Positions 1 through 56,534 of a stretch of 56,534 nt of DNA are shown here, piece after piece (position 1 is the first letter of the stretch; every line of letters starts with the position of its first letter). The notes beneath the pieces are model-generated. The model made no database searches and was not told the origin of the DNA. It saw only the letters and a program-made list of their open reading frames with translations. The stretch lies in NCBI GenBank assembly GCA_903925285.1, contig CAIYET010000059.1, positions 1-56,534 on the forward strand, written 5' to 3'. This DNA comes from Candidatus Hydrogenedentota bacterium. GTDB taxonomy: Bacteria; Hydrogenedentota; Hydrogenedentia; Hydrogenedentales; SLHB01. Both the position numbers and the translations under genes were made by a program.

Positions 1-92
1 ATATCAGACTAACCTCAAAAGTCAAGCTCTTTCTTGAATGCGAATTTGCTCACGAAATAGCGACACCCCCTAAACAACGATTGCGCAAAACT

Positions 93-2456
93 TTATACCC
101 TTTTACGAAACCTAATGACGGAATCGCTGGCCAGCGGCGACGCAATCACGGAAAACGCGCCGTTGATTCCCCACGCCATCGGTACGAACGCCGCCATCGG
201 ACCTTCAAGGCTCCGAAGTCCACACGAGAACGGCATGCCCATCGCGAATGAGATCGGCGCGATAAACAACAAAATGCCGACGCATTGTACAATGAATGGC
301 TGCCCGCCTACCCATAACGTCGCCCGGTCGAGGACGAGCCAGTACGCGGCCACGGCAATCGCGACGACGATGGCCGCAACCATCGCGCCCCGGCGCGGCG
401 TGTTCGCAAAACGACTCGCGTACGAACTGCCGAGGCCGGAAAAAATAAGCATGCACGACAACACGATTGCAAACGAACTCACGGCGTCGTTGAGCACGAG
501 CGTGAACCGTTCGATCAGCGCGATCTCGACGAACAGAAACGCCAGACCCAATCCTGCGAAGTAAACGATGCCGCGCAGAACCGTTCCCGCGCCTGCCTTG
601 ATCCGCCGCATCCCGAATACCGGCAGGAGACATACGAACGCGCCGAACAGAATGGCCTGCGCGAGGACGCAGTAGTTGACCAAGAGGCCGATTTCAGTCT
701 GCGGCAACTGGTCGAGCTTGCGCATGATCTTCTTGAGATTGTCCAAGCGCACAATCGAGTACAGGAACGGACGTTCGTTGGTGAATGCGCCGAGATCGAA
801 ATCCGAATTGCCGCTCGATGCGCTATCCGTGTCGGCAAACAATGCGGCCAAGTCGGTCATCAGCGAATCGCGGACGCCGCTGGTATCCGAAGACTCGTCG
901 TCGAGCGTGAACGGCGGCGATTCGTTCCAGACCTCGACGCTGGACGGGGTGATGCCGGGGAAGTACGGCGTGTCGAAGGAGCGGGCCGAACAGAACTCGC
1001 GGACTCGCTGGATATCGGCATTGTCGAAGGGCGCTTTGCCCACCAGTATCCGCGCGATCCACTCCGAGCGGTACACGATGATATGGTTGCGCGGATCGGC
1101 CACGCCTTCGCGTTCGAGAGCCTCGACGGCGGTGCGCACGGCCTTGACGGCATAACCGGGGAACTGGCGGATCGTGACGGGAATGGATACGACGCCGTTC
1201 GGACTCAGCGCGCGGTAGTACTTTTGGATGCATTCGCGCGTGAACGCGTAGATATTGGCTTTCCCTTCGTCGAGATACTCGACCGCAATATCGATGACGT
1301 CGAATGGTTCATGCTTTCGCGACAGGAACGACTGCGGCCCTTCGCGGTGCAGTTCCGTGCCTACGTCGCGTTGCCGCATGTTCGCATACACCGCTCCGTC
1401 CGATTCGAGCGCGACGATGTTCGCGCAACGGGCGGCTGCAACCTCCGAAATGCGGAACCCGCCGCCGGATCCCACGAGTAGAACGCGCGGGGTGTCGCGC
1501 AGCAGATACGGCAACGTACACAATGCGCCTTTAACGTAACCGGTGTCCGCCACCGCGCCCGGTTTCGGCAGCGCCGCGACGCGGTTGCCGTCGCGATAAA
1601 GCCCGAGCGACGATGGCGGGCCTTCTACATGAAGCAGGCCCAAATTGTTCGACATCGGGATGTCGCGGCGTTCGGTGAAATTGTCCAACACGAGGTCGTA
1701 GCCTTTCGGGGACCGAATCTCTTCGACGATGCGATTATCGCCGATGTTGAGCGCCGTGTAGACGCCCTTGTACTCGAAGAACTGTGCGTGGTTGTTCATG
1801 ATCGCCCACGCTTCGCAAAGGCCCAACACGACGACGGCGGCCACCGCCGCGAGTATGCGCAATCGCCGCATGGCGTACGGGAGATTCGCAAGAGCGGCGA
1901 GGAACAGGCATGGCGGTATGGCGCATACGAGGTAGAATGGATGGACGACGAACATCGCGAGCAGGATCAAAATCGCGCCAATGCCCGCGCCGATCAGATC
2001 GGCGGCGTACAGTCCCATGATTTGCCCGTGGAAGGTTATGAAGTTCAAACCGAGAAACGAGCCTACCAGGAAAAAGAATGGGAACAGGGCAAGGTAGAAC
2101 AGGCCGATGTTCGCGAGTTGCGATTTCCACAGGACGGGGTTTTCGAGCGCGAGGGGATTGAACGGGTTGAGCGTCGTGAAATGAAAACCGGCGATCCCGA
2201 CGGCAATCAACAGTACGGGGATGACGAACAATAGCGGTCGATGCCATTTCGCAAGGGATGAACGAAACAACGCGAGGATTACGCCACTGAACGCGTATCC
2301 TACCATCGCCATCGAAATGACCCAGTAGCCGAACTCCGAAAAACTGGCGATGGCAAAATAGCGTGTGAGCATGACCTCGAACGCGATCGAGGCCATGGAA
2401 ACCAACAATACGGCCATGCCGCGCAAGCGCATGTTCGCAGGCGCTTCCGAGTTCAT
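93..2456 (-). CDS. Membrane-embedded spermidine-synthase-like protein
   Basis: A 787-residue polytopic protein. Roughly the first 220 residues hold about seven hydrophobic segments, the middle (about 230-600) is soluble, and the last 150 residues hold about five more membrane segments. The soluble part has a Rossmann SAM-binding glycine motif (VLLVGSGGGF, about residues 325-334) followed by an acidic strand end (VALESD), as in aminopropyltransferase/spermidine-synthase-like methyltransferase folds. Membrane-fused spermidine-synthase-like proteins are common in environmental bacteria and mostly uncharacterised; polyamine synthesis itself is not shown. I start at ATG 2456, which has a GAGGGGG stretch about 11 nt upstream; a TTG at 2480 would add 8 residues. 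No partner gene is adjacent. The fold call is firm, the substrate unknown. Confidence 0.8.
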   Translation of the reverse strand: MNSEAPANMRLRGMAVLLVSMASIAFEVMLTRYFAIASFSEFGYWVISMAMVGYAFSGVILALFRSSLAKWHRPLLFVIPVLLIAVGIAGFHFTTLNPFNPLALENPVLWKSQLANIGLFYLALFPFFFLVGSFLGLNFITFHGQIMGLYAADLIGAGIGAILILLAMFVVHPFYLVCAIPPCLFLAALANLPYAMRRLRILAAVAAVVVLGLCEAWAIMNNHAQFFEYKGVYTALNIGDNRIVEEIRSPKGYDLVLDNFTERRDIPMSNNLGLLHVEGPPSSLGLYRDGNRVAALPKPGAVADTGYVKGALCTLPYLLRDTPRVLLVGSGGGFRISEVAAARCANIVALESDGAVYANMRQRDVGTELHREGPQSFLSRKHEPFDVIDIAVEYLDEGKANIYAFTRECIQKYYRALSPNGVVSIPVTIRQFPGYAVKAVRTAVEALEREGVADPRNHIIVYRSEWIARILVGKAPFDNADIQRVREFCSARSFDTPYFPGITPSSVEVWNESPPFTLDDESSDTSGVRDSLMTDLAALFADTDSASSGNSDFDLGAFTNERPFLYSIVRLDNLKKIMRKLDQLPQTEIGLLVNYCVLAQAILFGAFVCLLPVFGMRRIKAGAGTVLRGIVYFAGLGLAFLFVEIALIERFTLVLNDAVSSFAIVLSCMLIFSGLGSSYASRFANTPRRGAMVAAIVVAIAVAAYWLVLDRATLWVGGQPFIVQCVGILLFIAPISFAMGMPFSCGLRSLEGPMAAFVPMAWGINGAFSVIASPLASDSVIRFRKRV

Positions 2457-2567
2457 GAGCGAAAACGCCCCCTCATCCAATGTGTAATCGAGATCATGCG
2501 GTTTCCTTGAGAGTCATGTTGCGCCTTAGTCTACACGACTCAGAGCTCGTGAAGAAATGCGGCAGAA

Positions 2568-2652
2568 CGTCATTCCCGCGAAGGCGGGAATCCAGGATGC
2601 ACATGTAGCGCCGCAATCTCCTCACTGGATTCCCGAATTCGCGGGAATGACG
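2568..2652. repeat. REP-like palindromic element
   Basis: Two facing arms, 2568-2598 and 2624-2652, carry inverted copies of the word ATTCCCGCGAAGGCGGGAAT. Each arm is itself a small palindrome, and the pair would fold into a cruciform. This type of dispersed palindrome is known from many unrelated bacterial genomes. It sits in the divergent gap between the membrane aminopropyltransferase-like gene and the acyltransferase gene. ORFs reading through it are not credible. Confidence 0.75.
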
Positions 2653-2755
2653 CAAGGTTTGCGGTTCTCGATACGGGATGCTTTCGCCGCCCGTAATTTC
2701 CCTCTATTGCCCGTTGCGTGCTACGATACATGTCTTATGGACAAGGGATAGCGGC

Positions 2756-3514
2756 ATGGGTGCCTTTCGAGTGGGATATCGCATAGCGGGAATGGCAGTC
2801 TACATTCTCGTTTTCTATGCCGTTTGGATGACGGGGCGGTTGTTCACGTGGCCGTCTGCCAAGGCGGGCGTATGCTGGCGGCGCTTCGCGTTTCGGTCGT
2901 GGGCTCGTTGCGTGGCTCATATGTTCGGCATGCGGATCACGGTAAAGGGCGTGCCGCCGAAGCCGCCGTTCTTCCTCGTCTCGAACCACCTGACCTATAT
3001 GGACGGTCTGACGCTCGCGAGCGTCGTGGGCGGCGAATTCGTCGCGAAACGCGAAGTGGCGTATTGGCCCGCGATCGGTTTTTTCGCGCGGCAGATCAAC
3101 GCGATCTTCGTCGACCGTCAGAAACGAAGCGATACCGTCCGTGTGAACAATCTCATCAAAGAGGCTCTGGACAAAGGCGACGGGGTCGTGATGTTCGCGG
3201 AAAGTACGACCAGCCGCGGCGACACCATCTTGCCGTTCAAGACGGCCCTGTTCGCACCGGCGGTCCAATGCCAATGCCCCGTACATTACGCGACCATCCA
3301 TTACAGCGCGCCGCCGGGCTTGCCGCCGGCCACGGCATGGATCACGTGGTGGGAAGATATTTCGTTCGGCGCGCACTTCGTGCGCATGGCCAAGTACCCC
3401 AGATTCGACGCCGTCCTCACGTTCGGTCCCGAACCCATCGCGGGAACGGATCGCAAGGCGCTCGCGGAGACCGTTCACGAAGCGTCTATGCGGCAATTCA
3501 TCCCGATGGATTGA
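2756..3514 (+). CDS. 1-acyl-glycerol-3-phosphate acyltransferase family (PlsC-like)
   Basis: A 252-residue protein with an N-terminal membrane segment and the acyltransferase block I motif NHLTYMD (HX4D), followed by a block containing FVDRQKR and a glycine/glutamate block (VMFAESTTSRGD), the order seen in lysophospholipid acyltransferases. Members transfer an acyl group from acyl-CoA or acyl-ACP to a lysolipid at the inner membrane. The substrate cannot be read from sequence. I start at ATG 2756 because the upstream extension of the frame runs through non-conserved sequence near the REP element and the hydrophobic anchor follows directly. A second PlsC-family gene lies at 55560-56441. Family call firm. 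Confidence 0.85.
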   Translation: MGAFRVGYRIAGMAVYILVFYAVWMTGRLFTWPSAKAGVCWRRFAFRSWARCVAHMFGMRITVKGVPPKPPFFLVSNHLTYMDGLTLASVVGGEFVAKREVAYWPAIGFFARQINAIFVDRQKRSDTVRVNNLIKEALDKGDGVVMFAESTTSRGDTILPFKTALFAPAVQCQCPVHYATIHYSAPPGLPPATAWITWWEDISFGAHFVRMAKYPRFDAVLTFGPEPIAGTDRKALAETVHEASMRQFIPMD

Positions 3515-3526
3515 AGGTGGCGCGAC

Positions 3527-3557
3527 GAGCACGGACGGACACGGACGGACACGGATA
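3527..3557. repeat. Short tandem repeat between convergent genes
   Basis: The 10-nt unit ACGGACGGAC is repeated and ends in CACGGATAATC. It lies in the 74-nt gap between two convergent genes. A related inverse copy (TATCCGTGTTCGTCCGTG) lies at 49631-49655, also between convergent genes. No T-run marks it as a terminator. Confidence 0.5.
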
Positions 3558-3588
3558 ATCAAACCACGACGTTGGAAACGTTGCGTTA

Positions 3589-4107
3589 CTATGGTTTTCC
3601 CTTGCCGTTGAGATAGGGTTCCGGATTGACGGGTTGCCCTTTCACGTGCACCTCGTAATGCAGATGCGGTCCCGACGCATTTCCCGACTTTCCGACGCAC
3701 CCGATACGCTCGCCTTGCCGGACGCGGTCGCGCTCGCCGACGCGGAACGAGTTCAAGTGCGCGTACCACGTCTCGATGCCGTTTGCATGGCACAGTTTGA
3801 CGATGTGGCCGAAATCCCGGCTCTTCCCGGCGAATAGCACGGTACCGTCCGCCGCCGCCAAGACCGGCGTACCCTTGGGCACGTTCAAATCCACGCCCTT
3901 ATGTGGGCGTCCGTTGCGCATTCCGAATTGTGAGGAGATCCTGTATGTCGCGACATCCAAAGGAACGATGGAAGGGACGTTGTGCGGACGCACGACTTCC
4001 TCGCGCGGATGCACGCGTTCTTCGCGCCGTCGCGTCGCGCAACCCGCTTCGACCAATACCAACGTACAGCAACACAGCGCGATGCCCAATCGAATCAATG
4101 GTCTCAT
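3589..4107 (-). CDS. M23-family peptidase (LytM domain), probable lipoprotein
   Basis: A 172-residue protein with a hydrophobic N-terminus ending in VEAGC around residue 23 (an imperfect lipobox, since the -3 position is Glu), a short linker, and a C-terminal M23/LytM domain: SQFGMRNGRPHKGVDL (first His and Asp ligands) and the closing HLHYEVH motif. Members cleave peptidoglycan cross-bridges or act as regulators in the periplasm. The ligands expected for an active zinc site (H of HKGVD, D, H of HLHYE) are present. The start at 4107 is fixed by a GGGAGGAG ribosome site 7 nt upstream; the open frame continues to 4839 but that part opposes the next gene and looks non-coding. Confidence 0.85.
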   Translation of the reverse strand: MRPLIRLGIALCCCTLVLVEAGCATRRREERVHPREEVVRPHNVPSIVPLDVATYRISSQFGMRNGRPHKGVDLNVPKGTPVLAAADGTVLFAGKSRDFGHIVKLCHANGIETWYAHLNSFRVGERDRVRQGERIGCVGKSGNASGPHLHYEVHVKGQPVNPEPYLNGKGKP

Positions 4108-4194
4108 GCGCGACTCCTCCCAGCTTCGATGCGCAATAGTATACGCCGTTCTCGCCACTTTGATACCTCGCCGGATTTCAGTATGATAACCGGC

Positions 4195-5808
4195 ATGGAT
4201 TCGAGGAAACCAACATGGTCGCGCCGCGCGTTTCTTCAGACGTGTGCGGCCGTAAGCAGTGGGGCGGTAGCTATGCATGCAATCGCGGATGCGCCGCGGC
4301 CGGTATCGGGCCGCGCGTTTCACCTGTCCATTTCGGTGGATGCGCTCGAAGACGATCCTGACTTGTTGAACGTCGCGCGAAAGGCCGGCGTGTCGTCGGT
4401 TTGGATCGCCGGGTTCTTTTACGGTTACTGGCCGCATCCGATCGAGACGATTACGACATGGCGGCGACGTGCCGAGGAACTGGGTATGGCCGCGCAGGTC
4501 ATCGACATCCCGCTCGGCCATCCCGGCGATTCGCTGGGCGCGAAGTCGGGAAATTTTCCGCTGACGCCGCCGTCGCACTGGCGCATGGGCTTCCGGCCCG
4601 ACGGCACGAAGTACGCCGGGACTTCGCTTCACGCGCCCGCCACGGACGAGAACGTCGCGGCAATGCGCGTCTTGGCGAAAGCGGGCGTACGCCGCATGTT
4701 CGTGGACGACGATTTCCGGCTGGCCCAAGCGCCGGGGACCATCGGCGGCTGTTATTGCGACGAACACAAACAGGCGTTCTTGAAGAAGTGCGGCTATGGC
4801 GAGAACGAATGGCGCGACTTGCTTGACGCCGTTGCGCACCGTAACCCGACGAAGCCGTTACGCGCATGGCTCGATTTCACGTGCGACGAGTTGACGGCGT
4901 GTTTCCGTGCACAACAGGCCGCCGCGCCCGATATCGATCTCGGTATTATGGTTATGTACATGGGATCGGAATCGGCGGGCATCCGGTTGGACGATTACCG
5001 CAAGGTCCTGTTCCGCGTCGGCGAACTGATGTTCGACGATGCGTCGTTCGCAACGGTGAAAGGCAAGACGAACGAACTGTTCAGCGCGTTATTCCATCGC
5101 CGGTTCGCCGAACCCGAACGCGCATTCAGCGAAACCACCGCATTCCCGTCCGACAAGCTCTCGGCAAAAAACATGGCCGCGAAACTGGTCGTCTCGACCA
5201 TCGCCGACGTGCGCAACACGATGTTCATGAGCGGGATCACCCCGTTTCCAAAGACCCATTGGGACGTGCTAGGCCCCGCGATGAAACGCCAAACCGAACT
5301 GCACGCGCGCGTCGCGGGACATAAACCCTTCGGACCGTTCAAGCACTTCTGGGGCGAACATGGGCGCATGGTCGGCGACGCCAATCCTTACAGCCTCTTC
5401 CTGGCAGTCGGCGTGCCGTTCGAAGTCGGCGACAAACCCGAAGGCGGATACGTCTTCCTCGGCGACGCCGACGCGCGCGGTCTCGCATCCACGCAAGCAG
5501 GAGAAAACGCGGTCTTGATTGCCCGGCCCGCCGTGGCATCGTTCGGCGGGCGGACCCTCGCCGAAGAATTGCCCGCGCTGTTCGCGCTCAAACACGAGAT
5601 CGCGTCGGCGCTCAAAGACGTTCCGTATGTCGAGAACGACATTCCTATCGTATGCGCATGGTATCCAACGGCCCGTTGCGCGGTCCTGTGGAATCTCTCC
5701 GAGGAGCGCGCGGAAGCCGTCGTGCGCGTGAACGATTCCCGGCGTACGATTACCATCGACGCGTTGGACGCCGTCTTCGTGGAAGATATGCCCGGCAAGA
5801 AAGCCTAA
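4195..5808 (+). CDS. Tat-exported protein of unknown function, TIM-barrel-like
   Basis: A 537-residue protein beginning with a twin-arginine signal (SRRAFLQTC, then a hydrophobic stretch ending near residue 30). The body has alternating beta/alpha character with patches such as AGVSSVWIAGFFYGYW, VRRMFVDDDFR and GGCYCDEHKQAF, which suggest a barrel enzyme resembling family-unassigned glycoside hydrolases. A Cys pair (CYC) lies near residue 187. I do not recognise the family and assign no reaction. Two ATGs are possible (4183 and 4195) and neither has a clear ribosome site. It diverges from the M23 gene and may be co-transcribed with the small ORF that follows. Confidence 0.7.
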   Translation: MDSRKPTWSRRAFLQTCAAVSSGAVAMHAIADAPRPVSGRAFHLSISVDALEDDPDLLNVARKAGVSSVWIAGFFYGYWPHPIETITTWRRRAEELGMAAQVIDIPLGHPGDSLGAKSGNFPLTPPSHWRMGFRPDGTKYAGTSLHAPATDENVAAMRVLAKAGVRRMFVDDDFRLAQAPGTIGGCYCDEHKQAFLKKCGYGENEWRDLLDAVAHRNPTKPLRAWLDFTCDELTACFRAQQAAAPDIDLGIMVMYMGSESAGIRLDDYRKVLFRVGELMFDDASFATVKGKTNELFSALFHRRFAEPERAFSETTAFPSDKLSAKNMAAKLVVSTIADVRNTMFMSGITPFPKTHWDVLGPAMKRQTELHARVAGHKPFGPFKHFWGEHGRMVGDANPYSLFLAVGVPFEVGDKPEGGYVFLGDADARGLASTQAGENAVLIARPAVASFGGRTLAEELPALFALKHEIASALKDVPYVENDIPIVCAWYPTARCAVLWNLSEERAEAVVRVNDSRRTITIDALDAVFVEDMPGKKA

Positions 5809-5826
5809 TCCGGAGGACAGGACGAC

Positions 5827-5847
5827 ATGGGAGTTTATTCCTCATGA
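5827..5847 (+). other. Six-codon leader ORF overlapping the next start
   Basis: GGAGG at 5812-5816 is placed 10 nt before an ATG at 5827 that opens only six codons (MGVYSS). Its TGA (5845-5847) overlaps the ATG (5844) of the Cys-rich small gene as ATGA. The good ribosome site therefore points at the leader, and the next gene would be reached by termination-reinitiation. Seen directly in sequence; the functional reading is inference. Confidence 0.45.
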
Positions 5848-6011
5848 AACAGCAAATGTTGGCGTGGCTTTGCCGGTTGTGCCCGGCGTGCAATGCGGCG
5901 CGACTTTGGCCGAACTCGACGTTCGCGAAAAAACTTGCGGCGGCTGAAAAGAACTGTCCAGCCTGCCGCGCGTACAAACAGGTATACGGCAAACCCGCGC
6001 AAGGTGAGTGA
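5844..6011 (+). CDS. Small Cys-rich protein with two CxxC pairs
   Basis: A 55-residue, basic protein with five cysteines: C10, a CPAC pair and a second CPAC pair about 25 residues later (two CxxC knuckles, suggestive of a zinc ribbon or redox-active small protein). It contains a hydrophobic first helix (MLAWLCRL). No homologous family is recognised. It follows the Tat-exported protein by 35 nt and is reached through a six-codon leader ORF. It ends 38 nt before the convergent M19 gene. It could be a spurious frame, but the regular CxxC spacing and ATGA coupling favour a real gene. Confidence 0.5.
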   Translation: MKQQMLAWLCRLCPACNAARLWPNSTFAKKLAAAEKNCPACRAYKQVYGKPAQGE

Positions 6012-6048
6012 TTGAACGCGGATCGCACCCGCCCGCCGAACAGGGCGG

Positions 6049-7224
6049 CTACTTTCCCCAGCCGTTTTTCAGGGCGCGCTCGGCATTTCCGCACGTGAAC
6101 TTCGCGACTTGGTCTTCCGAATACTTGCGCAGCATGGCCTCGCGCAAAGGGCGGTAGTCGCGGGGCGATTTCATGTCCTTCGCAACGTCCGTCGTGCCGT
6201 CGAAGTCCGACCCGATGGCCACGACGTCGTCGCCGCCATGCCGGACAAGGTGGTCGATGCCATTGAGCACATATTCGATGCCGAGCGTCTTGGGCTGGCT
6301 GGCTTCGCGGTGGGTGAACATCATCATACCTATCACGCCGCCGGTGTCGGCAATCTGCTTGATTTCCTCGGATGTGGGACCGAACTCGGAAGAATCGTCG
6401 CCCGTTACGCATGCGTGCGACATGACCAGCGGTCGTTTCTTCGGATTGTTGCGCACGATATCGAGCACTTGTTTTCGGAACTCAAGAGTCCCATGCGTGG
6501 CGTCGACGAGAATGCCGACATCGAGCAGTTTCTCGATCAACTCGCGGCCCCACGGCGTTAGGCCGGACGTGTCTTGATACTTGGCATTGAAACAGCCGCA
6601 CTTGGCGGGCATCCGATACTTCGAGAAGACGTTGACGCAGCCGCCCGCCTCGTTCGGATACAAGTGCGGGACGATCATGTGGCACACGCCGCGCGCGGCC
6701 AACTCGTCCACCATGTCGATATTGCCGTTGAGATGGTGCGCGCCCTCGATGGCGTGCAGCATGCAAATCTTCCCCGCGCCGGTGATACGCTGCATGTCGT
6801 CGAAGGCTCGCGCGACTTCAATGACATCCCCGCGCAACCGCCGCGTCTCCACAACCATCTTGTCCGCGAAATCGAGATATTCGCGCGTCAGTTCGTCCAT
6901 CGGCGCCGAGGCGATATGTTTTGCGCGCGGATAGAGCGCGGTCACGATTTTCAGGGGCCACACGTCTACGAACATCTCGCGTTCGAGCACGTACGTCGAA
7001 CACAGAAACGCTTTCACGCCCCCCGCTTCGAGCGCGTCGAAGTCCACATGCATCGACCACGGACACCACCACACCGGCGGATGATGGGCCTTCCAAAACC
7101 GCGTCCCGAACATGTACGACATCAGCGTGGGATGCGAATGGAGATCGACGATGCCGAATCGCTTGTCCGTCACGGCGCTAGCGACCGTTTCCCCGGTACC
7201 TGCCGTCATTCGAACATTGCTCAT
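6049..7224 (-). CDS. Membrane dipeptidase (peptidase M19 family)
   Basis: A 391-residue amidohydrolase-fold protein. Expected M19 landmarks occur in order: VDLHSHPT (metal ligands, about 27-33), HAIEGAHHL (bridging Glu), the His blocks MIVPHLYPNEAGG and MSHACVTGDD, and GSDFDGTTD near residue 330. M19 enzymes hydrolyse dipeptides, often with a D-residue at the C-terminal side. No signal peptide is visible, so it is probably cytoplasmic. ATG 7224 is preceded by GAGGATGA. It lies downstream of a broken PLP gene and two genes acting on N-acyl/D-amino compounds, which suggests a shared catabolic theme (inference). Confidence 0.88.
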   Translation of the reverse strand: MSNVRMTAGTGETVASAVTDKRFGIVDLHSHPTLMSYMFGTRFWKAHHPPVWWCPWSMHVDFDALEAGGVKAFLCSTYVLEREMFVDVWPLKIVTALYPRAKHIASAPMDELTREYLDFADKMVVETRRLRGDVIEVARAFDDMQRITGAGKICMLHAIEGAHHLNGNIDMVDELAARGVCHMIVPHLYPNEAGGCVNVFSKYRMPAKCGCFNAKYQDTSGLTPWGRELIEKLLDVGILVDATHGTLEFRKQVLDIVRNNPKKRPLVMSHACVTGDDSSEFGPTSEEIKQIADTGGVIGMMMFTHREASQPKTLGIEYVLNGIDHLVRHGGDDVVAIGSDFDGTTDVAKDMKSPRDYRPLREAMLRKYSEDQVAKFTCGNAERALKNGWGK

Positions 7225-7350
7225 GCGTTCATCCTCATCGGTACGTTGGCGCCATTGTCCGTCAACCGGAGTTGAACCATCAACTCATGTGGCGCGACGT
7301 TTCCAACATCGTGCTATTTCGCGGCGCTTGTCAAGTTGTTTTTTCGCTGT

Positions 7351-7378
7351 CGCTACAGAAAACACATGCCTTCGCCTC
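7351..7378. repeat. 28-bp direct repeat, left copy (flank of AbiE insert)
   Basis: These 28 bases are identical to 9130-9157 and encode, on the minus strand, the terminal residues GEGMCFL and stop of the PLP gene. Similarity continues on the outer side (CGCTGT just before each copy, with one extra C in the right copy). Together the copies bracket about 1.75 kb holding abiEi, abiEii and the detached C-terminal piece of the PLP gene. Confidence 0.85.
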
Positions 7379-7490
7379 TGTACGTCGGGGCTTCGCCACC
7401 GATCTTGCCTTGCGAGACGAAGTAGAGCGTGTTGAATCGTTCACAAAGTTCGCCAGCCTTGCCGTGGCGCAAGATGCCGGAATCTTCGAT
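7353..7490 (-). pseudogene. Detached C-terminal piece of a PLP alanine-racemase/D-threonine-aldolase-like gene
   Basis: On the minus strand this stretch reads, without a start codon, about 45 codons including RHGKAGELCERFNTL, VSQGK and EAPTYRGEGMCFL before TAG. This matches the usual end of fold-III PLP enzymes of the D-threonine aldolase/amino-acid-deaminase type. The N-terminal piece of the same type of gene is at 9132-9452, 1.6 kb away. The frame opens straight into the 3' end of abiEii, so it is a remnant. Around 240 residues of the middle of the enzyme are absent from both pieces. Confidence 0.75.
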
Positions 7491-7492
7491 CC

Positions 7493-8401
7493 TTAACCCC
7501 ATGGTCCGGGCGCGGCCCAGCCTCTTTGAGTTGGAGCGCGAGAGAACATGCTTGAGACAATCGGTGCGAGAAATGCGTTCACCGCGCTCACCACATCGGC
7601 GAACGACGCCGGAACGCGTGTCTGCTGGAGCCGTTTCCGAAACGCTGTCCAGTGAATCCGTTTTGCGGCGGCGAAGTCAGCCGTGAATGCCACGATCTCC
7701 GGGGGCAATTGCGTACCGCGCCGTTCAAGAGTCAATCGAATGGCCTCCCGCAACCGGGCTTCCTCGAAATCGAATTGTTGAGAGAGCAACCATATGTCAT
7801 AGAAGTCCTTCATTCGACTGTTCAGTTCACCGTATTTCAGCATGGCGTCGAATTTCTCGGCAATGGCGCTCTCCCTGCTGTAGCACAACAGAATTGCCGC
7901 CGGGAAGTCGAGCATGGCTGGCAACTCAAGCTCTTGCGGTTCCGGGAAAACTGAGTCGCCGAACCCGATGTCTATTTGCATATCGATCCGGGCCGAATCC
8001 AATGTGCCCTGGAAGCGAACTCGAATTCCTTCGTAATCCGCGTCTTCCGCGATCCGCCCGGTCTGAATGGAATTTCTCTCAAAGACAAGGCCGTCTGGCT
8101 CGACCTCTACGGAAAGAACCCCTTGGATCTGGGCAAGAATGCGGGCTTCTTCGTTGCTCGTCATGCCCAGTAGGTCGATGTCCATGGTCGGTCGAAATTC
8201 CGGCGAGTGCCAGACTCTCAGCATTAGTGCCCCCTTGAGGATGAATCGACGGGCATACGCGGACTTGGACAGCCGGAAAAGAAATCGCTCCATGGCGTAA
8301 TATTGCATGAGTTCGTTGAACGGCCTCTTGTCGTTCTTGGCTCGGTTGAGAAGCCGCTGACGGACGGACGCGGGTACGTTCTTCGGGGGCTTGAGTTTCA
8401 T
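7493..8401 (-). CDS. abiEii: AbiEii-type nucleotidyltransferase toxin
   Basis: A 302-residue DUF1814/AbiEii protein. The diagnostic nucleotidyltransferase core is present: FILKGALMLRVW (about 53-64) and RPTMDIDLLG (about 70-79) with the two catalytic aspartates, then VRFQGTLDSARIDMQIDIGFGD and SRESAIAEKFDAML. Characterised AbiEii toxins add nucleotides to RNA/tRNA acceptor ends and stop growth during phage infection. The start overlaps the stop of abiEi by 4 nt, the usual antitoxin-toxin order. The last residues run into the junction with the broken PLP gene, so the C-terminal tail may not be native. Confidence 0.9.
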   Translation of the reverse strand: MKLKPPKNVPASVRQRLLNRAKNDKRPFNELMQYYAMERFLFRLSKSAYARRFILKGALMLRVWHSPEFRPTMDIDLLGMTSNEEARILAQIQGVLSVEVEPDGLVFERNSIQTGRIAEDADYEGIRVRFQGTLDSARIDMQIDIGFGDSVFPEPQELELPAMLDFPAAILLCYSRESAIAEKFDAMLKYGELNSRMKDFYDIWLLSQQFDFEEARLREAIRLTLERRGTQLPPEIVAFTADFAAAKRIHWTAFRKRLQQTRVPASFADVVSAVNAFLAPIVSSMFSRAPTQRGWAAPGPWG

Positions 8402-8991
8402 ATTGTCGCCTCGAGGTACGGCCGCATTACATTGTCAACCCGGCAGATCTTGGCATACTTGAGTAGCTCGCTCACATTGAATTTCTTCCGTTCTCTGTAG
8501 AATTTCAGTGCCTCGAGCACGACATCCATCCCAATTTTGTTGCGGAACTTGAAGCAGTCGGCCAGGGTTTTCTCGGGACTGTAAAAGCGAACGGCAACCC
8601 CGTCGATGCGATGCTCTTCGATGCCGGACGCGTAAGCCGCATCCGAGAACTTGTAGGCATGAAGAGGGGGGAAATCGAGTTGGGGTGTTCGTGAGTGTCT
8701 AGGGACTGCCACCGCGACTTCGTGCGGAATCTGCGTCGTCATTCCATGGTAAGCCAGCGCGGACACGAGGCAAATGACGGCGTTGGGAAAGCGCACAGTC
8801 GTCGTGACGAGATCCGGGTTGGCGATCGGGGGCAGTTCTGCCAGCCGGTAGACGCCTCTTGTCATCTGTTCGATGATTCCCTTGTCTCTGAGCGAATAGA
8901 GCATGTAGCGCGTGATACCGAGGCTGATGGCCTCGCTCATCCGAAGTCGGCCGCCGTGCTCGCGGAAAATCTGTTCAGACTTTTCTTTCAT
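8398..8991 (-). CDS. abiEi: AbiEi-type antitoxin (winged-helix)
   Basis: A 197-residue protein with an N-terminal winged-helix part (EHGGRLRMSEAISLGITRYMLYSL then RGVYRLAE) and the AbiEi C-terminal domain (VSALAYHG, FYSPEKTLADCFKFRNKIG, ALKFYRE). AbiEi proteins block the toxin and autorepress through inverted repeats at the promoter. The open frame continues to 9162, but that extension crosses the 28-bp flank repeat; ATG 8991 matches family length. Overlap with abiEii implies translational coupling. A candidate promoter lies at 9038-9066. Confidence 0.9.
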   Translation of the reverse strand: MKEKSEQIFREHGGRLRMSEAISLGITRYMLYSLRDKGIIEQMTRGVYRLAELPPIANPDLVTTTVRFPNAVICLVSALAYHGMTTQIPHEVAVAVPRHSRTPQLDFPPLHAYKFSDAAYASGIEEHRIDGVAVRFYSPEKTLADCFKFRNKIGMDVVLEALKFYRERKKFNVSELLKYAKICRVDNVMRPYLEATI

Positions 8992-9037
8992 GTTCAGGCT
9001 CAAGACAAAAGGTCGGTATTCGCAAACAAGTGACAAC

Positions 9038-9066
9038 AGTATGTCTGAGTCTTGGGGCAAAATCAA
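9038..9066 (-). promoter_or_regulatory. Candidate sigma-70 promoter for abiEi-abiEii
   Basis: On the minus strand TTGATT (9061-9066) and CATACT (9038-9043) are separated by 17 nt, each matching the consensus at four of six positions. It lies about 45 nt upstream of the abiEi start, between that start and the right flank repeat, so the module carries its own promoter. Confidence 0.45.
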
Positions 9067-9129
9067 GGGGGTGAAATCATGCAACTGGCGGGGCCATAGA
9101 AAGGTCAATCGTTTATTCCGCGCGCTGTC

Positions 9130-9157
9130 CGCTACAGAAAACACATGCCTTCGCCTC
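9130..9157. repeat. 28-bp direct repeat, right copy (flank of AbiE insert)
   Basis: Identical to 7351-7378. Here it closes the truncated N-terminal fragment of the PLP gene by supplying GEGMCFL and a stop codon about 93 codons after the start. Confidence 0.85.
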
Positions 9158-9452
9158 GCCACGCCGGGTAGGCAACGAGTAGGTCGTCGAAACCGTTCCG
9201 GGCCAGGAACACGGCCTCGCGGACGCTGTAGGCCATGATCGAACGAAACAGGGGCGAAGCGGCTTGAATGCGCCGGAGCAGCGATAGGCAGCGAATGGAC
9301 TTCGAGGCGATGCGGATCGGTTTGCCCCGCGCGCGTTCGAGGACCGCGCGAACGTTCTCGTCGAAAAGGTCGAGGTCGACGAACGCGAAGGGCATCGGCG
9401 TGTCGCGGAATATACGTTTGTAGTACTGATAACGATCCTCGCGTTCGTTCAT
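9132..9452 (-). pseudogene. N-terminal fragment of a PLP alanine-racemase/D-threonine-aldolase-like gene
   Basis: 106 codons. The beginning is a normal N-terminal domain of fold-III PLP enzymes of the D-threonine aldolase/amino-acid-deaminase type: FAFVDLDLFDENV, the PLP-lysine motif RIASKSIRC, and FDDLLVAYPAW. Directly after this it jumps to RGEGMCFL and stops. That is the very end of such enzymes, whose usual length is about 350-420 residues, so the catalytic middle is lost. Its start lies 4 nt after the stop of the ceramidase-like gene, showing the original operon position. Non-functional as it stands. Confidence 0.8.
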
Positions 9453-9456
9453 GAGG

Positions 9457-11070
9457 TTACTTCGCTTCCTTCAGCGCCTCGTGCAGCCGCCACAGCAACC
9501 TCGCGCTCTCACGATAGACGAGCGGGGCAATCTCCGGGCCGCACGAGTTCTCCTCTCCGTATTGTCCGTTGGGTTCATACGCGCGCGGGGTCTTTTCATC
9601 CCATTGGCTCTTGGGAATGATATAGCCGATTTCGTCGTTGGCAAGGCCGATAATCATCCGCATCTTGCCTTCCATGATTTCCTTGCGCAATGGCGGCACT
9701 TCCACCGGCACGCACGGATAGAAATCCGCGCCCGGAGGATTCGCGATGCCGCCGTCGCCGATCTCCGGATACAGTTCGCCGGGGATCGTCGCCATTTCCA
9801 CATCGCCGATGCGCACAACGTCCACTTCCGAGCGCGCGTTGCAGGGCCAGAACACGCCCGGATGGATTAAGCCAAGGACAATCGCCACTCGGAAAACGCC
9901 CCGCGTAGACCCGTAGACGGTTTTGGCGCCGACCGCGACGCGGGGCTTCTCGTTCTTCCAGACAGTCGAGCCGCGCAAGGCGTTCACCGTCTTGACGGCA
10001 AGATTCTGACCGAGCGCCTCGGCCTTCTCGAACGAGTCTTGCTTGAACTTGCGCACGCCGTCGCGATGCGGAACATCGAGGCCGAGCGGCGTCATCAGAC
10101 CGCCTACCATGCCTTGAAAATACAGACACATCCCGCCAAGCCCCTTCACGCCGTTGGGTTCGGGCACGCCCTTCTCGACGCCGTCGCGCCAGTATCCGCA
10201 AAAATCGGACGTGATAAAGGGATTGCGCCCGCCGAGCGTTTCGGGATGGTTGCCCCAGTTGACCATGGTGGCGATCGTCACGTCCGTTCCCGGCTTCACG
10301 AATCGGATGCAGTTGAGCTTGGTATCGATAACGATCGGTTTTCGCGTGTCGTTCACGAAACCTTCAGGGTTCAACTCGTACGTGGTACAGTACATCTCGA
10401 CGGGCTCGAGATGTCCGAGGGCTTCTTCCACGGCCTCTTTGCAGGCATCGAGCACGCGTTCCATGTGCGGCGTGTCGAAGTTCCAAGGCGTCGGGATTGG
10501 CCCGCTGTATATGCCCATCGTGTCGGGCGTCTCATGGTTGTGCACACACGACACGATGACGTGGTCAACCCCAAGGCGCGGATCGATCCGCTTGCGAATG
10601 TCGATAACCTTGTCGTGAAACAGGCCGATGGCATCGAGCGTGGCCATGGCAACGGTCACGCCATTGTTGCGAAACGCGATGGCGCGCACGTCGATGGGGT
10701 CGTGGACGCCCTTGGCGGGCCGGTCGGTGTTGAACCCCGTCAGCCACACCGCGTCGAACTTCCCATTGTGGTTGCGGTCGACGTACGAATCCGGCCCGGC
10801 CAGCGACTTGAAGTGGCTCAAGAGGCCCGTCTTCGGCTTGTACGTATTGTCGTTGTCGGCATCGACGAACGTATCGTAATCTTCCATATGCGGCGTAATA
10901 TCGCGCTGCGCCACACCGACCTCGAGCATCTGCGGCTCGCCGCTGCCCGTCGTCACGAAATCGAGGTAATAGAACCTGTACGGCCCCTTCATCCGGTAAC
11001 CCAAGAAGACCAGCAACGCGAGAATTAGAAAGCCAAACACCACGACGGTCTTACGGCGTCGCAAGAGCAT
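9457..11070 (-). CDS. Neutral/alkaline ceramidase-like hydrolase, membrane-anchored
   Basis: A 537-residue protein with an N-terminal anchor (RRRKTVVVFGFLILALLVF) and then VGVAQRDITP, the usual opening of neutral/alkaline non-lysosomal ceramidase-like domains, with supporting blocks VSCVHNHETPDTMG, NWGNHPETLGG and IPGELYPEIG that look like the zinc-site histidines and acid of the family. True ceramidases cleave N-acyl-sphingosine; many bacterial relatives have other amide substrates. The start at 11070 has AGGGAG 9 nt upstream; ATG 11079 has the same motif touching it and is less likely. It is followed at 4 nt by the broken PLP gene. Confidence 0.75.
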   Translation of the reverse strand: MLLRRRKTVVVFGFLILALLVFLGYRMKGPYRFYYLDFVTTGSGEPQMLEVGVAQRDITPHMEDYDTFVDADNDNTYKPKTGLLSHFKSLAGPDSYVDRNHNGKFDAVWLTGFNTDRPAKGVHDPIDVRAIAFRNNGVTVAMATLDAIGLFHDKVIDIRKRIDPRLGVDHVIVSCVHNHETPDTMGIYSGPIPTPWNFDTPHMERVLDACKEAVEEALGHLEPVEMYCTTYELNPEGFVNDTRKPIVIDTKLNCIRFVKPGTDVTIATMVNWGNHPETLGGRNPFITSDFCGYWRDGVEKGVPEPNGVKGLGGMCLYFQGMVGGLMTPLGLDVPHRDGVRKFKQDSFEKAEALGQNLAVKTVNALRGSTVWKNEKPRVAVGAKTVYGSTRGVFRVAIVLGLIHPGVFWPCNARSEVDVVRIGDVEMATIPGELYPEIGDGGIANPPGADFYPCVPVEVPPLRKEIMEGKMRMIIGLANDEIGYIIPKSQWDEKTPRAYEPNGQYGEENSCGPEIAPLVYRESARLLWRLHEALKEAK

Positions 11071-11307
11071 CCTCGACATCTCCCTGCCGACTTCGCGGCG
11101 GCCATGCGTACCTTGTACGCCCTTGGACAGGCGGTACAACATCATATTCAGGAAGACCCGCATTCTATCATGTAGCCCCGCGCAAAGGAAGGCGATTGGA
11201 GTTGTCGCAAGAAGCTTGACGCGGCGCGGCGATTATAGTAAGGTGATCGATGCTGCGGTGTTGGACATGGTAACAGCCGTTTGGGCGGCATGAAGGATGG
11301 GTGTGGT

Positions 11308-13041
11308 ATGTTCGACGTATTGATTCGGAACGGGCTGGTGTTTGATGGCACGGGGACGCCGGGGATCAAGGCGGATGTCGGCATCGAGAAGGACCGTATT
11401 TCGCTTGTCGGGCATGCCAATGGGGCTGTCGCGGCGCGTGAAATCGATGCTTCGGGCAAGGTGGTTTGTCCGGGTATTGTCGATCCGCATTCGCATGCGG
11501 ATCTGACGATTTTCCGTTCGGATCACGTGCGCATGCTCGAGCCGCTGGTGCGGCAAGGCATCACGACGTTCATCGGCGGCAACTGCGGCCTCGCGATGGC
11601 GCCGCTGGGAAATAAGCACCGCAAAGAATTGCAGCAGTATATCGAGATATTTACAAACCTGGATCTCGACCGGGAATGCCCATGGCAAAGCATGGGCGAG
11701 TTTCTCGATACGATCGAACAACGCGGGGTTCTGCTCAATACGGGCGTACTGGCGCCGCACGGCGTCATCCGAATCAACCAACTCGGACCGGAGCGCCGCT
11801 ACGCGACCGACGCCGAGTGCGACGCCATGGCCGAAGAGGTCGAGCGCGCCGTCGATGAAGGCGCCCTGGGCCTTTCTGCCGGACTGCAATACTACCCCGG
11901 TAGCCATAGCGATACGCGAGAAATGGTGCGGCTGGGCCGGGCACTCAAGCGTCACGACGGCATCTTCGCATGCCATCTGCGCAGCTATTCGGCGAACACG
12001 CTGCCACAGGCCATCGACGAGGTCGTCGAGGTCGCGCGAACGAACGGCATCCCCGCACAGATCTCGCACATATTCTCGATCCCGGACTACGGCCCCTTCG
12101 GCAGACCCATTCGCGCGGCCATTCGTGCGCTCGCCAAATTGTCGAAATACTGGATGCCGCCGTTGCCATTGGAGGGTCCGCTCCGGCAGTGCGTCGACCG
12201 GATGCTGCGCGCCATCGAACAAGGCGCCGACATCGGCATGGACATCATGCCCTCGACCACCGGGTTCACGCATCTCCTGGCTTTTTTCCCGCCGTGGGCG
12301 CTCGAGGGGAGCCGTGGAGACATCATTGCGCGGTTGCGCGATCCGGAATGCCGCGCCCGCATCCGCCGCGCGATCGACCACGGCAAAATGAAATGGCCGC
12401 ACGTCGAAAATGACAGTTGGTCGCTGAACCTCTTCCAGTTGATGGGTTGGGAATGCTGCCGCATCATGGCCGTCGCTTCCGAAAAGAACAAGCATTACGA
12501 AGGCATGCGGCTCGTCGACATCGCGCACGATCTCGGCAAGCATCCGCTGGACGCCGCCTGCGATCTCCTGCTCGAAGAAGATGGCCATGTCCTCATCTTC
12601 GAGTCGATGGCGCAACCGGAAGACAACCTCACCGAGCGTACAACCTTCGCGCCGATCAGGCATCCGAAAGTTGCCATTTCCACCGACACGATCCTCATGG
12701 GGATGGGCAGGCCGTCGCTGCTGTTCTCGAGCTGCTATCCGAAGTTTCTCGGACGGTACGTCCGCGAGAAACATCTGCTGCCGCTCGAAACCGCCATCCA
12801 TAAAATGACCGGACTGCCCGCAGCGCATTTCCGCCTCAAAGGCCGCGGGCAGATCGCCGAGGGCGCCTTCGCGGATGTTCTCGTCTTCGACTCGGACCGC
12901 ATCGCATCGCGCGCCACATTTGACCAACCGCAACGCACGCCCGTCGGAGTCGAGCATGTCTTCATCAATGGAAAGCATGTGGTCGAAGGCGACACGTTCC
13001 ATGCGGACCTGAAGGCCGGCGCCGTCTTGCGCCATACCTGA
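11308..13041 (+). CDS. N-acyl-D-amino-acid deacylase (amidohydrolase)
   Basis: A 577-residue amidohydrolase. Landmarks: an N-terminal beta-sandwich strand set, the metal HxH in DPHSHADL (H61, H63), GGNCGLAMAP with Cys93 in the place of the cysteine metal ligand of D-aminoacylase, HLRSYSANTLPQAIDEV, and QISHIFSIPDYG. The late catalytic Asp block reads ISTDTILMG instead of the usual SDG form. It releases D-amino acids from N-acyl derivatives in the cytoplasm. The start at 11308 has AGGATGGG upstream; ATG 11290 is possible. The long antisense frame here is a shadow. Divergent from the ceramidase-like gene. Confidence 0.85.
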   Translation: MFDVLIRNGLVFDGTGTPGIKADVGIEKDRISLVGHANGAVAAREIDASGKVVCPGIVDPHSHADLTIFRSDHVRMLEPLVRQGITTFIGGNCGLAMAPLGNKHRKELQQYIEIFTNLDLDRECPWQSMGEFLDTIEQRGVLLNTGVLAPHGVIRINQLGPERRYATDAECDAMAEEVERAVDEGALGLSAGLQYYPGSHSDTREMVRLGRALKRHDGIFACHLRSYSANTLPQAIDEVVEVARTNGIPAQISHIFSIPDYGPFGRPIRAAIRALAKLSKYWMPPLPLEGPLRQCVDRMLRAIEQGADIGMDIMPSTTGFTHLLAFFPPWALEGSRGDIIARLRDPECRARIRRAIDHGKMKWPHVENDSWSLNLFQLMGWECCRIMAVASEKNKHYEGMRLVDIAHDLGKHPLDAACDLLLEEDGHVLIFESMAQPEDNLTERTTFAPIRHPKVAISTDTILMGMGRPSLLFSSCYPKFLGRYVREKHLLPLETAIHKMTGLPAAHFRLKGRGQIAEGAFADVLVFDSDRIASRATFDQPQRTPVGVEHVFINGKHVVEGDTFHADLKAGAVLRHT

Positions 13042-13081
13042 TAGCATCAAAGCGCCGAACGATGGGGGCCAAAAAATAAGC

Positions 13082-13110
13082 TTGCATTTCCAAACCATTC
13101 GGCATATTAT
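13082..13110 (+). promoter_or_regulatory. Sigma-70-type promoter
   Basis: TTGCAT (13082-13087), 17 nt, TATTAT (13105-13110). The predicted transcript start is near 13117, leaving a leader of about 85 nt before the response-regulator gene at 13202. Confidence 0.6.
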
Positions 13111-13201
13111 ATGATCGCTTACATGGTTTATGCCGGAATACTCGCAATTGAATCTCTAAAAACAATTATTATTGGCGACGTGTGTTTGGAAAGGGGTGGT
13201 C

Positions 13202-14365
13202 ATGATTGTGGCGGAAGGTTTGTTGGCGAATCGGGTATTGGTAGTCGACGATCTTGTCGAGAATACTTGTATTCTGGAGGCCTTTCTCGGCGCGAAGGGA
13301 TATGAGGTCTCGTCCGCGACCAGCGGGGAGAAGGCGTTGGAGCAAATCGCGGCGCATCCGCCGGACATACTTCTGTTGGACCTGATGATGCCGGGCATGG
13401 ACGGTTACGAAGTATGTCGGCGTCTGAAACAGTCGCCCGAAACCCGCCACATCCCTATCATCATTGTCACAGGGCTTCACGAGCGCGAAGCCAATATCAA
13501 GGCTTTGGAAGCGGGCGCGGACGATTTCATCGCGAAACCGTTCGACTCGCTGTTGCTCGATGCGCGTATTCGGAGCTCGCTACGCGCGAAGGGGCTTCAA
13601 GACCGGATTATCCAGTATCAGAAGCAACTCGAGGCGCAGAACGAGGAATTGGAACGGCATGTGCGCGAGCGGACGACACAGGTTATTCGGACGCAGCGGG
13701 TCGCGGTGTTCAGCTTGGCCCGGCTGGCAGAATCCCGCGACACGGAGACCGGCGCCCACCTCGAACGGATTCGGTCCTATGCACGTTTGATTGGGACGCA
13801 ACTCGCGCAACACGGTCATTACCGCGAGATACTGACGCCGGATTTCATCGACGAGATCTACCATTCGAGTCCTTTGCACGATATCGGCAAGGTGGGAATC
13901 CCGGATGGCATCCTCCTCAAGCCGGGGCGGCTGACGGCGGAAGAATTCGATGTTATGAAGACGCACACGCTGATCGGCGGGGACACGCTGCGTGCGGCCG
14001 ATATCGAGGCGGGCCGCGAGTCGTTCCTGGCGACGGGACGCGATATTGCCTACTACCATCACGAGCGCTGGGACGGCAACGGCTATCCGTTCGGGCGGCG
14101 CGGGTCCGAGATTCCTATCGAGGCACGGATCGTCGCCGTGAGCGACGTTTACGACGCGCTGTCGTCCAAACGGCCGTACAAAGAGGCGTTTACGCACGAC
14201 AAGTCGAAAGGCATCGTCGTCGAGGGCCGCGGCACGGCCTTCGAACCGGCGATCGTGGACGCATTCCTCGAGTGCGAGAGCGAAGTACTGAAGATTCATA
14301 CTAAGCTTCAGGACAACGGCATAGGCCAGGCATACGGAACAAAGACCCAATCGAAGGTAGCCTGA
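13202..14365 (+). CDS. Response regulator with HD-GYP output (cyclic-di-GMP phosphodiesterase type)
   Basis: A 387-residue protein. Residues about 8-125 form a receiver domain (VLVVDD acidic pocket, LLLDLMMPGMDG with the phospho-Asp, and the KPFD lysine). A coiled-coil linker (about 140-170) joins it to an HD-GYP domain: RLAESRDTETGAHLERI, LHDIGKVGIPDGIL, HTLIGG, and HHERWDGNGYPFG (GYP motif). Such proteins degrade cyclic-di-GMP when phosphorylated. No kinase is adjacent; a soluble histidine kinase (41924) and a stand-alone Hpt protein (24903) lie elsewhere in the window. ATG 13202 follows AAAGGGG. A good promoter is at 13082-13110. Confidence 0.9.
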   Translation: MIVAEGLLANRVLVVDDLVENTCILEAFLGAKGYEVSSATSGEKALEQIAAHPPDILLLDLMMPGMDGYEVCRRLKQSPETRHIPIIIVTGLHEREANIKALEAGADDFIAKPFDSLLLDARIRSSLRAKGLQDRIIQYQKQLEAQNEELERHVRERTTQVIRTQRVAVFSLARLAESRDTETGAHLERIRSYARLIGTQLAQHGHYREILTPDFIDEIYHSSPLHDIGKVGIPDGILLKPGRLTAEEFDVMKTHTLIGGDTLRAADIEAGRESFLATGRDIAYYHHERWDGNGYPFGRRGSEIPIEARIVAVSDVYDALSSKRPYKEAFTHDKSKGIVVEGRGTAFEPAIVDAFLECESEVLKIHTKLQDNGIGQAYGTKTQSKVA

Positions 14366-14485
14366 GAGCGCGTGAAGAAATCGAAGACGCCGAATTGCGC
14401 GGCCGTCACTCATGGATGTTTTCGTTGGCTGGACAGGCGCGCCCGAAATGCCATATGATCACCCGAATTGAGCGGAGATTCGAGT

Positions 14486-15763
14486 ATGGATTGGGTTTGC
14501 GAGGCGGTGTCGTTGCGGGGCGCGGTCGAGATCCCCGGATCGAAATCGCATACGATTCGCGCGGTGGCGATTGCATCGCTGGCCGACGGCGACAGCCGGA
14601 TCCGGCGTCCGCTCGATTCGCAGGATGCGCGGTCGGCGGTGGCGGCGTATCGAGCACTGGGCGCGGTCATCGAGATGGACGCGAACGAGTGGCGGGTAAC
14701 GGGCGTAGACGGCAGGCCAAATGTCCCGGACGACGTTATCGACGTGGGCAATTCGGGATCGACGCTGAACATCGCGATGGGTTCGTGCGCGCTGCTTTCC
14801 GGAGGCGCGGCGGTGCTCACGGGCGACGCGCAGATTCGGCGGCGGCCGTCGGGTTCCTTGGCCGCGTCGTTGAACGACTTGGGTGCGATGGTCAGTTCGA
14901 CTCGCGACAACGGCTGTGCGCCGTTCGTCGTAGAAGGGCCTTGGCTCGGCGGCGATACCACGATCGAGGCCGTCAGCAGCCAATATTTGACGAGCCTCTT
15001 GCTCAATGCCCCGCTGGCGCAGGGCGAGACGCGGATAAACGTGGCGCTGTTGCACGAGAAGCCGTACGTCGAGATGACGCTCGATTGGCTTCGTAGCGAA
15101 GGCATCGTTTGGCACGCGACCGGGTTCGGCGCGTTCACGGTACCGGGTTTGCAGCGGTACCGCCCGTTCGACCGGCGGATTCCGGGCGACTTCTCGTCGG
15201 CGACGTTTTTTTTGGCCGCGGGCGCGTTGCCGGGCAACGATGTGACCTCGGTCGGGCTCGACATGAACGATACGCAGGGCGATAAGGCCGTGGTCGACTA
15301 TCTGCGCCGGATGGGCGCCGAAATCGAAATTGACGCGGACTCGGTTCGCGTTCGCGGAGACCGTTTGCAGGGTTGCGACTTCGTTCTGAACGCGACGCCG
15401 GATGCGTTGCCGATGATGGCCGTACTGGGCTGTTTCGCAGAAGGCACGACGCGATTGCTCGATGTCCCGCAGGCGCGAATCAAGGAAACGGACCGTATCG
15501 CGGTTATGAAGCGCGAACTCGATAAGATGGGCGCATGTATCGAAGAGTTGCCGGACGGTTTGGTCGTCCACGGCTGCGAACTGCACGGCGCGAACGTAAA
15601 CGGCCACGGCGATCACCGCGTGATCATGGCGTTGGCCGTTGCGGCGAGCCGCGCGAAGGGCGTTACGCATATTCACGGCGCGGACGCCGTTGCGGTGACG
15701 TTTCCAACGTTTGCCGCATCGTTGTCCGCAATTGGCGGAAACATTCGGAAGGATAAAGGATGA
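14486..15763 (+). CDS. aroA: 3-phosphoshikimate 1-carboxyvinyltransferase (EPSP synthase), divergent active site
   Basis: A 425-residue EPSP-synthase fold. Conserved positions (E. coli numbering in brackets): PGSKS K20/S21 [22/23], R25 [27], R120 [124], SSQ 164-166 [169-171], Y194 [200], D306 [313], KETDR 333-337 [340-344], DHR 376-378 [384-386]. Departures: E191 replaces substrate-binding Ser197, V404 replaces PEP-site Lys411 (VTFP instead of KTFP), and N95 replaces Arg100. It catalyses the sixth shikimate step if orthodox; the changes could mark a different clade or another substrate. GGAG lies 9 nt before ATG 14486. Followed by the chorismate synthase gene 70 nt downstream. The stop codon lies within a dispersed repeat. 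Confidence 0.8.
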   Translation: MDWVCEAVSLRGAVEIPGSKSHTIRAVAIASLADGDSRIRRPLDSQDARSAVAAYRALGAVIEMDANEWRVTGVDGRPNVPDDVIDVGNSGSTLNIAMGSCALLSGGAAVLTGDAQIRRRPSGSLAASLNDLGAMVSSTRDNGCAPFVVEGPWLGGDTTIEAVSSQYLTSLLLNAPLAQGETRINVALLHEKPYVEMTLDWLRSEGIVWHATGFGAFTVPGLQRYRPFDRRIPGDFSSATFFLAAGALPGNDVTSVGLDMNDTQGDKAVVDYLRRMGAEIEIDADSVRVRGDRLQGCDFVLNATPDALPMMAVLGCFAEGTTRLLDVPQARIKETDRIAVMKRELDKMGACIEELPDGLVVHGCELHGANVNGHGDHRVIMALAVAASRAKGVTHIHGADAVAVTFPTFAASLSAIGGNIRKDKG

Positions 15764-15800
15764 AGGACGAAGGCACACTTCGTCCACTTCGTCCACTTCC
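15749..15800. repeat. Dispersed element, copy 1 (GGATAAAGGA / CTTCGTCCACTT)
   Basis: A purine-rich half (AAGGATAAAGGATGAAGGA) faces a pyrimidine-rich half of 9-nt units (CACTTCGTC repeated). A second copy is at 32922-32977. The aroA stop codon TGA (15761-15763) lies inside the first half, so the last residues of AroA (RKDKG) are repeat-encoded. Confidence 0.65.
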
Positions 15801-15833
15801 TCAAGCCTGAAATCTCTGGAAGGAGAGTGGAAC

Positions 15834-17162
15834 ATGTTCGGATGCACATACGGAACGCTGTTTCAGACCTCGGTCGCGGGCGGCAGCTATCAGGAAGGGC
15901 TGACTGTTCATTTACAGGGCGTGCCGCCGGGACTGTCCATCACCGAGGCGGAGATCTACGAGGCGCTCCTGACGCGCAAGCCCGGCCAGAGCGAACTGGC
16001 CTCGCCGCGTCGCGAACCGGATGTGCCCGTCATCTACAGCGGCGTGAACGCAGCGGATACGATGCCGGGTTTCAAGAACAAGGGCTGTACCAACGGTACG
16101 CCGATGGTTATCCTGATCCCGAACCTCGACCGGCATTTCGAGCATATCGAGCAGTATCAATCGACCAATCGCACGCCGAGACCGGGCCATGCGTCGTACG
16201 CCTCTTATGTCAAGTACGGCGAATGGGACGACGCCATCGGCGCGGGATTCTTTAGCGGGCGCTACACGTCGACGATTGTCGCTGCGGGCGCGGTGGCGCG
16301 GCGCATTCTCAAACAGCATGGCATCGAGGTCTTCGCGTATGTGAAAGAAGCTGCGGGCGTGCGGGCCAGCGACATATCGCACGACGCGGCGCGCGCGAAG
16401 GTGGACGCGTTTCGCGCGGTGCGCAAGGCGTACGATCCGATCTACGATTGGGTGTTCGCGTCCGGCCGGATTACGCCGGACATGCGGTTTCTGCAAAAGA
16501 TGGCCGTGTTGGCGGAACTCGAACGCGACCTGATCGCGATCCAAGACGCGGCAAAACCGATCGACGCTCAAGCGATTCGTAACGAGTACGGCATTCACCC
16601 AACCATGAATTGTCCCGACGTCGACGCGGCGTTCGAGATGGAAAAACGGATCCTCGCGATTCGCGATGAAGGCGATTCGAGCGGCGGACTCGTCGAAGTC
16701 GTGGCAACCGGCGTGCCCGGCGGCATGGGCGAACCGGTCTTCCGCAAACTCGATGGCGAACTCGGACGCATGATGAGCATCGGGACCATCAAGGCCGTCG
16801 AAATCGGCGCGGGATACGCCGTGAAAGACATGCGCGGCTCGGAGTGCAACGACGCGATCCGCGCCAAGGACGGCAACGTCTACTTCGAGTCGAACAACGC
16901 CGGCGGTATTACGGGCGGCCTGACCACGGGCCAGCCGATCATAGCGAGGCTGGCCGTCAAACCGACGCCGACCATCGCCAAGGATCAGAAGACCATCGAC
17001 AAAGTCTCGCGAGAAAATACCGTTCTAAGTGCGGTCACGCGGCGCGACCCGACCATCGTCGCACGCGTGTGGCCCGTGGCCGAAGCGTTCACCGCGCTTA
17101 TTCTCCTCGACCATTATATGCAGCACCTAGCCTATCGCGCCCTCTGGACCAAGCAGGCCTGA
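15834..17162 (+). CDS. aroC: Chorismate synthase, divergent
   Basis: A 442-residue protein, longer than the usual 350-390. The second and third family signatures are intact: GFFSGRYTSTIVAAGA and RRDPTIVARVWPVAEA, as is RPRPGHAS with the second catalytic His. The first signature is altered: where the family has GESHG, this protein has GGSYQ (residues 16-20), so the first catalytic histidine is Tyr19. Chorismate synthase converts EPSP to chorismate with reduced FMN. The neighbouring EPSP synthase also has substituted active-site residues, so the two may belong to a coherent divergent lineage. ATG 15834 has AGGAGAG 7 nt upstream. Confidence 0.8.
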   Translation: MFGCTYGTLFQTSVAGGSYQEGLTVHLQGVPPGLSITEAEIYEALLTRKPGQSELASPRREPDVPVIYSGVNAADTMPGFKNKGCTNGTPMVILIPNLDRHFEHIEQYQSTNRTPRPGHASYASYVKYGEWDDAIGAGFFSGRYTSTIVAAGAVARRILKQHGIEVFAYVKEAAGVRASDISHDAARAKVDAFRAVRKAYDPIYDWVFASGRITPDMRFLQKMAVLAELERDLIAIQDAAKPIDAQAIRNEYGIHPTMNCPDVDAAFEMEKRILAIRDEGDSSGGLVEVVATGVPGGMGEPVFRKLDGELGRMMSIGTIKAVEIGAGYAVKDMRGSECNDAIRAKDGNVYFESNNAGGITGGLTTGQPIIARLAVKPTPTIAKDQKTIDKVSRENTVLSAVTRRDPTIVARVWPVAEAFTALILLDHYMQHLAYRALWTKQA

Positions 17163-17260
17163 GAGCAAACAGGTACGTGAAAAGAAAGAAATTCCGGCTC
17201 TTCCGGATTTCGCGTACTTCTTTTTCACTTTCACGGAAAAGTATCGTTTCGATTTGGTTT

Positions 17261-17470
17261 CCCCGAAGGTGAGGAACATGAATAGCCGTGGGTGACAACC
17301 CACGGATACAAAACCGACATCCATCGACCCTGGAAGGGTCGCACTATGTCCATATCATCGTTAATAAAAGTCGACATCGTACTCCTTGTGCGACCCTTCC
17401 AGGGTCGGTGGTTAAGTATTTGTGCCCGTGGGTTGTCACCCACGGCTATTCATGTTTCTCCCCTTCGGGG
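17261..17470. repeat. 210-bp long inverted repeat (MITE-like)
   Basis: Outer arms 17261-17305 and 17426-17470 are near-perfect inverted copies (about 45 bp) starting with CCCCGAAGG and containing GTGGGTGACAACCCAC. An inner pair, 17325-17344 and 17388-17407, repeats GACCCTGGAAGGGTCG-type words in opposite orientation. The 43-nt centre has no ORF. It fills part of a 550-bp gap between aroC and the peroxiredoxin gene. The structure suggests a small non-autonomous mobile element or a nested palindrome family; no transposase is nearby. Confidence 0.8.
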
Positions 17471-17474
17471 AAAG

Positions 17475-17520
17475 TCAGTTGAGGCGACAACTTCGGGAAA
17501 ATTCAGTTGAGGCGACAACT
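17475..17520. repeat. Two direct copies of an 18-bp word
   Basis: TCAGTTGAGGCGACAACT occurs at 17475-17492 and 17503-17520, a 28-nt period, directly after the long inverted repeat. Two copies are too few for a CRISPR and there are no cas genes. The remaining part of the gap up to 17709 shows no gene. Confidence 0.6.
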
Positions 17521-17709
17521 CTCGCAAAGAGTGGAAGCTCTCTTATAAAGTGCGCTAAATTCGGGAGATCCAAAATTTTCTTCGACCCATTCGTCTCATC
17601 CGTCCGATTCGTCCCATCTCGCGAATAATCCGCCCTGTCTGCGGTGTTCTCTTAAGTAAGACTTGACGAAGTGGCGGACGCGCGATACGCGCATATGGGA
17701 GACGACACG

Positions 17710-18273
17710 ATGAAACGAATTGGTTTGGCTATGGCGGGTATGGCTGCGGGCATTGGAATGCTGGTTTCGTTGGTGTATGCCGAGGAAAAAGGGACTCCGC
17801 TGAAAATCGGCGATAAAGCCCCGGATTTCGTCATCGGCGGCACGGCGGACAAGCCGTTGCGGCTTTCGGATCTCGTGGGCAAGAAGAATGCGCTTATCGC
17901 GTTCTATCCGAAGGCGTATACGCCGGTATGCACGTCTGAGATGTGCGGTTTTCGCGACGATTTTTCTCGGTTTCGCGATGTCGATACCGAAGTTGTTGCC
18001 GTGAGTTTGGATAAGCAAGCGAAAAGCGACCAATTCAAGCACGACAAGGAACTGCCCTTCAACGTGCTGGGCGATCCCGAAGGAAAGATCGTCCGTGCGT
18101 TCGGCGTGTCCATCATTCACGTGCCGATCGTCGGCAAGGCGGCCAAGCGTTCCGTGTTTCTTGTCGACAAGCGAGGAGTTATCCGCTACGTGGATGCGGA
18201 TTACAGTATCAAGAGCGGCAAAGATGGCCTGTACAAGGCCATGGAAGCCTTGAAAGGCAAGGCAGTTTCATGA
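17710..18273 (+). CDS. Exported peroxiredoxin (AhpC/TSA, Bcp-like)
   Basis: A 187-residue thioredoxin-fold protein with a signal peptide (about 22 residues ending VYAEE). The peroxidatic cysteine motif reads AYTPVCTSEMC, so two cysteines five residues apart could serve as peroxidatic and resolving residues, as in Bcp/PrxQ types. FGVSIIHVP and FLVDKRGVIRY complete the fold. It would reduce hydroperoxides in the periplasm with an unknown reductant. Start chosen at ATG 17710 with GGGAG 9 nt upstream. Its stop overlaps that of the convergent uracil-DNA-glycosylase-family gene in a TCATGA palindrome. Confidence 0.85.
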   Translation: MKRIGLAMAGMAAGIGMLVSLVYAEEKGTPLKIGDKAPDFVIGGTADKPLRLSDLVGKKNALIAFYPKAYTPVCTSEMCGFRDDFSRFRDVDTEVVAVSLDKQAKSDQFKHDKELPFNVLGDPEGKIVRAFGVSIIHVPIVGKAAKRSVFLVDKRGVIRYVDADYSIKSGKDGLYKAMEALKGKAVS

Positions 18274-18870
18274 GCGGGCAAGCAATGCTCGAATCTTTTC
18301 ACGCAGCGCGGGAACGACCTCCGTCTCGAACCATGGGTTGGCATTCAACCACTGTGCGTTGCGGAACGAGGGATGTGGGAGAGGAAAGAACTTCGGAAGG
18401 TATTCGCGCCAAGATCGGACGGTTTCTGTAACCGATCCGTGCTTGCGCAAGCCCAGATAATAGGTCTGCGCGTACGCACCAACGAGCAGCGTCAACTCGA
18501 TATTGGGCAAGTGCTCCAAGAGGCGCGGATGCCACGTCGGCGCGCATTCCGGGCACGGCGGCATATCGCCGCCACGGGGTTCGCGGCCCGGATAACAGAG
18601 GCCCATCGGAATGATCGCAATGCGCGACTCATCGTAGAACGTGTCGTGGTCCACGTCCATCCACGCCCGCAGGCGCTCGCCGCTCGGATCGTTCCACGGG
18701 ATGCCCGTCTCGTGCACATGCAACCCCGGCGCCTGCCCGACAATGAGCAGACGGTCCGTGACGCGCGCACGCAGAACCGGATGCGGACCCAGCGGCAGCT
18801 TGTCGGCGCACAAGCGGCATGCGCGCACTTCCTGCTTCAACGCTTCGAGTCTGACCTCCGCAGTAGCCAT
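18268..18870 (-). CDS. Uracil-DNA glycosylase superfamily protein
   Basis: A 200-residue protein of the COG1573 type. Motif A region reads VGQAPGLHVHETGIPWNDPSG (starting about residue 44; shorter core GQAPG) and the distal motif LPHPSFRN supplies the catalytic-loop histidine near residue 170. Only one CxxC (CRLC, residues 18-21) is present near the N-terminus, so a complete [4Fe-4S] cluster as in family 4/5 enzymes is not evident. A role in uracil or other base excision is likely, but some members have lost glycosylase activity. ATG 18870 lies 2 nt after the upstream gene stop. Longer upstream frames are shadows of the metallophosphoesterase gene. Confidence 0.8.
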   Translation of the reverse strand: MATAEVRLEALKQEVRACRLCADKLPLGPHPVLRARVTDRLLIVGQAPGLHVHETGIPWNDPSGERLRAWMDVDHDTFYDESRIAIIPMGLCYPGREPRGGDMPPCPECAPTWHPRLLEHLPNIELTLLVGAYAQTYYLGLRKHGSVTETVRSWREYLPKFFPLPHPSFRNAQWLNANPWFETEVVPALREKIRALLARS

Positions 18871-18872
18871 CG

Positions 18873-19676
18873 TTAGACCGCCACTTCGACGAATTCGCTC
18901 GTCACCGTGTCGCCATCGAACGTGAACAGCCGGTAACCCTTCGCGGACGATTTGTCGAAGTTGTCTCGCGACGACGCGCAACAGGCCGTCGTCGTAAACA
19001 AGACCCCGTCGCGCTCTTCGACCTGGTTGCCATGGTAATGGCCCGAAGCCGCGAGCTTCAGTTTCTTGCCCGAAAAAATACCCAGAACTTCCTCGGCGTT
19101 CTTGACGCGATACGATTTCGTGTTTGGATTCAGAGGATGGTGCAGGAACAATCCGATGGGCCGTCCGTTCGATATGCGTTTCACTTGCTTGCGCAGCCAA
19201 TCGAGTTCATCCGCCTGAATCGTCACGTCGCTCGACGCCCCCTCGCACGAATTCAGACCGATGAAGGTCCAACCGGCCTCTTCGCGTACCCAGTGCGCCG
19301 GACCAAACACCTTCTCGTACGTGCCGACCGGATGCGCCGCGCGCGGTTCGACATCGTGGTTGCCCGGCACGGCCAAGTACAGAATCTTAAACCCTTTCAG
19401 CGACTCCTTGGCCATATTCAATTCCGACAACTTCGCGCTCGTCGACAAATCGCCGATGACGACGGCCAGGCGCACATCCTTCGTCTCGCCGATCTGCGCG
19501 ACCGCCTTATTGATCAGGGTCATGCTCCGCGCATCGGCCACGTGCAGATCGTTCATCGCCGCCACCTTGAACGGTCCTTTGTCCCTGCCGCCGATCAGCG
19601 GAATGTGCGTGCTCGCGCACGAACTCAGGCCCAACGCCCCGACCAGCCCGATAAACTCACGCCGTGTCAATTTCAT
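18873..19676 (-). CDS. Tat-exported calcineurin-like phosphoesterase, possible lipoprotein
   Basis: A 267-residue protein with an N-terminal TRREFIG Tat motif and a lipobox-like LSSC (Cys20). The metallophosphoesterase ladder is complete: NDLHVAD (D43, H45), IGDLS, GNHD, FLHHP and SGHYHGN. It would act on a phosphate ester outside the cytoplasm; substrate unknown. It is followed within 2 nt by the uracil-DNA-glycosylase-family gene, so the two are co-transcribed. Confidence 0.85.
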   Translation of the reverse strand: MKLTRREFIGLVGALGLSSCASTHIPLIGGRDKGPFKVAAMNDLHVADARSMTLINKAVAQIGETKDVRLAVVIGDLSTSAKLSELNMAKESLKGFKILYLAVPGNHDVEPRAAHPVGTYEKVFGPAHWVREEAGWTFIGLNSCEGASSDVTIQADELDWLRKQVKRISNGRPIGLFLHHPLNPNTKSYRVKNAEEVLGIFSGKKLKLAASGHYHGNQVEERDGVLFTTTACCASSRDNFDKSSAKGYRLFTFDGDTVTSEFVEVAV

Positions 19677-19821
19677 AAACGTTCCTTTCAGTTATCATGC
19701 GCTCGCGAACGCCTTGGCGACACCCCACGATCTTGCAGAGACCGCATGCGCAAGTCAACCAGCACACGTCCATCGCGTCCATCATGTCCTGTCGGACTAC
19801 CTCATACGGGGCGCGTATCGG

Positions 19822-21273
19822 CTATTTCGACATGAAGCCCTTGGGCGGATTCGGTACGGGTTCGTATTTGTGATCGAGGGTGTCCGGAATGATACGGATG
19901 GGCGTCGTAAACGTAAACGGGGCGCCGGACGCGCTTGGGAACTGCAACTCGATCAGGTACGCGGTCCAGCCCTCGACGGGCTTCTCGACCTTGCCGACAT
20001 ACGATCCGTCGGGTTGCGGTGCGAGGTCCGTGGCCTTGTATGCGTCGCCAAGGATGTCTTCACGAAAATCGCGCGCCTTGGGGTTCGTAGCCTGCCACAA
20101 CTTTACCGAGGACGGCTTCGACTTGGTCGCGACGCGTACCGTCGCGTCGTCTATGAAGGTCCAGTCATATTCAGGGATAGTTTCTTTGTTCGCGATCGCG
20201 CCGAAAAACGCCTGAAGGCTCTCGTATGCAGTCGCATTGAGCCCGTGCCCCGTGTTGGGTACGGAGCGGAGGTACTTGGGGCCTTTCAGATCGCTCCAAT
20301 AGAACTTCCACGAATCCGGCAGGAAAAACTGGTCGCCAGCGGAGGTCATGATGAATTTGGGCATGGTCAGGCGGTCGAGATAGCTGTACGGATCGACGAT
20401 CTTCATCATGGCGGCGTACTCGGGCGTTTCCATCCACTCCATGATGCCCATATGCTCATAATCGTCGATGGCCGGCGCCCAGAACCCGTAGACTTCTTTG
20501 TGATGGCGGAAGGACGGGATTATGTTGAGCATATCGATCACGGCCGGTGCGATGGCGACCGCGCGCTTGTCCACAAGCCCGACCGTCCAAGTGGTCCAGC
20601 CGCGTTTCGATCCGCCGGACGGGACAAATGTTTCGACGCGGTGTTTGCCTCCTTGTTGGCTCGCGCAAAACGCCTGGATTGTGTCCATGGCGCGCACGAC
20701 GGCCTTGGTCATTGGGAGGCGCAACGGCCATTCATCGCCGCCCGTTCTGAGGTATTTGTCCCACGTGTAGGCGATGATCGAATCCTCGGAACGTCTCTTG
20801 TTGTCGTCGAGAAACGTCAAGGGTTCGTTGGGAATGTTCGAGAGTTCACAGGCGATGGCGTGGGTGGCCGTGGCGATGGTATGCAGTTTCACGTCGCCGC
20901 CTTTCGGAGCCGCGTCCTTATTGCTCCCGCCGCCGATAAAGATCAACGCGGTCTTGCTCTTGACCTTCTTCGGGACGACGATGGTCAGCCAATGCGTCCA
21001 GACCGGCTTGTCGACTTCGGTTGCCGACCGCCACTGTTGCGAGGTCATGCCGAGGACGTATCCCGTCGCACCTTTGCCTTCAAACGTGTTCACGAGTTCG
21101 TACTTGTAGTTCGGGTCTGGCTTCGCGACATAGCGGTCGAGCGCGGTCATTTTCGCAGCGTCGGTCTCGCGCAGATTCGATTGCGGCGCAACCTCCTTCG
21201 GAGCGGCATACGCATACCCCGCTGCGGCCAGTATCAGCAGTACAACCAGCATCCAACGCAGTTGTTTTTTCAT
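19822..21273 (-). CDS. PhoPQ-activated pathogenicity-related family hydrolase
   Basis: A 483-residue exported protein (signal peptide about 24 residues ending AYAAP). It matches the PqaA/PhoPQ-activated family by ALDRYVAKPDPNYKYELV near the mature N-terminus, TWDKYL, and the nucleophile elbow VPSGGSKRGWTTW in an alpha/beta-hydrolase-like core, followed by DQFFLPDSWKFYWSDLKG and NTGHGL with the probable catalytic Asp and His. Enzymatic substrate is unknown for the family. Start at ATG 21273 (GGAG 9 nt upstream); a GTG at 21288 is also open. It lies 21 nt after the PHP gene, so probably one operon. Confidence 0.85.
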   Translation of the reverse strand: MKKQLRWMLVVLLILAAAGYAYAAPKEVAPQSNLRETDAAKMTALDRYVAKPDPNYKYELVNTFEGKGATGYVLGMTSQQWRSATEVDKPVWTHWLTIVVPKKVKSKTALIFIGGGSNKDAAPKGGDVKLHTIATATHAIACELSNIPNEPLTFLDDNKRRSEDSIIAYTWDKYLRTGGDEWPLRLPMTKAVVRAMDTIQAFCASQQGGKHRVETFVPSGGSKRGWTTWTVGLVDKRAVAIAPAVIDMLNIIPSFRHHKEVYGFWAPAIDDYEHMGIMEWMETPEYAAMMKIVDPYSYLDRLTMPKFIMTSAGDQFFLPDSWKFYWSDLKGPKYLRSVPNTGHGLNATAYESLQAFFGAIANKETIPEYDWTFIDDATVRVATKSKPSSVKLWQATNPKARDFREDILGDAYKATDLAPQPDGSYVGKVEKPVEGWTAYLIELQFPSASGAPFTFTTPIRIIPDTLDHKYEPVPNPPKGFMSK

Positions 21274-21294
21274 GTTTCCAGTCTCCACTCCGGG

Positions 21295-22632
21295 TTACTT
21301 CAGGCCCAACGCTTGTTCCATTTCTTCAAGCCCCGTCAGGGGTCCCAACGACTCGGGTATTGCGCACGACGGCCCCAACCGTTCGCCCACGCGCCGGTAG
21401 AAGGCGTTCTTCGACGTCGCGTTCGGGAACGTGTTCCGCGCCCACTCGCTCAGGTAGCCCATGCCGGCGTGCGCCTGCAATCGCGTATGCGCATACATGA
21501 TCAGGGCGCCCGCCAGAAACACCGGTATCAAGGGCTGTAGTTCGGGCGCGTTGAAATCGTCCACGAACCGGTTCCCGTACGCGTTCATCTCCGTGCCGAC
21601 GACAATCGGCAATCCGCGTCCTGCCGCCAACGCGACGAATTCATACAGCTTATCGAGCTTGAGCGCCTTCACGGCGGGGTCTTTGATGTTCCAACTCCGG
21701 TCGGGGATGATATTGACCGCCGCAGCCCCGCCCGCCACCATCACGTCGAACAGTTCGTCGATGGCCAGTTCGCCGGTGGTCGTGCCGTCCAGCCACGCGA
21801 ACGTCGGGATCGCCCCGTTGGCAAGCGTAAAGGCATTCACGTCATCGAGCGCCGGGAAGTCCGGTCCGCTCGCGGACACGTAGCCCACACCGCCCGCCTT
21901 CATCGTCTTCGACCGGATCAGCGCCTGCAACGACGGCGGATCATCGAGCACCGCGCGGATCGCCGCCGGTCCGGAACGCAGTTTCTCCGCCCAGAACGCC
22001 GTCCGCGCGTCCTCATCGGGAAACACGGCGCGCGCTCGAATATCGTATGCGGCGCACAAGTGCCGTTCCGTCGCGTTGCCCTTGGGCGTCAACGGCAGCA
22101 CATCGCGGTCGAAATCGACATTCGCGGGTTCCAGATATGGGTTCACGCGTTGCGCGATCCCGCGCGTCCGATCCTGTGCCAGCGTTTTCAAACGCGACAA
22201 AAGCGCCGTATCCCGTACCGTGCCCGAAACGAATCCAACGCCCATGTGATACGACACACCCGGTTCGCCCGGCGAGTTGATCTCGCGCGTCGCGAACGGC
22301 GGCACGAACACGCGCGTCTCGAGGCCCGCGCACCCGCGCAAATCGAGTAGCGCGCATGCTTCGAGAAACTCGTCGACCGCATCGAGCACGTCGAAATCGA
22401 CGATCCCCGCGACGTACAACCCTTCGCGTTTCGCGCGCCACGCAAAATACGACGGCGAATACCCGTAGCCGTTGAACGAGAAAAACGTATGGCAATGCAG
22501 GTTCACCGCTCGAGACGCAGGCGTCGCGCCCGTGACCTTCTCTCTCGCGGCCAGTTCCTCGAGCGCCGCGCGCCGCGTCCCCGCGTCGAAATCGTTCAAC
22601 CGGCGCTCGAGCGCCTCGATGGAAAACTCCAT
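21295..22632 (-). CDS. PHP-superfamily metal-dependent hydrolase
   Basis: A 445-residue protein with PHP motifs: NLHCHTFFSFNGYGYSP near residue 45 (HxH), GIVDFDVLDAVDEF, a GLETRVF block and a late GTEMNAYGNRFVDDF block. PHP domains act on phosphate esters or related bonds with a multinuclear metal centre. The long stretch between blocks is unusual and gives no further hint. Start chosen at ATG 22632 with GGAGG 5 nt upstream. No signal peptide. Substrate unknown. Confidence 0.75.
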   Translation of the reverse strand: MEFSIEALERRLNDFDAGTRRAALEELAAREKVTGATPASRAVNLHCHTFFSFNGYGYSPSYFAWRAKREGLYVAGIVDFDVLDAVDEFLEACALLDLRGCAGLETRVFVPPFATREINSPGEPGVSYHMGVGFVSGTVRDTALLSRLKTLAQDRTRGIAQRVNPYLEPANVDFDRDVLPLTPKGNATERHLCAAYDIRARAVFPDEDARTAFWAEKLRSGPAAIRAVLDDPPSLQALIRSKTMKAGGVGYVSASGPDFPALDDVNAFTLANGAIPTFAWLDGTTTGELAIDELFDVMVAGGAAAVNIIPDRSWNIKDPAVKALKLDKLYEFVALAAGRGLPIVVGTEMNAYGNRFVDDFNAPELQPLIPVFLAGALIMYAHTRLQAHAGMGYLSEWARNTFPNATSKNAFYRRVGERLGPSCAIPESLGPLTGLEEMEQALGLK

Positions 22633-22721
22633 GACAACCTCCATGCGTTGGCTTCGTGTGCGGAGCGGTAATTCTACACGCCGCACGCGCTTCGGTCAAC
22701 GCATAGCCCTATCATTGAGTT

Positions 22722-22955
22722 TCACGGCTCGGCGCAGACGACAACGGGAACATCGAGATGACTATCGGGCGAGGCGGCGCGAGCGAGGGCCTTGTCGATT
22801 TCGCGCGAGGCGGCTACATCGAGGTAAATCTCACCGCACTGGACGCATCGTTCGACCGCAAGGCGCTGGACCATCACATACTGGTTGTGCGCCTGGGCCA
22901 TGTAGTCCACCCGGGCGGGGGCCACGGGGCCTTTGCAAAAATAGCACGTTTTCAT
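22722..22955 (-). CDS. YgiT-type zinc-finger protein (orphan antitoxin-like)
   Basis: A 77-residue protein with two CxxC knuckles (CYFC near the start and CVQC about 35 residues later) and the VERCVQCGEIYLD block typical of YgiT/MqsA-type N-terminal zinc fingers. These usually pair with a DUF4258 or MqsR toxin; none is adjacent here, although such a pair exists at 44584-45123. Start at ATG 22955 with GGAG 9 nt upstream. Confidence 0.75.
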   Translation of the reverse strand: MKTCYFCKGPVAPARVDYMAQAHNQYVMVQRLAVERCVQCGEIYLDVAASREIDKALARAASPDSHLDVPVVVCAEP

Positions 22956-23070
22956 GCCCGTACTCTCCAATCGTTTCGCCACAATCTGCTGTCTGGGCGG
23001 TAAACGGTGATTATCACCAACTCGTCTTCTTGCTGAGTTGACTACGCGCTCACTCTGCCAGTTTCATTCC

Positions 23071-23119
23071 GCCGGCGCAAGGCTGCCGCGCCGGCGCCGG
23101 CGCAAGGCTTTCGCGCCGA
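23071..23119. repeat. Two tandem copies of a 25-bp GC-rich palindromic unit
   Basis: The unit begins GCCGGCGCAAGGCT and closes with GCGCCG; copies start at 23071 and 23096 and differ at two bases. Each can form a GGCGC-stem hairpin. It lies 30 nt downstream of the minus-strand metallophosphoesterase gene and might help termination, but no T-run follows. Confidence 0.55.
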
Positions 23120-23148
23120 TATTGGTAGCGTGGCAGATCAGGGGCATC

Positions 23149-23661
23149 CTATTCAATGGCCGAACGTGGGACGACCAGGGTTTCGCGGACGGCGTCGGTG
23201 GCGGCGTCGCGGATCGAGGCAGTCACATTGGCGGCGTCGATGGCGACGATGGCATACGAGGCGGGTTGGCCACGGTTGGTCCGGGCTGTGAGGTGGCCCG
23301 GATTGATGTAGAAGGTTCGTCCGATGAGGGTCAAATTGGGCGTGTGCGTATGGCCGGTCAGGACGATGCCTGCGGCGCGTTCGGTGTGTCGGAGGTCTTT
23401 GTCGGCGTGGGCACAGGCCACATCCAGGCCGTCGAAGGTCTCGATGAGGCGCTTCGGGATGCGCGTGTCGAGGTATTCGGGGCACCAAAGTCCTGGGACC
23501 ATCCGCACGTCGTATCCCATGCGCGACAACTCGAGCGCGTCGCGGTAGTCGTCGCCCAGATGGAACAACACGTCTGCCCCATACACGCGGGTCATCGCGA
23601 CGGCAGCCAGGTGCATCAATTCGCCGTTGCCGTGGGTATCGCTCATTACGCCGAGGATCAT
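23149..23661 (-). CDS. YfcE/MJ0936-type metallophosphoesterase
   Basis: A 170-residue protein with MSDTHGN near the start, HLGDDYRD, VPGLWCPEY in place of the usual GNCD/GNHD block, and VLTGHTHTPNL then YINPGHL. This pattern matches YfcE-type phosphodiesterases, except that the third motif lacks the expected Asn-His/Asn-Cys-Asp, so activity should be treated with care. Start at ATG 23661; no clear ribosome site. Its 5' end is divergent from queA. Confidence 0.75.
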   Translation of the reverse strand: MILGVMSDTHGNGELMHLAAVAMTRVYGADVLFHLGDDYRDALELSRMGYDVRMVPGLWCPEYLDTRIPKRLIETFDGLDVACAHADKDLRHTERAAGIVLTGHTHTPNLTLIGRTFYINPGHLTARTNRGQPASYAIVAIDAANVTASIRDAATDAVRETLVVPRSAIE

Positions 23662-23749
23662 AAAGGGATTATAATGAGCGCGACGTACGAAGTGCGAAGT
23701 GTCCACCGCTGCATTGTCCACGCGAGACCTCAAATGCTATCGTGGCGTC

Positions 23750-24772
23750 ATGGACACGTCCGAACTCGATTACGATTTGCCGCCGGAACGCATTGCGCAG
23801 CACCCCGCCGAACCGCGCGACGCCTCTCGCCTGCTTGTGTTGGACCGCTCGAGCGGAGAGATCCGGTTGGATGCGTTCCGCAACATCGGCGCATACCTGC
23901 GCGCGGGCGATTGCCTGGTCATGAACGATACGCGCGTGATCCGCGCGCGTTTGCGCGGGCGCAAACCGTCCGGCGGCCAGGTCGAAGTCTTTCTGTTGCG
24001 CGAACAGTCGCCGGGCGTCTGGACCGCGCTGGTCCGGCCTTCGGCGCGCGTCAAACCAGGATCGAAGGTGCGCATTGCGGACGCGCTCGATGCGGTCGTC
24101 GGCGATATCATGCCCGACGGCCAGCGTCTCATCCGGTTCGAGGATCCGGCGGTCCTGGAACGGCTCGAAGAGATTGGCGAGATCCCGCTGCCGCCCTACA
24201 TCCTTCGCGCGCATCCGGACAGCAGCGACTTGACGCGATATCAGACCGTATATGCGCATACGCCGGGCGCCGTGGCCGCGCCGACGGCTGGGCTGCATTT
24301 CACGCCTGAAACGTTGAGTGGACTCGAGCGGGCCGGGATCTTGCACGCGACGCTCACGCTGCACGTGGGCTATGGCACCTTCAAGCCTGTCACCGCCAGC
24401 ACGCTCGAAGCGCATCGCGTGGACAGCGAGGACTACACCTTCTCGGAAGAGGCCGCGCGCTTGCTCGGTCGAGTCCGCGCGGAAGGCGGGCGCATCGTGG
24501 CGGTGGGGACGACCTCGGCACGGGTCCTCGAGACGTGCTATCGGGACCGCGCGTTCCACGCCGCCGCAGGCGAGACGGACCTATACATCCATCCGCCGTA
24601 TACGTTCCACGCCGTCGACGCGCTTCAGACCAATTTTCATCTCCCGCGTTCGAGTCTGTTGGCGCTCGTGTTTGCCTTCGCGGGCAAAGACCGCGTTCTC
24701 GACGCCTACCGTCTGGCCATCCGCGAAGACTTTCGCTTTTACTCGTACGGCGACGCGATGTTGATCCTGTGA
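23750..24772 (+). CDS. queA: tRNA S-adenosylmethionine ribosyltransferase-isomerase
   Basis: A 340-residue protein of standard QueA length. Diagnostic blocks: YDLPPERIAQHPAEPRDASRLLV (starting about residue 8), VMNDTRVIRARL, GEIPLPPYI, YQTVYA, and AAPTAGLHFTPE, plus NFHLPRSSLLALV near the C-terminus. It transfers and isomerises the ribosyl group of SAM onto preQ1 in tRNA to give epoxyqueuosine. ATG 23750 is preferred because the family N-terminus begins there; the frame extends 17 codons upstream into the divergent gap. A heptamer array begins 18 nt after the stop. Confidence 0.95.
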   Translation: MDTSELDYDLPPERIAQHPAEPRDASRLLVLDRSSGEIRLDAFRNIGAYLRAGDCLVMNDTRVIRARLRGRKPSGGQVEVFLLREQSPGVWTALVRPSARVKPGSKVRIADALDAVVGDIMPDGQRLIRFEDPAVLERLEEIGEIPLPPYILRAHPDSSDLTRYQTVYAHTPGAVAAPTAGLHFTPETLSGLERAGILHATLTLHVGYGTFKPVTASTLEAHRVDSEDYTFSEEAARLLGRVRAEGGRIVAVGTTSARVLETCYRDRAFHAAAGETDLYIHPPYTFHAVDALQTNFHLPRSSLLALVFAFAGKDRVLDAYRLAIREDFRFYSYGDAMLIL

Positions 24773-24790
24773 ATGAACCGAAACAAGGCC

Positions 24791-24897
24791 GTCAGAAGTC
24801 AGAAGTCAGAAGTCAGAAGTCAGAAGTCAGAATTCAGAATTCAGAATGGCACTGCCGCCGAGATATCCGTTGAACATTCTGACTACTGACTTCTGAC
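24791..24897. repeat. Heptamer array with facing arms (GTCAGAA)
   Basis: Eight contiguous 7-nt units (six GTCAGAA, two TTCAGAA) at 24791-24846 face three inverse units (TTCTGAC, TACTGAC, TTCTGAC) at 24877-24897 across a 30-nt loop. The transcript would form a long imperfect hairpin. It lies between convergent queA and the Hpt gene, ending 6 nt before the Hpt stop codon. Confidence 0.85.
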
Positions 24898-24902
24898 TTC
24901 TC

Positions 24903-25322
24903 TTAAAGCGAATCGCGCGAGATGAATTCCAGGAAAGACGCGAAGGCCCACTCAAGGTCCACGAGCTTGCGGCGGATTTCGTCGAGGGCGGATTCGCGCG
25001 CGGCCGTTTCGACGTCGTAGGCTGCTTGATACACGACTTCCGCGCTCACGTTGGCCGCGGCGCCTTTGATGGAATGGGCCACGTACTGGGCTGCGGGCGC
25101 GTCATGGGCCGCTACGGCCTGGTTCAGGCGTCCCAACTGGCGCGGGGTTTCTTGCATGAATACATTCAGGATGCGCGTGCAGAGTTCCCGATTGTGGCCC
25201 ATCCGCCGCGCAAAATCGTGACGGTTGAATACGACCAACCCCGCGCGCGTGTCTCCACAAGCGTTCAATCCCGCCTGCACACCGCGTTCGGCGCCGCTTC
25301 CTGCCCCTGCATTCGTTTCCAT
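24903..25322 (-). CDS. Stand-alone histidine phosphotransfer (Hpt) protein
   Basis: A 139-residue protein whose second half is an Hpt four-helix bundle with the phospho-acceptor motif VAHSIKGAAANV (His83). The first 30 residues are low-complexity. It would shuttle phosphate between a hybrid kinase and a response regulator such as the HD-GYP protein at 13202. No kinase is adjacent. ATG 25322 has GAGGTAGGA about 7 nt upstream. Confidence 0.85.
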   Translation of the reverse strand: METNAGAGSGAERGVQAGLNACGDTRAGLVVFNRHDFARRMGHNRELCTRILNVFMQETPRQLGRLNQAVAAHDAPAAQYVAHSIKGAAANVSAEVVYQAAYDVETAARESALDEIRRKLVDLEWAFASFLEFISRDSL

Positions 25323-25502
25323 ACCGTCCTACCTCTTCGCGTTGGATGCTATCATAGCACTCCTTCGGTTTCGTAATGGCGCTGCCGCTCATTCTGACGC
25401 CTGTATTCTAAATTCTTCTTCGTGTCGAGTATACTGCAAGAGAGTCAGGAGATGGAGTCTTCAACCGGAGGGCAGGATTGTATGATGTCAAAGGAGCATG
25501 GA

Positions 25503-26894
25503 ATGGATCGGCGCGACTTCTTCCGTCGCGCGGGACAAGGCGCAGCACTGGCAGGTTTGGGATTGATGGCGGCGGAAGCGGCGCAGGCGTCTGCGAAGCG
25601 CAATATCGCGCCTGCGGATCCGCGCGCGCCGAAGACTGGGCGTCTGCTCAAGGACGACGAGATCATCGGTATCGGCATGATCGGCATCGGCGGGATGGGC
25701 GGCGGCCATGTCGAGGAGTTGTGCGCGATGGAAAAAGCGGGCGCGAAACTCCAGATTCGTGCGGTAAGCGATGTCTACAAGCGACGCCAGGTCTATCGCC
25801 AGAAGTGGATCAAGAGCAGCGTCGGACGCGATGTCGACGTGTACACGAACTATCGCAAATTGCTCGAACGCGACGATATCCACGCGGTCGTCATCGCCAC
25901 GCCCGACCATTGGCACGCGTTGAACGCGATCCACGCGATGGAAGCCGGCAAGGACGTGTATTGCCAGAAACCCGTTACGCTGACCGTCGAGGAATCCGTC
26001 CTGGTCCGCGACAAGGTCCACGAGACGGGCCGAATTTTCCAGTGCGGCGCGCAAAAGACGTCCGAAGACTTCTGGTGGCAAGCCCGCGCGTTCATCAAGA
26101 AGGGCGGCATCGGAAAAGTGCTCTGGGCGCAGGCGGATTACAGCCGTAACTCGACCGGCGGTCCGGACGACCGCGGCGGCGAATGGAACTGGCACATCGA
26201 CCCCGACTCGACCGACAATCCAAACGCCGGCGAAGCCTCGATCGACTGGCAGCAATGGATCGGGCCTGCGCCAAAACGCCCGTTCTCGCAGCCGCGCTTC
26301 TTCCAGTTCCGCAAGTTCTGGGATTATTCGGGCGGCATCGCGACGGACTTGCTGTATCACGTGCTCGCGCCGATGACGCTCGCGCTCGATGCGAAAGCGC
26401 CCGAACGCGCCACGGGCGCGGGCGGCATCTACGTCCAGCACGACGACCGCGAAGTCCCCGACACGTTCATGATCACGCTTGATTATCCCGATGACTATAC
26501 TGTGATCCTGACCTCGTCCATGGCGAACCGCCAAGCGAATCCGACCATGATCCGCGGGCACAAAGCCACGATCCGCCCCGACGAAGCCGGCATGAAGGTC
26601 ACCGCCGAAGACGAATTCAAGGAATGGTTCAAAAAGGAATTCGGCCAGGAAGAGATCATCGTGCCCAACCAGCCGCGCCTCGGCCACATGGAAGTCTGGC
26701 TACAAGCCATCCGCACGCGCGGCGACGTGCATCTCGACGCCGAAACCGCCTACCGCGCCATGGCCGGCATCAAAATGGGCGTCGAGGCCTATCGCCAGGA
26801 CAAGACTATCTACTGGGACGGGCAGAAGGAGCGCTACGTCAACAAGCATCCACGCCCAAATCGTAGCTCGAAGGCGCCGACGGAAAAGGCATGA
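25503..26894 (+). CDS. Tat-exported Gfo/Idh/MocA-family oxidoreductase
   Basis: A 463-residue protein: N-terminal MDRRDFFRRAG Tat-type signal, then a Rossmann domain (IGIGMIGIGGMGGGH) with VIATPDHWHA and the CQKPVTLT block carrying the conserved Lys of the family, and a C-terminal alpha/beta domain. These enzymes oxidise or epimerise sugars and cyclitols with NAD(P); exported forms are abundant in polysaccharide degraders. AAGGAG sits 6 nt before ATG 25503; an earlier ATG at 25482 has GGAGGG upstream and would add seven residues. The gene is followed by a hairpin terminator. Confidence 0.9.
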   Translation: MDRRDFFRRAGQGAALAGLGLMAAEAAQASAKRNIAPADPRAPKTGRLLKDDEIIGIGMIGIGGMGGGHVEELCAMEKAGAKLQIRAVSDVYKRRQVYRQKWIKSSVGRDVDVYTNYRKLLERDDIHAVVIATPDHWHALNAIHAMEAGKDVYCQKPVTLTVEESVLVRDKVHETGRIFQCGAQKTSEDFWWQARAFIKKGGIGKVLWAQADYSRNSTGGPDDRGGEWNWHIDPDSTDNPNAGEASIDWQQWIGPAPKRPFSQPRFFQFRKFWDYSGGIATDLLYHVLAPMTLALDAKAPERATGAGGIYVQHDDREVPDTFMITLDYPDDYTVILTSSMANRQANPTMIRGHKATIRPDEAGMKVTAEDEFKEWFKKEFGQEEIIVPNQPRLGHMEVWLQAIRTRGDVHLDAETAYRAMAGIKMGVEAYRQDKTIYWDGQKERYVNKHPRPNRSSKAPTEKA

Positions 26895-26904
26895 TCAGAT
26901 TTTC

Positions 26905-26935
26905 GTAGGGTGGGTGAAGCGAAGCGGAACCCACC
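26905..26935. repeat. Dispersed hairpin repeat (GGTGGGT...ACCCACC)
   Basis: A GTAGGGTGGGT stem with an ACCCACC partner encloses a loop that is itself a direct repeat (GAAGC twice). This word is widely dispersed in unrelated bacterial genomes. It lies 11 nt after the oxidoreductase stop. Confidence 0.6.
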
Positions 26936-26953
26936 GCAGTTGCCACCATCACT

Positions 26954-26996
26954 CGGCAGTTGGACGGGAAATCATCCCGTTCAACTGCCGTGTTTT
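26954..26996 (+). terminator. Intrinsic terminator of the Gfo/Idh/MocA gene
   Basis: A 16-bp stem (CGGCAGTTGGACGGGA with its complement, one mismatch) around the loop AATCA at 26954-26990, followed by TGTTTT. It lies between two convergent genes; the T-tract is on the plus-strand side. Confidence 0.7.
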
Positions 26997-27556
26997 CATC
27001 CCCGCTCTTCTCTACCGAATAGGGCGTGCATGAGCACATCCAGCAGCCGCCCCGCGTCGCTGTCCAACTTGCGCAACGATTCCAAGGCGTCAAGACCGCC
27101 CTTGAATATGTCGGCATATCTCGCTGGGTCCGTGACGCGGTTTTCGGAGAGATAATGTCCGTGGAAACGTTTCTTCGCCTCGTCGCTGCCGCAGCTTTTC
27201 CAATCTCTGAGCGGTTCCAACAGAGAAAGCAGAAAGCCTTCGAAACAGCGTTCCGATAAAAGAACGCGAATCCTCTTGCCTGCCTGTTTGAGCAGACGCG
27301 CACGATCTTCCTGCGTCGAGAAACAATCCGTATCCATCCAAACCAGCGTCTCTCGATAGGCCACGTTCATTCTCAGCCGCGCAGCCTTTTCAACGATGTG
27401 CTCGGGCGAGCCGCCGTGTGCGCTTTCAATCGTGACACTGCGTTCGCAACGAGAAAGGGACTTCAGGTGCCGCAGGAACGCTTCCTCTGATTCGCCTTCC
27501 GTTACTATGAGAACGGTATACCGTTCGTCTCTCTTCGGACGCCGTTTCTTTTTCAA
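26996..27556 (-). CDS. RloB-like Toprim-domain protein (AbiLii-type)
   Basis: A 186-residue protein. TEGESEEAFLRHL near residue 20 is the Toprim glutamate motif, VWMDTDCFS near residue 72 the Asp motif, and SERCFEGFLLSLLEP corresponds to the RloB SNPxFExW block. RloB-like proteins are predicted nucleases paired with an ATPase in AbiL/RloAB defence modules. It is 11 nt downstream of the ATPase gene. The start codon is TTG with a lysine/arginine-rich beginning (KKKRRPKR); no strong ribosome site is visible, so coupling to the upstream gene is likely. Confidence 0.8.
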   Translation of the reverse strand: MKKKRRPKRDERYTVLIVTEGESEEAFLRHLKSLSRCERSVTIESAHGGSPEHIVEKAARLRMNVAYRETLVWMDTDCFSTQEDRARLLKQAGKRIRVLLSERCFEGFLLSLLEPLRDWKSCGSDEAKKRFHGHYLSENRVTDPARYADIFKGGLDALESLRKLDSDAGRLLDVLMHALFGREERG

Positions 27557-27567
27557 GACGCACCCAT

Positions 27568-28770
27568 TCAGAAGTTCGGCACGGCGCCATACGCGCCAGC
27601 CATATACTTCGCATAATAGTTGTCGTCGCTGCGAATCCGAACATCGTCAAGCCGCCATGCATTGCTCGATTGTTCCTCGTTCTTCTCGACGAGAAGGACC
27701 TGATACTTGTCCAAATGGTTCAGCAAAGGCGTTGAATGACACGAGCAGATCAACTGCGCGTTATTTGGGTTTGTGGTTCGCGACACGAACAGATCGATTA
27801 GCTTCGGGATGACCAGTTGATGAAGATCCGAATCAATCTCGTCGACGATAGCCACGCCGCCATCTCGAAGGATCGGCAATAATGACGCAAGATGGACAAA
27901 CAATCCCTGGCTGCCATCGGATTCAAAGAAAAATGGCAACTTGGTCTCTCTTCCTGCCACGCGATGTACCCCGATCGGGAGAACACGCATGCGCTCGCCC
28001 TCCGGACTGTTCGGATTCTCTACGAGCACAATGTCCTGCAAACCCAGGTCGCACTGTTTGAGGAAATCTTTCGCTGTCTCAAAACTCTTCGCATCAGACC
28101 AATAGGCGTCGGATGCACCCCACACGCGCACGGACACAGCAAGCGTCTCTCCGAGAAGATTACTCTGGATATTACTCCACGCTTTTCGCCAGTAGGCCTC
28201 GATGCGCTGGCACCACTCGTTATTGACCTGAACCCCAAGGGCGATCAACGACGCGTTACCCCGCTTCTTCGGCGCTTCGTATTCCTTGGGCAGTCGAATT
28301 CGGTCTGCGTCCACATCGAACTCACCTGACGACTCATTCCGTGTCCGCGAAAACAGTTTCCTGAATCGCCGTTCTCCGGCGGACTTCACATCGAGTCTTT
28401 CCGAAATCACGCTCTTATTCGTCAGTGCGATCTCATACGAAAAGAGCTCCTGTTGTACTTCGAATTGCACAGAAAATGTTGTTGGTATCGACGCATCCGC
28501 TGCAAACACGAATGGCTCCAACGGCATGTCCTCCCCCGGCTTCCCCTCGAACGAATTCACGATGAACCAGCGTAGAAAACTCAGCGCTCGCAGGACGTTT
28601 GTCTTCCCAGAGGCGTTGTGGCCAAAGAGGACGAGGACCTTTCCGATGCGCGGGCCAAATGCGGAATCGATATACGCCTCCGTGTCCGGCGCATGGTCGC
28701 TCACCGTGAAATCAATGGTCTGCTCATCTCGGAAAGAGAAGAAGTTGGAAAAACTGAACCGATGTATCAT
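27568..28770 (-). CDS. AAA-family ATPase of an AbiL/RloA-type defence pair
   Basis: A 400-residue ATP-binding protein: FSNFFSFRDEQTIDF opening, Walker A GHNASGKT at residues 50-57, a long coiled insert, then the Walker B block VAIVDEIDSDLH and a CSCHSTPLL switch, as in OLD/AAA_15/AAA_21 ATPases of abortive-infection systems. In such pairs the ATPase senses infection and licenses the nuclease-like partner. Start at ATG 28770 with GAGGAG about 8 nt upstream. It follows a near-consensus promoter and is followed at 11 nt by the RloB-like gene. Confidence 0.85.
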   Translation of the reverse strand: MIHRFSFSNFFSFRDEQTIDFTVSDHAPDTEAYIDSAFGPRIGKVLVLFGHNASGKTNVLRALSFLRWFIVNSFEGKPGEDMPLEPFVFAADASIPTTFSVQFEVQQELFSYEIALTNKSVISERLDVKSAGERRFRKLFSRTRNESSGEFDVDADRIRLPKEYEAPKKRGNASLIALGVQVNNEWCQRIEAYWRKAWSNIQSNLLGETLAVSVRVWGASDAYWSDAKSFETAKDFLKQCDLGLQDIVLVENPNSPEGERMRVLPIGVHRVAGRETKLPFFFESDGSQGLFVHLASLLPILRDGGVAIVDEIDSDLHQLVIPKLIDLFVSRTTNPNNAQLICSCHSTPLLNHLDKYQVLLVEKNEEQSSNAWRLDDVRIRSDDNYYAKYMAGAYGAVPNF

Positions 28771-28841
28771 GACCCTGCTCCTCGGAACACGCAATACAAA
28801 CACCGACAACAATCACGTGAATTATCGCCTTTGACAACCAT

Positions 28842-28869
28842 ATTATACGCCATTTAATCGCAATGTCAA
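28842..28869 (-). promoter_or_regulatory. Near-consensus sigma-70 promoter of the AbiL-like operon
   Basis: On the minus strand TTGACA (28864-28869) and TATAAT (28842-28847) are perfect hexamers with a 16-nt spacer. Predicted start near 28835, a leader of about 65 nt to the ATPase ATG. The surrounding 60 bp are much more AT-rich than the window. The rest of the gap to 29079 shows no gene. Confidence 0.8.
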
Positions 28870-29079
28870 CAAAAAAATGTTCAATGCGCACTTTCGACTG
28901 AAATATTGGCGCATAGGGTAAGTACAATGGCGCGAATGCGAAATGAAACTGACCGTTCCGGGCGTAGCGTCATACGTACGCGTGAGGCGAAAACCGTCGC
29001 ATAAACCTAGATTCGGCATTTGAAAACACGGATTACCGATTACGCGGATTGAAAACGGCGTAACGATCCCTGTTGGCCC

Positions 29080-32000
29080 TTATTGGATTCCCATGTACCG
29101 TTTGAGCACGGCAATGGTTTCCTTGTGGCCGTTCATCTGCGCGAAGTCCAGCGGCGTTTTGTTTGTGGAGTTCTTCACGTACGTATCGGCGCCGTGCGCC
29201 AGAAGCAGCTCGACGATTGCTTGGTGGCCGTTTCGGGCGGCTTCGTGCAACGCCGTCCCGCCGCCCTCGGCGCGAAACGTCACATCGGCGTTTTTATCGA
29301 GCAGCAGCTTGACCATATCGGTAAAGCCCAGCGTGCAGGCCAGGAAGAGGGGCGTCTTGCCAAGATACAGGACGTTGACGACCCCCGGATGTTCGTCGAG
29401 AACACGTTGGGCTTCGGCGAGGTTGTTCGCGAAGACGTAGGACATGAGGGCGTTGTTCATCCGGGCATGCACGCGCCCTGATTTCTCTTCATCTGCCTGC
29501 TTTTTGTCCACATCGGTAATGGCGCCGCGTAAAACGCCGAGATTGCTCTTCGCGCCCTTCGACTTGAGGAAATCGATCACCTCGGCGCGGTTTTTCGACA
29601 TGGCGCGGTCCAGCGGAGTCTTGCCGCGGCGATCGGATGCGTTGATATCCGCGCCGAGCACCAGCAGGAGTTCCACTATATCCTTGTGGCCGTTCATGGC
29701 CGCTTCGTGCATGGCGGTCATGCCCTCGAAATTTTTCTCCGCCGCAGCGATGTCCGCGCCATGTCCCAGAAGCATTTCGACGATGGCGCAACGGCCGTCG
29801 CGCGATACGATGTGCAAGGGCGACAGGCCTTGCTCGCGCATGTTGGCCAAGTCGGGGCAGTCGTCGAGAAACCGTTTGACGTTGACCACGTCACCGCTTT
29901 GGAGCGCCGTGTTGAAGGCGCTTTCCGTGGCCGGACGCAAGAGGGCGGCCACCTCCTTATTTTCCGCGTCTTCGGCGATCCGCAACGGGGTGCGTGCTTC
30001 ACTGTTTCGCAAATTGACGTTCGCGCCCCTGGACATCAGGAGTTTGACCATGCGTGTGTGGCCCTGCTCTGCGGCGATATGCAGCGGCGTAAATCCGTTC
30101 GCATCGGCAACGTTGATGTCCGCGCCTTCGCCGATGAATACCTGCACAGGTCCCCAATGGCCTTCCCACGCCGCCGCGTGAATTGGCGTGCGTCCGTTGC
30201 GATCCTTCGCGTTGACGTTGGCGCCGTTGGCCACGAACAACTTGGCTAACTGCACGTCGCCCCGTTGCGCGGCGACATGCAGCGGCGTCCGTTGCGCGAT
30301 ATCGGCCGCAGTGGCATTGGCGCCGTGCGCCAGCAACAGTTCCGCAATGCCCAGGCTGCCCTTCTCGGCGGCGGAATGAAGGGGAGTCCATTGGTTCGCA
30401 TCGGCCATATTGACATCGGTACCCTTGGCCAGCAACATTTCGACGAGGTCTTGGTGCATGGCCTGGGCGGCGACATGCAACGGGATCCGTCCAACATTGT
30501 CTTTAGCGTTGATGTTGGCATTGCGCGCGAGCAGCGCTTTGACGGTACGGCTCTTGTCCTTCTCGAATGCGCTGAACAGCGGAGTGCGGTTATTGTTGTC
30601 CAGCGCCTCGATGTCGGCGCCCTTGTCCAGTAACAAGTTCACGAGATAGTCTTGTCCGGCAGCGGCGGCAACGTGTAGCGGGGTTGTACCGTACTTGGTT
30701 TTCCCTTCGATGAGGGCGCCCTTCTCGATAAGCAACTCGACCACTGCGGAGCGTTCGGGATTCGGCTCCGGTTCGGTTTTCTGTATGGGATTCTGATTCC
30801 AGATGTGCCGCGGTTTGCTCCGATCCTCCATGACGGCCATGTGCAGCGGGGTCTCGCCGCGTTTGTTCTTGCTGTTGACGTCCGCTTCGCGCTCCAACAG
30901 CAGCGCGACGGCGTCCTTGTGGGCTTCGCGCGCCGCGATGTGCAGCGCCGTCGAGCCGAGTTTGTCGCCACGTTCGATGGCCGCCCCATTGTCGAGCAAC
31001 AACGCTTCCATGTCGGCCAGACCCGCTTCGGCAGCGATATGGAGCGGCGTGCGGCCTTTGTTGTCTGTCGAGTAGATGACCGCTCCGCTCTCGATCAGCA
31101 ACTTGGCCATATCCTTTTTTCCGGCCTGCGCCGCTACATGCAACGGCGTGAAGCCATCTTTGCGCTTCGCGTTGATGTCGGCGCCGAGTGAAAGGAGGAA
31201 ATCGACCAGTTCAGTGTCGCCTGTCTGCGCTTTGATATGCAGGATGGTCTCGCCTGTGACGAAAATGCGCTGGTCGAGGCTGGCCCCCCGGTCGACGAAT
31301 AATTTAACGACGTCCGGGTGATTGTAGATCGCCGCGAGGAACAGCGCGGAGTTGCCCTCGACATCTCCTTGGGCCGGATCGAGGCCCAAGTCCAGCAGGT
31401 ATTCGGCGACATCTTTATGGCCGAAGAAGGCCGCTATGTGCAGCAGAGTGCGCTTCATCGCGTTTTGCGTGGACGCGGCACTCGAGTTCACGCCGACGAT
31501 TTCCTTCAGTGCGGCCAAGTCGCCATAAACGACGGCGGATTCGGTCGTGTGCGTCGCTCCGAACTCGCGCAGCAGTGTCGCCGCCTCGAATTGCCCCGCC
31601 TTCATGGCAATGATCACCGGCGGCGAATACGTGTTCGGGTCGGCGTCCAGATCGAGCTTGACGCCGTAGTCCAGAAGCAATTCAAGCACGGGCAGATAGC
31701 CAGACTCCGCAGCACAGTGGAGCGCCGTGTAGCCTCTGGCATTGCGCCCATCCAAGTCCTCGCCACGCAGGATATGATTCTCGACATCCGCAACGTCGCC
31801 CGCCATCGCCGCTTCCACAAGCGTCGGATATTTCGGGGACGGCAGATCGGTCGGCGGCGTATCTGGCCGATGTTTCGAGGGTATACGGACTGGCTTCGCG
31901 ACGACTGTGGGCGCTTGCTGTACAGGCTCTTGTGGGGCGTCGTTCGGAGGTGGCTGGATTCCCATTTGCTCCAGATTCTGGCCCGCAAGATCGGAAAAAT

Positions 32001-32670
32001 TAGGAGCGCCGCCCGGCGATGCACCCAGCGGGACAGTCCCGGATTGCAGGCTTTTCGCACTGAACGGGATAGCACCGGGCTGCTGTCCGCCAGGGCCGCC
32101 AGGGCCAGCAGGGCCAAGCACGGTGAGCTGCGACGCACCTTTAGCGCCATCGGGAAGCTGAATGTCTTTGATCCAGTTCATGCCTGCCGACACGTTCGGT
32201 CGTTCTTGGGCAGGCGTCGTCATCGGCGTCTGGGCTTGCAACGGGGCCACAGAGGTGGGCGGCGTCGGCGGCAATGGAGCTACCGGCGGCGTGGGAGGCG
32301 GCGTGGGGACCGGACTCGCTTTTTCGGACTCCGGTGCGGGTGACGGCGGTGTTGCGGCCGGTTGTTGCGGCGCTTGTGGCGGCGTCGGCGGCTCGGACAC
32401 GGGCGTCGGGAGAATTGGCGGAGACATAGAATTTTCCGTAGACAGTGGCTCCGAGCCAACCCGGACTTGGAGGACTTGGATGTTGGTCATGCTTCCGGGT
32501 GTGCCAGGGATCTTGACATCCTTTAGCCAATCCATTGACGGTTGGGGCGTCTGCCCGCCAGGCGCTGGCGCGCCCGCCATAGCCGGTCGTAATACGCCAG
32601 CCGTGCAAATGAGTGCCAGCACCATACACCGGACCCACAATGGACTCCAAAACGCTTGCTGTTCGTTCAT
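29080..32670 (-). CDS. Large exported ankyrin-repeat protein
   Basis: A 1196-residue protein. It begins with a signal peptide ending AMAGAP (about residue 36), then a proline-rich region (to about 280) that contains two copies of a short motif (MDWLKDVKIP near 47 and MNWIKDIQLP near 165). From about 285 to the end at least 22 ankyrin repeats follow, recognisable by TPLHxAA and LLxxGAxxN blocks, many spaced at 33 residues, with irregular insertions near 640 and 960. Exported ankyrin proteins mediate protein contacts; no enzymatic domain is visible. ATG 32670 has GAGG 9 nt upstream. Confidence 0.9.
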   Translation of the reverse strand: MNEQQAFWSPLWVRCMVLALICTAGVLRPAMAGAPAPGGQTPQPSMDWLKDVKIPGTPGSMTNIQVLQVRVGSEPLSTENSMSPPILPTPVSEPPTPPQAPQQPAATPPSPAPESEKASPVPTPPPTPPVAPLPPTPPTSVAPLQAQTPMTTPAQERPNVSAGMNWIKDIQLPDGAKGASQLTVLGPAGPGGPGGQQPGAIPFSAKSLQSGTVPLGASPGGAPNFSDLAGQNLEQMGIQPPPNDAPQEPVQQAPTVVAKPVRIPSKHRPDTPPTDLPSPKYPTLVEAAMAGDVADVENHILRGEDLDGRNARGYTALHCAAESGYLPVLELLLDYGVKLDLDADPNTYSPPVIIAMKAGQFEAATLLREFGATHTTESAVVYGDLAALKEIVGVNSSAASTQNAMKRTLLHIAAFFGHKDVAEYLLDLGLDPAQGDVEGNSALFLAAIYNHPDVVKLFVDRGASLDQRIFVTGETILHIKAQTGDTELVDFLLSLGADINAKRKDGFTPLHVAAQAGKKDMAKLLIESGAVIYSTDNKGRTPLHIAAEAGLADMEALLLDNGAAIERGDKLGSTALHIAAREAHKDAVALLLEREADVNSKNKRGETPLHMAVMEDRSKPRHIWNQNPIQKTEPEPNPERSAVVELLIEKGALIEGKTKYGTTPLHVAAAAGQDYLVNLLLDKGADIEALDNNNRTPLFSAFEKDKSRTVKALLARNANINAKDNVGRIPLHVAAQAMHQDLVEMLLAKGTDVNMADANQWTPLHSAAEKGSLGIAELLLAHGANATAADIAQRTPLHVAAQRGDVQLAKLFVANGANVNAKDRNGRTPIHAAAWEGHWGPVQVFIGEGADINVADANGFTPLHIAAEQGHTRMVKLLMSRGANVNLRNSEARTPLRIAEDAENKEVAALLRPATESAFNTALQSGDVVNVKRFLDDCPDLANMREQGLSPLHIVSRDGRCAIVEMLLGHGADIAAAEKNFEGMTAMHEAAMNGHKDIVELLLVLGADINASDRRGKTPLDRAMSKNRAEVIDFLKSKGAKSNLGVLRGAITDVDKKQADEEKSGRVHARMNNALMSYVFANNLAEAQRVLDEHPGVVNVLYLGKTPLFLACTLGFTDMVKLLLDKNADVTFRAEGGGTALHEAARNGHQAIVELLLAHGADTYVKNSTNKTPLDFAQMNGHKETIAVLKRYMGIQ

Positions 32671-32921
32671 ACTGCTCATCCTCTATGCGAACCTAAATTC
32701 GACAGTTGGATCTGTGGGGATTCGTCGAACGAGTGGACGTAATGGACGGAAATGGGATTCGCCCAACGGGTGAAAAGCCTGCGATCCGCAACCTGCTTTC
32801 ATTCTAGTTCCTGACTCCTGAATTCCGACTTCTACTGACGTTTTTTGGGTGAACCGTTTGCCCATGCATGATTCAGGAATCATGACACAACAACACGATT
32901 CGGAGCAATTCCCTGTACCCC
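32671..32921. other. Intergenic gap without a gene
   Basis: The gap between lysA and the ankyrin gene contains heptamer-like words (GACTCCTGAATTCCGACTTCT near 32811; 20-nt core only approximate) and a perfect palindrome CATGATTC-AG-GAATCATG at 32867-32884. No convincing ORF; the long frame covering 32683-33282 reads antisense-frame lysA sequence. Confidence 0.5.
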
Positions 32922-32977
32922 AAAGGATAAAGGAGGAAGCGTGTTTCCGCACTTCCTTCGTCCACTTAGTCCACCTC
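32922..32977. repeat. Dispersed element, copy 2 (GGATAAAGGA / CTTCGTCCACTT)
   Basis: Same architecture as 15749-15800: AAAGGATAAAGGAGGAAG then CGCACTTCCTTCGTCCACTT followed by AGTCCACCTC. The lysA stop codon (32966-32968) lies inside it, and the last LysA residues (NEVD) are repeat-encoded. Confidence 0.65.
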
Positions 32978-34225
32978 GTTATCGAGCATTTGTTCGAGAG
33001 TCTGGCGTTTGCGGATGAGCGTGAAAAGACCATCGTTGCGCAGTAGTACTTCCGGGGCTTCTGGGAAGGAATTGTAGTTCTTGGAAGACATGGCGGCGGC
33101 ATAGGCTCCTGCGCCGCCGACGACCAATGCGTCGCCGATTTGCGCTTCGGGGAGCGTACGCGTCTGGAGTCCTTCGGGATTGCCTGCTTCGGGCGTGAGG
33201 ACATCGCCGCTCTCGCAGCAGTGGCCTGCAACAAGATATTCGCACGTCGCACGTCGCATGTCGCACGTCGCACGTCGCACAACGTCGATCGGATGTTGCG
33301 CGCCGTACATGCTGGGCCGGACGAGTTCGGTCATGCCGCTGTCGACCTTGATGAAAGAGAACCCTTGCGTGCCGGTATCGACGATGTCGATGACCGTACA
33401 AACAAGCGCGCCAGCGTTGGCGACGAGAAAAGTGCCGGGTTCGATTTCAAGTTTGAGCGCGCGGCCATGCCGTGTCTTGAACGCCTGGAAATCCTCGACG
33501 ACGCGCCGTCCGATGGCTTGCAAGTCTGCCGAAGTCTCGTAATCCATACGCGCGACCTTGAACCCGCCGCCGAGGCTCAGCGTGCGAACCTCCGGCAAGC
33601 GCGCCGCGATGTCGAGCGACAATCCTGCGCAATGGTTCCACATCTCCGGGTCCGTGCCCGAACCGATGTGCGTGTGCATGCGCGTGATGCGGAGACCGTA
33701 CTCGCGCTGGATCGCCAAGGCGTCGCCGATGTGTTCGTGCCAGATACCGAAGCTCGAGGACGGTCCGCCGACATTGGTCCGGTTGCTGTGACCGGAACCA
33801 AGGCCCGGATTGATGCGCACCGATACTTCCGAGCCGGGCCGGAGCCTGCCATAGGTCCGCAGTTGATGCAGCGAGCATGCGTTGAATCGCACGCCGTAGT
33901 CGAGCAACTCAGCCAAGTCGCACGGCATTTCCTGCGCGGTGATCTGGATTTTGTCCGGCGTCATGCCCGCGCGCATCGCACGCCGTGCTTCGAATCCACT
34001 GCTCGCGTCGATATGCAGACCGAGGCCGGCAAACAGCCCGATCACGGCGCGGTTCGGCAGGGCCTTCATCGCATACCGGACCGTCAGGCCAAACGCATTC
34101 GGCAAGGCCAACGCTTGGCGCGCCTGCGATTCCAGCGTCCGTTGGTCATATACAAACACCGGCGTCCCAAACGTCTGCTGGACATCGAGCACTTGTTCTT
34201 CAGTTAAGAAACTACACATCGCCAT
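32966..34225 (-). CDS. lysA: Diaminopimelate decarboxylase
   Basis: A 419-residue fold-III PLP decarboxylase. PLP lysine in RYAMKALPN (Lys54), HIDASSGFE, HTHIGSGTDP (184-193), the phosphate-binding SLGGGFK (217-223), and CCESGDVL (336-343) for the specificity loop. It converts meso-diaminopimelate to L-lysine. An insertion of about 14 residues (317-330, two copies of RRATC) interrupts the loop before CESGD and is encoded by a DNA heptamer array. The start ATG GCG ATG at 34225 follows the TPR gene by 22 nt, so it probably belongs to the exbBD operon. Confidence 0.9.
   Translation of the reverse strand: MAMCSFLTEEQVLDVQQTFGTPVFVYDQRTLESQARQALALPNAFGLTVRYAMKALPNRAVIGLFAGLGLHIDASSGFEARRAMRAGMTPDKIQITAQEMPCDLAELLDYGVRFNACSLHQLRTYGRLRPGSEVSVRINPGLGSGHSNRTNVGGPSSSFGIWHEHIGDALAIQREYGLRITRMHTHIGSGTDPEMWNHCAGLSLDIAARLPEVRTLSLGGGFKVARMDYETSADLQAIGRRVVEDFQAFKTRHGRALKLEIEPGTFLVANAGALVCTVIDIVDTGTQGFSFIKVDSGMTELVRPSMYGAQHPIDVVRRATCDMRRATCEYLVAGHCCESGDVLTPEAGNPEGLQTRTLPEAQIGDALVVGGAGAYAAAMSSKNYNSFPEAPEVLLRNDGLFTLIRKRQTLEQMLDNEVD
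33241..33280. repeat. Intragenic heptamer array (CGCACGT) in lysA
   Basis: Five full 7-nt units CGCACGT (one as CGCATGT) plus CGCAC. Because 21 nt is three units, it translates as a 7-residue periodic peptide (RRATCDM, RRATCEY). It is in frame and predicted to be a surface loop just before the CESGD motif. Confidence 0.85.
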
Positions 34226-34247
34226 ACTCTTCAGTACTCCCGACTTT

Positions 34248-36572
34248 CTACTGCGATTTTGCCAAGGCCTCCTTGGCCTTCGCGAGCTGCGCACTTTCCG
34301 GATACTCGCGCACGAGTTCCTCGTACGACTTCTTGGCCTGTTCGCGGCTGCCGGCCTTCTCGAAACACTGTCCCGCGCGCCACAACGACTCCGGCGAGAG
34401 TTCGTCGTGCAGGAACAGGATTGCGACGCGCATATAGCTTCGGGCCGCCGCATCGAACTCTTGTTTTGCCTCGTACAACTCGCCCAAGTGGAAGCGCGCG
34501 CGGGCCGCCGTATCGCCCGTGTTCGTATTGGCGGCTTCCTCGTACAGCCGGAAGGCATCCTCGGTCTTGTTCTGCGCCTCGAACAGTTTTGCCATGCGAT
34601 ACCGCGCATCGACGGCGACCGAGCCGCGCGGGTCGGCATCCACCACGGTCTTGTACAACGCGATGGCGTCGTCGGTCTTTCCGGCCTTCTCGCAGCACTC
34701 GGCCATTTTCAGGCGGACGCGTTCCGGATTCGGGTAATCGGGCCGGGCCTTGAGGAGCGCATTGAACGCAACGGCCGCCTGGTCCCATTTCTGCTGGTCG
34801 AACAGCCGCTGGCCGGCCCAGGCATACGTCTCCTCATTCAACGCGACATCTGGAAACTCCGTCATCAGGCGCAGGAACATCTCCATCGCGGCGTCGTAGT
34901 CTTTCGTCTCGTAGCGGGCCAGCGCAACGCCCTTCGCGGCGCGTCCTGCGAAGGTTCCCTTTGCCTCCGCAGCGAGACACACATTGAACGCTTCGATGGC
35001 TTTCACGGGGTCCTTGCCGTCGTGCAACAGAAAATCGCCGATGCGGAAATGCGCCTCGGCGATATGCGGGCCGCTGGGCGCCTTCTCGAGCAGTTTCCTG
35101 AACATTTCCGCGCTGGCCGCGTAGTCCTTCATGTTGTGGTACGTGATGGCGAGCCGGTACAGCGTGTCCTGCTCGACGCTCGAGTCGCCCGGCGCTTCGA
35201 GAATCTTCTTGTACCTTTCGACGGCGGCGGCAAACGAGGAGGTCATGAACTGGGCATCGCCGGCGCGCAACATGGCCTGTTCCGCGAGGATATTGTCGGG
35301 ATACTGCTTTGCGAAGCTTTCGAAGGCCTTAGCGGCTTCCTCGGTGCGGTTGAGTTGCGCGAGACATTCCGCAGCCTTGTACAGCGCTTCCGCACCGAAC
35401 TCGCCGCCGGCGTACTTCTCGGCCACGAGCCGAAACTCTTCGTAGGCATTGTCGAACTCGCCCTTGGCCGCCTGGATCGAGCCTAGTAAAAACGACGCGT
35501 CGCCTATCAGCGCCGGATCGCTCGGGGCTTGCAGGAAGGCGCCGACTTCGGTTTTCGCTTCATCGGTCTTGCCGCCAAGATACAGACACCATGCCTGCTT
35601 GTACTGCGCACGCCCAGCGAACTCCGAACCGGCGTGGTCGACGCGAATCTTCTTGTACAACGCAAGCGCGTCGTCGTACCGCTGCTGCTGTTGCAGGCAG
35701 TTGGCGAGCATGTATTGCATGCCCGCGGCTTCGGGAACGGCCGGATACTTTTTCACGAACGCTTCGCCGGACGCTGCCGCCTCGGCGTACTTGCCCGTGT
35801 GGTACAACGCCCACGCGCAACCGTAATCGGCCTTCTGCGCGAACTGCGAATTGGGAAAGTCCTTCTCGAGTTGCTCGTACGCGCCCAGCGCCGCGCTGTA
35901 CCAACCGATGGCATCATAGGTGTCCGCCGCGCGGAATCGCGCCTCCATGCGCAACGCATCGTCGGCCTTCGACGCGGCTACGGCCGCAAACGCGACGGCC
36001 GCGTTTTCGGTCTCCTTGCGCGTCAGGTAAACGAAGGCAAGTTGATACCGCGCGAAAGGCGCCAAAGGGTTGTCCGGCAACGCCTCGATAAGCGTTTTGA
36101 GCGATTTGACGGCCGCGTCGGTGTTGCCGCTGTCGGCGTTAATCTTTCCAAAATAGTACAGCGCACGTGCACGAATTTCCGGCGCGACGCCTTCCGCCGC
36201 GAGCGGTTCGATCGCTTCGAGTGCGTCCGCCGCCCGCTTGAGAAAATACAGAACCTCGCCCCTGCTCAGCACGGCGCGCTGACGGATATCGGGCTCGACT
36301 TTGCCTGCCAGCACCTTGTCGAACGCTTCGAGCGCCATGGCATAATCGCGCGCCGCATATGCGGCTTCGCCCAAACGGTATTGCGCCACCGACACGTGCT
36401 CGCCTTGCGGATATTTTTCGAGATACGCCTTGTATTCTTCGACGGCCTCTTTGTGGAACCCGCGCTGAAAGAGGCCGTTTGCGAAGTCGAATTGCGCCTG
36501 GTCCGGCGGTTCGGCGTATGCCATGGCCGCCAAGAGGACGGCCGCCAGCACTGTGAGACGCCGCCGTGTCAT
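34248..36572 (-). CDS. Large exported TPR protein of the exbBD operon
   Basis: A 774-residue protein with a signal peptide ending MAYAEPP (about residue 20) followed to the end by tetratricopeptide repeats; typical blocks are AQYRLGEAAYAARDYAMALEAF, ALYKAAECLAQLNRTEEAAKAF and ARFHLGELYEAKQEFDAAARSY. It resembles YbgF/BamD-like and other outer-envelope TPR scaffolds. Its ATG overlaps the exbD stop (ATGA), and AAGGAGG lies 9 nt upstream. The context implies a periplasmic protein working with the ExbB-ExbD motor. Confidence 0.85.
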   Translation of the reverse strand: MTRRRLTVLAAVLLAAMAYAEPPDQAQFDFANGLFQRGFHKEAVEEYKAYLEKYPQGEHVSVAQYRLGEAAYAARDYAMALEAFDKVLAGKVEPDIRQRAVLSRGEVLYFLKRAADALEAIEPLAAEGVAPEIRARALYYFGKINADSGNTDAAVKSLKTLIEALPDNPLAPFARYQLAFVYLTRKETENAAVAFAAVAASKADDALRMEARFRAADTYDAIGWYSAALGAYEQLEKDFPNSQFAQKADYGCAWALYHTGKYAEAAASGEAFVKKYPAVPEAAGMQYMLANCLQQQQRYDDALALYKKIRVDHAGSEFAGRAQYKQAWCLYLGGKTDEAKTEVGAFLQAPSDPALIGDASFLLGSIQAAKGEFDNAYEEFRLVAEKYAGGEFGAEALYKAAECLAQLNRTEEAAKAFESFAKQYPDNILAEQAMLRAGDAQFMTSSFAAAVERYKKILEAPGDSSVEQDTLYRLAITYHNMKDYAASAEMFRKLLEKAPSGPHIAEAHFRIGDFLLHDGKDPVKAIEAFNVCLAAEAKGTFAGRAAKGVALARYETKDYDAAMEMFLRLMTEFPDVALNEETYAWAGQRLFDQQKWDQAAVAFNALLKARPDYPNPERVRLKMAECCEKAGKTDDAIALYKTVVDADPRGSVAVDARYRMAKLFEAQNKTEDAFRLYEEAANTNTGDTAARARFHLGELYEAKQEFDAAARSYMRVAILFLHDELSPESLWRAGQCFEKAGSREQAKKSYEELVREYPESAQLAKAKEALAKSQ

Positions 36573-37003
36573 TGCGGCTTGCCTCCTTGCGGTTCTTCGC
36601 GCAACGCTGCAAAAGAGACATTCCAGATATCCGCCTTCCGGCAGCAATCGAGCACGGAAATGGCCTTGCCGAGATTGGCCTCGCGGTCGCCCCGCACGAT
36701 GATCGCGCCGCCGGGGAACAACTCGGCGACGCGCTTGAGGACGTCCTGCAACTCGTCGAGGTTCATCTCGCGCCCATTGAGGACAATCCCGCCGTCCTTG
36801 CGGATATTGATGTAAATCTCGCCCTGCGACCGTTCGCTCTGCACGGCGCTGTTCGCCGTCGGAAGCGTGATGTCGACCTGGCTTTCAATGCTCGAATAGG
36901 ACGATATGACCATGAAGAAAAATAACGTTACGAACAAGATGTCGACGAGCGGCACGATCTGAATCTGGTCAGCTTCTTCCTGGAATCGACGTCCGAATTT
37001 CAT
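36569..37003 (-). CDS. exbD: ExbD/TolR-family biopolymer transport protein
   Basis: A 144-residue protein: short cytoplasmic N-terminus, one membrane helix (IQIVPLVDILFVTLFFFMV) with the proton-channel aspartate (Asp21) in PLVDILF, then a periplasmic domain (IYINIRKDGGIVLNG). With ExbB it forms a proton-driven motor that energises TonB or TolA-like partners. Both ends overlap neighbours by 4 nt (ATGA). Confidence 0.92.
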   Translation of the reverse strand: MKFGRRFQEEADQIQIVPLVDILFVTLFFFMVISSYSSIESQVDITLPTANSAVQSERSQGEIYINIRKDGGIVLNGREMNLDELQDVLKRVAELFPGGAIIVRGDREANLGKAISVLDCCRKADIWNVSFAALREEPQGGKPQ

Positions 37004-37773
37004 GTCTCGCGCCCTCGCGCCAGCAACTCGACAATCTCGCTGGCCTGGGCTTCGACCTCCGCGATAATCTTCACAACACGGCCCCGGAGGTAGTAGTACA
37101 CCACGAACGACGGAATGGCCACCACCAATCCGCCCACGGTGCAGATCATCGCTTTGGACACATTGGACGCGACGGCTATGCCTTTAACCTGCGCGTTATC
37201 CGCGGCAATCGAACTGAACGCCAGCACCATCCCCCAGACCGTTCCCAGCAGTCCCATCAACGGCGCGACCACGCCAATATTGTTCAAGTAGGAAATCTTC
37301 TGCCACAACGTCATGGCGCCGCGTTCGCCTTCGCTCTCCATCGCCTCTTGGATCACGTAGCGTTCGTGTCCCGCCATCTTCAGCCCCGCGCGGGCCACAT
37401 TCGCAAGCATTTCGTCGCGTCCTTCACAGGATTGATACGCGCCGCGCAGGTCTCCCGCACGGATCTGGCCGAGCAATCGTTTCGCGAGCGTCGGCGGCAC
37501 TTCGCGCTTCGGCGTGACGGTCAGGATGAAGTAGATCGCCATGGCCATCGCGGCAAACCCCATCGCTATCGTGATCCACAGGATTGCCCCGCCCCATTTG
37601 ACCATCAGCAACAACGTGACTTGCTGTCCCGCCATGCTGCTGGCCGCCGATTGTGGACCGGGCGCGGCAGACGCCGCAGGCGCGGTAGGCGCGGGTTCCT
37701 GCGCGCACACGCTCCACGCGCAAACGGCCAACATGAGTGTCAGCAAGGTGAGGGTCAGCAGCCTGTATCGCAT
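37000..37773 (-). CDS. exbB: ExbB/TolQ-family proton channel
   Basis: A 257-residue protein with a signal-like N-terminus (ending SVCAQEP), an Ala/Pro-rich linker, and three membrane helices: WGGAILWITIAMGFAAMAMA, then LNNIGVVAPLMGLLGTVWGM, then AMICTVGGLVVAIPSFVVYYY. The GLLGTVWGM and TVGGLVVAIP blocks are typical of ExbB/TolQ/MotA. AAGGAG lies upstream of ATG 37773. Operon order: exbB, exbD, TPR gene, lysA. No TonB, TolA or receptor gene is visible. Confidence 0.92.
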   Translation of the reverse strand: MRYRLLTLTLLTLMLAVCAWSVCAQEPAPTAPAASAAPGPQSAASSMAGQQVTLLLMVKWGGAILWITIAMGFAAMAMAIYFILTVTPKREVPPTLAKRLLGQIRAGDLRGAYQSCEGRDEMLANVARAGLKMAGHERYVIQEAMESEGERGAMTLWQKISYLNNIGVVAPLMGLLGTVWGMVLAFSSIAADNAQVKGIAVASNVSKAMICTVGGLVVAIPSFVVYYYLRGRVVKIIAEVEAQASEIVELLARGRET

Positions 37774-37863
37774 GGATAGGGACTCCTTTTTTCAGCGGAA
37801 ACACCACGAGACTCTGATCATTATTATGCCATTGGCGCTTAAAAGGTTGCAATGACTATGAGA

Positions 37864-37937
37864 GGCTTTAGGCTTTAGGCTGTAGGCTGTAGGAAAGAAG
37901 CCTGAAGCCTACAGCCTACAGCCTAAAGCCTAAAGCC
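37864..37937. repeat. Perfect heptamer hairpin array (GGCTTTA/GGCTGTA)
   Basis: Arms 37864-37893 and 37908-37937 are perfect 30-bp inverse copies made of 7-nt units (GGCTTTA twice, GGCTGTA twice), loop 14 nt. The stop codon of the glycosyltransferase (37930-37932) is inside the right arm. Confidence 0.9.
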
Positions 37938-39117
37938 TTACTTTCATGAGGCGGAGGATATGGCCGCTCTTCACTTCCACGCGGTGTTCCCAGGAATTGG
38001 CGCGCGCGATGACTTGTCGGACCTCGTGCAATTCGGGGGCGTCGTTGCGTAGCGACGCTTCGACGCGCGTAATAAAGTCGTCGTGGGATTCCGCTATCTC
38101 GACCACGTCCTCGTAAACCCTTACGGAAGGCAACGCCTCGCTCACGACCGGCTTGCCGGTTGCAAAATACTCCTGCAACTTGAGCGGGTAGATGTTGCGC
38201 GTCGCGTCGTTGACCATGTAGGGGACAAAGAGCACGTCGAAAGCTTTCAAATAGGACGGGAGTTCGGCAATGGGCCGATTGCCAAGCAGGTGCAGGTTTG
38301 GAATCCCGCGCATGGGACTCAGGTCCATGTCGGCGCGTGCCGGTCCGACCAGGACGATCGACCAATCCGGCCTCTTCTTGGCGAGGTGGACGACGAGTTG
38401 GACGTCGAACCGCGCTGGGTCGATCACGCCGACCGTTCCGACAATCGGATGTGGCAGATGGAGGACGTCTTCGGGGATTGGCGTTTCGGGAAGGGTGGCC
38501 TTCGAGAAGTGCGCGTAGTCCGCAGCGTGGTAGACCACATGCGTCTCGCGGTTGTACAAGGCGCGCTGCTCCTTCATGTTCTCGGTGCCGGTGAACACGA
38601 CATCGGCCTGGCGGCACAGGCGCTCTTCAATCCAATCGAGCAACAGGATGGCGTTCGGATTTTTCTCGTAGTTGACCCATTCGTCGCCTGTATCGTATGC
38701 CGTCGCGAGGGCATTCATGCGTTCGACGGCCATGCCGTGCAACGGCGAGAAATTCCACACGATGGGCCTGCCGAATCCGAGCCGCGCCGCAACGCGTTTG
38801 ACCAGTTTCGCAAGCAGCCATCCGTTGACATCGAGCGCGCTGCGCATCAGCGAAACCGGCAAGCCGCTGAACGGGAGAAACACGTGCGGCGGATGATATA
38901 CGAAGAAGTTCTTCGATATTTCCTGAACGCGCGGACCTTCCCAGTACCCCGCGCCTTGCGGATCGCGCTTCTTCAGGAAATAGACGAACGGACGCGGGAC
39001 GTCCACGTACAACACGCGGTTGTGCGGGGCCAAACGCGTCGCAATCTGCTGCGGCAACGACCAACTCGCGCGCCAGTCCGAAAACGCAAACGCGATAATA
39101 TCGTATCCATCGAGCAC
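37930..39117 (-). CDS. Glycosyltransferase (GT-B, family 4-like)
   Basis: A 395-residue GT-B protein. C-terminal donor domain: GTVGVIDPARFDVQLVVHLA, WSIVLVGPA, LHLLGNRP, and the acidic block YPLKLQEYFATGKPVV with the usual Glu. N-terminal half: DDYDIIAFAFSDWR-like opening and TAYDTGDEWVNYE. Acceptor unknown; members build capsule, teichuronic or exopolysaccharides. GTG start 39117 has a perfect GAGGTGA 6 nt upstream. The C-terminus (KVRL) runs into a heptamer array and is probably altered. Confidence 0.85.
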   Translation of the reverse strand: MLDGYDIIAFAFSDWRASWSLPQQIATRLAPHNRVLYVDVPRPFVYFLKKRDPQGAGYWEGPRVQEISKNFFVYHPPHVFLPFSGLPVSLMRSALDVNGWLLAKLVKRVAARLGFGRPIVWNFSPLHGMAVERMNALATAYDTGDEWVNYEKNPNAILLLDWIEERLCRQADVVFTGTENMKEQRALYNRETHVVYHAADYAHFSKATLPETPIPEDVLHLPHPIVGTVGVIDPARFDVQLVVHLAKKRPDWSIVLVGPARADMDLSPMRGIPNLHLLGNRPIAELPSYLKAFDVLFVPYMVNDATRNIYPLKLQEYFATGKPVVSEALPSVRVYEDVVEIAESHDDFITRVEASLRNDAPELHEVRQVIARANSWEHRVEVKSGHILRLMKVRL

Positions 39118-39133
39118 GGCAAATCACCTCAAC

Positions 39134-39208
39134 TAGGAGTTAGGCTTGAGGCTTCAGGCTACTCCGCACTTCCTGAAGCCTGAAGCCTGAAGCCTAACTC
39201 CTAACTCC
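39134..39208. repeat. Heptamer array (AGGCTTG/TGAAGCC/TAACTCC)
   Basis: Left arm 39134-39161 has four 7-nt units (TAGGAGT, TAGGCTT, GAGGCTT, CAGGCTA); right arm 39174-39208 has five inverse units (TGAAGCC three times, TAACTCC twice); loop 12 nt. The tsaD stop (39194-39196) is within the right arm. The array fills the 76-nt gap between tsaD and the glycosyltransferase gene. Confidence 0.85.
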
Positions 39209-40186
39209 TTTGTTGCACAACGGCAAATTGGGATCGGGCGTGACACGGAAATCGCCGCGCAAGCCGTGGCGGAAGCGCGAATCCCCGGCGGCGGCAATCA
39301 TGGCGCCGTTGTCGATGCAGAGGCTCAAGTGCGGCATGTGGACGGGAATCGGCAGTTCCGCGACGAGGCGTTCGCGCAGTAGACGATTTGCCGCGACGCC
39401 GCCGGCCAGAACAAGTCGCGCCGCGCCGGTTTTCTCGATGGCCAGTTGAGTCTTGGATACGAGCACGTCCACCGCAGCCCACTGAAAACTCGCGGCAAGA
39501 TCCGCGATCGAGGCCGTCTGCCGTTGCCGCGCGTACAGGACGGCCGTCTTGAGCCCGCTGTAACTGAATTCGAGTTCGCCGCTGTGCTCGAGTCCGCGCG
39601 GAAAGCGGATCGCGCGCGGATTGCCCGCTTTCGCCGCTTCTTGAATCGAAGGCCCGCCGGGATAGGGCAGTTCGAGCATCCGCGCCACCTTGTCGAAAGA
39701 TTCGCCCACCGCGTCGTCGCGCGTCGAGCCGAGCAAGCGGTATTGGTGCGGTTCGTCGCACGCGATCAGGCAAGTATGCCCGCCGCTCACGACAAGCGCC
39801 AGAAACGGGAACGTCGGCGGATTGTCCGACAGGAACACGGAGAAGATATGCCCCTCGATGTGATGAACGGGAACGAGCGGCACGTTCCAAGCGTACGCCA
39901 AACCCTTGGCAAATCCTACGCCAACCATCAGCGACCCCATCAGCCCGGGACCGATGGTCACAGCGACGGCCTCGACGGCCACGCCCGCCTCGTCGATGGT
40001 TTGCTGGGCGAGTTGCGAGATGCACTGCGTGTGGCGGCGCGACGCGATCTCCGGAACCACGCCGCCGAACTGCGCGTGAATCGGTACTTGCGACGCCAGC
40101 GCCGACGCGACGATGCGCCGTCCGTCTTCGACTACCGCAATGCCCGTCTCGTCGCACGAAGTTTCAATACCCAGAACAATAGCCAT
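39194..40186 (-). CDS. tsaD: tRNA N6-threonylcarbamoyltransferase subunit TsaD
   Basis: A 330-residue protein of standard length. Blocks in order: IETSCDETGIAVV, FGGVVPEIASRRH, VHHIEGHIFS with metal His109 and His113, VVSGGHTCL, DDAVGESFDKVARML, PGGPSI, and AGGVAANRLLRERL. It transfers the threonylcarbamoyl group from TC-AMP to A37 of ANN-decoding tRNAs, with TsaB and TsaE. GGAGG precedes ATG 40186. The last residues (KGVRS) come from a heptamer array. Confidence 0.95.
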   Translation of the reverse strand: MAIVLGIETSCDETGIAVVEDGRRIVASALASQVPIHAQFGGVVPEIASRRHTQCISQLAQQTIDEAGVAVEAVAVTIGPGLMGSLMVGVGFAKGLAYAWNVPLVPVHHIEGHIFSVFLSDNPPTFPFLALVVSGGHTCLIACDEPHQYRLLGSTRDDAVGESFDKVARMLELPYPGGPSIQEAAKAGNPRAIRFPRGLEHSGELEFSYSGLKTAVLYARQRQTASIADLAASFQWAAVDVLVSKTQLAIEKTGAARLVLAGGVAANRLLRERLVAELPIPVHMPHLSLCIDNGAMIAAAGDSRFRHGLRGDFRVTPDPNLPLCNKGVRS

Positions 40187-40201
40187 ACCGCCTCCGTTTG
40201 A

Positions 40202-40601
40202 TTAAAGAGTATAGCGCAGGCACAGTGGCAAGGGACAGTCCCCCATCGCACCCCGAAGGCAACCATGTCTGATTGTGCCGAAGATCGGAATTTTCATGCG
40301 GTCCGCGCCGACGTTTCTTCGCGCGCTCGTATGCTCGTAATCGTAATCGAGAGAAACTACGGCGCAGAGATCGCTTGTCGATCCATCGATGCAGTTGTTC
40401 GCCCTTGTCTTGCGTGGAGGCGGGTGGCTCGGACGACGCACCGCCCCATTGGCCCCACCGTACTCATGCATGGTATGCTCCAGGTCATAACCATGTTTTC
40501 AATGGTCAGCCAATTTCCGGCCTGAAACGAGATAGGCAAGTGTAATTTGGAAACGAACCACCAAGCATGTGAATTAACGAGAGAATAGGTTTGAGCAAAT
40601 T
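40202..40601. other. 400-bp gap without a supported gene
   Basis: Several open frames of under 90 codons exist on both strands but lack ribosome sites and family features. A GGGACAGTCCCC palindrome occurs at about 40230-40242. No heptamer array or promoter is evident upstream of icd. Confidence 0.5.
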
Positions 40602-41837
40602 ATGAACACCTACAAACATACCCGTATCCCGGCGGGCGAGAAGATCGTTGCTAACGCCGAAGGCGTGTTGCTGACACCCGACCGCCCGATCATCGCCTTC
40701 ATCGAAGGCGACGGCACCGGTCCCGATATCTGGCGCGCGTCAAAGCACCTGTTCGATGCCGCCGTGAAGCACTGTTACGGCGGCAAACGTGAAATCGCCT
40801 GGATGGAAATCTACGCCGGCGAAAAGGCCAACAGCGTGTGCGGGACGTATCTGCCCGACGAAACCCTCGACGCCATTCGCGAATACGTCGTCGCCATCAA
40901 AGGACCGTTGACCACGCCGATTGGCGGGGGATTCCGCAGCCTCAACGTTACGTTGCGCCAAATGCTCGACTTGTTCGCATGCGTGCGGCCCGTCCGCCAT
41001 TTCCCCGGCGTGCCCAGTCCGGTCCGCGAACCCGAACGCGTGGACATGGTCATCTTCCGTGAAAACACCGAAGACGTCTACGCCGGTTACGAGTTGAAGT
41101 CGGGCACGCCCGAGGCCGCCAAACTACTCGCCTTTCTCAAGCAGGAATACGGATGGGATATCCGCGCCGATTCCGGTCTCGGCATCAAGCCCATTAGCGA
41201 ACGCGCCACCAAACGAATCGTCCGCGCCGCCATCCAGTACGCGCTCAAAAATGGACGCCGCTCCGTTACGCTAGTCCACAAAGGCAATATCATGAAGTAC
41301 ACCGAGGGCGCGTTCCGCAACTGGGGCTACGAACTCGTGCGCGAAGAGTTCGCAGACGTCGCCATAAGCTGGGACGATTGCGGCGGCAATCCCGGCGACA
41401 AGATCCTCGTCAAGGACACGATTGCCGACATTTTCCTCCAGCAGATCCTCACGCGGCCCCGCGAATTCGAGGTCATCGCCACGATGAATCTCAACGGCGA
41501 CTTCATGAGCGACGCCCTCGCGGCGCAAGTCGGCGGCATCGGCATCGCACCCGGCGCAAACATCAACTACGAAACCGGCACGGCGGTCTTCGAGGCCACA
41601 CACGGAACCGCGCCCAAGTACGCCAACCTCGATGTGGTCAATCCGAGCAGCCTGATCTTGTCCGGCGCGATGATGTTCGACCACCTCGGTTGGATCGAAG
41701 TGTCCGATGCCATTACCGCCGCGTTGATAAAAACGTTCCAGGCCAAGACCGTGACGTACGACTTCGCACGGCTAATGGAAGGCGCGCGCCAAGTCAAGTG
41801 CAGCGAATTCGCATACGCCGTAGCCGAAGTCCTATAG
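40602..41837 (+). CDS. icd: NADP-type isocitrate dehydrogenase
   Basis: A 411-residue homodimer-type isocitrate dehydrogenase. [13 protein letters not shown] places the phosphorylatable/substrate serine at position 113 exactly as in E. coli, and [12 protein letters not shown] puts the catalytic tyrosine at 160. GIAPGANIN and EATHGTAPK complete the fold and coenzyme site. It converts isocitrate to 2-oxoglutarate in the TCA cycle. Ribosome site weak. A heptamer array follows the stop by 11 nt. Confidence 0.93.
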
Positions 41838-41848
41838 TCGAGAGCAGA

Positions 41849-41898
41849 CTTCAGGTTACATCGCACTTCCTGAAGCCAGAAGCCTGAAGCCTGAAGCC
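41849..41898. repeat. Heptamer array (TGAAGCC)
   Basis: An inverse unit CTTCAGG at 41849-41855 faces four units TGAAGCC, AGAAGCC, TGAAGCC, TGAAGCC at 41871-41898. The stretch CGCACTTCCTGAAGCC is shared word for word with the array at 39134-39208. Between icd and the histidine kinase gene. Confidence 0.8.
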
Positions 41899-41923
41899 TA
41901 CGAGTTACGGAAGGAAGGGCTGC

Positions 41924-42622
41924 ATGGATATCGACTCACCGGAACGGCGCGAAGCCCTCTATCGGATCTTCCGAGACCACCAAGTCGGGTTGTGCGTCAA
42001 CAGCACCGCGCATGACATCAACAATCTACTCGGCGCCATTCTGTCATACGCCGAGTTGGTCGAGTTGACCGACGATCTGCCCTGCGAAACGGTGCACATG
42101 GCCGGCCAGATCGGCGTCGCCGCGCGGAGATGCGCCGCACTGGTCCAATTCCTCTCTGACATCGCCCGGCGCGAACAACCCGATTACACCATGTTGAATA
42201 TTGCAGCGTTCGTCGGACGCGCGCTCGACCTGCGCCGCTACGATTTCCGCGTCGCGCACGCCGGACTGGAATTCGACGAGGCCTGTGGCGACCGCACGAT
42301 CATGGCTCACGCACAGAAACTGCAAATGGCGTTGCTCTACCTCCTCGCCAATGCGCTCGAAGCCGTCGCGGATTCCAAAGACGCGAAAGTCCGCGTGACG
42401 CTGGCCACACAAACGGATTTCGTCTCCATCTCCATATGGAACTCGGGACCGCCGGTGCCCGAAGCCGACCGCGAACGCATCTTCGAGCCGTTCTTTACGA
42501 CGAAAGGAACAGGCCACTTAGGCTTGGGCCTCACCCTCGCCCGCAACATCGCCCTCGATCACAACGGCAGCCTCACGTACGACGAAACCGAAGGATGCGT
42601 ACTGCGCCTATCCGCCCTCTAA
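41924..42622 (+). CDS. Soluble histidine kinase without sensor domain
   Basis: A 232-residue protein made only of a kinase core: H-box NSTAHDINNLLGAILSYAEL (phospho-His30), N-box LLANALEA (Asn143), an NSGPPV G1-like block and EPFFTTKGTGHLGLGL (F/G2). No membrane helix, PAS or receiver domain. Signal input must come from a partner. It might phosphorylate the HD-GYP response regulator at 13202, but nothing in the sequence proves this. GGAAGG is 9 nt before ATG 41924. Confidence 0.85.
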   Translation: MDIDSPERREALYRIFRDHQVGLCVNSTAHDINNLLGAILSYAELVELTDDLPCETVHMAGQIGVAARRCAALVQFLSDIARREQPDYTMLNIAAFVGRALDLRRYDFRVAHAGLEFDEACGDRTIMAHAQKLQMALLYLLANALEAVADSKDAKVRVTLATQTDFVSISIWNSGPPVPEADRERIFEPFFTTKGTGHLGLGLTLARNIALDHNGSLTYDETEGCVLRLSAL

Positions 42623-42631
42623 TGACGCCGC

Positions 42632-42712
42632 AATTAGGAATTAGGAATTCTGAATGTCAACCGACCCGCGCTCTTCTCCATGTACTAATTCCTAATTCCT
42701 AATTCCTAATTA
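42632..42712. repeat. Heptamer array (AATTAGG/CTAATTC)
   Basis: Left arm AATTAGG twice plus AATTC (42632-42650) faces four units CTAATTC x3, CTAATTA at 42685-42712. The stop codon of the minus-strand membrane gene (42710-42712) is part of the last unit. It occupies the gap between convergent genes. Confidence 0.8.
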
Positions 42713-44470
42713 CAGCGATCGCGTCCATGGGAGAAACACGGATTCGCCGACGGGCGGCGGATGGAACTGCCGCAAACGTCCGTCGCGCCACGCCAGCCAG
42801 AGGTATTGAGGATCCTCGAGCGTCGCGCGGAATCGAAATGCAACCCGCTTGGGACCACTTTTCCCCACATCGAGAACCGTCACGTCGAACGACTTGAAAT
42901 GCAGCGCCGTACCGGCCGTCAGCGGTGCGCCGGCATCGCGCGCGATCTGTTCGGGCAGCGTCGCGAGCATTTCGCCATCGAGGGCCAACTCGAACTCGTT
43001 CGGACCCGTCCGCGTGAACGTGGAATTGCACGATGCGAGCGACAGCGGACGCCACGCGGCGGGTTGCGGATGGCCGTTATGCATGCGTATCACCCCGATG
43101 TACACACCCAGCCCGGGATCGGGCATCGAGAGGGCCATCACCTGCTGGTCTGCAACGCGCGAATCGTCGATTTCGGCAGTCTCCGTCAAGCCCGTCAGAT
43201 AGCGGTTGAAAACCATGAATGTCGGTGAAAGAATCAGCCACGCCGCAGGCGCCAGCACCAGGTGCAACGCGATGAATACGCGGGCCAAGGCGCTCAACGC
43301 CCGTTTTCGTGCCTTGGGTTTTTCGAGTCCTTTTCGTCTCCATTCCCGACGCCCTTCGCGTATGATCACGGCGATCGCCGCCGATCCGCCCAACGAGGAG
43401 ACCATCAACAAGCGGCCTGACGTGAATGGCGCGAGGAACGGAACGATGGACAAGACGCCGCCAGCCGCCAGCCAGAAGACGCCTTTGCGTTCTTCGGGCG
43501 CGAGCTGGTTCAATACCGCGCGCAACGCGAGGATCACGATGGCAAGCGCGGCGATCCCAATCGCGGCGGACGGCAAGACGGCTTTGGGAACCAGGGCGGG
43601 AAGCTCGGCGGGCCAAAAGAGAAACTGGTTGGCTGCCAGGATCAGGAATCGTTCGGGCGCCGTGGCAAGAAAGGCGAGCGGCTCGCGGATCGGGTTCGTG
43701 TAGCACCCCGTGCCATGCACACCGTAACCGTTCCACGCATACCAGACAAGATACAGGCCCGCGAAAAATGACACCGGCACGAGCGCGCAAATCCGCCGAG
43801 GCAACGAGCCGGGCGCCGCGAACAGTTCGTAGGCTACGACATAGCCCAAAATGCTGAACGCCATCTCGCCGCCCAGCAGGCCCAGAACCAATCCCGCCAA
43901 CGCCAGCACAAGCCCCGGCCGCCATTGCGTCTCGCGCCACCGTATGTAGGCCAGAAGACCGCCGAATCCGAATGTGCATGCGACCAGCGAGTTGCGATGC
44001 GCCCACCAGGCCACCGGAAACCAATGCGTCGCTGCGACCGCGAACAGCACCAGCGTCAACACGCCCAGCGATCCCGGCAACGCGCGCCGCAAGAGCAGCC
44101 CCACAATGGCCAGCATCGCCAGATACCACAGAACCGAGTGCAGGTGATACGGCCACGCCACGTTGCCGAACAGCCAACGGTCGAGTCGCATGGTCGCCGA
44201 GGCCAGCGGACGAAAGAAATGCACGCGTATGTCTGGTCGCGCAAACCAGGGGAACGGCCCTTTTTCGATCACCTGCGTCATCTTTTCCGGGTCGCCCGTC
44301 GCGAAACAGTAGACGTTCCATGGATTCGCCACGGGACTCAGACCATCGAGCGCGGCCAGAAGGGCGTAATCGTCAAGGAAAAATCCAGCCGCAAGCGAGG
44401 GCAAAGCAAGCGCCAACGCAATCAGCAGCACAACGTAAAGTCCGCGAGGACCGTTCAACGTATCAATCAA
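42710..44470 (-). CDS. Polytopic membrane protein, GT-C-like
   Basis: A 586-residue protein with about ten hydrophobic segments in residues 10-400 and a soluble C-terminal domain. FFLDDYALL in the first loop, with adjacent Asp residues, and HFFRPLASAT resemble GT-C (PMT/ArnT-like) glycosyltransferases, which use a lipid-linked sugar donor. The C-terminal part looks like a small beta domain. Not a firm family assignment. The only upstream start available is TTG 44470, without a clear ribosome site. Confidence 0.65.
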   Translation of the reverse strand: MIDTLNGPRGLYVVLLIALALALPSLAAGFFLDDYALLAALDGLSPVANPWNVYCFATGDPEKMTQVIEKGPFPWFARPDIRVHFFRPLASATMRLDRWLFGNVAWPYHLHSVLWYLAMLAIVGLLLRRALPGSLGVLTLVLFAVAATHWFPVAWWAHRNSLVACTFGFGGLLAYIRWRETQWRPGLVLALAGLVLGLLGGEMAFSILGYVVAYELFAAPGSLPRRICALVPVSFFAGLYLVWYAWNGYGVHGTGCYTNPIREPLAFLATAPERFLILAANQFLFWPAELPALVPKAVLPSAAIGIAALAIVILALRAVLNQLAPEERKGVFWLAAGGVLSIVPFLAPFTSGRLLMVSSLGGSAAIAVIIREGRREWRRKGLEKPKARKRALSALARVFIALHLVLAPAAWLILSPTFMVFNRYLTGLTETAEIDDSRVADQQVMALSMPDPGLGVYIGVIRMHNGHPQPAAWRPLSLASCNSTFTRTGPNEFELALDGEMLATLPEQIARDAGAPLTAGTALHFKSFDVTVLDVGKSGPKRVAFRFRATLEDPQYLWLAWRDGRLRQFHPPPVGESVFLPWTRSL

Positions 44471-44543
44471 TCGAGAGAGCGTACGAGGGTTCCTTCTCTG
44501 GTTGCCATTGGACGCAAGGGTAGATGACTTTCACCTCCAGGTC

Positions 44544-44564
44544 AAGGCTTGAGGCTTGAGGCAA
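44544..44564. repeat. Short heptamer array (AAGGCTT/GAGGCTT)
   Basis: Three 7-nt units AAGGCTT, GAGGCTT, GAGGCAA in the gap downstream of the YgiT-type gene and upstream of the membrane gene. Same core (AGGCTTG) as the 39134 array. Confidence 0.7.
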
Positions 44565-44583
44565 GAGGGGGAAGCGGCGCCGT

Positions 44584-44793
44584 TCATGCGTATTCGTAGA
44601 TGGGTGTCTCGATGAGCCGGTCCGGCTTCTTCTCGCTCTTGATGATGGCGTGGATGTGCTCCACGGTATCGGGTGAGAAAAAGTGTTCCCCGGTCTCTTT
44701 GCACACACGCGCCGGCACGTGTTCAATAATAAAGAACTTCCCGCCGTGCTCGAGTGTGTAAGTCACTTCCGTTTCAAGCATTGTCTCTTTCAT
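44584..44793 (-). CDS. YgiT-type antitoxin-like protein
   Basis: A 69-residue protein with the C-terminal half of YgiT-type proteins: VTYTLEHGGKFFIIEHVPARVC, TGEHFFSPDTVEHI and ETPIYEY. The usual N-terminal CxxC zinc knuckle is absent, leaving a single cysteine. Located 12 nt after the DUF4258 gene with GAGGCG before the ATG. Predicted antitoxin half of the pair. Confidence 0.75.
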   Translation of the reverse strand: MKETMLETEVTYTLEHGGKFFIIEHVPARVCKETGEHFFSPDTVEHIHAIIKSEKKPDRLIETPIYEYA

Positions 44794-44805
44794 ATTAACG
44801 CCTCG

Positions 44806-45123
44806 TTAATCCGAACGCCGGATTCTTAGGCCAATCCATTCTCGCAAATCGGGTTCGTACATGGTGATGATCTTCAGCACCGGACGGCTCGGATAACTGA
44901 CTTGAATGTGTAACGGCCGCCCGGCATCCGTGAACCCGAGCAGCAAACAGCTCGGACCGTACTTGTCTTGTGGGTAATCTTCAACTATCGTTGGCTGGTT
45001 CCGCGTTGCCTGTTCGACCTCTGCAACAGTGATTCCCCGGACTAGACTCTGATCAACGGCATGCTTGGAGAACTCGTATTGCCGCCATCGAATCTTATCC
45101 TGAATCTGCTCCAGTTCCTTCAT
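44806..45123 (-). CDS. DUF4258-domain protein, predicted toxin partner
   Basis: A 105-residue protein. IRWRQYEFSKHAVDQSLVRGIT, IVEDYPQDKYGPSCLLLGF, RPLHIQVSYP and ITMYEPD follow the DUF4258 (RelE-like fold) pattern that pairs with YgiT-type zinc fingers. Likely an mRNA interferase-type toxin, not demonstrated. Co-transcribed with the antitoxin-like gene downstream. Confidence 0.8.
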   Translation of the reverse strand: MKELEQIQDKIRWRQYEFSKHAVDQSLVRGITVAEVEQATRNQPTIVEDYPQDKYGPSCLLLGFTDAGRPLHIQVSYPSRPVLKIITMYEPDLREWIGLRIRRSD

Positions 45124-45198
45124 AGCCGCATGCTATAGTTTTGCTTAACGCCAGTCAATCTAAGCTTCCGTTCCTATACCGCCCTTCGGCACTGTCAA

Positions 45199-45244
45199 TC
45201 CTTGATAACAATGCTCGCATCCGAAGTGTTCGAGCAATCAAGGA
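45199..45244. other. Two-step hairpin in a divergent gap
   Basis: TCCTTGAT (45199-45206) pairs with ATCAAGGA (45237-45244), and inner TGCTCG pairs with CGAGCA. No T-tract, so not a clear terminator. It sits upstream of both the DUF4258 gene and the TPR-like gene and could be an operator or structured RNA. No tRNA features. Confidence 0.35.
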
Positions 45245-45333
45245 CAAACCGGGCCGCACCCCCCCTGGCGCCGGAATAGACTCTTGCGCCATGGCGTGTT
45301 ACGATGAGCCGGACTGGATAAGGAGAAATGCAT

Positions 45334-46296
45334 ATGGTGGCCGGAATGTTGGTTGTTGCGTGCGCGTTCGTGCTGGGCGCGGATTTGCCGGAAGGACTCG
45401 AACAGTTGTCGGCGCTGGTGAAAAACGAACCCGCACTCATGCAGGAGATGCGCGCCTTCGACCTTCGCGAGACCGCGTTGGCGGAGGGCGAATTCAAAGA
45501 GGCGAGCGAGAAAGCCGCGGCAGGCGACAACGAGGCGGCCGAGGCCAACCGCGTCGTGGCCATGAACCGCTTCAAACGGATTCGCACGGGCTATGAATAC
45601 GTCGTGCGGCAATATCCGAGCAACGCGAAGGCGCAGACGTATTACGGCGAGGTATTGTACGACCGGTTCGGCGACATACCGGGGGCGTTGCGCGCGTGGC
45701 AAGTGGCCGCGTCGCTGGACTCGAAACTCAGTACGCCACTGAATGACTTGGCCATCCACTACTGCCATAATGGTGATTATGTGCTCGGAATAAATTACTA
45801 TGATCGCGCTATCGTATTGAGTCCCGACATGGCGGATTACCGGTTCAATCTCGCGCAAACGTATCTCGTCAACTTCCCCGATGTGCAGAAAATTCGCAAG
45901 TGGGACAAGCCAAAGCTCTACCGCGAAGCCATGAAACTCTCGAAACGCGCCAAGGAACTCGCGCCGGACGAATTCGCCATCGTGCAAGACTACGCGGTCA
46001 ATTTCTACGTCGGAGAGGATTTCGGCGTGAAGGTCAAGTGGAAAGACGCGGCCAAGGCGTGGCAAGACACGCGTCCTCTCGCGCGCTCGAACGACGAACG
46101 ATTCTATACCTGGCTGAACGAGGCACGGGTCTGGATTCGCGCGGAAGACAAGACGAGTGCCGCGGCGTGCCTCGTCGAGGCGCTCAAGTTGCGGCCCGAC
46201 AGCGATGTGGCCAAGAAGCTTCAAGCGGACCTTGGCAACGAGCCTGCGAAGCCCGAAAAGAAGCACCAAAAGAAACCGGCGAAGACGCTCGAGTAG
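45334..46296 (+). CDS. Exported TPR-like protein
   Basis: A 320-residue protein with a short signal peptide (MVAGMLVVACAFVLGA) and degenerate TPR helices: YEYVVRQYPSNAKAQTYYGEVLYDRFG, TPLNDLAIHYCHNGDYVLGINYYDRAIVL and YRFNLAQTYL. A lysine-rich tail (KPEKKHQKKPAKT) ends it. It precedes the signal peptidase gene by 13 nt. Start chosen at ATG 45334, 8 nt after AAGGAG; an ATG at 45328 is too close to the ribosome site. Function unknown. Confidence 0.75.
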   Translation: MVAGMLVVACAFVLGADLPEGLEQLSALVKNEPALMQEMRAFDLRETALAEGEFKEASEKAAAGDNEAAEANRVVAMNRFKRIRTGYEYVVRQYPSNAKAQTYYGEVLYDRFGDIPGALRAWQVAASLDSKLSTPLNDLAIHYCHNGDYVLGINYYDRAIVLSPDMADYRFNLAQTYLVNFPDVQKIRKWDKPKLYREAMKLSKRAKELAPDEFAIVQDYAVNFYVGEDFGVKVKWKDAAKAWQDTRPLARSNDERFYTWLNEARVWIRAEDKTSAAACLVEALKLRPDSDVAKKLQADLGNEPAKPEKKHQKKPAKTLE

Positions 46297-46309
46297 GGGG
46301 CCACTCGCC

Positions 46310-46870
46310 ATGGCGGACGAATCGCCTCGACGGCATGGCATTTTGCGTGCCATTTTCGGCAGGACGGCCGGCAACATCGCCAGCGCGGCACTGCTCTGCG
46401 CGCTCGCCTACCTGTACTTCTTCAGCGGAACGCGATTCTTCCTCGTTCCCTCCGCGAGCATGGAACCCACCTTGATGACGAACGACTATCTGATCACATC
46501 CAAACAAGCATCCTATCGGCGCGGCGACATCGTGGTGTTGGCCGACCCGGAAGATACGAATGCGTACATCGTCAAGCGCATCATCGCGCTCGGCGGCGAC
46601 TTCGTGTGGATTGACAGCGGACTTGTGAGCGTCAACAACCGTTTCTTGAAAGAACCCTACATAAAGGAAGCGCCGAACTACCAAATGTGGCCGATTCGCA
46701 TCCCCGACGCTTGCGTGTTCCTGCTGGGCGACAATCGCAACAACAGCCAAGACAGCCACGTCTGGGAACAACACTGGACATCCGCCGGACGGATTGTCGG
46801 CAAAGTCCGTTTCATCTATTCCCCCTTCGACCGCCTCGGTCGCGTTCAGAGTTACACATTCGATAAATGA
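46310..46870 (+). CDS. lepB: Signal peptidase I
   Basis: A 186-residue S26 protease with a single N-terminal membrane helix (GNIASAALLCALAYLYFF). Catalytic serine in PSASMEPTL (Ser50), general-base lysine in YIVKRIIALGGD, and box E LLGDNRNNSQDSH. It removes signal peptides at the inner membrane. GGGGG lies 9 nt before ATG 46310. Probably co-transcribed with the TPR-like gene. Confidence 0.93.
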   Translation: MADESPRRHGILRAIFGRTAGNIASAALLCALAYLYFFSGTRFFLVPSASMEPTLMTNDYLITSKQASYRRGDIVVLADPEDTNAYIVKRIIALGGDFVWIDSGLVSVNNRFLKEPYIKEAPNYQMWPIRIPDACVFLLGDNRNNSQDSHVWEQHWTSAGRIVGKVRFIYSPFDRLGRVQSYTFDK

Positions 46871-46961
46871 GGTGGCATGGGGCGCAAGTGCAATCTTCTG
46901 GATAGGATAGCCTTCACCAGCGGGAAATGTCCGTTCTGAGTCACGCGGGTGCAAAAGAAAG

Positions 46962-46990
46962 TTGACTGAATGTAGCCTGCGGGATACAAT
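46962..46990 (+). promoter_or_regulatory. Strong promoter of the HigBA-type operon
   Basis: TTGACT (46962-46967), 17-nt spacer, TACAAT (46985-46990). The predicted transcription start is near 46997, which is the GTG of the toxin reading frame, so the mRNA may be leaderless. Confidence 0.7.
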
Positions 46991-46996
46991 AAAGAG

Positions 46997-47287
46997 GTGA
47001 GAGAGATTCGGAAGACCGATACCTTCGCAACGTGGCTTGACTGTCTACCTGACATTCGGGCACGGGCGCGTGTCCTAGCCCGTATTGATCGTCTGGCCGA
47101 GGGGAATCCAGGGGACACCAAGCCCGTAGGCGCCGGTGTCACGGAGATGCGAATCGATTAAGGTCCCGGCTACCGTGTGTATTACGTGTTGCAAAGACGT
47201 GAGCTGATAATCCTCTTGGTCGGCGGCGACAAGAGTAGCCAGTCAAGGGACATCACAACCGCTTTGCGTCTTGCACAGAATCTATAG
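46997..47287 (+). pseudogene. HigB/RelE-type toxin interrupted by an in-frame TAA
   Basis: Read from GTG 46997, 54 codons give a normal RelE/HigB (COG3657-type) N-terminal half (REIRKTDTFATWLDCLPDIRA; EGNPGDTKPVG; EMRID), then TAA at 47159-47161, then 41 codons that continue the family without shift (GPGYRVYYVLQR; ILLVGGDKS; DITTALRLAQNL) to TAG 47287. The family normally has Tyr (TAT) at this point: ELRIDYGPGYR. One T-to-A change explains it. The antitoxin gene follows. Confidence 0.85.
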
Positions 47288-47297
47288 GAGGCCTATC

Positions 47298-47600
47298 ATG
47301 GCCAAGACTATCACGACCCGCTACGATGTTGCCGAACACCTTCGCACGCCTGAAGAAATGGCGGCTTACCTCGAGGCCTGCATGGAAGAAGCACAGGGCG
47401 ATGCGACAATTGTAGCCAAGGCCTTGGGCAATATTACCCGAGCAAAGGGCATGTCTCAGGTGGCGCGCGATACCGGACTCTCCCGAGAAAGCCTCTACAA
47501 GGCGCTTTCTGGAGAACGCAATCCGACCTTTGACACCATTCTCAAGGTCATCGGCGCACTCGGCCTGAAATTACACGCCGAACCTATCCTGAAGGACTGA
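47298..47600 (+). CDS. HigA-type antitoxin (helix-turn-helix)
   Basis: A 100-residue protein of the HI1420-type antitoxin family: TRYDVAEHLRTPEEMAAYLEAC, a helix-turn-helix MSQVARDTGLSRESLYKAL, and NPTFDTILKVIGALGLKL. It should neutralise the HigB-type protein and repress the operon. Intact, unlike its toxin. GGAGG lies 8 nt upstream of ATG 47298. A terminator follows at once. Confidence 0.88.
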   Translation: MAKTITTRYDVAEHLRTPEEMAAYLEACMEEAQGDATIVAKALGNITRAKGMSQVARDTGLSRESLYKALSGERNPTFDTILKVIGALGLKLHAEPILKD

Positions 47601-47630
47601 CGCGCGACAGACGCGCGAGCCTTTTTTGCT
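47601..47630 (+). terminator. Intrinsic terminator after the antitoxin gene
   Basis: CGCGCG (47601-47606), loop ACAGA, CGCGCG (47612-47617), then AGCCTTTTTTGCTTTT. Stem short but fully GC, T-run strong. Confidence 0.65.
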
Positions 47631-47720
47631 TTTCGCATCGCGATCTGTTAAACTCCTTTTCCTCGCGAGGTTTTCGTTTGGGTGGGTACCTTCCCTTTCA
47701 TTAAACAAGACAGGATCCGA

Positions 47721-49592
47721 ATGAGTTCTATAGACAGAATACGAAACGTGGCGATCATCGCCCATATCGACCATGGCAAGACAACCCTGATCGACAGCAT
47801 CTTCCGGGCCACCCGGCTCTTTCGCGCCAACGCCCGCGTTACCGAGCGCGTGATGGACAACAACGAACTCGAACGCGAGCGCGGCATCACCATTCGCGCC
47901 AAACATTGTTCCGTCGAATGGAACGATTACACCATCAACATCGTCGACACGCCCGGCCACGCCGATTTCTCCGGCGAAGTCGAGCGGATCCTTTCCATGG
48001 TCGATTCCGTCCTGCTGATCGTGGACGCCAACGAAGGACCGATGCCCCAGACGCGATACGTACTCATGCGATCCTTACGCCTCGGATTATGCCCCATCGT
48101 GATCATCAACAAGATCGACCGACCCTCCGCCGACCCCGTTAACGCCCTCCACAAAACCTTCGACCTCTTCGTCGAACTCGGCGCCACCGACAAACAATGC
48201 GATTTCGCCGTTCTATACGGTTCCGGCCTCGATGGATGGATCGTCCGCGACCTCGAGACCGATGCTCACGAAGGCATGACAGCCCTGTTCGAAACAATCG
48301 TCGAAAAAGTCCCGCCACCGCCCGGCAATCCCGACGCACCCTTCTTGATGCAGATCAGCACCGTCGGCTGGCATCACCATATCGGACGCACCGGCACCGG
48401 ACGCGTCCTCCAAGGCACACTCAAAAAAGGCCAAGACATCAATCGCATTACCACGCGTAAGGAACACCCCGACGACGACCACTTCGAAGTCACCGGTACC
48501 ACGCTCGAACACATCAACTACGTCTGGAGCATCCACGGACTGGACATGCTCGCCGTCGACGAAGTTTCCGCCGGCGATATCGTCACCATTGCCGGGCCCA
48601 AAACACTTGATATCGGCGACACCATCGCCGCCCCCGAACTCGAAAACGCCGCATTGCACCCCCTCGAAATCGAGGAGCCAACGGTTTCCATGCTGTTCCT
48701 CGTCAACAGCAGCCCCTTCGCAGGCCGCGACGGTAAAGCCTCGACCATACGCCAAATACGGACCCGCCTCGACCGCGAACTCCGCACCAACGTCGCGTTG
48801 CGCGTCGATGACATCGGACGCAGGGACGGCGTAAAAGTATCCGGGCGCGGCGAACTACATCTCGCCATTCTTATCGAAGAAATGCGACGCGAAGGCATGG
48901 AACTGTGCGTATCCCCGCCAGAGGTGATTACGCGGTTGAACGAACAAGGCCGTTTGCTCGAACCCATGGAAGAACTCATCATCGACGTGCCCATCGACCA
49001 TCAGGGCATCGTCATCGAAAAAGTCTCGCAACGCAAAGGCGAGATTTCCCACATGTACAACGAAGGACGCGGCATGGTCCGGCTCGAATTCCGCATTCCC
49101 ACACGCGGACTCATCGGCTACAGAGGCGAATTCCTCACCGACACCCGCGGACTCGGCATCATGTCCTCGCGCTTCGTCGGCTACGACCTATGGACCGGCG
49201 ACATCGTTTCGCGCAGCCGCGGCTCCATGATCAGCATGGATACCGGCGACGCGACCTCCTACAGCCTCGAAAACCTCCAAGAACGCGGATTGCTCTTCAT
49301 CTCGCCGATGGACCCCGTATACGCCGGCATGATCATCGGCGAACACTCGCGCCCCAAAGACCTCCCATGCAATCCCACAAAACGAAAAGCCCTCACAAAC
49401 CACCGCGCCGTGGGGCGCGACCACTCCACCGCACTCGACGTCCCGCGCAGGCTCACACTCGACACCGCACTCGAATGGATTGCCCCCGACGAACTCCTCG
49501 AAGTCACACCCAAGAGCGTCAGGCCACGCAAAGCCCTAATCGATGCCGAAGATCGCAAACGCGAAGAGAGACGCCGCGTTGCCGCCAGTTGA
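47721..49592 (+). CDS. typA: Ribosome-associated GTPase TypA/BipA
   Basis: A 623-residue translational GTPase. G1 [11 protein letters not shown]2 RGITI, G3 DTPGHADF, G4 NKID, then the EF-G-like domains and the BipA C-terminal domain with [16 protein letters not shown]. BipA acts in 50S assembly, cold and stress growth. ATG 47721 preceded by AGGA. No close partner gene. Convergent with the DinB gene. Confidence 0.93.
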
Positions 49593-49630
49593 TCCCGCGC
49601 AGAACTATCGGTTCGTCCCGCGTACTTGCG

Positions 49631-49655
49631 CGTGTTTATCCGTGTTCGTCCGTGA
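49631..49655. repeat. Short repeat between convergent genes
   Basis: CGTGTTTATCCGTGTTCGTC and CGTGA following it. It is an inverse relative of the tandem repeat at 3527-3557, also between convergent genes. Confidence 0.5.
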
Positions 49656-49679
49656 ATCGCAATAGGGAAATCCGGCCCC

Positions 49680-50177
49680 TCACATCGGCACATCCGCGGT
49701 CGGTCCGTACACTGACGGCACCGGCGCGTCGTTCAACCTGAGGTACACCGAGAGCTGGCCGCGATGGTGAATGACGTGGCTGATGACCAAAACGCGCAAT
49801 GCGGCGATCCTCGGTAATTCCATCACCGTCTTCCCGCGGTAATTGAAACGCCAAGGTTGCATCAACAGGTCGTCGCTCTGCCCCGCCATGACCTTCTTTG
49901 CCGCCTCCACCAACTTATCGAAACCGGCCAAGAGCGCATCGAGCGTCTCGAAGCACGCGGGCTTGTACTCACCTGGCTCCAAATTCCATTCATCCTTCTC
50001 CAGGATCGCCGGAACGAACATCGGGATCTCGGCAATGTGCGAGACCAGCCGGCCAAGACTCATCGACTTCGGGTGCGGGCTCCATGCATGCTTCTCCATA
50101 GGCGCCCGTTCCAGCATACGCCGCGTCGTAGCGGACTCTTGCGTGAACTCTTGCAACATAGCGTCGATCATGTTCAT
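49680..50177 (-). CDS. DinB-family protein
   Basis: A 165-residue four-helix-bundle protein with the metal-binding histidines SLGRLVSHIAE and ISHVIHHRGQLSVYLR (HxxxH). DinB/YfiT-like proteins are metal-dependent transferases or thiol-related enzymes of varied substrate; a role here is unknown. ATG 50177 has GGAGG 8 nt upstream; a longer frame reaching 50366 lacks support. Divergent from the thiolase gene. Confidence 0.8.
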   Translation of the reverse strand: MNMIDAMLQEFTQESATTRRMLERAPMEKHAWSPHPKSMSLGRLVSHIAEIPMFVPAILEKDEWNLEPGEYKPACFETLDALLAGFDKLVEAAKKVMAGQSDDLLMQPWRFNYRGKTVMELPRIAALRVLVISHVIHHRGQLSVYLRLNDAPVPSVYGPTADVPM

Positions 50178-50415
50178 TCGGACTTCCTCCTGGGTTCTCA
50201 AGTTCCGGTTTTGCCACGAGCCAAGGGCTGCGGGCAGCCCAATCATCTCTTTCTCAGCACTTGGACAACATCTCATCGGCAGTGGGATATTCCGCGCGCC
50301 GGCCGTCATAGATGAAAATCGCGCGTCCTTGGAGTACAATCCGATAGTCGGGCGGGAAATATGCACGCCCTGTCAGGTGGTGGAACGTAATTCAAACAAC
50401 GAGGAGAGAAGTTCA

Positions 50416-51594
50416 ATGCATGACGTGTTTGCCGTATCAGCCGTACGTACAGCGATTGGAACGTTTGGGGGAGGATTGCGCGATTATCCCGCGCCAGACC
50501 TCATGGCCCTGATGGTCAAAGAATCCCTGCGAAGAGCCAATGTCCCGGGCGATCTCGTCGGCGACGTCGTAGTAGGACAATGCATGCAGCGCATGGACGA
50601 AGTCGTCACAGGCCGCTTGGCCGCCCTCAAAGCCGGCCTACCCATCACCGTGCCCGGCGTCACCATTCACCGCAACTGCGCCTCCGCCATGCAAGCCGTC
50701 ATATACGGCGCCCAACAAATCATGCTCGGCGACATGGACGTCGTCGTCGTAGGCGGCGTCGAGACCATGAGCCGCGTGCCCTACTCCCTGTACCAGGCCC
50801 GCTGGGGCGCACGCATGCAACACGGCGTCATGTCGGACGGCATATGGGACGGCCTGACCGATTCATACACCGGCCTCATCATGGGCCTTACGGCAGAAAA
50901 CCTCGCCGAGAAATACAACATCACACGACAAGACCAAGACGAGATCGCACTACGCTCGCACCACAACGCCGAAGCCGCCATAAAAGCCGGCTACTTCAAA
51001 GAAGAAATCTTGCCCGTCGAAATTCCTCAGAAAAAAGGCGCCCCCACCGTGTTCGACACCGACGAACACGTCCGCATGGGCATGACCATGGACCAATTAT
51101 CCCGCCTCAAGCCCGGCTTCAAAAAAGACGGCACCGTCACCGCCGGCAACGCATCGGGCATCAACGACGCCTCAGCGGCAATCGTCCTGATGAGCGGTGA
51201 AAAAGTCCGCGAACTCGGCATCAAACCCATCGCCAAACTACGCGGCTACGGCCTGGCTGGCGTCGAACCCGAACTCATGGGATACGGCCCCGTCCCCGCC
51301 ACCAAACAAGCACTCGAACGCACAAAACTCTCCCTCGCCGACATCCAACTCATCGAATGCAACGAAGCCTTCGCAGCCCAATACATCGCCTGCGAACGCC
51401 TCCTCGGACTCAACCGCGACATCACAAACGTCAACGGTTCCGGCGTCGCCCTCGGCCATCCCGTAGGCTGCACCGGCGCACGCATCATCGTATCCCTACT
51501 CCACGAAATGAAACGACGCGGCAACACACTCGGCCTCGCCACACTCTGCGTAGGCGGCGGCATGGGAATGGCCTCCATCTGGGAAATGGTATAA
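50416..51594 (+). CDS. Acetyl-CoA C-acetyltransferase (thiolase)
   Basis: A 392-residue thiolase. Acyl-accepting cysteine in HRNCASAMQA (Cys88), ECNEAFAAQ, and the C-terminal GHPVGCTGAR with the second catalytic cysteine and His. It condenses or cleaves acetoacetyl-CoA (or longer acyl) units. ATG 50416 has GAGGAG upstream. A strong terminator follows. Confidence 0.92.
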   Translation: MHDVFAVSAVRTAIGTFGGGLRDYPAPDLMALMVKESLRRANVPGDLVGDVVVGQCMQRMDEVVTGRLAALKAGLPITVPGVTIHRNCASAMQAVIYGAQQIMLGDMDVVVVGGVETMSRVPYSLYQARWGARMQHGVMSDGIWDGLTDSYTGLIMGLTAENLAEKYNITRQDQDEIALRSHHNAEAAIKAGYFKEEILPVEIPQKKGAPTVFDTDEHVRMGMTMDQLSRLKPGFKKDGTVTAGNASGINDASAAIVLMSGEKVRELGIKPIAKLRGYGLAGVEPELMGYGPVPATKQALERTKLSLADIQLIECNEAFAAQYIACERLLGLNRDITNVNGSGVALGHPVGCTGARIIVSLLHEMKRRGNTLGLATLCVGGGMGMASIWEMV

Positions 51595-51668
51595 GCGAAA
51601 CGAATCCACAATTGCCCAGGTGAAAACCGTTCACCGCTGCTGAGATAGATGGGAATGGTCCAAGTTAA

Positions 51669-51702
51669 ATAGCCCCCGGCTGAGCCGGGGGCTATCTGTT
51701 TT
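51669..51702 (+). terminator. Intrinsic terminator of the thiolase gene
   Basis: Perfect 12-bp stem ATAGCCCCCGGC / GCCGGGGGCTAT around loop TGA (51669-51695), then CTGTTTTC. Confidence 0.85.
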
Positions 51703-52117
51703 CTGCTTACTTTAGGTGCAACTGAGAGACATGGAAAGGCAATAGGAATTCAGAATACGGGGATCGGAATTCTAACTGCCTTTATTAAGATTACCGTGGG
51801 CGGATGTACTAACAACAAATTATGACACTCCACTGGCGCGGGCACGTGCGCTCCGAAACCGCGCCCTCTGGGATGCGGTCATAAGGAGGCGTAGAGCAAG
51901 TTTCTGCCATGCGTAGGGTTTGGGAAAGCGCCTGGTTCACCCTGGAAACAGTAGCAGGAAGCCATGAGTCAGAATTCGGAATGAGAAAACCGCGTCCAAC
52001 ACGAGCGTATCGCGTTCTCACGCTGGGTGAACGCAAGTACCCTCAAAATGTCGACGTCAAACCATTGATACTTCTCATTCCAATAACTACTGGTTAACGC
52101 GTTGGAGGTATTGCAAC
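51703..52117. other. Gap of about 415 bp without a supported gene
   Basis: Two small frames (62 and 75 codons) lack ribosome sites and family traits. The gap holds scattered words of the heptamer type (GGAATTC, CAGAATT). A ribosome site GGAGG 9 nt before 52118 belongs to the acylase gene. Confidence 0.5.
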
Positions 52118-54367
52118 ATGGTTCGATGGGTATCCAAAGGAATACTGTTTGCCCTCGTGGCGGTGGCAGCGGTCTCGTGTGCGCCCGAGAAACTGGCGCT
52201 GGACGCGCAGGCGTTGCTGGCGGCGTCGAAGAAGCACGAGGTTCGCATTCTGCGCGATACGTGGGGCGTGCCGCATGTCTTCGGCAAGACCGATGCGGAT
52301 GTTGGATTCGGTATTGCCTATGCCCATTCGGAGGATGATTTCGCCACGATTCAGGAAGCGTTCATTGCCAACCGTGGCCAGTTGGCGTCGGTCAAAGGAT
52401 TGAAGGGGATACCGACGGATTTGCTGGCAGCGGCAATCCGATTGTGGGATACCGTCGACGCCAAGTATGAAAAGGATCTCAGTCCGGAGGTCCGCACGAT
52501 CTGCGAAGCCTATGCCGAAGGCGTCAATCTGTACGCGGCGCAACATCCAGAGGCCGTAGTCAAACCGGGCATCTTCCCGGCGACGGGCAAGGATGTTGTC
52601 GCGGGATTCGTGCTCAAGACGCCGCTCTTCTTCCGCCTCGATCATGAGTTGAAAGACATCTTGTCCTTCGAGCGCAAGCAGCCGGTGTCGGAAAAGAAAG
52701 GAGTTAGAAGAGAGGGGTCGGCAGTCAGCAGTCAGAACTCCGATCTTGACGTCCCAACGTCAAGCCTGGCTTTTTCATCCTTCATCAAAGAGACGCAAGG
52801 CCTCCGCGCCTCGATTCATCCTTCATCCTTCGATCTGTTCACCCACGGCGCCGAACTCGGTTCGAATACCGTGGCCGTTGCGCCCAAGCGTTCGGCGGAT
52901 GGCTGGACGCGGATCGACATCAACTCGCATCAGCCGTGGACGGGCCAAGTGGCGTGGTACGAGGCGCACCTGCATAGCGAGGAAGGGATGGATATCGTCG
53001 GCGGGCTGTTTCCCGGTTCGCCGGTAATCCTGCATGGCCACAACCGCGACCTCGGCTGGGCGCATACAGTGAACGCGCCCGACCTCGCCGATGTGTATGT
53101 TCTCGAAATGAATCCGGACAATCCCAACCAGTATCGTTTCGACGGCCAATGGCGCGACTTGGATATCCGGTACGCCTATATCAACGTACGCCTGCTCGGG
53201 CCGCTCCATTGGACGTTCAAGTACGAGGTTCCATGGTCGGTACACGGCCCGGTCCTCCGCCGCCCCCACGGTGTGTACGCGATTCGCTACGCGGGCTTGG
53301 GCGAGATACGACAAGTCGAGCAATGGTATCGCATGGGCAAGGCGCACAACTTCGACCAATGGCAGTCGGCGGTCAAGATGCGCGCGTTGGCGTCGTTTAA
53401 CATCGGGTACGCGGACCGCGAAGGCAACATCTATTACCTGTACAACGCGCTCCTGCCCGTGCGCGCGGAAGGATACAACTGGAAACAATATCTGCCGGGC
53501 AATACGTCCGAGACGCTATGGACGGATTTTGTCCCGTTCGACAAACTACCGCAGGTAAAGAACCCGGATTCTGGCTTCGTCATGAACTGTAATAATACGC
53601 CGTTCCAGACGACCATCGGGCCTGAAAACCCGAAGCCGGAGGATTGTTCGCCGACGCTCGGCATCGAGACGTCGATGACCAATCGCGCCTATCGAATGCT
53701 CGAACTGTTCGGAGGCGACGCGGCAATCACCGAGGAAGCGTTCCTCAAGTACAAGTACGATATCGCCTACTCGGACAAGTCCGATGCGCACAAACTGATC
53801 GAAGAACTGCTTGCCGCGCCACCGTCGGACGATCCCCTCGTGCGCGAGGCCGTCGACTTGTTGAAAACGTGGGACTACCGGACGAACCTCGACAATCGCG
53901 TCGCCGCGCTGGCGATCCTGACGCTCGAACCCATCGTGCGCGCACAAATGTCCGGAGGGCCGGTCCCCGGTATCATGCAGACATTGACGGCGCGCGCCCA
54001 TCTTATCAAGGACAAGTATGGGCGGCTCGACGTGACGTGGGGCGAGGTCAACCGGCTCGTGCGTGGGACCGTGGACGTTGGCTTGTCCGGCGGGCCTGAC
54101 ACGTTGCACGCGGTCTACGGCGATCTGAAGGAGGGTCGGCTTATCGGCATGGCAGGCGACTGCTATGTTCTCATAGCAGGGTGGGATAAGGAGGGCAAGG
54201 TCCATTCGCAAAGCGTCCACCAATTCGGAAGCGCAACGATGAACGAGCAATCTCCGCATTACGCCGATCAGGTTCCGCTATTTACCGAATGTAAACTCAA
54301 ACCCGTCTGGTTCGACGAAGCCGATATCCGCGCGCACCTCGAACGAGAGTATCGCCCGGGAGAATAG
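52118..54367 (+). CDS. Penicillin-acylase-family lipoprotein (N-terminal-nucleophile amidase)
   Basis: A 749-residue Ntn hydrolase. Lipobox VAAVSC (Cys21); alpha-chain blocks ILRDTWGVPHVFG and GIAYAHSEDDF; the nucleophile at LGSNTVAVAPKRSADG (Ser249), the predicted first residue of the mature beta chain; later blocks INSHQPWTG and HGHNRDLGWAHTVN. Members cleave acyl-amide bonds such as N-acyl-homoserine lactones or beta-lactam side chains. The spacer peptide between chains (about 190-248) is unusually long and repeat-derived. GGAGG lies 9 nt upstream. Confidence 0.88.
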   Translation: MVRWVSKGILFALVAVAAVSCAPEKLALDAQALLAASKKHEVRILRDTWGVPHVFGKTDADVGFGIAYAHSEDDFATIQEAFIANRGQLASVKGLKGIPTDLLAAAIRLWDTVDAKYEKDLSPEVRTICEAYAEGVNLYAAQHPEAVVKPGIFPATGKDVVAGFVLKTPLFFRLDHELKDILSFERKQPVSEKKGVRREGSAVSSQNSDLDVPTSSLAFSSFIKETQGLRASIHPSSFDLFTHGAELGSNTVAVAPKRSADGWTRIDINSHQPWTGQVAWYEAHLHSEEGMDIVGGLFPGSPVILHGHNRDLGWAHTVNAPDLADVYVLEMNPDNPNQYRFDGQWRDLDIRYAYINVRLLGPLHWTFKYEVPWSVHGPVLRRPHGVYAIRYAGLGEIRQVEQWYRMGKAHNFDQWQSAVKMRALASFNIGYADREGNIYYLYNALLPVRAEGYNWKQYLPGNTSETLWTDFVPFDKLPQVKNPDSGFVMNCNNTPFQTTIGPENPKPEDCSPTLGIETSMTNRAYRMLELFGGDAAITEEAFLKYKYDIAYSDKSDAHKLIEELLAAPPSDDPLVREAVDLLKTWDYRTNLDNRVAALAILTLEPIVRAQMSGGPVPGIMQTLTARAHLIKDKYGRLDVTWGEVNRLVRGTVDVGLSGGPDTLHAVYGDLKEGRLIGMAGDCYVLIAGWDKEGKVHSQSVHQFGSATMNEQSPHYADQVPLFTECKLKPVWFDEADIRAHLEREYRPGE
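52688..52838. repeat. Mosaic repeat insert in the acylase spacer region
   Basis: Within the acylase gene lie GGAGTTA (52700), two CAGTCAG units (52722-52735), a CTTGACGT/ACGTCAAG hairpin followed by T5 (52745-52776), and two groups of CATCCTTCATC words. These modules resemble intergenic elements at 39.2, 24.8 and 15.75 kb. The segment is in frame and encodes residues about 191-241. Confidence 0.7.
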
Positions 54368-54410
54368 ACATGCGTGCCATGTGCGTCTTGAAATTCAAAG
54401 CCTAGACGTT

Positions 54411-55550
54411 CTATCCCGATATGACCTTCTTATAGACGCGGCGGCGCTTATGCAAGACGTGTTTGATGTGACGCCACTCGCCTTGGACCTGTAAGTTGTT
54501 TTCGAGTTCGGGGTTGGACTCGGCTTGTTCGAATCCGAGATCGCGGATGCTTTTGTATATTTCCGTGCCCATGATAAGATCGATGCCTCGTCCGCGATAC
54601 CGCTTGCGCACGCCGGTTAGACAGAAATCGACCGTTGGCGTGTGGCCGCGTGCCGCGCGCAACAGATGGAACCAGCCGAAGGGAAACAGACGGCCTCGGG
54701 CTTTACGCAGGGCCGACGAGAGGCTGGGCATCGCGATACAGAAACCAATGAGTTCGCCATGGCGGTTTTCCACGACCTTGACGAGATCTTTGTGAAGGAA
54801 GGGGAAGAATTTCCTTGCATAGTACTGGCGTTGCCGTTCCGTGTACGCCGTGACGCCGTAGAGTTCGACGTACGTTTCCTGCAACAGCGCCATGATGTCG
54901 TCCGTGCGCGCAAGGAGATCGCGGCGGCGCGGGAACGGCAGCACCCGAAACTGTTTCCTCACTTTCAACTTCTCGGCCAGTTCGAACAGGCGCGGCGGGT
55001 ATGCGTTCGTCGAAAGGTCCGTTACGCGGTATTCGACATAGTCCACTTCTTTCGCGAATCCGTACCGCTCGACAAAGCCGCTGTAATAGGGGTAGTTGTA
55101 GTACGTCGCCATGGTTGCCAGTTGCTCGTAGCCTTCGATGAGCATGCCGGCCTTTCCAAACTGGTTGAACCCCTGCGGTCCGGTGATAGTCTCCATGCCG
55201 CGTGCGCGCCCCCATGCCTCGGCGGCTTGGAACAGGGCTGCGGCCACCCCGTAATCGTCCACGCTGTCGAACCAGCCGAAGCGGACGTTGCGCAGGCCGA
55301 ACTTCTCGTTGGCGGTACGGCTGATGAGCGCGGCGATTCGGCCTACGACGCGTCCGTCGCGCTTGGCCAGGAACGGCTGGCCGTCTGCGGTTTCATAGGC
55401 GGCGTTGTGCGAGGGCGAAAAAGTATCGAGTTCGTCCGCGATCAGCGGCGGTACATAATAAGGGCAGTCCGCGTACAGGTCCATCGGAAACCGGACGAAG
55501 TCCAGCAGGTCATGTTTGTCTTTGACTTCGATTATTTCAACGGCGGCCAT
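54411..55550 (-). CDS. GNAT-like acetyltransferase family protein
   Basis: A 379-residue protein with an N-terminal GNAT-like half (FLAKRDGRVVGRIAALISR, FGWFDSVDD) and a second half in which CLTGVRKRYRGRGIDLIMGTEIY matches the acetyl-CoA-binding motif A (Q/R-x-x-G-x-G/A). It resembles long, uncharacterised GNAT-fold proteins with two domains. Substrate unknown. It follows the acyltransferase gene by 9 nt, suggesting lipid or envelope modification (inference). Confidence 0.7.
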   Translation of the reverse strand: MAAVEIIEVKDKHDLLDFVRFPMDLYADCPYYVPPLIADELDTFSPSHNAAYETADGQPFLAKRDGRVVGRIAALISRTANEKFGLRNVRFGWFDSVDDYGVAAALFQAAEAWGRARGMETITGPQGFNQFGKAGMLIEGYEQLATMATYYNYPYYSGFVERYGFAKEVDYVEYRVTDLSTNAYPPRLFELAEKLKVRKQFRVLPFPRRRDLLARTDDIMALLQETYVELYGVTAYTERQRQYYARKFFPFLHKDLVKVVENRHGELIGFCIAMPSLSSALRKARGRLFPFGWFHLLRAARGHTPTVDFCLTGVRKRYRGRGIDLIMGTEIYKSIRDLGFEQAESNPELENNLQVQGEWRHIKHVLHKRRRVYKKVISG

Positions 55551-55559
55551 TTCAATTTC

Positions 55560-56441
55560 CTATTCGATGGGAACAAAGATTCGCTCGACGGCATCGTGCA
55601 ACTGGTTCGCCAGAGCAATACGGTCTTCATTCCAGATGGGGGTCTGGCCGAACGTAATTTCGACCTCTTGCCATGGCAATGATAACATGCCGAGGACGTG
55701 TGGCAGAAATGGTTTTTCCGGACCATACATGGCGATTTCCGATTCGGGAATTTTCCCTTCCGGGGTCCGCAGATAGGGGTTGGGTCCGAAGATCATGACC
55801 TTCGACGGCGGCGGCCAGCCTGGCGGGGTCCGATAGGTCCCGCACATGTAGTGCACGGGTTTGTTCGCAATGACGGCCGCGTCCAATAATCCCGCGCGGA
55901 ACATGCGCACGCCCGTGCCGCGCCGTATCGTGGTTTCGGGCGTTTCCGGCGCCATGAGTAGGCTCTTGCCGGCCTCGAGCGCCTCGACCATCAGGGCTTT
56001 CACGCGCGCCGTATCGTCCTTGACGCGCCGGATGAAAATCGGTTCCAGGGCTTCGACCAGCGAGCCGATAACCGGGATATTCCCAATGGGTTCCTCGACG
56101 ATCGAGTGGGCGTCCACCACACTGCAAAAAGCGTACATGTCAAGCCACGCGAGGTGATTGGAGACTATAAAGAACGGTGGCGGCGGCGGGGTTCCATGCA
56201 CGACGATGCGAATACCGAGAATCCGGCGGACGCCCGAGATCCACGCACGAGCCACGCGGTGGCGTATCCTGCGCGCGCGCGGCGACTCGATGCCTACGAA
56301 GACCGTCATCGCCTTCAGCGCAAGATAGCACAATACCGACCACAACAGGCCCATCGTGAGACGCAAGACCCCTCTCGCATAGGCATAACGCGGTATCCGT
56401 GCGAAATCGTGCGTTTTCACTGTAGGCGCCTTGCGGCTCAT
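55560..56441 (-). CDS. Lysophospholipid acyltransferase family (PlsC-like)
   Basis: A 293-residue protein with an N-terminal membrane segment (MGLLWSVLCYLALKAMTVFVG), HX4D motif NHLAWLD, a FIRRVKDD block and MAPETPETT. A paralogue-like PlsC protein occurs at 2756-3514. It acylates a lysolipid or related acceptor at the membrane. GGGAG is 10 nt before ATG 56441. Probable operon with the GNAT-like gene. Confidence 0.85.
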   Translation of the reverse strand: MSRKAPTVKTHDFARIPRYAYARGVLRLTMGLLWSVLCYLALKAMTVFVGIESPRARRIRHRVARAWISGVRRILGIRIVVHGTPPPPPFFIVSNHLAWLDMYAFCSVVDAHSIVEEPIGNIPVIGSLVEALEPIFIRRVKDDTARVKALMVEALEAGKSLLMAPETPETTIRRGTGVRMFRAGLLDAAVIANKPVHYMCGTYRTPPGWPPPSKVMIFGPNPYLRTPEGKIPESEIAMYGPEKPFLPHVLGMLSLPWQEVEITFGQTPIWNEDRIALANQLHDAVERIFVPIE

Positions 56442-56534
56442 ATAAGGTTACTCCCAAGACTTACTCAAGACACCTCCTGCGCCTTCGCTCATAGAAGCTG
56501 TCAAGAACAACAAGAAAAAGTGCGTCGTTTAATG

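Follow-up and report, generated by a model that had tools for sequence, protein, structure and literature searches.

This locus bears on how small toxin-antitoxin modules that lack mobility genes get from one chromosome to another. In the stretch of DNA analysed here (56,534 nucleotides from a Candidatus Hydrogenedentota bacterium, hereafter the window), an abiEi-abiEii operon (8991-7493, minus strand) lies between the N- and C-terminal pieces of a gene for a PLP enzyme, and the same 28-bp sequence, CGCTACAGAAAACACATGCCTTCGCCTC, is found on either side of the operon (Table 1). The original prediction had described an AbiE module in a broken PLP gene, bordered on both sides by an identical 28-bp stretch from the 3' end of that gene. 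Both statements were borne out: the two proteins matched their families, the gene pieces aligned to opposite ends of intact homologues, and the two copies of the repeat are exact.

Table 1. Features of the AbiE locus, in the order of transcription (positions in the window).
Feature	Position	Strand	Remarks
Flanking neutral/alkaline ceramidase-like gene	9457..11163	-	
PLP gene, N-terminal piece	9158..9452	-	98 codons, up to ..VAYPAW
Upstream copy (U) of the PLP gene 3' end	9130..9157	-	exact 28-bp repeat
Spacer between the U copy and the abiE promoter	9071..9129	.	59 bp
abiE promoter/operator region	8992..9070	-	nucleotide homology with the G065 homologue (L074) reaches 9070
abiEi, antitoxin, 197 aa	8398..8991	-	PF13338 3e-11, PADLOC AbiEi 1e-77
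abiEii, toxin, 302 aa, nucleotidyltransferase	7493..8401	-	PF08843 6e-50, PADLOC AbiEii 6e-99
PLP gene, C-terminal piece, ~42 codons	7353..7478	-	starts ~15 bp past the abiEii stop; runs colinearly into the D copy
Downstream copy (D) of the PLP gene 3' end	7351..7378	-	exact 28-bp repeat; native context behind the C-terminal piece
Flanking M19 membrane dipeptidase family gene	6049..7224	-	PF01244 5e-43

AbiE systems were recognised by the AbiEii motifs hG[G/S/A]x15DhD, motif III with K/R and motif IV +DxxD, together with a winged-HTH AbiEi encoded upstream in a bicistronic operon with a small overlap. Compared with the published motifs (PMC3985639), the translation of abiEii in the window contained KGA-x15-DID (G-x15-DxD), the K and R of motif III and KDFYD (KDxxD), and abiEi and abiEii overlap by 4 nt (8398-8401). 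Judged from its predicted products, the module is an AbiE type IV toxin-antitoxin system in its AbiEii motifs and in its AbiEi and operon layout. A cassette in another family of the Hydrogenedentota (G065) was 78% identical over exactly 7498-9070, promoter included, at an unrelated locus that has no PLP gene. Since the homology is confined to this interval, the insert consists of AbiE alone with its promoter. Against the same cassette, dN/dS was 0.14 for abiEi and 0.13 for abiEii; this purifying selection suggests that the module has been kept functional. A close search of viral contigs found no relatives of AbiEii.

The interrupted gene encodes a fold-type III PLP enzyme, with the Pfam family Ala_racemase_N above the cut-off and a sub-threshold match to 3-hydroxy-D-aspartate aldolase. 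Its N piece (9452-9158) corresponds to residues 7-101 in alignments with intact homologues, which are about 400 residues long (63-66% amino acid identity). It retained 21 of 22 near-invariant positions and showed no sign of decay. The C piece aligned to residues 353-399 of these homologues (66% identity), and its divergence was somewhat above expectation. DNA homology of the C piece begins at about 7475-7482, within about 15 bp of the toxin stop codon, so that the PLP homology starts near 7478 and not at 7490, where the piece had been predicted to begin. The predicted loss of the central part of the enzyme was seen, but it amounts to about 251-255 residues by alignment instead of about 240. 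The intact homologues end in ..PTYRGEGxCFL followed by the stop codon, and their 3' ends were the closest DNA matches to the 28-mer. The 28-bp repeat is the native 3' end of the PLP gene, including its stop codon. The host genome carries one intact PLP paralogue (63% identity), which lies on a different contig.

The two copies of the repeat differ in their context. The D copy is in its native place, because it is colinear with the C piece. The U copy, which contains the last 26 bp of the coding sequence including the stop codon and 2 nt beyond, is out of place and has foreign context on both sides: one side is fused in frame to codon 98, so that the ORF of the N piece runs into it (RGEGMCFL, stop), and the other side is joined to the spacer. 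When one 1-nt gap was allowed, the similarity between U and D continued for 6-7 bases past the stop codon, giving 46 columns at 89% overall, and the first ~8 nt of the spacer resembled the sequence behind the D copy; further out the similarity is weak (p ~0.04 for the extension). Matches to the 59-bp spacer were sought in the same genome and in the AbiE homologue, and none was found. The expected number of 28-mer repeats in the window by chance is 0, even with 3 mismatches allowed. No third copy with up to 3 mismatches was present in the entire 8.28-Mb assembly, and no exact copy in IMG/VR.

No integrase or transposase was found between the repeats, as had been predicted; the accompanying proposal that a mechanism acts in trans gained no support as far as a dedicated integrase is concerned. 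Insertion of an IS element or a transposon, the hallmark of which is terminal inverted repeats with a short target duplication of fixed length, does not fit: no terminal inverted repeats were detected around 7378-9130, and the duplication is asymmetric, with the C piece lying within it.

Repeats of other kinds were noticed elsewhere in the window. Five short tandem arrays with differing 7-bp units (GTCAGAA at 24791-24846, TCGCACG at 33240-33280, AAGCCTA at 37898-37938, CCTGAAG at 41869-41899 and CTAATTC at 42685-42711) make the density of heptamer repeats in those 20 kb unusual. A two-copy 28-bp tandem repeat at 17463-17520 adjoins ORFs on both strands (~17100-17450) that have the peptide-like stretch ..GCHPRLFMFL.. 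in common, which suggests a palindromic dispersed repeat.

An intact ancestral locus, proposed as a check on the original prediction, was sought in relatives and was not found: the order ceramidase-PLP-M19 was absent from 119 relatives (none of the same genus) and from 62 PLP loci of GTDB r220 genomes. Among the loci searched, a ceramidase-like gene lay near a PLP homologue only in two Hydrogenedentota MAGs (L075 and L078, in G056 and G066), where the PLP homologue is intact and the two genes are convergent and ~0.6-0.9 kb apart. The pairing of the two genes in the window is therefore conserved but re-oriented.

To see whether the pattern recurs, 386 genomes, most of them the single representative of their family, were searched for AbiE, and 54 cassettes with usable flanks were tested. 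A cassette was counted as positive when both of its sides had, within 400 bp, the same exact direct repeat of 18 bp or more, and the controls were equal-length arbitrary segments of the same loci, not other acquired modules. Since the window is the discovery case, enrichment is stated for the 53 others, seven of which (~13%, about 1 in 8; 8/54 with the window) were flanked by a repeat. Only 8 of 1598 control segments (0.5%) were so flanked, all from one locus. Fisher's exact test with the window included gave 8e-9, and a conservative locus-level test gave p = 0.016. With imperfect repeats counted, the figures were 10/54 for AbiE and 4/411 for controls. A close flanking repeat was absent from 85% of the AbiE cassettes, and 14 other Hydrogenedentota cassettes had none. 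The 12 cassettes on closed plasmids also had no close repeat, one of them having a distant, IS-associated repeat. Most of the positive cases come from draft assemblies.

The repeated sequence was the 3' end of a beta-lactamase-family gene at L165 (55 bp, 91% identity), of a DUF362 gene at L200 in genome G246 (195 bp, 93%) and of a DegT aminotransferase gene at L209 (94 bp, 83%, convergent), all three belonging to intact neighbour genes. It was the 5' end of hsdM at L223 (34 bp, 97%), a hydrolase segment at L221 (120 bp, 90%) and a tRNA-like region at L167 (154 bp, 86%). Variation between loci and the lack of a recombinase, as in insertions with long target duplication, are seen at AbiE loci: repeats of variable length (28-195 bp; 83-97% identity outside the window), duplicated genes that are all different, and no recombinase between the repeats. 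In the window, the repeats are the 3' end of the target gene and are limited to two copies. The repeats of the six loci had no sequence in common, and their period of 1.68-2.03 kb leaves room for essentially AbiE only. In the window and at L165, L200 and L229, no more than ~15 bp separate the abiEii stop codon from the start of the D copy. In all four 3'-end cases (L165, L200, L209 and the window) the similarity ends 0-9 nt past the stop codon. Random duplication in situ is disfavoured, because it would not yield such an end point.

Several of these loci deserve a description of their own. At L223 (G120:C3), AbiE lies directly upstream of an intact hsdM, the 5' end of which is duplicated upstream of AbiE in two pieces; here the toxin-antitoxin module has entered a methylase gene of a type I restriction-modification system at its start. 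At L167 (G112:C50), a repeat of ~120-150 bp occurs three times on one contig (300, 2280 and 4182) with AbiE between two of the copies, and it contains the 5' part of a tRNA-like gene broken by a GC-rich palindrome. The cassette at L222 likewise lies at tRNA-like repeats. Around AbiE at L166 (G085:C103), a dispersed repeat of 26-31 bp, GAAACGACAATCGACACCTCCGTCCCG, was found at 3755, 4767, 4801, 5976 and 8291, one copy being inverted. L166, L169 and L204, where the repeats are dispersed or of the Rhs type, were not counted as gene-end cases. The repeat at L165 was at one point taken for the end of a pseudopilin gene; Pfam shows the beta-lactamase-family gene given above.

The DUF362 case could be compared with its own family. 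Two other genera have AbiE behind the same DUF362 gene without an extra 3' end; AbiE is therefore a standing neighbour of this gene, and the duplication is a later event. The extra copy is 93% like the gene of its own genome and 80-84% like the genes of the relatives. The two copies agreed with the relatives at 13 and 12 positions, and neither is clearly foreign. These facts hint that AbiE travels beside its anchor gene, as the pattern is the trace expected from an acquisition anchored on a neighbour gene, with one homologous and one illegitimate junction.

From the repeat, the junctions, the intact AbiE and the recurrence elsewhere, all of which are observed, we infer the mechanism, the donor and the order of events in the window lineage as follows. 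AbiE would have been inserted with a long target duplication anchored in the end of the PLP gene, and the upstream copy of the gene would have lost its middle; we give this reading a probability of about 0.55. The recombination that brought in the operon would have had its anchor in the 3' end of the PLP gene and would have needed no recombinase belonging to the operon. One junction would be homologous, within the conserved gene end. The other would be illegitimate, directly behind the abiEii stop codon, and would rejoin the PLP gene ~126 bp before its stop. The outcome would be the gene, then AbiE, then a second 3' end of the gene. The upstream copy in the window would also have lost codons ~99-390, leaving the N piece and the last 28 bp. 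This loss may be a later deletion or may have come with the insertion: in homology-facilitated illegitimate recombination, an insertion of ~1 kb is typically accompanied by a deletion about as large (PMC3240628), which would account for the missing middle of the gene.

A target-duplicating insertion at the gene end combined with a deletion, one of the two mechanisms originally proposed, fits the recurrence and the junction anatomy best. It is favoured because the exact, unique repeat is the gene's own 3' end, because the D copy is colinear with the native C piece and the U copy is displaced, because the boundaries of AbiE are tight, as judged from the G065 homology at a locus without a PLP gene, and because gene-end duplications recur around AbiE in distant genomes. 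It is weakened because the missing middle calls for either one more step or a single event of some complexity, because most AbiE cassettes, and those tested from other Hydrogenedentota and from plasmids, have no such repeat, because no match was found for the spacer and neither copy in G246 is clearly foreign, and because the relatives searched had no intact locus and most positives are drafts. That the border of the repeat is also the border of the deletion was considered as an argument against target duplication and was dropped, since a deletion will, by definition, cut the repeat back to its own edge.

It is worth noting that there are other interpretations of this locus. In a single complex repair event, AbiE may have replaced the middle of the gene illegitimately, with the 28 (~35) bp at the N junction being filler copied by template switching from the 3' end, which lies 1.7 kb off. 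In favour of this are the foreign surroundings of the U copy on either side, the undecayed N piece and the position of the N junction at an overlap of 3-4 nt (CGAG/GAG) within an interrupted similarity (CCCG-CGT); one event would also cover deletion, insertion and filler. We nevertheless consider it unlikely, since it leaves unexplained the recurrence of 55-195 bp gene-end duplications around AbiE with intact neighbours, a fusion in frame to the native stop would arise by chance in 1 of 3 cases, and no Ku gene was found in the host genome, which makes bacterial NHEJ unlikely. A chimeric join at the repeat by the assembler is the least probable of all. The assembly is a metagenome-derived draft of 1133 contigs with 6.7% contamination, and crossing over the two 28-mers would resolve the locus into an internally deleted gene and a 1.78-kb circle; however, an assembler would find no overlap to misjoin at the other two junctions (N piece to 28-mer, abiEii to C piece), and the same architecture occurs in independent assemblies, some of few contigs (60 in G120, 70 in G148).

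An insert with a second copy of the gene's 3' end beyond it is also the classical layout of site-specific integration, in which the 28 bp would be attL and attR of a small non-autonomous element and the integrase would act in trans. This second mechanism of the original prediction agrees with the end of the similarity at the stop codon, seen at four loci, and with the AbiE cassettes at tRNA-like repeats (L167, L222). It gained no support in a site-specific sense and appears improbable to us: the targets and the repeats all differ, with identities of 83-97% and no common core, 5' ends (L223) and interiors (L221) are used as well, no integrase lies between the repeats, the genome has no third 28-mer, and in the window the U copy does not complete the gene that precedes it. 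Still somewhat less credible is an earlier partial tandem duplication of the PLP gene, with AbiE landing between the copies and each copy then losing a different part. The weak similarity with indels past the stop codon (p ~0.04) and the raised divergence of the C piece, but not of the N piece, would agree with this history. Against it, at least three events are required, the 28 bp are identical though the adjacent parts have diverged, and the other loci do not need it.

The similar copies of neighbouring genes around AbiE in distant bacteria suggest that AbiE modules often spread by recombination anchored on neighbouring genes and not by an integrase of their own. A broader idea, which we put forward as speculation, is that AbiE modules are recombinase-free mobile units that habitually anchor on the ends of neighbour genes and leave as their footprint a copied gene end stopping at the stop codon; the toxin may favour the retention or formation of such recombinants by post-segregational selection. 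About 13% of the AbiE loci, which belong to very different bacteria, had the module flanked by a copied neighbour-gene end, a share far higher than in controls. This footprint is a searchable signature by which defence and addiction modules that spread without a recombinase could be recognised.

The module itself is ordinary. It resembles the AbiE type IV systems of Dy et al. 2014 (PMC3985639) in its operon, its nucleotidyltransferase motifs, its conserved promoter region and its 4-nt overlap, the genes of the characterised Streptococcus agalactiae system also overlapping by four bases (PMC3985639); only its genomic setting is unusual. Like integrative elements that insert at gene 3' ends and restore the gene, it has a gene 3' end on both sides; unlike them, it has no recombinase and no common core, the gene is not restored, and the element is AbiE alone. 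Another parallel is found in E. coli, where a recircularised fragment with a gene end on it, taken up by a single crossover, produced gene-end duplications of 109-950 bp (PMC3240628). The same mechanism has been invoked for T6SS effector modules, and toxin modules spread in this way in Vibrio (PMC5361080). These cases share with the window one homologous junction in an anchor gene and one illegitimate junction. They are laboratory or within-species events, whereas the window event is deduced from sequence and concerns an uncultured host. Restriction-modification systems, as cited in PMC3874152 and PMC3031569, insert with a long and variable target duplication on the order of 100 bp (Nobusato et al. 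2000; Furuta et al. 2010). As far as these accounts go, the likeness lies in a two-gene addiction module without a recombinase and in a duplicated adjacent host sequence that varies in length and sequence. The difference is that AbiE is a type IV toxin-antitoxin pair, that four AbiE loci duplicate a gene 3' end stopping just past the stop codon, and that the gene in the window is also truncated. The footprint at AbiE loci links toxin-antitoxin systems to a mode of mobility so far described for restriction-modification systems.
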